IMG/VR virus record: IMGVR_UViG_3300047369_000318
Coordinates: 1 to 25,531 of that record
DNA: 25,531 bases
Strand: one strand, 5' to 3'
Origin: a virus
In this document: in pieces, positions 1 through 25,531 of the stretch
How the letters are laid out: each line of letters opens with the position of its first letter
Numbering within the stretch: the first letter of the stretch is position 1
Position numbers and translations under genes: made by a program
Notes under the pieces: model-generated
Seen by the model: only the letters and a program-made list of their open reading frames with translations
The model's database searches: none
Told to the model about the DNA's origin: nothing

Positions 1-2
1 TA

Positions 3-137
3 TCTATTGGAAACTATGTAGAAGGCATAGTGGAAGGTGATATAGTTTATTACGATAGACATGCTGGACATGGAGTTCAGCATAAAGATAATTTTTACGG
101 TGTTATTCAACAGAAAGACGTCGTATTAATTGATTAA
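3..137 (+). CDS. GroES-like co-chaperonin, C-terminal part (5' end outside window)
   Basis: An open frame enters from the left edge and stops at TAA 135-137, giving 44 residues. The visible part contains VEGDIVYYDRHAGHGV, then a short polar turn and GVIQQKDVVLID. This matches the C-terminal half of GroES, where the pattern is GD-x-V-x-(Y/F)-x-x-x-AG followed by a beta hairpin and a final strand ending in a hydrophobic I/V-rich segment. GroES caps the GroEL folding chamber, and phage versions (T4 gp31 is the classic case) adapt host GroEL for capsid folding. The mobile loop that contacts GroEL lies upstream of the window and cannot be checked. The gene runs in the same direction as the late genes and is separated from the next by an 81-nt leader. 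The main uncertainty is the short length seen. Confidence 0.75.
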   Translation, partial: SIGNYVEGIVEGDIVYYDRHAGHGVQHKDNFYGVIQQKDVVLID

Positions 138-218
138 ACCTAAACCATAACCCATAGACTGCGAAACCTAAAAACAAATAACAAACAAACTAATTAATTA
201 ACAACAAAAACAAAAATT
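138..218 (+). promoter_or_regulatory. A/C-rich 5' leader upstream of the 121-aa gene
   Basis: This 81-nt gap between the GroES-like gene and the ATG at 219 is one of the longest non-coding stretches in the window. The + strand is very rich in A and C, poor in G, and has no clear hairpin. It ends AAAAATTATG, without a Shine-Dalgarno box. Such unstructured A-rich leaders favour translation initiation in Bacteroidota. A promoter could lie here, but I find no clear TAnnTTTG-type Bacteroidota -7 element, so the promoter role is inference from spacing only. Confidence 0.35.
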
Positions 219-584
219 ATGAAAATGTTTAAAATTCCATTGGTAACAGCTGACGCTATTGTTGCTGATAACTTTATTTACATTGATGCTTCTACTTTAC
301 AGGATGTTACTGTAAACGCTGCAACAACTGTACTTGGAGGTAACGGTTGGACGTTAACTTTTACTTTTGACGGGTCAACTGCTCAAAAATTAGCTAATGC
401 TAACGCTATGGCAGCATACTTAGTCCCTAAGTTTTTAGATTACACTGGTAACGACGCTAATAGAAAAGAAGCTGTTAAAACTTTTGATCTATGGAGTGGT
501 TTAACTATTGCAGAAATATTATCTGTGGTTGGTTTAGCTTCACCAGGAACTAATGATGGTTTCGTTTCAGTTGCGCTATCTTAA
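219..584 (+). CDS. Small protein of unknown function, probably abundant
   Basis: I do not recognise this 121-aa protein. It has no signal peptide or membrane segment. The first half looks beta-rich, including a stretch with NAATTVLGGNGWTLTFTF. The second half looks more helical (SGLTIAEILSVVGLASPG). Two methionines, codons 1 and 3, could serve as starts; the first, at 219, follows an A-rich leader and is preferred. Codon choice (many GCT, GGT and AAC codons) resembles that of the major capsid gene more than that of its neighbours, and it has its own long leader. Both suggest high expression. A minor capsid, decoration or DNA-associated virion protein is possible, but that is inference. The next gene starts 3 nt after its stop. 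Confidence 0.7.
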   Translation: MKMFKIPLVTADAIVADNFIYIDASTLQDVTVNAATTVLGGNGWTLTFTFDGSTAQKLANANAMAAYLVPKFLDYTGNDANRKEAVKTFDLWSGLTIAEILSVVGLASPGTNDGFVSVALS

Positions 585-587
585 TAA

Positions 588-1028
588 GTGCGATTAACTA
601 GTCACGATTTACGTGAATTACAAATCCTAAAGTATTACAGGCTCACTAGAAAGTGGGCTTGTAAGACTTACGGGTTAACAGATGCCGATCTTGAACTTCT
701 AATATTTTTAGATTGTCAAAAACGGTTTACAAGACAAGAATTTATTGATGGTACTTACACCATGAGCTGGGATAAAACTCGGTGGGACAAACTAAGGAAG
801 TTAGGCTGGATTGAAGTGTGGAGACACAGGAATAGAACAACGATAAAGTACTCAGTATTTAAAACATCGTTTAAATGCCAGCAGTTAATAAGTAGAATAT
901 ACAGAATATTGCTTGGCGAAGAAGATATGCCAACATCTGAAAGAAGTGTATTTTACAATAACAAAACATATACTGATAAAGTCTTTAACAAGGCTATTGA
1001 TGATATGATAAAAGACAAAGATAGATAA
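588..1028 (+). CDS. Winged helix-turn-helix (MarR-like) DNA-binding protein
   Basis: This 146-aa protein has the layout of a MarR-type winged helix. A helix with GLTDADLELLIFLD (about residues 29-42) comes first. A recognition-helix region with SWDKTRWDKLRKLGW (60-74) follows. A basic beta wing, IEVWRHRNRTTIKYSV (75-90), and then a long helix with QLISRIYRILLGEEDMP complete the fold. The protein is basic, fitting DNA binding. Related proteins are common in marine Bacteroidota phages beside late genes, so a role in late transcription or in DNA packaging is plausible but unproven. The start is GTG at 588, 3 nt after the previous stop, so translation is probably coupled. Its stop overlaps the next start by 1 nt (TAATG). 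Confidence 0.65.
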   Translation: MRLTSHDLRELQILKYYRLTRKWACKTYGLTDADLELLIFLDCQKRFTRQEFIDGTYTMSWDKTRWDKLRKLGWIEVWRHRNRTTIKYSVFKTSFKCQQLISRIYRILLGEEDMPTSERSVFYNNKTYTDKVFNKAIDDMIKDKDR

Positions 1029-1462
1029 TGGGATTCAAACTAGGTAGAGGCACGAGAGATATTGCTGTTAACGGCAGAATAATCAAAAAGCATAGGTTTG
1101 GCAAAGAAGGTGGAGATCCACAGGCTTCAGTGCCAGGCACTCCTGTTATCAGAAAAGATTTAGGCGAAGGAATACTAGGCGAAGCTAATATGGATGGTTC
1201 TATATACATTAGCGACAAGTTAGTTCCTGGCAGCGCTGAAGAAAGACAAGTTATCAACCATGAAATGAGACACGCTACAGACATGAAAGTAGGTAAGCTT
1301 GCTTATGGTGATGATTATATAAAATACAACGGTGAAACGTTTATGCGTCAAACTATCAACGGAAAAGATATGATTAATGTTGATGGGCAATGGAAAGAAG
1401 CTGGTGACGGTGGTTTTCCTTGGGAGAACGATGCTAATAACGGAGAAGAAACAGCTATATGA
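1028..1462 (+). CDS. Small HExxH zinc metallopeptidase-like protein
   Basis: This 144-aa protein contains VINHEMRHATDMK, with the zinc-binding and catalytic motif H78-E79-x-x-H82. A candidate third ligand is E133 in FPWENDAN near the C terminus, a pattern seen in small glu-zincins; D85 is an alternative. A hydrophobic strand (SIYISDKLV) precedes the HExxH helix, as the edge strand does in zincins. There is no signal peptide or membrane segment, so it would act in the cytoplasm or virion, or reach the periplasm through the holin. It overlaps the previous gene by 1 nt and the holin gene by 4 nt (ATGA). The substrate is unknown: structural protein maturation, lysis, or toxin-like cleavage of a host protein are all possible. 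The motif is directly seen; the enzymatic role is inferred. Confidence 0.6.
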   Translation: MGFKLGRGTRDIAVNGRIIKKHRFGKEGGDPQASVPGTPVIRKDLGEGILGEANMDGSIYISDKLVPGSAEERQVINHEMRHATDMKVGKLAYGDDYIKYNGETFMRQTINGKDMINVDGQWKEAGDGGFPWENDANNGEETAI

Positions 1463-1878
1463 TACAAAATGTTTTAGGAGGATTATTTGGTAAAGTACTA
1501 GATAATGCAGAAGGAATTTTAGACAAGGTAATAACTACAGACAAAGAGCGTGACGAAGCTAAGTTGGCTATTAAATCTGTAATGTTAGAAGCAGAGCGTG
1601 AAGCTTTCGCTAAAGAGGTTGAAGACAGAAAGTCTGCGCGTGAAATGTACAAGGACGATGCTATTATCCAAAAGGTTTTAGCAACGTTATTTACAGTAGC
1701 GTACTTTGGAATTACATTTGTAATGTTTAATTACTTTGTTACTAAAAGCTTAGAACTAGGTGAATTTGAAATTAGCTTTATATCAACAATCTTTGGCGCA
1801 ATGAGTGCTAAGGTAAATACAATAATAGACTTCTTCTTCGGTGGAAGTTCAAAGAAAAACGAACAAACTAACAAATAA
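1459..1878 (+). CDS. Holin, GTA-holin/3TM-like family
   Basis: This 139-aa protein has an amphipathic, charged N-terminal helix (about residues 28-66). Two hydrophobic segments follow: about 70-94 (VLATLFTVAYFGITFVMF) and about 103-127. A lysine-rich tail ends the protein. The end of the second segment, TIIDFFFGGSSKK, is the hallmark of the 3TM/GTA holin family, in which a final helix is followed by FFxGSS. Holins accumulate in the inner membrane and open it at a set time to start lysis. The start at 1459 forms an ATGA overlap with the HExxH gene, so the two are probably translationally coupled. No canonical endolysin (lysozyme, amidase or transglycosylase) is visible next to it. Confidence 0.75.
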   Translation: MIQNVLGGLFGKVLDNAEGILDKVITTDKERDEAKLAIKSVMLEAEREAFAKEVEDRKSAREMYKDDAIIQKVLATLFTVAYFGITFVMFNYFVTKSLELGEFEISFISTIFGAMSAKVNTIIDFFFGGSSKKNEQTNK

Positions 1879-1883
1879 ATAAA

Positions 1884-2249
1884 ATGGGACAAAATTCAAC
1901 AGAAGTAGCATATGGCTTTGGTCAGTTAGGCTCTGCTTTCAACGACGGCACTTCCGCTATGACGCCTCCTACTGGAAAAGTGTTTGTAGCTATAACAATG
2001 TTAACAGATGTAACTTTTGATTCATCTGGAGGTCTAAAAGCTGATAATGACATTGCTAACGGCTTAGAGTTTATCAACACTGAAGGCGCTGCTCACGACG
2101 CTGCGTTATCTCCTGATCTTGGAGAGTCTGGAACTGGTGGTATAGAAATAGACGTAAATAATGTCTTTCCAAAAGGTGTTACTATATACGGTAGATTCAC
2201 AGAGATCGATCCTGCGTCTGGCACGCTGATCGCTTACATAGGAGCATAA
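1884..2249 (+). CDS. Probable small virion protein, function unknown
   Basis: This 121-aa protein starts MGQNSTEVAYGFGQLGSAF, a beginning I associate with small conserved proteins of uncultured marine phages. The rest looks beta-rich (GKVFVAITMLTDVTF, GIEIDVNNVFPKGVTIYGRF), rich in Gly, Ala, Asp and Thr, with no signal peptide, membrane segment or cysteine. This composition suits a capsid-surface, decoration or fibre-base protein, but no function is established. The ATG at 1884 follows an A/T-rich spacer after the holin stop, with no Shine-Dalgarno box. The stop overlaps the LamG-like gene by 1 nt (TAATG), so the two are probably made together and may act together. Confidence 0.6.
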   Translation: MGQNSTEVAYGFGQLGSAFNDGTSAMTPPTGKVFVAITMLTDVTFDSSGGLKADNDIANGLEFINTEGAAHDAALSPDLGESGTGGIEIDVNNVFPKGVTIYGRFTEIDPASGTLIAYIGA

Positions 2250-3067
2250 TGCTAGGATTAGGTAATAGCATAACAGGTGGCGCTAGCGCAGAATCAGTTC
2301 TTGATCTATCTTCTAAAGTTTTTCATGTTTCTGGGTTTAACGTAACGTCTTCTCTTATAGGTGGTGAAAAACTAGTAAGTGCTATGGAAAACTTAGCTGA
2401 CGGTAGTAGTATAACTGTAGGACAATCTGTAGACAATAAAAAACCTATTCACGATATAGCTAATAAAGGAGTTCATTTTCCTTTTACTTCTGCTTCTGGT
2501 CAAGTAGATCAACTAGATCTTAGTAGTGCTATTATGCTAAGGGATGCTTTTACAGTATTTTTTGTATCAAAACAATCTACGCCTGACACCCTAAGCAAAG
2601 CTTATCAGTTTGTAACTGGAAGTTATACAGACAATAATAATAGATCTTCTATATTTTTGTTTACAGAAGAAGACGACGGTTCAGATCCTTATTTTAATAT
2701 AAAAGCAACTCAAGGCGGAACTAGTGATGAAATAGGTATAGAGCAATTTGACAACGGCGCGCCTTCAACTGTAAAAACTTTTATCTGCATAACTAAAGAC
2801 GCTGGAGTGAACGCTACTGTTAAAGTATATCAATCAAATTCTCATTCATTTCACACAGAAATTTCAGACACTGACTTTGACGCTAACGTAGATTTTATAA
2901 TAGATCAAATAGGTGGTTTTGAACCTTTTATAAATCCAAGTGGTGGTACTGATGTGCCACAAGGTAATATGTACCTTTACGAATTAGGAGTGTACAACGT
3001 AGCTTTAACAGAAGCACAAGTTAGAGAAATATCTAACGATATGATCTCTAAACATAACTTAGATTAA
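2249..3067 (+). CDS. LamG/concanavalin-like lectin protein, candidate adhesin
   Basis: This 272-aa protein looks all-beta, with strands such as AFTVFFVSKQST, SSIFLFTEEDD and TVKVYQSNSHSF. It ends with NMYLYELGVYNVALTEAQVR followed by a short helix to the C terminus. That ending (E-x-x-(I/V)-Y-N-x-A-L-(T/S)-x-x-(Q/E)-(V/I)) is characteristic of LamG/pentraxin-type jelly-roll domains. A central DDGSDPYFNIKATQ segment fits the sugar-binding face or a calcium site, but I cannot assign ligands. Such domains in phages often bind host polysaccharide, so a receptor-binding or virion surface role is likely. It overlaps the preceding gene by 1 nt. It is unusual in lying among lysis genes and far from the tail block. 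Confidence 0.6.
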   Translation: MLGLGNSITGGASAESVLDLSSKVFHVSGFNVTSSLIGGEKLVSAMENLADGSSITVGQSVDNKKPIHDIANKGVHFPFTSASGQVDQLDLSSAIMLRDAFTVFFVSKQSTPDTLSKAYQFVTGSYTDNNNRSSIFLFTEEDDGSDPYFNIKATQGGTSDEIGIEQFDNGAPSTVKTFICITKDAGVNATVKVYQSNSHSFHTEISDTDFDANVDFIIDQIGGFEPFINPSGGTDVPQGNMYLYELGVYNVALTEAQVREISNDMISKHNLD

Positions 3068-3075
3068 CAATTAAC

Positions 3076-3100
3076 AATTAAATTAAATTAAATTAAATTA
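3076..3100 (+). repeat. (AATTA)x5 pentamer repeat forming the leader of the next gene
   Basis: Five perfect AATTA units run from 3076 to 3100, and the last A is the first base of the ATG at 3100. Just upstream (3063-3075) is a degenerate TTAACA-type extension. The tract sits where a ribosome binding site would be and contains no G, so it fits the Shine-Dalgarno-free, A/T-rich initiation used by Bacteroidota. Tandem short repeats can change length by slippage and tune expression, but that is inference. Confidence 0.7.
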
Positions 3101-3381
3101 TGGCAAAACGAAAGACGGCAAAGGTTAAAGACCTTAGGCCAAATAAACTTAATGACGAACAACTTAAAGAAGTTCAAAGCGTTATAAACGCTTCAAATCA
3201 AATCAAGTTAGAAGTAGGTAACATAGCAGCTAGAAAGCACATGCTACTTCACGAGCTTGATAATGTTAACAAAAAGCTATCTGAGCTAAACGCCGCTTTG
3301 CAAGAAGAGTACGGCCAAGTTGATATTGACATTAATACTGGAGAGATTAAATACCCAGAAGATGAGCAAGCTGATTCGTAA
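3100..3381 (+). CDS. Small coiled-coil protein
   Basis: This 93-aa protein has a basic N-terminal tail (MAKRKTAKVKDLRP). A long charged helix (about residues 15-72) follows, with heptad-like spacing of hydrophobics, including LDNVNKKLSELNAALQEEYG, so a coiled coil is likely. It ends with a short acidic beta segment, VDIDINTGEIKYPEDEQ. Small proteins of this layout occur in many marine and Bacteroidota phages before packaging genes. Their function is not established; assembly chaperone or scaffold helper are possibilities. The leader is a perfect pentamer repeat. The next gene starts inside its last 20 nt, suggesting coupled translation. Confidence 0.65.
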   Translation: MAKRKTAKVKDLRPNKLNDEQLKEVQSVINASNQIKLEVGNIAARKHMLLHELDNVNKKLSELNAALQEEYGQVDIDINTGEIKYPEDEQADS

Positions 3382-3583
3382 AATAACAATCGGTAAAGAC
3401 TACAAAATTGACGCCATGCACTATTCTGTTGGACAGGATGTGTATGGTGGTCATACTATTTGTGACATTATAGAGGAAGACGACAAGTACTCTATATACA
3501 TCAAGAAAAACAAAGATGTATTACCGTGGAAAGATTTTAATAAAAACATGGCTATATCTATTGAGTATAATTTAGAGTATTAG
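3362..3583 (+). CDS. Small conserved phage protein, function unknown
   Basis: The open frame extends upstream to 3320, but I prefer the ATG at 3362. It starts MSKLIRKITIGKDYK and overlaps the previous gene by only 20 nt, whereas the longer version adds an implausible hydrophobic leader read out of frame through the coiled-coil gene. The 73-aa product is probably beta-rich. It contains DYKIDAMHYSVGQDVYGG, then CDIIEEDDKYSIYIKK and a WKDFNK turn. I recall similar small proteins from marine phage contigs beside packaging genes, without a known function. Its TAG overlaps the GTG start of the next gene by 1 nt. Confidence 0.55.
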   Translation: MSKLIRKITIGKDYKIDAMHYSVGQDVYGGHTICDIIEEDDKYSIYIKKNKDVLPWKDFNKNMAISIEYNLEY

Positions 3584-4164
3584 TGAAGACACCATTTAAT
3601 TTTATCATTGAGCCTAAAGGCGGTAGATACAACAACACTACTAAAGTAGAGGGTAAAGATTTAATTTTAAACTCTGAAATACAAAACCACGAGTTTGTCA
3701 ATAGAGAAGCTGTAGTAAAAGCTGTTCCTACAGCATTTGATACTAAAATTAAAGTTGGTGATACTGTAATAGTACATCATAACGTGTTTAGAAGATGGTA
3801 CGACGCTAAAGGTAAAGAAAAAAACAGTAGAGCTTTTATTGACGAAACTACTTATGTGGTTAGTTTAGATCAAGTGTTTTTGTATAAGTCAAAAGATAAA
3901 TGGAAAGCTGTTGATGGGTTTTGCTTTGTAAAGCCTATTAAGCAAAGAGACAAGCTAGATCAAGAGATAGAGCAAAGCTGTGTTGGTATTGTAAAGTATA
4001 CAGACGGAGTTAATCGTATTGGAGAACTCGTAGGTTTCACGCCTTTCTCTACTTACGAGTTTATAATAGAAGGCCAAAAGCTTTATAGAGTCTATAATAA
4101 GTTTATTACAATTAAGTATGAATATCAAGGAGACGAAAAAGAGTATAATCCAAGCTGGGCATAG
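3583..4164 (+). CDS. Putative tandem GroES-like protein
   Basis: This 193-aa protein appears to contain two GroES-like barrels. In the first (about 4-101), FNFIIEPKGG resembles the first GroES strand, KDLILN the GGIILP-type loop, REAVVKAVP the GEVVAVGPG strand, and KVGDTVIVHHNVFRRW the VKVGDxVLFxKYAG strand. In the second (about 112-180), GFCFVKPIK restarts the pattern, VGIVKYTDG follows, and GELVGFTPFSTYEFIIEG plus KLYRVYNKFITIKY matches the C-terminal hairpin. Phage GroES proteins work with host GroEL in capsid folding. Between the VGD strand and its second half, the first unit carries a loop, DAKGKEKNSRAFIDETTY (74-91). The GTG start at 3583 overlaps the upstream stop by 1 nt; the gene overlaps the next by 47 nt. 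The GroES reading is pattern-based and needs structure prediction; an assembly protein of similar fold is the alternative. Confidence 0.5.
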   Translation: MKTPFNFIIEPKGGRYNNTTKVEGKDLILNSEIQNHEFVNREAVVKAVPTAFDTKIKVGDTVIVHHNVFRRWYDAKGKEKNSRAFIDETTYVVSLDQVFLYKSKDKWKAVDGFCFVKPIKQRDKLDQEIEQSCVGIVKYTDGVNRIGELVGFTPFSTYEFIIEGQKLYRVYNKFITIKYEYQGDEKEYNPSWA

Positions 4165-4393
4165 AGCAGTTGAAGAGCTTATTAAAGTAGCTAAAGAAGC
4201 TATCGTTGATAGTGGTGATGATATTACGGCTGATAGGCTTAAAAATGCTGCTGCTACTAAAAAGCTAGCTATATTTGATGCTTTTGAAATACTCAATCGT
4301 ATTCAAGAAGAAGAAAACTTGCTGGAAGGTAAAGAGCCAGAAAAGAAAGAAGAGAGGGTATTTAAAGGTTTTGCTGAAGGAAGATCTAAATGA
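4118..4393 (+). CDS. Candidate small terminase subunit
   Basis: This 91-aa protein is almost entirely helical and highly charged. AVEELIKVAKEAIV and AAATKKLAIFDAFEILNRI form the core, followed by a Lys/Glu-rich tail ending in GFAEGRSK. It lies immediately upstream of the large terminase with an ATGA overlap, the classic position of a small terminase, which recognises phage DNA and regulates the packaging motor. I see no clear helix-turn-helix, so the assignment rests on position, size and helical character. The start at 4118 lies 47 nt inside the preceding gene, in another frame; a later start would remove part of the first helix. Confidence 0.45.
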   Translation: MNIKETKKSIIQAGHRAVEELIKVAKEAIVDSGDDITADRLKNAAATKKLAIFDAFEILNRIQEEENLLEGKEPEKKEERVFKGFAEGRSK

Positions 4394-6606
4394 GTTACGA
4401 GCAAACGTTATATAAAATAGTTGAACCTATTAAGAAGACTACTTTAAGTAGACTTAATAAAGGTAAAAAATGGCATTACGGCTACAACAAAGAACATGAT
4501 ATTGTAGTTATATCTAAAACTGGCCAAATAGGTGATGTGTATGAAATACAAGGCTTGCGAGTAGCTTTACCTAAACAACCTAAAGAAGTACATAATAACG
4601 AGCATAGCAAGTGGAAGCAGTTAGATAAGCCAAAGCTGTTAGATAAGATAAAAACTATATTTGACTGGAAGGCATACCCGGAAGAGCAAAAAGAACAATG
4701 GTACGATTATATAGATGAAGAATTCAAAAGGCGTGACGAAGGTTTCTGGTTTCAGAATGCTAGTGTTCCAACTTATATTACAGGAACTCACTACATGTAC
4801 CTCCAATGGTCAAAAATAGATGTTGGTGCTCCAGACTTTCGTGAAGCTAATAGATTGTTTTTTATATTCTGGGAAGCTTGCAAAGCAGACAAGCGCTGCT
4901 ACGGCATGTGTTATCTTAAAAACAGACGTTCTGGGTTTTCTTTCATGAGCTCTGCTGAAACCGTTAACTTAGCTACAATATCGAGTGATAGTAGATATGG
5001 AATACTATCCAAGAGTGGTGGTGATGCTAAGAAGATGTTTACTGACAAGGTTGTGCCTATATCAATAAATTATCCTTTTTTCTTCAAACCTATTCAAGAT
5101 GGTATGGACAGACCAAAGTCTGAGCTAGCATATCGTGTGCCAGCGAGTAAGTTTACTCGTAAAAAAATAGAGGTTAACGAAAAGCTAGAGGAGATAAAAG
5201 GTCTTGACACAACGATTGATTGGAAGAACACAGGCGACAACAGTTATGATGGTGAAAAATTATCACTGTTAGTTCATGATGAAAGTGGCAAGTGGGAGAG
5301 GCCCGATAACATACTTAACAACTGGCGAGTTACAAAAACTTGTCTTAGACTAGGTAGTAGAATTATCGGCAAGTGCATGATGGGGTCAACGTCTAACGCA
5401 TTAGATAAAGGTGGTGATAACTTCAAGAGATTGTATAATGATAGTGATGTAACTCGAAGAAATAAAAATGGGCAAACAAAATCTGGTTTATATGCTTTGT
5501 TTATTCCAATGGAGTGGAACTTTGAAGGATTTATTGACGAATATGGACGACCTGTCTTCACTACTCCAGGACGAGATGTTCATGGACCAGACGGTGAATT
5601 AATAGACGTAGGCGTTATAGATAATTGGAACAACGAGGTAGAAGGCTTAAAAGAGGATCAAGATGCATTAAACGAATTTTATCGTCAGTTTCCAAGAACT
5701 GAAGAGCATGCGTTTAGAGATGAAACAAAAAACAGTATATTTAATTTAGTTAAAATATACGAGCAAATAGATTATAATGAAGGAATAGGAAATAGCGCTG
5801 TTTACAACACTGGTAATTTTCAGTGGGTAAGTGGAGTTAAGGACACAGCTGTAGTTTTTAATCCTGACCCAAAAGGAAGGTTTAACATAAGTTGGACACC
5901 TCAACCTAGACTTCAAAACAATGTAATAATAAAAAATGGTGTTAAGTACCCTGGTAACGAGCATATGGGCGCCTTTGGCTGCGATAGTTATGATATTAGT
6001 GGTACTGTTGATGGTAGAGGATCCAACGGATCTCTTCATGGACTAACAAAGTTTAGTATGGAAGACGCTCCGCCAAACCATTTCTTTTTAGAATATATTG
6101 CTAGACCACAAACCGCAGAAATATTTTTTGAAGATATACTAATGGCTTGCATATTTTACGGTATGCCATTGTTAGCAGAAAATAACAAGCCAAGACTACT
6201 TTACTACTTTAAGCGAAGAGGCTATAGAGGTTTTAGTATGAATAGACCAGATAAAGTTTGGAACAAGCTAAGTACAGCTGAAAAAGAAATAGGTGGTATA
6301 CCTAACTCTAGTGAAGATATAAAGCAAGCTCACGCTGCAGCTATAGAAATGTATATCAATGATCACGTAGGTCATTTAGACGAAGGAGTATACGGTAATG
6401 TGTATTTCAATAGAACTTTAAATGATTGGGCTAAGTTTGATATAAACAAAAGAACTAAGTTTGATGCCGCTATAAGCTCTGGTTTAGCTATAATGGCTTG
6501 CAATCGTCACCTTTACAGACCACACGCGGATATTAAAAGACCGCAAGTAAACATAAATATATCTAAATATTCTAACCAAGGTGGAATATCAAAAATAATA
6601 AAATAA
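4390..6606 (+). CDS. terL: Terminase large subunit
   Basis: This 738-aa packaging motor has both expected domains. ATPase: a deviant Walker A, LKNRRSGFSF (176-185), aligns with the lambda gpA type KxxRxGxS, with K177 as the likely phosphate-contacting lysine. Walker B is LSLLVHDES (291-299, D297-E298), and the coupling motif is MMGSTSN (330-336). A linker with YRQFPRTEEHAF follows. Nuclease (RNase H-like): FGCDSYD (D532), LLAENNK (E597) and KFDAAISSGLAIMA (D692) supply the usual three acids. It cuts concatemers and pumps DNA through the portal. It starts with an ATGA overlap on the candidate small terminase and is followed after 4 nt by the portal gene. Length and motif style match terminases of crAss-like and Cellulophaga phages. 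Confidence 0.93.
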   Translation: MSYEQTLYKIVEPIKKTTLSRLNKGKKWHYGYNKEHDIVVISKTGQIGDVYEIQGLRVALPKQPKEVHNNEHSKWKQLDKPKLLDKIKTIFDWKAYPEEQKEQWYDYIDEEFKRRDEGFWFQNASVPTYITGTHYMYLQWSKIDVGAPDFREANRLFFIFWEACKADKRCYGMCYLKNRRSGFSFMSSAETVNLATISSDSRYGILSKSGGDAKKMFTDKVVPISINYPFFFKPIQDGMDRPKSELAYRVPASKFTRKKIEVNEKLEEIKGLDTTIDWKNTGDNSYDGEKLSLLVHDESGKWERPDNILNNWRVTKTCLRLGSRIIGKCMMGSTSNALDKGGDNFKRLYNDSDVTRRNKNGQTKSGLYALFIPMEWNFEGFIDEYGRPVFTTPGRDVHGPDGELIDVGVIDNWNNEVEGLKEDQDALNEFYRQFPRTEEHAFRDETKNSIFNLVKIYEQIDYNEGIGNSAVYNTGNFQWVSGVKDTAVVFNPDPKGRFNISWTPQPRLQNNVIIKNGVKYPGNEHMGAFGCDSYDISGTVDGRGSNGSLHGLTKFSMEDAPPNHFFLEYIARPQTAEIFFEDILMACIFYGMPLLAENNKPRLLYYFKRRGYRGFSMNRPDKVWNKLSTAEKEIGGIPNSSEDIKQAHAAAIEMYINDHVGHLDEGVYGNVYFNRTLNDWAKFDINKRTKFDAAISSGLAIMACNRHLYRPHADIKRPQVNINISKYSNQGGISKIIK

Positions 6607-6610
6607 AAGT

Positions 6611-9031
6611 ATGGCAGAGTCTGTTATAAAGAGTTATTTTCCAAGTCAAGTAGTTAGTGATGCTGAAAAGTTAAGCTATGACTACGGTTTAAAGGTTGCT
6701 AAAGCAATCGAAACAGAGTGGTTTAACAACGATAGAAACCACAATAGGTATCAAAACAATTTTAACAACTATCATAACTTAAGGTTATACGCTAGAGGAG
6801 AGCAGTCTATACAAAAATATAAAGACGAACTTTCTATAAATGGTGACTTAAGCTACTTAAACCTTGATTGGACACCCGTACCTATTATACCTAAATTTGT
6901 AGATATAGTAGTTAACGGCTTAGCTAATAGATCTTTTGACATTAAGGCATATTCTCAAGACCCATACGGTGTAGCTAAACGAACAGAGTATATGGAAAGT
7001 GTACTTGGAGATATGGCTACTAAAGAGATGAATGACTTTGCCGCTGAAGAGTTTGGTATAAACCTTTATCAAAACGACCCAGCTACATTACCTGAAACTC
7101 AAGAAGAACTAGAGCTGCACATGCAGTTAACCTATAAGCAGGCTGTAGAATTAGCGGAAGAGCAAGCTATAAATGTTTTGCTTGATGGCAATAATTACGA
7201 TTTAATTAAAAAACAGCTTTACTACGATTTAACTGTACTTGGTATCGCTGCTGTAAAAACAGATTTTAACACTTCAGAAGGAGTTACAGTAAAATATGTA
7301 GATCCTGCGGACATAGTTTACTCTTACACAGACTCACCTTACTTTGACGACTTGTATTATATTGGCGAAGTTAAAACAATACCTCTAAACGAGTTAGCTA
7401 AAGAGTTTCCGCACTTAACGCATGAAGATTTAGAAGAAATACAAAACAGCGCTGACGTTCAAAAATCTAACAGCCAATACAGCGGCGTAGGCTACGAAGA
7501 TACAGATAAAAATAGAGTTCAAGTTTTATATTTTAATTATAAGACGTATATGAACGAAGTCTACAAAGTAAAAGAAACAGGTAGTGGCGCTAGCAAGCTT
7601 ATTGAAAAAGACGATAACTTTAACCCACCTGAAGACGCTACTGATTATAGCAAGCTGCAAAGATCAATAGAGTGTTTATATGAAGGCGCTATGGTTCTTG
7701 GTACTAAAAAACTACTAAAATGGCAAATGGCTAAAAACATGATGAGGCCAAAAAGCGATTTTACTAAAGTTAAAATGAACTACAACATAGTAGCGCCAAG
7801 AATGTATAAAGGTAGAATAGAATCTTTAGTAAAGCGTATTACTGGATTTGCCGACATGATACAGCTAACACATTTAAAGCTACAGCAAGTAATGTCGCGT
7901 ATGGTTCCAGATGGCGTTTATTTAGACGCTGATGGTTTAGCTGAAATAGATTTAGGTAATGGAACTAACTACAGCCCACAAGAAGCTTTAAATATGTTCT
8001 TCCAAACAGGTAGTGTTATTGGTAGGTCATTTACTTCTGAAGGCGATATGAATCCTGGTAAAGTACCTATTCAAGAGATTACTTCTGGATCTGGTGGTAA
8101 CAAGATACAAGCGCTAATAGGTAATTATAACTATTACTTACAAATGATACGCGACGTAACCGGGCTTAACGAAGCTCGTGACGGTAGTACGCCTGACGAA
8201 AGAGCTTTACTCGGCGTTCAAAAGCTTGCGGCTGCAAACTCTAATACAGCGACTAGACATATACTTGATTCGGGTTTATTCTTAACAGCTGAAGTCGCAG
8301 AGCAACTGTCATTAAGAATATCTGACATCATAGAATATTCTCCTACAAAAGATGCTTTTATTCAAAGCATTGGTGTACATAATGTTGCTACGCTTGAAGA
8401 GATGTCAAACTTACATCTGTATGATTTTGGCATATTCTTAGAGCTTATGCCTGATGAAGAAGAGCAAGCTATATTAGAAAACAATATACAACAAGCGCTA
8501 GCTCAGCAAAGTATAGATTTAGAAGATGCTATAGACTTGCGAGACATTAAAAACGTTAAGCTGGCTAATCAACTTCTTAAAATTAGAAGAAAAAAGAAGC
8601 TACAAAGAGATCAGCAGATGCAACAGCAAAACATACAAGCTCAAGCACAAGCTAACACTCAACAGCAACAAGCAGCTGCTCAGTTGGAAATACAAAAACA
8701 ACAAGCGTTAGAGCAGGCTAAAATGCAAACTAAACAAGTAGAAGCTCAAATGGACGCTCAAAAGCTACAAGCTGAAGCACAAATTAAATCTCAGCTTATG
8801 GCTCAAGAGTTTCAATATAACATGCAGCTTAGACAAATAGATATGCAAAACGTATTAAGCAGAGAATCTACTAAAGAAGATCGTAAAGATAAAAGAACTA
8901 AAATACAAGCTTCACAACAGTCAGAGCTTATAGATCAAAGAAAGACGGGTAAACCACCTAAAAACTTTGAATCATCAGGTAATGATACTATTGGAGGTGG
9001 ATTTGACTTAGGCTCGTTTGAACCTAGGTAA
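6611..9031 (+). CDS. Portal protein with Q/A-rich C-terminal tail
   Basis: This 806-aa protein follows the large terminase directly. It contains the segment TGLNEARDGSTPDERALLGV (about residues 517-536) followed by QKLAAANSNTATRHI, a pattern I associate with portals of Bacteroidota phages. The central part (about 150-500) has the mixed alpha/beta character of a portal body, with a long helix IESLVKRITGFADMIQ before it. Residues about 659-750 form a long Gln/Ala-rich coiled-coil tail (QQQNIQAQAQANTQQQQAAA), consistent with a barrel or crown pointing into the capsid. The portal ring is the DNA entry and exit channel and the docking site of terminase and connector. The ATG at 6611 lies 4 nt after the terL stop. 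Confidence 0.88.
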   Translation: MAESVIKSYFPSQVVSDAEKLSYDYGLKVAKAIETEWFNNDRNHNRYQNNFNNYHNLRLYARGEQSIQKYKDELSINGDLSYLNLDWTPVPIIPKFVDIVVNGLANRSFDIKAYSQDPYGVAKRTEYMESVLGDMATKEMNDFAAEEFGINLYQNDPATLPETQEELELHMQLTYKQAVELAEEQAINVLLDGNNYDLIKKQLYYDLTVLGIAAVKTDFNTSEGVTVKYVDPADIVYSYTDSPYFDDLYYIGEVKTIPLNELAKEFPHLTHEDLEEIQNSADVQKSNSQYSGVGYEDTDKNRVQVLYFNYKTYMNEVYKVKETGSGASKLIEKDDNFNPPEDATDYSKLQRSIECLYEGAMVLGTKKLLKWQMAKNMMRPKSDFTKVKMNYNIVAPRMYKGRIESLVKRITGFADMIQLTHLKLQQVMSRMVPDGVYLDADGLAEIDLGNGTNYSPQEALNMFFQTGSVIGRSFTSEGDMNPGKVPIQEITSGSGGNKIQALIGNYNYYLQMIRDVTGLNEARDGSTPDERALLGVQKLAAANSNTATRHILDSGLFLTAEVAEQLSLRISDIIEYSPTKDAFIQSIGVHNVATLEEMSNLHLYDFGIFLELMPDEEEQAILENNIQQALAQQSIDLEDAIDLRDIKNVKLANQLLKIRRKKKLQRDQQMQQQNIQAQAQANTQQQQAAAQLEIQKQQALEQAKMQTKQVEAQMDAQKLQAEAQIKSQLMAQEFQYNMQLRQIDMQNVLSRESTKEDRKDKRTKIQASQQSELIDQRKTGKPPKNFESSGNDTIGGGFDLGSFEPR

Positions 9032-9057
9032 TTTTACTAATTATATAATATTTTATT

Positions 9058-10248
9058 ATGGAAGAAAAAAAAAATGAACAAGTAGTCGACGAGACTACGC
9101 AAGAGACTGTAGATACAGTTGATGAAAGTAAATTTGAAAGCGCTGGCGACGACAGTGTTATCAAAATAGATTTGGATAAACCAATTGAAGATGAGAAACC
9201 AGAAGAAGCAGCAGAAGTTGCAGATGGCTCAACTGACGACGCAGGAGTGGTTGGAAGCGATGAAAGTGCCGACACCACACCGGAACAAGAAGAAGTACAG
9301 CCGGAAGCCGAAGCACAAAATGCAGTACTAGAAGAAGTTATTGACGAAGAGCCAAACGAGGCTTTGAAAGAATTAGTTGACGAAGTAGAAGAAGCCGTGC
9401 AAGAAGCAGAGGCTACAGGAGAGCCTTTACCAGAAAACATTCAAAAGTTGGTTGACTTTATGAGTGAGACTGGTGGCAACATAGAAGATTATGTTAAGCT
9501 AAATAGAGATTACTCTGATTTAGATAACTTAACGCTGCTAAGAGAATACTATAAGCAAACTAAACCTCATCTAAACTTAGAGGAAATAAGCTTCATGATG
9601 GAAGATCAGTTTTCTTTTGACGAAGAGTTAGATGATGATAGAGATATAAGAAGAAAAAAATTAGCTTTGAAGGAGCAAGTTGCTCAAGCAAAGAACCACT
9701 TGGAAAGTGTAAAATCCACATATTACGATGAGATTAAAATGCGTCAAGCGCCTAACGATGAATATCAAAAGGCAATGGACTTTTTTAATCGATATAACAA
9801 AGAGTCGGAAGACAACAGAAAAGTAGCTGAGAAACAACACAGCGCGTTTATGAACAAAACTAATAACTTGTTTAACGAAAAATTCAAAGGATTTGAATAT
9901 AACGTTGGTGACAAGAAGTTTAGATATAATGTTAAGAACGTAGACGGTGTTAAAGAAACTCAAAGCGATATTAATAACTTTGTCAAAAAGTTTTTGAATG
10001 AAGATAATGTAATATCAGATGCTAAGGGTTATCACAAAAGTATTTTTACAGCTATGAATGCTGATGCAATTGCACAGCACTTTTACGAGCAAGGCAAGGC
10101 AGATGCTTTAAAGCAAAGCGTTGCTAAAGCTAAAAATGTTAGCATGAGCCCTCGCCAGCAATTTGCTGGTGATGTCAATACTAGCAAGATGAAAGTAAGG
10201 GTGCTAGGTGATAGCTCTTCTGATTTTAAATTTAAAATTAAAAAATAA
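9058..10248 (+). CDS. Acidic scaffold-like protein
   Basis: This 396-aa protein lies between portal and major capsid, the usual place of a scaffolding protein. Residues 1-130 are extremely acidic and low in complexity (Glu, Asp, Ala), with stretches such as EEVIDEEPNEALKELVDE. The middle (about 135-260) is helical and charged and includes a DELDDDRDIRRKKLALKEQV-like segment. The C terminus is basic (DFKFKIKK), as in scaffolds whose basic tail binds the capsid protein. No protease motif is evident. An A10 run at codons 3-5 (9065-9074) is a possible slippage site. The leader ends TTTTATTATG, the Bacteroidota-like form. The scaffold role is inferred from position and composition. Confidence 0.6.
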   Translation: MEEKKNEQVVDETTQETVDTVDESKFESAGDDSVIKIDLDKPIEDEKPEEAAEVADGSTDDAGVVGSDESADTTPEQEEVQPEAEAQNAVLEEVIDEEPNEALKELVDEVEEAVQEAEATGEPLPENIQKLVDFMSETGGNIEDYVKLNRDYSDLDNLTLLREYYKQTKPHLNLEEISFMMEDQFSFDEELDDDRDIRRKKLALKEQVAQAKNHLESVKSTYYDEIKMRQAPNDEYQKAMDFFNRYNKESEDNRKVAEKQHSAFMNKTNNLFNEKFKGFEYNVGDKKFRYNVKNVDGVKETQSDINNFVKKFLNEDNVISDAKGYHKSIFTAMNADAIAQHFYEQGKADALKQSVAKAKNVSMSPRQQFAGDVNTSKMKVRVLGDSSSDFKFKIKK

Positions 10249-10271
10249 TTAACACTTAAAACATATTTATT

Positions 10272-11738
10272 ATGGCAATTACACCCGGTGATAATTTGAA
10301 TAGCGTTCCTGCTTCACGAAAGCAAACGTTATCTACAAATTATTTAGACCTATCATCTGGCGATAACGCTGGTTGGGGTCAACAATACGTTCCAGATTTA
10401 ATGGAAAAAGAGGCTGAAGTTTTCGGCCCAAGAACAATTTCAGGCTTTCTAGCTAAAATAGGAGCTGAAGAGGCTATGACAGCTGATCAAGTTGTATGGT
10501 CTGAGCAAGGACGTTTGCACTTGTCTTACAAAGGTAAGTTAACAAATGACAACACTTTCTTAGTTCAAGCTGACATTGATGAAGCTAATTACACTCAAGC
10601 TGGTCTTGATACTGCTCACGGCGTTAGATTAAACGACACTGTTGTTGTTTCTAATGCTAATGGCGTATTCAAAGCTATGGTTACAGGCATCGCTACCAAC
10701 GACGTTTTAACACTATCTGCTTATGACGGCGTTGATATTGATCAGCTTAACACAGACAAGACTACTACTATTTTAGTCTATGGTTCTGAGTACGGAAAAG
10801 CTAGACGTTACCAAGCTGACAACGACGCTGCAAACGACGTTGATTCAAGAGGCGCTAACGAGCCACAGTTTCAAACTTTTACTAACAAGCCTATCATCAT
10901 GAAGGACTACTACGAGGTGTCTGGATCAGATGCGTCTCGTATCGGTTGGGTAGAAATTTCTACAGAAGCTGGACAGGGCGGTTACTTGTGGTACTTAAAA
11001 GCTGAGTCTGATACTCGTGCTCGTTTTAACGACTATGTTGAAATGTCTATGTTAGAGTCTGTTAAAGGCTCTGGTACTAACGGCGTTGATGACTACTTAG
11101 GTCATGCTAACGTAGGTACTCAAGGTTTATTCGATGCTATCGAAGATAGAGGTAACGTAACTTCAGGTATTACTGGTGTTAACGCTGCTACTGACTTAGC
11201 TGAATTTGACGCTATCTTAGCTGAATTTGACAAGCAAGGTGCTATTGAAGAAAACATGATGTTTGTTAACCGTGCTACTAGTTTAGCTATTGACGACATG
11301 TTAGCTTCTATGAACTCTTACGGTGCTGGTGGTACTTCTTACGGAGTATTCGACAACTCTGAGGATATGGCGTTGAACTTAGGTTTCTCTGGATTTAGAA
11401 GAGGTTCTTACGACTTCTATAAGTCTGACATGCGTTACTTAAACGATAAAGCTACACGTGGCGGTATCAATGATGCTGCAGGTTCTGGCGAAATTCGTGG
11501 GGTTATGATTCCTGCTGGTTCTTCATCTGTATATGATCAAACTGTTGGTGCTTCTATCAAGCGTCCGTTCTTACACGTACGTTACAGAGCTTCACAAACT
11601 GATGATCGTAGAATGAAGACTTGGACTACTGGTTCGGTTGGAGCTGCTACATCTGCTTTAGATGCAATGCAACTACACTTCTTAACTGAAAGATGTTTAG
11701 TTACTCAAGGTGCTAACAACTTCATGTTATTGAAGTAA
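10272..11738 (+). CDS. Major capsid protein
   Basis: This 488-aa protein lies after portal and scaffold and has the features of a major head protein. It has a long N-arm and E-loop-like beta region (GVRLNDTVVVSNANGVFKAM, about 118-137). A conserved motif, YYEVSGSDASRIGWVEIS (about 212-229), follows, and then mixed alpha/beta text ending in FLTERCLVTQGANNFMLL. The size and the VSGSDAS motif match capsid proteins of crAss-like and marine Bacteroidota phages, which have the HK97 fold. Codon use differs from its neighbours: arginine is often CGT (AGA dominates elsewhere), and GCT, GGT, AAC and GAC are frequent, as expected for the most expressed gene. The leader ends ATTTATTATG. A strong intrinsic terminator follows the stop. 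Confidence 0.85.
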   Translation: MAITPGDNLNSVPASRKQTLSTNYLDLSSGDNAGWGQQYVPDLMEKEAEVFGPRTISGFLAKIGAEEAMTADQVVWSEQGRLHLSYKGKLTNDNTFLVQADIDEANYTQAGLDTAHGVRLNDTVVVSNANGVFKAMVTGIATNDVLTLSAYDGVDIDQLNTDKTTTILVYGSEYGKARRYQADNDAANDVDSRGANEPQFQTFTNKPIIMKDYYEVSGSDASRIGWVEISTEAGQGGYLWYLKAESDTRARFNDYVEMSMLESVKGSGTNGVDDYLGHANVGTQGLFDAIEDRGNVTSGITGVNAATDLAEFDAILAEFDKQGAIEENMMFVNRATSLAIDDMLASMNSYGAGGTSYGVFDNSEDMALNLGFSGFRRGSYDFYKSDMRYLNDKATRGGINDAAGSGEIRGVMIPAGSSSVYDQTVGASIKRPFLHVRYRASQTDDRRMKTWTTGSVGAATSALDAMQLHFLTERCLVTQGANNFMLLK

Positions 11739-11747
11739 ATTAATTAT

Positions 11748-11778
11748 GGTCGGGGCTTCGGCCCCGATCTTTTTTTTT
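11748..11778 (+). terminator. Intrinsic terminator after the major capsid gene
   Basis: A 9-bp stem pairs 11748-11756 (GGTCGGGGC) with 11761-11769 (GCCCCGATC), containing one G-U wobble. The loop is TTCG closed by C-G, the exceptionally stable cUUCGg tetraloop. A run of nine T follows (11770-11778). It begins 9 nt after the capsid stop and would end or attenuate the capsid transcript, so the 274-aa gene would be reached only by read-through or from a new start. Confidence 0.93.
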
Positions 11779-11785
11779 AATTTTT

Positions 11786-11800
11786 ATTATATTATATTAT
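11786..11800 (+). repeat. (ATTAT)x3 repeat forming the leader of the 274-aa gene
   Basis: Three perfect ATTAT units run from 11786 to 11800. The final AT supplies the first two bases of the ATG at 11799. Together with the (AATTA)x5 leader at 3076 this is the second pentamer tract abutting a start codon in the window. It contains no Shine-Dalgarno-like sequence. Confidence 0.6.
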
Positions 11801-12623
11801 GGCAAAAAAACAAACAAAAAAGGTTGAAGTAGCTCCTGAAGTAAAAGCTACAAATGAAATGGTTGAGGTTGTTGTTGAAAAGCATACGCCTAAAAAACCA
11901 AGCTGGGAAATAAAAGATAGAGTTTACAATTTAAAAGGCAATAAAAAACCTATCTCTAGAATGATAAAGTCTGCTGGAGTGTACTACTTTGACGCGGAAA
12001 AAGGTTACGAAAGAGAGTTAAAGTATTGTCAAAATCAAAAAACGCCTTTTGTTGACGAAATGATAGGTGATCAAAGATTAGAGCATATTATTTTTAGAAA
12101 CGGATCTTTATTTGTGCCTAAAGAAAAAACTACTCTACAAAAACTTTTATCTTTATATCACCCAGATAAAAACAAGCTATATACGGAGTATGAGCCTGTA
12201 AGAGAAGCTGCTAGTGAAATAGAAATATTAGAAATGGAAGCAGACGCAATATTAATGGCTAGACAAATAGATATTGATATGGCTGAAGCTATAATGCGAG
12301 TAGAAAAAGGATCTGAAGTGTCTCAGATGAGTTCTAAGGAGCTTAAAAGAGATTTACTACTATTTGCTCGCAACAACCCTGTCTTGTTCTTAGAGTTAGC
12401 GGCTGACGACAATGTTCAGCTTAGAAACTTTGGTATTAAAGCTGTAGAAGAAGGAATTATTAAACTATCAGCTGATCAACGTAATTTTATATGGGGATCT
12501 AATGATAGAAAAATAATGACTGTACCGTTTGATGAACACCCATACACCGCTCTTGCGCATTGGTTTAAAACTGATGAAGGTATGGAGATATATTCAAACA
12601 TTGAAAAGCGATTTAACGCGTAA
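11799..12623 (+). CDS. Phage structural-region protein of unknown function
   Basis: This 274-aa protein has a Lys-rich N-terminal tail (MAKKQTKKVEVAPEVK), a compact middle (ISRMIKSAGVYYFDAEKGYE, then HIIFRNGSLFVPKEK) and a helical second half. I recall proteins of this layout between capsid and connector genes in marine Bacteroidota phages, without a known function. It is probably a minor head protein or assembly factor. The sequence YHPDKNK resembles the J-domain signature but lacks the surrounding helices (see rejected items). It is isolated by a terminator upstream and a UUCG hairpin downstream, which suggests its level is set separately from the capsid protein. No signal peptide or membrane segment is seen. 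Confidence 0.6.
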   Translation: MAKKQTKKVEVAPEVKATNEMVEVVVEKHTPKKPSWEIKDRVYNLKGNKKPISRMIKSAGVYYFDAEKGYERELKYCQNQKTPFVDEMIGDQRLEHIIFRNGSLFVPKEKTTLQKLLSLYHPDKNKLYTEYEPVREAASEIEILEMEADAILMARQIDIDMAEAIMRVEKGSEVSQMSSKELKRDLLLFARNNPVLFLELAADDNVQLRNFGIKAVEEGIIKLSADQRNFIWGSNDRKIMTVPFDEHPYTALAHWFKTDEGMEIYSNIEKRFNA

Positions 12624-12629
12624 TCATCC

Positions 12630-12671
12630 TATAGTAGAGCAGCCACTCTTCGGGGTGGTTGCTTAACTATA
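12630..12671 (+). terminator. Long UUCG hairpin after the 274-aa gene, without a U-tract
   Basis: A 10-bp stem with two G-U wobbles pairs 12639-12648 (GCAGCCACTC) with 12653-12662 (GGGTGGTTGC) around a TTCG loop closed by C-G. It extends outward through A-T and G-U pairs and an A/A mismatch to six further pairs (TATAGT 12630-12635 with ACTATA 12666-12671). No T-run follows; the next bases are A-rich. It may be a weak terminator, a transcript-stabilising end, or a processing signal between the 274-aa and 236-aa genes. Confidence 0.6.
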
Positions 12672-12684
12672 AAAATAAAACATA

Positions 12685-13395
12685 ATGGCAATAAGTGTAG
12701 ACACAGTATATCAAACAGTATTGGCGCTAGCCAACAAGGAACAAAGAGGTTATATAACGCCTCAAGAATTTAACTTATTTGCTAACCAAGCTCAAGTAGA
12801 AATATTTGAGCAATACTTTTACGATCTTAACCAATTTAAAAGAGGTAGAGGTAGTGACGATAACGAGTCTGACATGGTTTCTTTGCTAGAAGACAAAATA
12901 GCTATATTTAGCACGTCAGTTCCGCTATCGAACGAAGATTTAGAAGCAGGTAACTCAAAGTTCACGTTACCTAGTAATTTTTACAGATTAACAGATGTTA
13001 GAACAGGAAGCTCTCATAGTCATGTTCAAATAAACAAACTTTCAAGAAAAGACTTTTGGGAATACAATCAAGGCCCACTTACCAAAGGGACTTTAAGTAG
13101 ACCTAACTGCTATCTTCATCAAGATGGAGTAATTTGGGTAAATCCTGATGGAATAGAAAAAATATATGTAAACTACATTAGAAAATTACACCCGGTAAGC
13201 TGGGGTTATTTGCTTCAGGGCAACAGCGCTTTATGGAACCCTACTACAAGCAACGATTTTGAACTGCATCCTTCAGAGCAAAATAAGCTTGTGTTAAAAA
13301 TACTAAAGTTAGCAGGCGTATCTATAAAAGATGCTGAAGTATCTCAACTAGCTGCTCAACAAGAAGTAACTAACTTACAACAACAAAAATCTTAA
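12685..13395 (+). CDS. Head-tail connector/adaptor protein
   Basis: This 236-aa protein begins with a helical module containing TVYQTVLALANKEQRGYITP, then EFNLFANQAQVEIFEQYFYD. A beta-rich middle has FTLPSNFYRLTDVRTG and WVNPDGIEKIYVNYIRK. A helical end follows with QNKLVLKILKLAGVSI. The NKEQRGYITPQEFN signature is one I associate with the first connector (ring or head-closure) proteins of crAss-like and marine Bacteroidota podoviruses. These bind under the portal and continue the DNA channel toward the tail. Position supports this: it follows capsid genes and precedes a second connector and the muzzle-like protein. The start follows an A-rich spacer after the long hairpin; the next gene begins 4 nt after its stop. 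Confidence 0.68.
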   Translation: MAISVDTVYQTVLALANKEQRGYITPQEFNLFANQAQVEIFEQYFYDLNQFKRGRGSDDNESDMVSLLEDKIAIFSTSVPLSNEDLEAGNSKFTLPSNFYRLTDVRTGSSHSHVQINKLSRKDFWEYNQGPLTKGTLSRPNCYLHQDGVIWVNPDGIEKIYVNYIRKLHPVSWGYLLQGNSALWNPTTSNDFELHPSEQNKLVLKILKLAGVSIKDAEVSQLAAQQEVTNLQQQKS

Positions 13396-13399
13396 TTAA

Positions 13400-15013
13400 A
13401 TGGCGAACGAGTATTACAACTTAAAAAAAGGTCACGACAAAGAGTACTACAATAGTACTATGAAAGAAAACAATATTGACCAAAGTCCTTTTGGTGAATA
13501 TCAGTTTGTATCGCTAGACGATATTATCTCTCAATTTATGGCTGTTTACGTTGGTGATGAAAAAATAATAAATAAAGTAAGTAGATCTGATGTGGGTTTT
13601 TGGGCTCAAAGAGCTTTAGCTGAGTTATCTTTTGATACGCTAAAATCTATAAAGTCACAGCAAATAAACGTTCCACCTTCGCTAGTAATGATTTTACCTG
13701 CAGACTATGTTAACTATACTCATATTAGCTGGGTAGATGATAAAGGAATAAAATATCCTATATATAAAACTACGCAAACTTCAAATCCTTTTCAAATAGC
13801 TCAAGAAGAAGAAGGCGTATACTTCTTTGGAGACAACTCACAGCTAGTTCAAAACGGTGATCTTGACTACAACTTTACAGATAACTTTAGCACTACTATA
13901 GCTATTTTATCAAAGTTAGATAATCTAGGCGGTAAATTCCAAACACTTCTTGAAAGTCGTACCGGCTGGTTTGGTAGTAGAGTTTTTAATAGCGCGGTTA
14001 ACAATAACGTAGAGTTTAGAAACGCACCTCACAAAACAGGTACTACCTACCACGGATCTGCTCAGGCTTTTTGGCAAGAAATAGATGTTACCGGAATGAC
14101 AACTTTAGAGATTTCTGCAAACGCAACATCAATAGAATCAGGCACGGGAACAAGCTACAGGGAAGATAAAGACACCGGAGAGACTATAACAGAAACATTT
14201 ACTCACTCAGCAAGTACAGTAAGGTTTGGTTTAAGTACAATAGCTCCAGACGCAGATAACATAAGAGATGTTGCCGTAGGAAGTGCTTTAGCTGCTAACC
14301 ACTCATCAGCAGAGTACTTTGACTTAGGTTACGTAGAGTGGACAGCTGGAGAGTCTGGAGCAAAAAGTATAACTGGCGTTGATGTTAGCAACGTTTCAGG
14401 AACAGTTTACGTTTTAGCTAGCGGTCAAGCTAACTGGCCTTCAAGCAACGCGAGTAACAAGCCTGACCCTTACATGGAAGTTACTTCTACTATAGATGAG
14501 CTGTCTGTTAGATCAGATGCAAATGTAAATAATTTAAAAAGAGAAAATAGATTTGAATCTTCTACTTGGACAAAGTTTAAAGGATCGGGTAGTACTGAGG
14601 CCGTTAACGACAGCACGACAGACGTTGATGATTTTCGTATAAACGCCGCGGGTCAAAGATATGGGCTAGAACCTTCAGCTGCTCAAAACAATGGATCTTT
14701 CTATATAGATGAAGAATTAGGTAGAATACACTTTAGCTCTAATATTTCTGGAAAAGATGTAATATTAGATTACATAAGCGATAGTCTTGGCACTTGGTCT
14801 GAAATGAAAGTTCACAAGTTTGCAGAAGAAGCAATGTACAGGTCAATAACGCATGGAGTGTTATCTACTAAATCAAATATTCCAGAGTACATAGTTCAAC
14901 GAGCTAAAAAAGAAAAGTTTGCAGCTACTCGACAAGCTAAGTTAAGACTATCAAATATAAAGATTAGCGATTTAACGCGTGTTTTAAGAGGTAAGTCTAA
15001 ACAAATAAAATAA
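13400..15013 (+). CDS. Head-tail connector protein with inserted beta domain
   Basis: This 537-aa protein has two conserved-looking core parts. The N-terminal core (about 30-135) contains FVSLDDIISQFMAVYVGDEK and FWAQRALAELSFDT. The C-terminal core (about 375-537) contains QRYGLEPSAAQNNGSFYID, GRIHFSSNISGKDVILDYIS, a helical end and a basic tail. Both are patterns I know from second-layer connector proteins of Bacteroidota phages. Between them, roughly residues 145-372, lies a Thr/Ser/Gly-rich beta segment (FWQEIDVTGMTTLEISANAT, GTVYVLASGQANW) resembling a jelly-roll carbohydrate-binding or decoration domain. The connector role comes from context; the domain would project from the neck. It lies 4 nt after the 236-aa gene and 6 nt before the large tail gene. 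Confidence 0.62.
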   Translation: MANEYYNLKKGHDKEYYNSTMKENNIDQSPFGEYQFVSLDDIISQFMAVYVGDEKIINKVSRSDVGFWAQRALAELSFDTLKSIKSQQINVPPSLVMILPADYVNYTHISWVDDKGIKYPIYKTTQTSNPFQIAQEEEGVYFFGDNSQLVQNGDLDYNFTDNFSTTIAILSKLDNLGGKFQTLLESRTGWFGSRVFNSAVNNNVEFRNAPHKTGTTYHGSAQAFWQEIDVTGMTTLEISANATSIESGTGTSYREDKDTGETITETFTHSASTVRFGLSTIAPDADNIRDVAVGSALAANHSSAEYFDLGYVEWTAGESGAKSITGVDVSNVSGTVYVLASGQANWPSSNASNKPDPYMEVTSTIDELSVRSDANVNNLKRENRFESSTWTKFKGSGSTEAVNDSTTDVDDFRINAAGQRYGLEPSAAQNNGSFYIDEELGRIHFSSNISGKDVILDYISDSLGTWSEMKVHKFAEEAMYRSITHGVLSTKSNIPEYIVQRAKKEKFAATRQAKLRLSNIKISDLTRVLRGKSKQIK

Positions 15014-15019
15014 TAGTTT

Positions 15020-18000
15020 ATGCCAGAGATTAAAAATACTTTTGTTCGAGGTAAAATGAATAAAGACCTTGACGAAAGGTTAATACCTAATGGAGAGTAT
15101 AGAGAAGCGTTAAACGTAGAGATTTCTACTTCAGAAGATTCTAACGTTGGAACTGTTCAAAATATTATTGGCAACAAAAGAATTGATAAGCTTTTTAATG
15201 GTAACTTCGCTATTAGCTCTAACGACTTTACATGTATAGGGTCTATTGCTGATGAAAAAGAAAATAAACTTTATTGGTTTATAACATCTGTAGACAAAGA
15301 TATAATATTAGAGTGGGACGAAGAAAATCAATATTCATCTTTAGTTTTTGTAGATACTAAGAAAAAAGTTAAAGGTGCTACTTTAAAATTTCCTTCTAAA
15401 ACTATAACAGGTATAAATATAGTTGATGAGTTTTTAATGTGGACAGACGGCGTTAATGAGCCAAAAAAAATAAATATAAAAAACTGCAAGTTAGGAACAA
15501 CTTCAGTAAATCAACACACTTTACTTTACGTTAATGGTACTTCTGCTGGAGATATTGAAGAGGAGCATATAACTGTAATTAAAAAAAGACCATCTACTGC
15601 TCCTTTTATAAAAATTAATCACACTGATTCAGTAGAAGAAAAAAGTTTATTTGAAAACGTATTTCCAAGATTTACCTACAGGTACAAGTATGCTGACGGT
15701 GAATACTCGGCTTTTGGTCCTTTTACTGCGCCTATTATTTCTGCAAAATACTCTAAAGCTTATAATTCTTCTAATTTCTACGGTATAAAAGAAGGTTATA
15801 ACACGGCGATGTATAACACTATAAAGTCTCTTGAAATCATGGACTTCGTTCCTCATGACATACCTAAAGATGTCGTTCAAGTTGACATACTATATAAGCA
15901 AGATGATTCTAACGTTGTATATTCTATAGCCAAAATAAAAAATACAGATCCAGAGTTTAGCGCTAAAGGATCAGGACTAGGTGTTCAGCTACTTCAGCCT
16001 ATTGATAATATAGATAGGCACAGAAATCTAGGTAAGTATGTTTTAAATACAGAAAACATTTACGCTGCAGTTCCAGAAAACCAGTTGTTAAGAGTATATG
16101 ATAATGTTCCAAGGAAAGCTATAGCTCAAGAAATAGTTGGCAACAGGTTAGTCTATGCTAATTACACTCAAGGTTACGATATTGATCAAGACGTTAAGGT
16201 TTATGCTGGCTACGAAAAAAGAAACGTTAAAGAATCTTTTGAGACAGGAGGAATACAATCTGTTAAGTCTCAGAGAGACTATCAAGTTGGCGTAGTTTTT
16301 GGAGATGAGTATGGAAGAGAAACACCTGTAATCACGTCATCAGAAGGTTCTATTAAAATTCCTTTTACTGACGACGATATAGTAAACGGTGTGGTTTCAA
16401 CTAAAGCTGTAAATATAAAAGCTAAAATGTCAAGCTACGCTCCAGATTGGGCTAGCTACTTTAAGTTTTACGTTAAAGAAACTTCAGGTGAATATTACAA
16501 CGCTTTAATGACTGCCGCGTTTATACCTGGCTCTGACACTGAGTTTGACAACAAAGAAGAACACCTGTGGCTAGCGTTTAACTCGTCTGACATAAACAAA
16601 ATACAAGAAGACTCTTACTTAGTATTAAAAAGAACAATTGGCGCAAATGGTGGTACTATAAACTACGAGAATAAATACAAAGTAATAGATGTTAAAGCAG
16701 AAGCTCCAGAGTCTATAGCTTACAATTACTTTGACTTATGTAGCCAATTAAACGATAACCTTCAGCTTAATGATGGTGGCACAGATGGTTCTATAATGCA
16801 AGAACATCAATTTAGGATTGATCAAACCGTAGACAAAATAAAAATAGATGTAGATTCTTACTTAGCGCTAGGGCACTCTCCTATACCATCTTCTGATGGT
16901 GAAAACGCTTCTACAGAAACATCTAACAATATATACATATCTTGGAAACTTGAAGACGATAACGATGCGACTTTTACTCACTCTAAAAAGTATAAGGTAA
17001 GTAGCGTTAGCACTGTATCTGGAGCTTATGTTTTAGGCTTAGCCAACAAGATAACACCTGGCGACGCTAAGCTTGCCTCCGGAGCCACTAATAAAGCTAT
17101 AAATACAGCTACAGGTTCTTTAGATGAAAATCTAACGTTTCTAGTAGAGCGTAAAGATAAAAGAGAAGGAGAAGATTTTTCTGGTAAGTTTTTTGTTAAA
17201 ATAAAAATAGACGAGTTAATACTTCAAGCTTTAGTTAATAAGCAAGTTGAAGTTCATAATAATAAGTTTATTTCTTCTTCAGCAAACGTGTTGTGGCTTG
17301 CTTCAATTCAAGATTCTTCTAACGAGCTTGATGGAGTTTTAAACACTAATCCTTACGCAAATACTCCAGACATTACTGTTCAAGAACTTATAGATGCAGC
17401 AGCTGATGAGCTAGCAGACGCCTCAAGTCATTGGTCAGATATTTTAGGTGAAACAGGACCTACGTTTTTTATAGACAACATGTATTTGACGGACTCTAAC
17501 CCTTCCGATTCTTATTACGCTAAAGAAGCAGGTCAAGGTTGGAGAGGTAATCCCGTGTCATATCCAAAAGCGGTTTGGAACAACACTACGGATATACCTT
17601 GGTCTCCAGACGTTATTAGTACAGAGCAACAGTATGACGAAGATAATTTTTCTGCTAGCAACGTAATGAATGGTCTGCCTGGAATAGTTACCACTAACAC
17701 AAGCTACATAGAAGGAGGATCTAAACAGTGGAAACAAGATAGCGTATTTGACGTTAGCTTTGAAGATTCTTATGGAGAAGAAACAGGTAAAGTCTTTATG
17801 CATATTTCTTTTTTAGCTCCTGGAAAAAACTTGCACTCTTCAAACTGGACAGATAATAGTGGGCTAGCAACTTCTACAGCCACTGGACTTCAAAGTCTTG
17901 CTAAAGACATGCAGGGAATATGGGGAGGAGGAGTTTTTATAAAAGAAGGGGTTTATGTAGAGTTTGAAGGTAGTTACGATCAAACAGACTCTGCTATTGG

Positions 18001-21000
18001 TATGCCAGCACCTGGCCCGGGGATAGGCAAAGGATATGATTTAAACTATAGAGAACTGCACGAAAGACAGTGGGACCCAACTTTCAACGTTAATGGTGAT
18101 CCAGATGGCGTTATAAAAGAGTTTATTGAAAATATAAAAATTGGTTCTAAGTTTAAGTTTTCTGATGACACTACTAACGACCTTTACACTATACTTAATG
18201 TTAACGTAAAGCGCATATACAATCACACTTCTTGGAGAACCAGACATCAACGTGTAGCTGGCTTGCCTCACCTCGACGGTAAAAGTGTTGAAGAAAAAGC
18301 TTTAGCTTGGGCGGCCAATACAACTAACGTGGCCAATGGAGACGCTTTAAAAGCTACTATCGAAGCTTTTGGTAAAGCGAACAATAGAAGAGTATGTTAC
18401 ATTATAGAGCTAGATAAAGATCCAACAGGCGCTTCGTCAAGCTTTAACCCAGTGCAAGGCGGCAGTGGCTTTCCAGACGCTGAAACGCCTACTACTATAG
18501 AATTTGTTGACGAAAAAACGCAAGCATTATCTGCTTTAAAAATAAATACACCAGCTGTTTTTGAAACAAAGCCTAAACAGTCTGCTGACTTAAACATATT
18601 TTATGAAGCTAGTCAAGCTATTCCTTTGCTATTAGATGTTGACTCTGCTGAAATGTTTTGTCCAAGAGGTTGTAGAGTAGAGTTTCCAAATTTACCAGCA
18701 GCTAGACATGGTAAAAAGCAAATAACACAAAACGTGTACGTTAGGCAGTGGAACTTAGTTGGAGATCAACTTCACTTTTTAGTAAGACATGAAAACATTG
18801 CTGAAACATTTGGGTTTAACTACTTAAACGCTAATCAAGACATAATAGATTACTCTAATCAAGAAGTAAGATTTTACAGACCCGACGGAGGTTACACTAC
18901 AGCTATAATAGGTCAAAGTTACACAGATCAACAAAATGAATTTGACGCTGGGTATAGGGTTGCGTTTAACGTGTCTAAGTTTGTTGACACTAGCGTAGAC
19001 TTTGGTTTGTCTTGGAACAACTGTATATCTTTTGGTAATGGTATTGAATCAAACAGAATAAGAGACGATTTTAACGCACCGTTTATTTTAAATGGAGCTA
19101 GAGCCTCTTCTACAATAGAAGAACCTTATTCTGAAGAAAATAGAAAGTACGGCTTAATATACTCTGGTATATACAACTCAACTAACGGTGTAAACAACTT
19201 AAATCAGTTTATACAAGCAGAGAAAATAACTAAAGATGTTAACCCTACTTATGGCAGTATACAAAAGCTTTATACAAGAGACTCTGACTTAGTAGCGTTT
19301 TGCGAAGATAAAGTGTTAAGAATATTAGCAAATAAAGACGCTATATTTAATGCTGATGGTAATCCTCAGCTTGTAGCTACTGAAAATGTTTTAGGTCAAG
19401 TTAATCCTTTTGTAGGTGATTTTGGTATATCTAAAAACCCTGAGTCTTTTGCTAAAGAATCTTATAGAGCATACTTTGCTGACAAACAAAGAAGAGCTAT
19501 ACTGCGGCTTTCAATGGACGGGTTAACACCTATTTCAGACGCTGGCATGAAAGACTTTTTTAGAGACAACATGCTTAATGCCGGTAAAATACTAGGTACT
19601 TATGATGAGTACAAGAAGCAATATAATGTAACTATATTAAACCCTTCGTTTAACAACGTTCTAGCTAACTCTTACATATCTGAAGGAGTAGACGTAACAC
19701 CTGTTACTTCGACTAATGAAATAGTTGAAAACGCTGGGTTAAACGGCGGTGTTGACTATAACTTTGGAGGTGCTGTTAGCGATTATTACTCTCAGTACCA
19801 GTACTTAAGTAACACTGGTTTTAAAGCTGAAGCAACAATAACATATTTTCCAGCTATAAACGCTGAGTTTTATCAGCAGTTTGTTCAAGGTCAAGAAGCT
19901 GTAACTGCCGTAGCCGGTCAAGTAGGAATAGAAGGTCAAGACGCTGCTTTTCCAGAGTTTTTTACAAACTCCGGTAGCACTGGTGAAAGAATGTTTTCAT
20001 ATAGACAAAATATAGACGGAAATCCTTTTTTGTCAAGTGGAAGCGGCTATAACAGCGATTTTGACGGTCAGTTTCAAAGATTTTACAGTGACACTTATTC
20101 TCAATTTATATCTGCAGATTCTACAAACAATCCAACAGGTTTGTTTTTAGTAGGTGAAACAGGTGTAGAGCAATCTTGGGGAGGTTTACTTGATTTTAAT
20201 TTTAATCGTATATTTTGGAGTGACGAAGCGGACTATTACCTTGTTTCAACGGGGTTTGGCGACCGATTCTTTTATTATTACCCTGGTATCAACTTTACTT
20301 ATGATAATCCGGATGAATCAGTTTTAGGGGGTATTTTACTTCCTGGAAACATTATATCAGGAGACACTATACCTAACGATTACGTAGCAGCCCCTGTTTT
20401 AGCGGCTAATCCTACGGCTACTAACATGACTATATTTAATGGCGAAGAAATAAAAATAGTAGTATATTATGGTACTAATGTTGCAAGTTACAGTGATAAC
20501 GAGCCGCAAATTCAAATAAGATTAAGAGATGGAGTTACAGGTAACTTTGTTGGCAATTCTATATTAAGAGATTCCAGCGATATACCAAGTGGTACTCCTG
20601 CTGGTTTTGAAACAGCTACAAACACAAACCCTTACACAACGTTTATGTACCCCGAGCAAACTGCGGGTGATTCTACGGGTCAAGTAGTTCTTGGTTACCA
20701 AGCTAACAACGCTGTTAGTACTACAGTTCCATTAGCAGAAAACTCAGCTGGAATAGATACAAACTCTGTTTCTGTTCAATACAAGTTTGTTCAATCTATG
20801 GAGCCAACTGTAGTCGTAGATAATCTACAAATAGATATTAGAGTAGATTTAAACAATATTGACGACACTTTAGTTATAAACAGAGTAGAAATATATAAAA
20901 CATCTGCTATTCAAGACCTTGGGCAAAGCTTTGTACTAGGCCAAACGCAAATAGATCCTGTAACAGGCCAGGCATTTATACAAGCTGCAGAAGCAGTGCC

Positions 21001-23260
21001 TGGTGTTTATGGAAATCCTAACTCAGGCAATGGCAATCAATTAGCTTTCACCGCTGTAGACTATGCTATCGATGGTGGCGGATGGACTTTTAATATAGGT
21101 AGTTTAGGAACTATAAACCAGTTTTATGGAGCTGAAGATTACTACGGCTCAATAAACTTGCCGACGCTTTCAGAGTCCGTATCGTTAAATGACGGAACAA
21201 CAGCTCAATGGTATATTGGAAATGACAACGGCGTTTCTTCACACACAATGGGTGTAGCAAACACAGCTATAACAGAGTTTGATGGAGTTACTTTAGACCA
21301 AGGTAACGTATTACAAGGTACAGACGAAATAACTACAGCTCAAAATAAAGTTTATATTATGCATCCTGGCGGCGATACTAGTAGCGGCATAATTACTCAA
21401 GACATAACAAGCGGCACCGCTTTAGTTCACGGCAACTGGTATTTAATAGATGTAGAGTACACGCCTTCTTTAAACCCAGGATTTGAATTAAATAATTATG
21501 GTTACGGTATATATATACAGCATGTTTTTCAACCGTTTACTGCCAGTACTTCTAGTAATACAAGCGGAGTTCAACACTTGGATTCTTCTATACCTGGAGC
21601 ATTAACGCCACTGCCAAATGGCTACATAGGTAGAGCAAACCACAACATGGATGGTCTTAGATTAGTTCCTATGGAAACAGGGGAATACGGTGGAGGTACA
21701 CACGCTTTTAGAGGTGTTTTTCAGTTTGATGAAGATTCTCAAATGGGAACACACAACGCTGTGCGAATACAGTTTTATAGTATAGAACTCATAATAAATA
21801 GAATAAACTTCATAGATATAACTTTACCTCAAAACAACAGTAGTATACCTGAAGGTTGGTTAGCTAACACGGTGCCTAACACTCAACCTTTACACGCTCT
21901 TCAAGAAAATAGAGCGTACTACGCTAACGGTGGTTATAACTGGAATGTCCCTGCTAGCTTTGTAGACGCTGAGCTCAACACTTTTAAACATATTTTCAAT
22001 GCAGATGAAGTAGACTTTTTTGAACAGTCTTATACTTTTTCTTTTACGTTTGACAACATAGGCCCTCTTTCTGCCGATCAATTTAGCGGAAGCTTTAAAG
22101 CTGGATTTGTAAGCAACATTAACGAGTCAGGGGAGTCTGTACGATTTATTATAGATAATATTAACGAACCAGGACTGTACACTTTTTCAGTAGACTTTTC
22201 TAATAATAGTTTTATCACTGTAAACACTCCCGAAGGATTTACTGGAGACGCTAGTTTAACTGTTGACGCTAGTGCAACAGTAAGCAACTCAAATAGATTG
22301 TTCTTTTATCCTATAGGAGCAACAGGAGGTGTAGGTAAGTTAGAAAACGCTTCTGTACAGTCAAACACAAATTTATTTACAGGCGGATCAATAGAGTCTT
22401 GGTCTTTTGGAGGTTTTAATGCCTCTGAATCTCCTGAAGTTTTCTTTGAAAACGGTCAAATAGAGTTTGATACAGTGCAAAGTACTAACGCGTACGTATC
22501 TCAAGCTTTAGCAGAAGAAATACCTAGTGGACAACAGTATAATTTAGATATAGATTATAGTATAACGAGTGGTTTTATAGACGTTTATTACTATAACACC
22601 GAAGGTCAAGGCTTTACAGTTAGAATAGGTGATGACGATGCTGAAGTAGATTCTACGAACTTTAACAACACGCTTACAATTGGCGATGAAGTTCTAACCG
22701 AAGGATCTGCTGATTTAGTTAACACTTTAGTTTTAAAGCCTAGCCCAAATACGCAAGCTTTAATAAGCAGTATTAAATTTAAAAGAGTAAACGCTAATGT
22801 GGCGGCCGTTCAAACTCTTTCGTATAGCGAAGACGTTAAAGGATGGGTGAGTTTTAAGTCTTTTATTCCTGAGTCAGGATTAAGCTTATCTAAAAACTAC
22901 TACACTCTTAAAGACGGCAAGCTTTACAAGCATTATCATGCTGAAGCAAGTATAAACACTTTTTATAATCAAAACCCCGAGCCTTCTAGCGTTGTAGCTG
23001 TTTTTAATGACTCTCCTTCTATAGTTAAAAACTTTAAAACAATTAACTACGAAGGAACTAGCGGTTGGAGTTTAGATTATATATATACTAACATAGAGTC
23101 TGGCTCAATAAATAGTTTTGTTGAAAAAGAAAACAAATATTTTAACTATATAAAAGGTAAGTTTCAAACTAATGATGTTATTGACACCTCAGGATTTAAC
23201 GTTCAAGGATTAGGCATCGCATCATTAGTAACATCAAGCAGTGAAGAAGCTCCAGAGTAA
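15020..23260 (+). CDS. Giant muzzle/tail-like structural protein
   Basis: At 2746 aa this is the largest product here. The N terminus, GKMNKDLDERLIPNGEYREA (about 11-30) followed by TSEDSNVGTVQNIIGNKRI, is a strong signature of a structural family of Bacteroidota and marine podoviruses that includes the crAss-like tail muzzle proteins. Further family segments are KLYWFITSVDKDIILEWD, RDYQVGVVFGDEYGRETPV (about 419-437), TRDSDLVAFCEDKVLRILAN (about 1418) and ILRLSMDGLTPISDAG. The C-terminal family block starts YSEDVKGWVSFKSFIPESG (about 2602). Between about 1545 and 2595 lies an inserted run of Gly/Thr/Asn/Ser-rich beta domains, including a CBM-like one near 2452-2590 (SWSFGGF, VFFENGQIEF, QQYNLDIDYSI). 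It likely forms the tail nozzle and presents host-binding modules. There is no membrane segment. Confidence 0.75.
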   Translation: MPEIKNTFVRGKMNKDLDERLIPNGEYREALNVEISTSEDSNVGTVQNIIGNKRIDKLFNGNFAISSNDFTCIGSIADEKENKLYWFITSVDKDIILEWDEENQYSSLVFVDTKKKVKGATLKFPSKTITGINIVDEFLMWTDGVNEPKKINIKNCKLGTTSVNQHTLLYVNGTSAGDIEEEHITVIKKRPSTAPFIKINHTDSVEEKSLFENVFPRFTYRYKYADGEYSAFGPFTAPIISAKYSKAYNSSNFYGIKEGYNTAMYNTIKSLEIMDFVPHDIPKDVVQVDILYKQDDSNVVYSIAKIKNTDPEFSAKGSGLGVQLLQPIDNIDRHRNLGKYVLNTENIYAAVPENQLLRVYDNVPRKAIAQEIVGNRLVYANYTQGYDIDQDVKVYAGYEKRNVKESFETGGIQSVKSQRDYQVGVVFGDEYGRETPVITSSEGSIKIPFTDDDIVNGVVSTKAVNIKAKMSSYAPDWASYFKFYVKETSGEYYNALMTAAFIPGSDTEFDNKEEHLWLAFNSSDINKIQEDSYLVLKRTIGANGGTINYENKYKVIDVKAEAPESIAYNYFDLCSQLNDNLQLNDGGTDGSIMQEHQFRIDQTVDKIKIDVDSYLALGHSPIPSSDGENASTETSNNIYISWKLEDDNDATFTHSKKYKVSSVSTVSGAYVLGLANKITPGDAKLASGATNKAINTATGSLDENLTFLVERKDKREGEDFSGKFFVKIKIDELILQALVNKQVEVHNNKFISSSANVLWLASIQDSSNELDGVLNTNPYANTPDITVQELIDAAADELADASSHWSDILGETGPTFFIDNMYLTDSNPSDSYYAKEAGQGWRGNPVSYPKAVWNNTTDIPWSPDVISTEQQYDEDNFSASNVMNGLPGIVTTNTSYIEGGSKQWKQDSVFDVSFEDSYGEETGKVFMHISFLAPGKNLHSSNWTDNSGLATSTATGLQSLAKDMQGIWGGGVFIKEGVYVEFEGSYDQTDSAIGMPAPGPGIGKGYDLNYRELHERQWDPTFNVNGDPDGVIKEFIENIKIGSKFKFSDDTTNDLYTILNVNVKRIYNHTSWRTRHQRVAGLPHLDGKSVEEKALAWAANTTNVANGDALKATIEAFGKANNRRVCYIIELDKDPTGASSSFNPVQGGSGFPDAETPTTIEFVDEKTQALSALKINTPAVFETKPKQSADLNIFYEASQAIPLLLDVDSAEMFCPRGCRVEFPNLPAARHGKKQITQNVYVRQWNLVGDQLHFLVRHENIAETFGFNYLNANQDIIDYSNQEVRFYRPDGGYTTAIIGQSYTDQQNEFDAGYRVAFNVSKFVDTSVDFGLSWNNCISFGNGIESNRIRDDFNAPFILNGARASSTIEEPYSEENRKYGLIYSGIYNSTNGVNNLNQFIQAEKITKDVNPTYGSIQKLYTRDSDLVAFCEDKVLRILANKDAIFNADGNPQLVATENVLGQVNPFVGDFGISKNPESFAKESYRAYFADKQRRAILRLSMDGLTPISDAGMKDFFRDNMLNAGKILGTYDEYKKQYNVTILNPSFNNVLANSYISEGVDVTPVTSTNEIVENAGLNGGVDYNFGGAVSDYYSQYQYLSNTGFKAEATITYFPAINAEFYQQFVQGQEAVTAVAGQVGIEGQDAAFPEFFTNSGSTGERMFSYRQNIDGNPFLSSGSGYNSDFDGQFQRFYSDTYSQFISADSTNNPTGLFLVGETGVEQSWGGLLDFNFNRIFWSDEADYYLVSTGFGDRFFYYYPGINFTYDNPDESVLGGILLPGNIISGDTIPNDYVAAPVLAANPTATNMTIFNGEEIKIVVYYGTNVASYSDNEPQIQIRLRDGVTGNFVGNSILRDSSDIPSGTPAGFETATNTNPYTTFMYPEQTAGDSTGQVVLGYQANNAVSTTVPLAENSAGIDTNSVSVQYKFVQSMEPTVVVDNLQIDIRVDLNNIDDTLVINRVEIYKTSAIQDLGQSFVLGQTQIDPVTGQAFIQAAEAVPGVYGNPNSGNGNQLAFTAVDYAIDGGGWTFNIGSLGTINQFYGAEDYYGSINLPTLSESVSLNDGTTAQWYIGNDNGVSSHTMGVANTAITEFDGVTLDQGNVLQGTDEITTAQNKVYIMHPGGDTSSGIITQDITSGTALVHGNWYLIDVEYTPSLNPGFELNNYGYGIYIQHVFQPFTASTSSNTSGVQHLDSSIPGALTPLPNGYIGRANHNMDGLRLVPMETGEYGGGTHAFRGVFQFDEDSQMGTHNAVRIQFYSIELIINRINFIDITLPQNNSSIPEGWLANTVPNTQPLHALQENRAYYANGGYNWNVPASFVDAELNTFKHIFNADEVDFFEQSYTFSFTFDNIGPLSADQFSGSFKAGFVSNINESGESVRFIIDNINEPGLYTFSVDFSNNSFITVNTPEGFTGDASLTVDASATVSNSNRLFFYPIGATGGVGKLENASVQSNTNLFTGGSIESWSFGGFNASESPEVFFENGQIEFDTVQSTNAYVSQALAEEIPSGQQYNLDIDYSITSGFIDVYYYNTEGQGFTVRIGDDDAEVDSTNFNNTLTIGDEVLTEGSADLVNTLVLKPSPNTQALISSIKFKRVNANVAAVQTLSYSEDVKGWVSFKSFIPESGLSLSKNYYTLKDGKLYKHYHAEASINTFYNQNPEPSSVVAVFNDSPSIVKNFKTINYEGTSGWSLDYIYTNIESGSINSFVEKENKYFNYIKGKFQTNDVIDTSGFNVQGLGIASLVTSSSEEAPE
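19653..22805 (+). other. Large beta-rich insertion within the muzzle-like gene
   Basis: Approximate limits: residues about 1545-2595 of the 2746-aa protein, between the conserved YDEYKKQYNVTI block and the YSEDVKGWVSF block, which I remember as close together in related proteins. The segment is Asn/Ser/Thr/Gly-rich and reads as several beta domains. The last (about 2452-2590) resembles a carbohydrate-binding jelly roll. A second candidate (about 2330-2440) contains GLYTFSVDFSNNSFITVNTP. Coordinates are estimates. Confidence 0.5.
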
Positions 23261-23270
23261 AAGATAAGTT

Positions 23271-24482
23271 ATGGATAAGAAAATAATCACAATACTGAAC
23301 ATTGACATTTCTGACATATTAGAGACAGGTGCTGTTCGTCAGTTTGAAGTTAGAGGAGATGTTGGCTCTAAATTTCAAATAATAGTTTCTAATAACTCTA
23401 GGCAGTTTTATAACTTTTCTACAAATACATTTACTGAAAATTTTACTATAAACTCTGCTTCTAACATAACAATGAGTTCTACTATATATAGTGGTTTTAT
23501 AAAGTTTCCTGCTGTTGCTGGGGCAAGCTACAACGTCTTGCTAATACCAGATACTGATACTACTACAACTAGTGGCGGCAGCGTAATAAACAAAAGAATA
23601 AATCAACTAGGTAATACTACAGTAACATTTGCTTTAATAGACACTACAAATCCTGGTAAGTATAAAACTTTTCCTAGTAGCGTAACGTCTACAGGTTCTC
23701 CTGCTAGTACAACTTCTACACCTGTTTCAATAGATTGGACAGTAGAAAACGTAGACACTGACGCTGATGGTTTTGGGTTTTTTACTGTTATTGATTCTAG
23801 AGCTTACAGCGACAAATCGTTTAAAACTATAAAAACACATACTGTAAACGGATCAACTAGCAATTCTTTAACTGTTGTTTTAGACGACATTTCTGATATT
23901 ACTTTGGGATCTGTTCTTGTTGGCGTAAGTAGCGGCTCTTTAAATGGAACGCCTGTTATAAAACTTATAGATACAGCTACTAAGCAGGTTACTTTAAGCG
24001 GCACGTCAGGCCAATCATTTGCAGATGGTATAACTCTAACGTTTCACACAGTTGCTGGTGATATACAAGTCGCGACAGGATTAGGTTTTACGTTAAGTAC
24101 ACTTGGCCTTCAAGCTATTACTTCACCTACAACTACCGTAAGAGGTTCTCATGTTAACGCAACCACTATAAATTTAAACGGCACTTATCACATTTCAGGA
24201 GGTAACGAAGTAAGGTACGTAGGCACAAACGTAGATAATTCTTCTACAAACACAGTAACAAGCGTTAGCGCTAGCGCAACACAAGGCTCGATGATAGTAA
24301 CTCATCCGCAAAACTTTTCAGGAGGAGAAACTCTTACGTTTAGACCTGTTGACGAAAGAACAGTTACTTTTTCAGACACGTCTAGATTTACAGGAACTGT
24401 AACTATAGATCAATATCCTTCAGAAGATGTAACAGTATACTTAGATCTAGCTACTTTAATAGCTCAAGGATCAGCATCGTAA
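23271..24482 (+). CDS. Beta-rich virion or fibre protein, function unknown
   Basis: This 403-aa protein is almost entirely beta-rich and Thr/Ser-rich (VEVRG-like, TTVTFALIDTTNPG, DRTVTFSDTSRFTGTVTID-like segments). Residues about 198-258 carry a segment of the form ITLGSVLVGVSSGSLNGTP, then a KQVTLSGTSGQSFADGITL strand. Its pattern (I-x-x-G-x-V-x-G ... V-T-L-S ... D-G-x-x-L-T-F) is common in phage fibre and baseplate-type proteins. A related copy may lie at about 327-357 (TVTSVSASATQGSMIVTH, GGETLTF). There are no cysteines and no membrane segment. It sits 10 nt after the giant gene and probably belongs to the tail or neck. The short spacers on both sides suggest one operon. I do not recognise a specific family. 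Confidence 0.6.
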   Translation: MDKKIITILNIDISDILETGAVRQFEVRGDVGSKFQIIVSNNSRQFYNFSTNTFTENFTINSASNITMSSTIYSGFIKFPAVAGASYNVLLIPDTDTTTTSGGSVINKRINQLGNTTVTFALIDTTNPGKYKTFPSSVTSTGSPASTTSTPVSIDWTVENVDTDADGFGFFTVIDSRAYSDKSFKTIKTHTVNGSTSNSLTVVLDDISDITLGSVLVGVSSGSLNGTPVIKLIDTATKQVTLSGTSGQSFADGITLTFHTVAGDIQVATGLGFTLSTLGLQAITSPTTTVRGSHVNATTINLNGTYHISGGNEVRYVGTNVDNSSTNTVTSVSASATQGSMIVTHPQNFSGGETLTFRPVDERTVTFSDTSRFTGTVTIDQYPSEDVTVYLDLATLIAQGSAS

Positions 24483-24492
24483 TATATACACT

Positions 24493-24819
24493 ATGGTAAG
24501 AATAAGAATAAGTACAACAAATCAAAACGTATCAGTTCAAGTAGGTGATCATGCTTACTATTCTACTGAAGACGCAGTAGGCAACTTAAACGCGCCTACA
24601 CACATAGGTAAAATAATAAGTATTGCTCCGAGCTATATAGACGTAGAAGGCTCAGGTAATGGCGTGTCTAATCAAGACTACATAATGTTTAAGAAAAATA
24701 ACCAAGTAAACAAGTCTGGAATAAAAGGATATTATTCTGAATTTAAGTTTACAACAAACTCTACTGCTCCTCAAGAGTTGTTTTCAATAGGGTCTGAAGT
24801 GGTTGAAAGCAGTAAATAA
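24493..24819 (+). CDS. Small beta-rich virion-region protein
   Basis: This 108-aa protein begins MVRIRISTTNQNVSVQVGDH and continues with HIGKIISIAPSYIDVEGSGN and DYIMFKKNNQVNKSGIKGYY, giving a compact all-beta impression. The sequence VGDHAYYST and later VEG/SGNG turns suggest an SH3- or OB-like barrel. I recall similar short proteins between tail genes and internal virion proteins in marine phages, with no known role. A small neck, plug or tail-tip component is possible. The start lies 10 nt after the previous stop in an A/T-rich context without Shine-Dalgarno. The next gene begins 41 nt downstream after the leader ending ATAATATTATG. Confidence 0.55.
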   Translation: MVRIRISTTNQNVSVQVGDHAYYSTEDAVGNLNAPTHIGKIISIAPSYIDVEGSGNGVSNQDYIMFKKNNQVNKSGIKGYYSEFKFTTNSTAPQELFSIGSEVVESSK

Positions 24820-24860
24820 CTGCTGTAAAATGTAACTATAAATAGATAAAATATAATATT

Positions 24861-25531
24861 ATGGCAATAAAAGGTTTAAAATCACCTTTCAAGAAAAAAG
24901 CTAGTCCGTTAAAGATGGACCCCTTTACGGCTGTTCAGCTTGGAACGGCGGTGTTAGGTTTTTTTGGAAAGCGTAAAGCTAGAAAAAGAATGGCTAAGCA
25001 AAACCGTGATGCTCAAGCTCGTTTAGAAGAAATGAGAGAGCAGTATATGGATTTAGAATTTACAAACCCTTACGCTGGTCTACAAAGCCCTTACGAAAAC
25101 ATGCAAAATCAATATGCTGGTTTAGAAAACCAATACGCCGGCTTGCAAAATGTCTATGAAGGAGCGGAAAATATATACGAAGATCTTAGAGTAGATACAA
25201 GAGCAGCGGACTTTGCTAGACAACAATCACAGCAATCTCAAGCAAATATATTAAGCAATTTAGGTGGCGTGGCTGGCGCTAGCGGTATTGGAGGTTTAGC
25301 TCAAAGTTTAGCTATGGCTGGCACTCAACAAGCACAACAATCTGCGGCTAGCATATCACAACAAGAAAGAGCAAATCAAATGGCAGAAAGAGGTCAAGCG
25401 GCTAACTTACAAGCGGCTAGATTAGGTGAAACCTCTAGACTCGAAAGTGTGCAAGCTGGTGAAAGAGCTAGGCTGCAAGGTCTTACTGCAACAGAAGCCG
25501 CTAGAATTGACGAGATGCAACGATCTGGAAG
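24861..25531 (+). CDS. Internal virion/ejection-like protein, N-terminal part (3' end outside window)
   Basis: An open frame from the ATG at 24861 runs off the right edge without a stop (about 223 residues). After a basic start (MAIKGLKSPFKKKASPLK) comes a short hydrophobic stretch (TAVQLGTAVLGFFG), then a charged helix. Six tandem 7-residue units follow (residues about 71-112; YAGLQSP, YENMQNQ, YAGLENQ, YAGLQNV, YEGAENI, YEDLRVD). Next are a Gln-rich segment and a Gly/Ala-rich apolar one (LSNLGGVAGASGIGGLAQSL), then a Gln/Ala/Arg-rich helix. This layout matches internal virion proteins of marine podoviruses, thought to be ejected with the DNA and to interact with the cell envelope. The leader ends AATATTATG. 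Its place after the tail genes supports the role. Confidence 0.7.
   Translation, partial: MAIKGLKSPFKKKASPLKMDPFTAVQLGTAVLGFFGKRKARKRMAKQNRDAQARLEEMREQYMDLEFTNPYAGLQSPYENMQNQYAGLENQYAGLQNVYEGAENIYEDLRVDTRAADFARQQSQQSQANILSNLGGVAGASGIGGLAQSLAMAGTQQAQQSAASISQQERANQMAERGQAANLQAARLGETSRLESVQAGERARLQGLTATEAARIDEMQRSG
25071..25196 (+). repeat. Six 21-bp coding repeat units (7-aa repeat, Y at position 1)
   Basis: Codons for Tyr recur exactly every 21 nt at 25071, 25092, 25113, 25134, 25155 and 25176. The unit consensus is Tyr-(Ala/Glu)-Gly/x-Leu/x-(Gln/Glu)-Asn-x. Unit sequences differ at the DNA level, so this is an old protein repeat under selection rather than a recent DNA duplication. Its 7-residue period suits a coiled coil or a stacked helix. 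Confidence 0.75.

Follow-up and report, generated by a model that had tools for sequence, protein, structure and literature searches.

A phage groES gene end and a separate tandem co-chaperonin-like protein in a podovirus-like phage lineage

Main finding

The reading frame at the left edge of the window (the whole stretch of DNA that was analysed, a complete IMG/VR record of 25,531 bp) encodes the C-terminal end of a real GroES/Cpn10. The best explanation of the data as a whole, to which we give a probability of roughly 0.8, is that this frame is the groES end of a phage groEL-groES operon and that a 193-residue protein encoded downstream is a second lid or lid component. Taken alone, the left-edge gene is an ordinary phage GroES. 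The interesting part is the conserved three-gene set, which combines a groEL-groES pair with a separate tandem lid. The phage is podovirus-like and probably infects Bacteroidota, and phages of this lineage appear to bring their own protein-folding machine. The following features of the window are referred to below.

3..137, + strand: 3' end of groES (Cpn10), the last 44 residues and the stop; the start and groEL lie outside the window
3583..4164, + strand: 193-residue tandem co-chaperonin-like protein, PHROG 13932, GTG start
Within the 193-residue protein, from profiles and a predicted model: domain 1, spanning roughly residues 1-104, which carries a GroEL-binding-type loop; domain 2, spanning roughly residues 105-181, which has no such loop
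4118..4393, + strand: 91-residue protein between the tandem lid and the terminase, a conserved neighbour with no PHROG match
4390..6606, + strand: terminase large subunit, PHROG 6681, a fixed neighbour of the tandem lid
10272..11738, + strand: 488-residue virion structural protein, PHROG 13704 (E 6.2e-95), a candidate capsid protein and candidate client

The left-edge gene fragment

The frame at window positions 3-137 (+) holds 44 residues followed by a stop and is open leftward at the window edge. By itself the match of this fragment to GroES is weak. Residues 8-41 align with positions 57-90 of 93 in the Pfam Cpn10 profile (PF00166) at 16 bits (E=0.012), which is below the curated cut-off of 21.1 bits, and PHROG 3188, "co-chaperonin GroES," is matched with E=0.0011. 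The remainder of the gene was sought with the full GroES of a relative, locus L002. Residues 42-85 of that protein match window positions 3-134, and the first 41 residues are absent from the window. The one other match is weak (E 0.044) and places L002 GroES residues 1-18 on the start of the second half of the window's own 193-residue protein. Since the record is complete, its two ends do not overlap and GroES residues 1-41 were not found in it, the missing part of this window's groES is unreadable. A circular record with the groES start at its other end was ruled out on the same grounds. GroEL, searched for over the whole 25,531-bp record, is also absent.

The comparison with L002 is close. 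All 44 residues and 130 of 135 bases are identical over positions 3-137, and the five changes in the groES part are all synonymous, with no non-synonymous change. The genes that follow groES are homologous and in the same order in the window and in L002.

Full-length GroES in relatives

Relatives were gathered with the window's 193-residue protein as the query, and the best 80 of at least 599 confirmed relatives were kept. A GroES gene is present in 29 of these best 80 of at least 599 loci, between 2.6 and 6.6 kb upstream of the gene for the 193-residue protein; in one further locus (L024) the last 16 GroES residues are found at the contig edge. The L002 GroES is an 85-residue protein (L002:1910-2167) that contains the same 44 residues as the window. 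It matches Pfam Cpn10 at 39.4 bits (E=6.3e-10, profile positions 3-90 of 93), above the cut-off, and PHROG 3188 with E=2.1e-14. The NCBIfam GroES equivalog cut-offs are missed by a wide margin (35.5 against 120 bits). The sequence-only reading had taken the 44 residues for the C-terminal half of a second, separate GroES-type co-chaperonin. The full-length Cpn10 match of the L002 protein bears this out, and the gene is indeed separate, lying 3.4 kb from the gene for the 193-residue protein. Absence of a GroES profile match in the full protein, which would have spoken against that reading, was not what was found.

A full-length frame and a mobile loop had also been proposed as checks, and both are present in the full-length relatives. 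The L002 GroES contains the segment KKVGGLILT, with a hydrophobic tripeptide after Gly-Gly; it was placed by the GroES mobile-loop motif, and it lies outside the window. In an alignment of 21 GroES sequences, four of them from named phages, a segment like KKVGGLILTDE is common at this place to the 17 closest sequences and is loose in the four named-phage proteins. An AlphaFold2 model from 17 sequences (pLDDT 73.7) supports a Cpn10 fold for the full-length relative of the left-edge gene. Cpn10/GroES chains were at the top of the Foldseek results (best E 1.6e-4), the VIA comparison gave 1wnr_C (Z 9.1, rmsd 3.4, 70 residues aligned), and the only listed stretch with pLDDT below 50, residues 19-32, is the mobile loop. 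When the phage GroES is aligned with Thermus Cpn10, one gap of 2 residues and one of 7 fall within the roof-loop segment.

A chance match of the 44 residues, or a decayed gene remnant, would be in keeping with a fragment that alone falls below the Pfam cut-off. Against it stand the intact full-length homologues, the five synonymous and zero non-synonymous changes from L002, and a low pN/pS among relatives (median 0.19 and maximum 0.40 over 91 pairs of 14 full-length genes). This explanation was rejected and its probability is negligible. Judging from these codon comparisons, groES is under purifying selection.

The groEL gene upstream of groES

In L002 a groEL gene for a 522-residue protein (355-1923) lies on the same strand as groES, which begins at 1910, so that the two genes share 14 nt. 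With starts as called, 24 of 29 cases show this 14-nt overlap; in the remaining five, groES was called from a start further upstream. Both genes occur in all 23 loci that have at least 6 kb to the left of the 193-residue protein gene, and in 27 of the 28 with at least 5 kb (both counts among the best 80 of at least 599). The exception, L075, has a left flank of 5.4 kb without groES or groEL; the spacing from groES to the 193-residue protein gene elsewhere reaches 6.6 kb. Of 26 records compared with the Pfam Cpn60 profile, 19 score above its cut-off, and each of the seven records without GroEL reaches its contig end within 4.6 kb to the left of the 193-residue protein gene.

These proteins were assigned to group I GroEL (PF00118) from a full-length profile match and conserved ATP-site aspartates, both of which were found. 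For example, the L002 record matches PF00118 at 170.4 bits (cut-off 34.3) over positions 1-488 of 490. The best solved-structure match of the L002 GroEL is a reconstructed Fibrobacteres-Chlorobi-Bacteroidetes chaperonin (395 bits), followed by bacterial GroELs, and the phage protein matches E. coli GroEL at 343 bits. Residue comparisons use the E. coli GroEL numbering of the ATP site (52, 87, 398) and of the apical groove, with positions mapped through motifs. In 44 aligned phage GroELs, many of which are close relatives of one another, the three ATP-site aspartates are invariant. The apical groove is altered, with Y199 replaced by L in 24 sequences, Y203 by H in 28, L234 by Q in 29 and L259 by K in 29, and F204 is kept in all 44. 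The GGM tail is found in none of the 38 uncut phage GroELs. At the level of sequence, a kept ATP site together with an altered groove suggests a working, specialised GroEL-GroES pair.

Since groEL lies directly upstream in the relatives, the window gene very probably supplies the GroES of a groEL-groES operon carried by the phage, with its groEL outside the window and read from those relatives. The proposed search for a phage GroEL elsewhere in the genome thus had a divided outcome: there is none in the window, but one stands directly upstream of groES in relatives. As a phage groEL adjoins groES in those relatives, there are simpler readings than the further suggestion that the two caps act on different host GroELs. 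The two caps may, as was also suggested, serve different clients.

A lid of the T4 gp31 type, acting on the host GroEL in a phage that has no GroEL of its own, must also be weighed. The lack of groEL from the window agrees with it, as do the lids without a detected GroEL in Cellulophaga phage phi18:3 and record G033 (see below), and roof loops appear to be missing from the window-lineage GroES, as in gp31. However, L002, which is identical to the window at 130 of 135 bases in this region, has a groEL overlapping groES, and both genes are carried by every one of the 23 loci with enough left flank among the best 80 of at least 599. For the class of the left-edge gene, then, groEL is absent from the window and present in L002 and other relatives, and a gp31-type lid is very unlikely.

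The tandem co-chaperonin-like protein

The window's 193-residue protein matches PHROG 13932, "co-chaperonin GroES," with E 2e-19. No Pfam family scores above its cut-off for this protein, Pfam Cpn10 gives no match to it, and only 9 of its 78 homologues in the alignment used for modelling match Pfam Cpn10 at E of 0.1 or below. The AlphaFold2 model from the same 78 sequences has a pLDDT of 76.2 and a pTM of 0.68. In Foldseek the top PDB match, and the only one below 0.001, is 7ekq_R (E 8.3e-5, 203 columns, 14% identity), which is named as the Cpn20 co-chaperonin subunit of the Chlamydomonas chloroplast. The first rank in VIA is 7ekq_Q, the other long chain of the same entry (Z 10.1, rmsd 4.5, 155 residues aligned, model residues 1-179). 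Taken separately, model stretches 1-104 and 105-181 each align with single Cpn10s, with Z scores around 8-9. Next, at Z of 6 or below, come medium-chain dehydrogenases, a family with a GroES-like domain; all of these structure matches are at low sequence identity.

Profiles point the same way. The single-domain GroES family, PHROG 3188, gives a match to the first half of the elemoF protein (residues 14-64, E 3e-4) and to the second half of the tandem protein in phi38:1, phi18:3 and locus L140. In these last three the second half also matches Pfam Cpn10 above the cut-off, unlike in the window's protein. When each half of the 193-residue protein was compared with the phage GroES alignment, the probabilities were 60 and 57 (E about 1e-4), and 12 other window genes gave 0.76 or less. 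A direct internal repeat was rejected, as the N-terminal half against the C-terminal half gave a probability of 1.5 and no match; the tandem claim therefore rests on the separate Cpn10 matches of each half and on the model. Domain 1 carries a hydrophobic loop motif, L/F27 in 74 and I/V28 in 77 of 78 homologues, which sits at the GroES loop place in the profile alignment. No such motif was seen in domain 2 of the 78 aligned homologues.

From predicted structure and profiles, the 193-residue protein is two Cpn10 domains in tandem, and its most likely role is that of a second, specialised lid or lid component. We call it Cpn20-like and not Cpn20, as it is a phage gene and not a plastid one. The idea of two GroES-type proteins thus stands in that both are Cpn10-like, but they are unequal, one being a conventional Cpn10 and the other a tandem two-domain protein.

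Two observations concern the spread of the family. In loci L066 (1235-1585) and L067 (4003-4353) the homologue frame stops after 116 residues while tblastn matches all 193, which may reflect an interrupted gene or an error in sequencing. A single scan of contigs from bacterial and archaeal genomes placed the family in 16 MAG contigs (L258-L273), labelled as various bacteria and one archaeon; these are probably phage contigs binned with their hosts.

The three-gene set across phages

All three components, GroEL, a separate Cpn10 and a homologue of the 193-residue protein, are present in each of the phages MW202828, elemoF 6-3D, phi38:1 and Panino. Among 17 long IMG/VR records, chosen for carrying that homologue, a separate Cpn10 was found in all 17 and GroEL in 16. 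Records G027, G031 and G032 are apparently copies of isolates (elemoE 6-9C, phi38:1 and Calle_1) and so are not independent of the named phages. The 72.8-kb record G033, a contig of L140, has a Cpn10 and the tandem protein (27433-27675 and 16666-16914), the second half of the latter matching Cpn10 above the cut-off, and no GroEL match was found in it. The record of Cellulophaga phage phi18:3 (NC_021794.1) likewise has a Cpn10 in an 85-residue frame (31117-31338) and a tandem-type protein of 200 residues (PHROG 13932, L274 3047-3649), and GroEL was not detected in it. G033 and phi18:3 indicate that a phage GroEL is not always required where lids occur, and phi18:3 offers a natural example in which the lids would have to work with the GroEL of the host. 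Across the small number of genomes examined, the two lids are retained with more consistency than GroEL is. Tenacibaculum phage Gundel, whose terminase is more distantly related, gave no Cpn10 or GroEL match and has no annotated homologue of the 193-residue protein beside its terminase.

Several records annotate the tandem gene, either as "co-chaperonin GroES" or as "chaperonin cpn10." In Panino the only GroES-named gene seen is the tandem one beside the terminase, so the single-domain Cpn10 is unannotated there. Panino (PP540027.1) CDS0109 (68128-68394), annotated as hypothetical and close to groEL, is a Cpn10 at 34.8 bits, above the cut-off. The Panino homologue used as a query found no relatives.

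The position of the tandem gene raises another explanation, in which the 193-residue protein is not a lid and a Cpn10 fold has been re-used for packaging or head assembly. The gene for the homologue is followed by the terminase gene, either at once or after one other gene, in MW202828, elemoF 6-3D, phi38:1 and Panino, and the same holds for phi18:3; the weak sequence match of the window's own protein and the lack of a loop motif in domain 2 also fit. On the other hand, domain 1 has its conserved hydrophobic motif at the GroES loop place, and the tandem protein is accompanied by a Cpn10 in all 17 long records. We regard this re-use as unlikely and retain a second lid or lid component as the preferred role.

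How the two lids relate is a separate matter. They may form one mixed cap, as in chloroplasts, and not two alternative caps. A separate Cpn10 in 17 of 17 long tandem-bearing records and in phi18:3 favours this, as does the precedent in passages of two papers on the chloroplast system (PMC5780408, PMC5904260). The groES and tandem genes are not adjacent, however, domain 2 is without a loop motif, and the records were picked for the tandem protein, so that the co-occurrence is partly shared ancestry. Given the chloroplast precedent, and given that the lids occur as a pair even where GroEL was not detected, a mixed lid deserves consideration; by this analogy, co-assembly of a single-domain GroES and the tandem protein into a chloroplast-style two-component lid is a tentative possibility.

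Neighbouring genes

The 91-residue protein next to the tandem lid has homologues in 163 loci of the set examined and is possibly a small terminase, which is a guess. No separate gene for it is present in elemoF, phi38:1 or Panino, in which the terminase is about 130 residues longer; its fusion to the longer elemo terminase was considered and rejected for want of a convincing match. Between groES and the tandem gene, window positions 1028-1462 encode a 144-residue protein that contains HEMRH, a motif of the HExxH type, and matches Peptidase_M90 weakly (E 0.06, under the cut-off); by its sequence it is a possible zinc peptidase. Positions 1459-1878 encode a holin-like membrane protein (PHROG 3427, E 0.001; PHROG 1544, E 0.00037).

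Proposed function

We infer that the GroES ring would cap the phage's own GroEL, with hydrophobic loop residues inserting into the apical groove; the altered groove suggests a matched phage GroEL-GroES pair. The ATP-driven cycle would then serve to fold phage proteins that are large and made late, the capsid protein among them. The 488-residue virion structural protein is the preferred candidate client by analogy, as its size is similar to that of T4 gp23. The tandem lid would act on the phage GroEL where there is one, and on the host GroEL in relatives without one. If a mixed cap is formed, it would reshape or enlarge the chamber of the phage GroEL (or of the host GroEL, for example in phi18:3) for large structural proteins.

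The lid pair with and without a detected GroEL, the latter in phi18:3 and G033, offers natural comparisons for the role of the second lid. Isolates with cultured hosts are on record, namely phi38:1 and phi18:3 on Cellulophaga baltica and the elemo phages on Flavobacterium, so the function of the second lid is directly testable.

Comparison with known systems

Earlier publications already report both GroEL and GroES from phages of this lineage. Phages with both proteins are described in a portion of PMC7185714, citing Marine et al. 2017. Excerpts of other papers report homologues of GroEL from 36 environmental genomes belonging to the phi38:1 group (PMC5332604), GroEL and GroES homologues in Panino (PMC11590407), "chaperonin cpn10" among the Pervagoviridae core proteins (PMC8776804), and methylated phi38:1 GroEL peptides in infected cells and free-virion samples (PMC13288928). 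The pair of a single-domain and a tandem lid is not described in the literature searched; in open-access literature no paper was found that describes a tandem Cpn10 protein or a second GroES in phages.

The named phages are the nearest parallel. Flavobacterium phage vB_FspP_elemoF_6-3D has GroEL as gp43, GroES as gp44 and a "co-chaperonin GroES" as gp30. In phi38:1 the Cpn10 is gp007 and the tandem protein gp089. Like the window lineage, elemoF 6-3D, phi38:1, Panino and MW202828 combine GroEL, a separate Cpn10 and a PHROG 13932 protein of about 180-195 residues. However, their groES products are 28-36% identical to that of L002, and strands and gene order differ; in phi38:1, for example, groES comes before groEL with one gene between, unlike the order in L002.

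T4 gp31 resembles the window-lineage GroES as a phage-encoded GroES-type lid that appears to be without roof loops. The part of PMC6318259 on gp31 describes it as lacking roof loops and as needed for the 56-kDa capsid protein gp23. Unlike the window relatives, which have their own groEL adjoining groES, gp31 works with the host GroEL. The gp146 chaperonin of phage EL is a phage-encoded GroEL homologue, as is the GroEL of the window relatives; in a section of PMC7185714 it is 22% identical to GroEL and is grouped with phages that have a GroEL-like protein only, whereas the GroEL considered here has a GroES.

The last parallel is with the chloroplast. Passages of PMC5780408 describe mixed rings of single-domain and tandem lids and call the tandem Cpn20 type chloroplast-specific, and passages of PMC5904260 describe a Chlamydomonas Cpn10 that assists GroEL only together with Cpn20. 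If the two phage lids do co-assemble into a mixed cap, the tandem-lid design would extend to tailed phages that infect Bacteroidota. The occurrence of a tandem Cpn10 beyond plastids is also relevant to the way in which a sevenfold ring is capped by lid domains of even number. Chloroplast Cpn20 (7ekq chain R) is like the 193-residue protein in having two Cpn10-like domains beside a single-domain Cpn10; the 193-residue protein differs in its phage origin, in its 14% identity and in carrying the loop motif in domain 1 only.

Follow-up and report, generated by a model that had tools for sequence, protein, structure and literature searches.

A domain array with carbohydrate-binding-module-like folds inserted in the tail muzzle protein of a crAss-related phage, with a probable role in adsorption

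The muzzle (tail nozzle) protein encoded by a 25,531-base virus record (hereafter the window, by which we mean the whole stretch of DNA analysed) carries a block of about 1,050 residues that is an insertion; it characterises one clade, in which a few short forms are nested. We consider it likely, with a probability of roughly two in three, that this segment is an array of domains set in a hairpin of the muzzle propeller, which binds polysaccharide on the host surface during adsorption. The hairpin would lie between two strands of the β-propeller, near the C terminus of the protein, and if the muzzle is hexameric like gp44 of PhicrAss001, six presumably surface-exposed copies of the array would stand beside the nozzle of each virion, where they would probably contact the host capsule, an exopolysaccharide or an outer-membrane glycan. 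The array is likely to be nested, with an outer jelly roll closing it, a second one inside, and further domains inside the second, an arrangement that would let the inner domains be exchanged while frame and nozzle stay intact. To our knowledge, few receptors or binding proteins have been established for crAss-related marine phages; a segment that evolves fast at a fixed position of a conserved protein could serve as a marker of host-range variation for those phages that are uncultured.

The window is a fragment that holds a structural cluster of the short-tailed phage type, including genes for terminase, portal, capsid, ring-type protein and muzzle (features in Table 1). The muzzle product matches PHROG 14478 (E 2.7e-129) and PHROG 18548 (E 7.5e-21), exceeds the curated cut-off of 27 bits for Pfam crAss_MUZ_C with 32.3 bits, and is encoded directly downstream of ring/adaptor-type genes in the virion cluster, as in crAss-type neighbourhoods; by sequence it can be assigned to the crAss-type/T7-nozzle-like muzzle family. 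Its named relatives are from phages of Flavobacteriia (Cellulophaga, Flavobacterium, Tenacibaculum and Maribacter). Among the neighbours, ORF 12685-13395 matches PHROG 14543 and, weakly, the SU10 adaptor family (E 0.0026, under the Pfam cut-off), and ORF 13400-15013, directly before the muzzle gene, matches PHROG 13977. The latter encodes 537 residues here, compared with 365-371 in loci L004-L006 and about 270-290 in phi13:2 and Panino, and therefore has an extra segment of its own. Farther upstream, ORF 3583-4164 encodes a GroES-like co-chaperonin (PHROG 13932, E 2e-19), and the 144-residue product of ORF 1028-1462 contains an HExxH-type motif, HEMRH, with a sub-threshold match to peptidase M90 (E 0.06). 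The muzzle gene is broken by a frame change, which may be an error or a genuine split, in two relatives, namely Maribacter phage Panino (L009:8766-9902), at the conserved YGSIQKL, and L007 (L007:9998-14702).

Table 1. Features of the muzzle gene and the two ORFs that follow it (nucleotide positions in the window)
Feature	Position	Strand	Basis or remark
Muzzle (tail nozzle) protein, 2,746 aa	15020..23260	+	single frame without interruption
N-terminal muzzle core, residues 1-1540	15020..19639	+	BLAST: L004-L006, elemovirus, phi13:2, Panino
Conserved block 1, ending in ILGTYDEYKKQYNVTI, the strand that precedes the insertion	19007..19639	+	alignment A1
Insertion, residues ~1541-2597	19640..22810	+	absent, shortened or unrelated in 136/159 loci
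Two putative jelly-roll 'first strand' motifs in succession, NNVLANSYISEG and NEIVENAGLNGG	19640..19735	+	motif pair and model 1
Inner region 1, residues ~1573-1790, most variable	19736..20389	+	low model confidence, pLDDT mostly 37-75
Predicted inner beta domain 2, residues ~1791-1970	20390..20929	+	model 2 pLDDT mostly 67-93, mostly beta
Predicted inner domain 3, residues ~2015-2270	21062..21829	+	model 2 residues 225-480
CBM-like beta-sandwich (putative body of nested domain B), residues ~2271-2451	21830..22372	+	2w68, Z 9.9
CBM-like beta-sandwich (putative body of outer domain A), residues ~2459-2594	22394..22801	+	4d0q, Z 13.6
Conserved C-terminal muzzle block, TLSYSEDVKGWVSF onwards	22811..23257	+	alignment A2
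Separate beta-rich ORF, 403 aa, between muzzle and 108-aa ORF	23271..24482	+	homologue counts
108-aa ORF, homologue of a domain that some relatives carry fused to the muzzle C terminus	24493..24819	+	PHROG 18548

The motifs QYNVTI and YSEDVKGWVSF start at residues 1534 and 2602 (nt 19619 and nt 22823, respectively), and about 1,055 residues separate the QYNVTI block from the TLSYSEDVKGWVSF block, which starts at about residue 2600. The initial annotation had placed the segment at 19653-22805 (residues about 1545-2595); the bounds in Table 1 are slightly wider. Lysine and arginine make up 2.9% of the insertion against 12.0% of the 200 residues before it, its computed pI is 4.05 versus 5.63, and it is rich in asparagine, serine, threonine and glycine (36% together) with no cysteine at all. 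More than 40 independent contigs carry the insert as an open frame, which excludes a chimeric assembly.

Relatives were gathered from IMG/VR with profiles of both flanking blocks, and the distance between the blocks was then measured. These lie less than 100 residues apart in 129 of the 159 loci placed in the tree, mostly at 0-50 residues, 109-508 residues apart in 7 and 929-1,375 in 23, proportions that describe the neighbourhood of the window and are no family-wide census, because the scans return the closest relatives first. Window residues 1330-1549 and 2599-2732 match neighbouring stretches of a single protein of 1,566 residues in L004, where 3 residues separate the blocks; the separation is 17 residues in an elemovirus (L010) and 9 in L013, a close relative with 77% identity in block 1, whose junction reads YSKQYNITLT-KHAEDATSE-TLSFSEDAKGW. 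In PhicrAss001 gp44, profile comparison joins both flanks at VYFTYKD-HCLCYSE (residues ~1193-1206), which by alignment forms a tight β-hairpin. The proximity of the blocks in most loci, together with this hairpin, identifies the block as an insertion, and bears out the earlier expectation that the two family blocks belong close together. The initial annotation had also allowed that a segment shared by most homologues would be a core part of the family; most of them lack it, so that this objection falls, and yet nearly all members of the window's own clade possess it.

The flanks themselves are conserved: alignment A1 of block 1 has 35 invariant columns across 8 sequences, and the A2 profile of the C-terminal block matches gp44 residues 1202-1292 with a conditional E of 3.3e-15. 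In the published structure, gp44 forms a hexamer and comprises a seven-bladed propeller, two Ig-like domains and a crass domain (PMC10172136), and its IG2/crass part ends near residue 1021 (PMC10172136). Since gp44 residues ~1193-1206 follow this boundary, the insertion site maps by sequence alignment to the propeller part of the muzzle, after the crass domain. Judging from the strand order, it would correspond to the B-C loop of a propeller blade.

A further scan, with the insert as query, brought the distinct long forms to 47 in a second tree. The long inserts are mutual homologues, and a profile search across all loci and seven related records found the insert at the muzzle site only, which rules out a module translocated from elsewhere in the genome; a tblastn search of cultured phages with the window insert gave no match. 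A tree built from the flanking blocks groups the long forms in one part and needs 5-6 changes, of which 3-4 are forced by well-supported branches. One might suppose that the long form is ancestral and that the short forms reflect repeated losses of a core domain, in which case there was no insertion. The nesting of short-form L013 among the long forms L119, L122 and L124 with a support of 97 does indicate that the insert was lost or replaced at least there, and three further short-form relatives in the long clade (L016, L100 and L110) are likewise without any insert. However, the junction is short in the outgroups (elemovirus, phi38:1, Panino and PhicrAss001), and this, along with the clustering of the long form, makes an ancestral long form very improbable.

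The acquired segment shares its site with other sequences. Five loci (L068, L039, L047, L049 and L076) carry there inserts of 109-365 residues that are unrelated by sequence, and the cultured Cellulophaga phages phi13:2, phi18:3, phi19:3 and phi46:3 have a 505-residue, Ig-containing insert at the same hairpin. Hence, the site has been used repeatedly. In contrast, a more sensitive profile search placed the inserts of L027 and L030 in the same family as that of the window. The Cellulophaga insert differs from the latter in its length, in containing a bacterial Ig domain (Pfam Big_9, E 4.1e-21 for the phi13:2 type) and in having no detectable homology to it; the muzzle gene of these phages is, moreover, broken in two after the insert, and in phi18:3 both products of the split gene were annotated from virion MS/MS proteomics. 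As for likeness, the tip region is exchanged at this same hairpin: the four muzzles are ~99% identical except in the last ~133 residues of the insert, which occur as two alleles with 57% identity. With cultured phages whose muzzles differ strongly only at the insert tip, a link between insert and host is directly testable.

At the sequence level, the insert has no convincing match in Pfam or among PDB sequences, and no CBM family in Pfam is detected at E 0.1 (21 members) or at E 0.5 (window insert). Structural models were more informative. Model 1 (AlphaFold2, 46 sequences, residues 1500-2640; mean pLDDT 68.6, pTM 0.42) and model 2 of the inner part (residues 1791-2459; mean pLDDT 69.3, pTM 0.46) are both of medium confidence, and the first is essentially all-beta, in keeping with the beta-rich domains foreseen by the initial annotation. 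Its best match is the hyaluronan-binding module 4d0q (Z 13.6, rmsd 3.0, 145 residues aligned); further matches at Z 10-13 include a Klebsiella phage tailspike, over its C-terminal part, as well as CBM16, CBM4, CBM61 and CBM29 (Z 10-12.5 for these four). In model 2, residues 2271-2451 match the sialic-acid-binding domain 2w68 (Z 9.9, rmsd 3.5, 142 aligned) and also CBM16 and CBM4 (Z 8.8-9.5). For the inner domains, legume lectins and the evolved-Dit module 5ly8 of phage J-1 are among the Foldseek matches (the model range was not printed). Carbohydrate-binding modules predominate among all structural matches, and the parts of the insert that could be matched are thus predicted to resemble such modules or lectins in fold, in agreement with the earlier suggestion that at least one domain is CBM-like.

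The models further suggest how these domains are arranged. The CBM rows on model 1 span from model residue ~43 (window ~1542) to ~1095, and we read this as an outer jelly roll with its first strand at the start of the insert and its body at the end. On model 2, the alignments to CBM chains set in about 10-15 residues into the chain, as expected if the first strand of the domain lies outside the modelled piece. The motifs NNVLANSYISEG and NEIVENAGLNGG would be the first strands of two nested domains; of 51 related inserts, 25 have the pair in their first 85 residues, as against 15 of 2,040 background windows. Additionally, the deletion forms retain both ends: L186 and L189 lack profile positions 62-599, and the L030 insert keeps positions 4-63 and 851-1058 with the middle gone. 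The alignment ranges, the paired start motifs and the deletion forms together favour a nested array, and the insert domains are probably placed one inside another, as far as these incomplete models of medium confidence reach. Multi-domain VIA-align rows, among them CBM22, extend over inner domain 3, which is possibly, if tentatively, lectin-like. Structural matches barely cover inner domain 2, and no fold was recognised for residues 1573-1970 among the matches to the two models.

Some of the Foldseek matches are PL7 alginate lyases and multi-domain glycosidases, from which one could argue that the array is enzymatic, a depolymerase or glycosidase, and no binder. However, the glycosidase matches align over accessory binding modules, no Pfam enzyme family scores above its cut-off, and no acidic or histidine residue inside the insert is invariant across 46 homologues. 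We consider an enzymatic array very improbable.

Comparisons between close relatives reveal how rapidly the array changes. Compared with L002, the muzzle of the window is 99.5% identical over residues 1330-1545, with a dN/dS of 0.02, while insert residues 1546-1730 show 66% amino acid identity (dN/dS 0.54) and residues 1731-2100 show 70% (0.42). The dN/dS of the insert exceeds that of the 600 residues upstream in 13 of 13 pairs and in 8 of 8 sub-clades, and of all large segments of the muzzle it is the insert that varies most between close relatives, a comparison that the initial annotation had proposed. More drastic differences are seen between L094 and L096, with cores 95% identical and insert columns ~100-600 only 14-36% identical, amounting to about 450 replaced columns, and between L119 and L122, where another block differs (columns 700-1000, at 27-40%). 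Whole insert domains are replaced between near-identical phages. Such exchange is not unique to the insert, since the capsid-to-ring genes (10272-13395) form a second recombinant block, with 59-79% identity to L002 between flanking genes at 91-99%. Relative to L001, amino acid identity is lowest in the insert and in ORF 23271-24482 (90% each). As regards a diversity-generating retroelement as a possible source of variation, the substitutions between this pair are not adenine-specific, and no RVT_1 was found in five related records, which may themselves be incomplete.

These patterns bear on the possibility that the array is a structural or protective decoration, in which the jelly rolls would stiffen the nozzle or extend its collar without binding anything, and the fast evolution would stem from relaxed constraint on exposed loops. 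CBM-like jelly rolls also occur in purely structural roles. The dN/dS of the insert is below 1 in every pair, so its fast evolution may represent relaxed constraint, and the nested short forms dispense with the insert altogether. However, passive decoration predicts neither the exchange of whole inner domains between phages with 94-95% identical cores nor the unrelated domains, with a swapped tip, at the same site in cultured phages, and we regard it as unlikely. Binding of a host glycan by exchangeable domains remains our preferred reading.

It had also been suggested that such an array would explain the absence of a separate tail fibre. We find no support for this part of the proposal, since the window is only a fragment, of 25.5 kb, and a fibre-like ORF (L222:7504-9270; weak match to a PHROG tail fibre subunit, E 6.6e-6) is present in L193/G001, a long-form relative of 57 kb, where it sits outside the region homologous to the window. 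Recognition may accordingly lie elsewhere, and the array, which the initial annotation proposed as a possible main determinant of host range, may or may not act on it. The same relative has an upstream ORF (L220:4761-5675) with a weak Laminin_G_3 match (E 0.0013), whose position corresponds to window ORF 2249-3067 (272 residues, no family match); owing to this correspondence, the product of the latter may be a lectin-like virion protein.

The region downstream of the muzzle gene also differs between long and short forms. A homologue of ORF 23271-24482 is present in all but one of 46 long-form loci (45) and in 29 of 98 short-form loci; ORF 24493-24819 matches the end of PHROG 18548 (E 7.9e-7), and its domain is part of the muzzle, by fusion, in about 30 short-form loci. 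Furthermore, C-terminal extensions of 250-1,400 residues occur in about 25 short-form muzzles (L031, L065, L084, L159 and others) and in none of 46 long forms; they are possibly an alternative place for binding domains. A functional coupling of the insert with ORF 23271-24482 and a mutual exclusion with C-terminal extensions are strong in raw counts, but given the clade structure these come down to only 3 independent pairs on supported branches, none of them decisive.

Two elements of this picture are known already, namely binding modules inserted in a conserved tail-tip protein and variation in the length of crAss muzzles. In the papers searched, mostly open-access ones, neither the propeller site as a recurrent insertion slot nor a nested array of such size is described. 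As a tentative generalization, to which we give somewhat less than even credence, the propeller hairpin could be a general slot for interchangeable host-binding modules in crAss-related phages, an 'evolved muzzle'. The module seen here would then consist of nested jelly rolls, with the first loop of each outer one taking up the next, so that the inner binding domains could be swapped and the nozzle left undisturbed.

Among known systems, the closest by homology is gp44 of PhicrAss001 (Crassvirales). Muzzle length in its family varies through insertions in the crass and IG2 regions, which can alter surface properties (PMC10172136), whereas the window insertion lies in the propeller hairpin, where gp44 has none. 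The functional parallel is the evolved Dit of lactococcal skunaviruses and Lactobacillus phage J-1, in which CBM domains are inserted in a conserved tail-tip protein, in some relatives and not in others (PMC10688798, PMC6669499). Evolved Dit modules bind their host cells (PMC6669499), and cloning such a Dit restored both infection of, and adsorption to, lactococci that bear exopolysaccharide (PMC10688798). The resemblance is at the level of fold only, with the J-1 module among the inner-domain matches; the protein receiving the domains is here the muzzle of a short-tailed crAss-related phage and no Dit, and the insert, of about 1,050 residues, is apparently nested. The role in adsorption, shown for evolved Dit, is proposed by analogy for the insert of the window.
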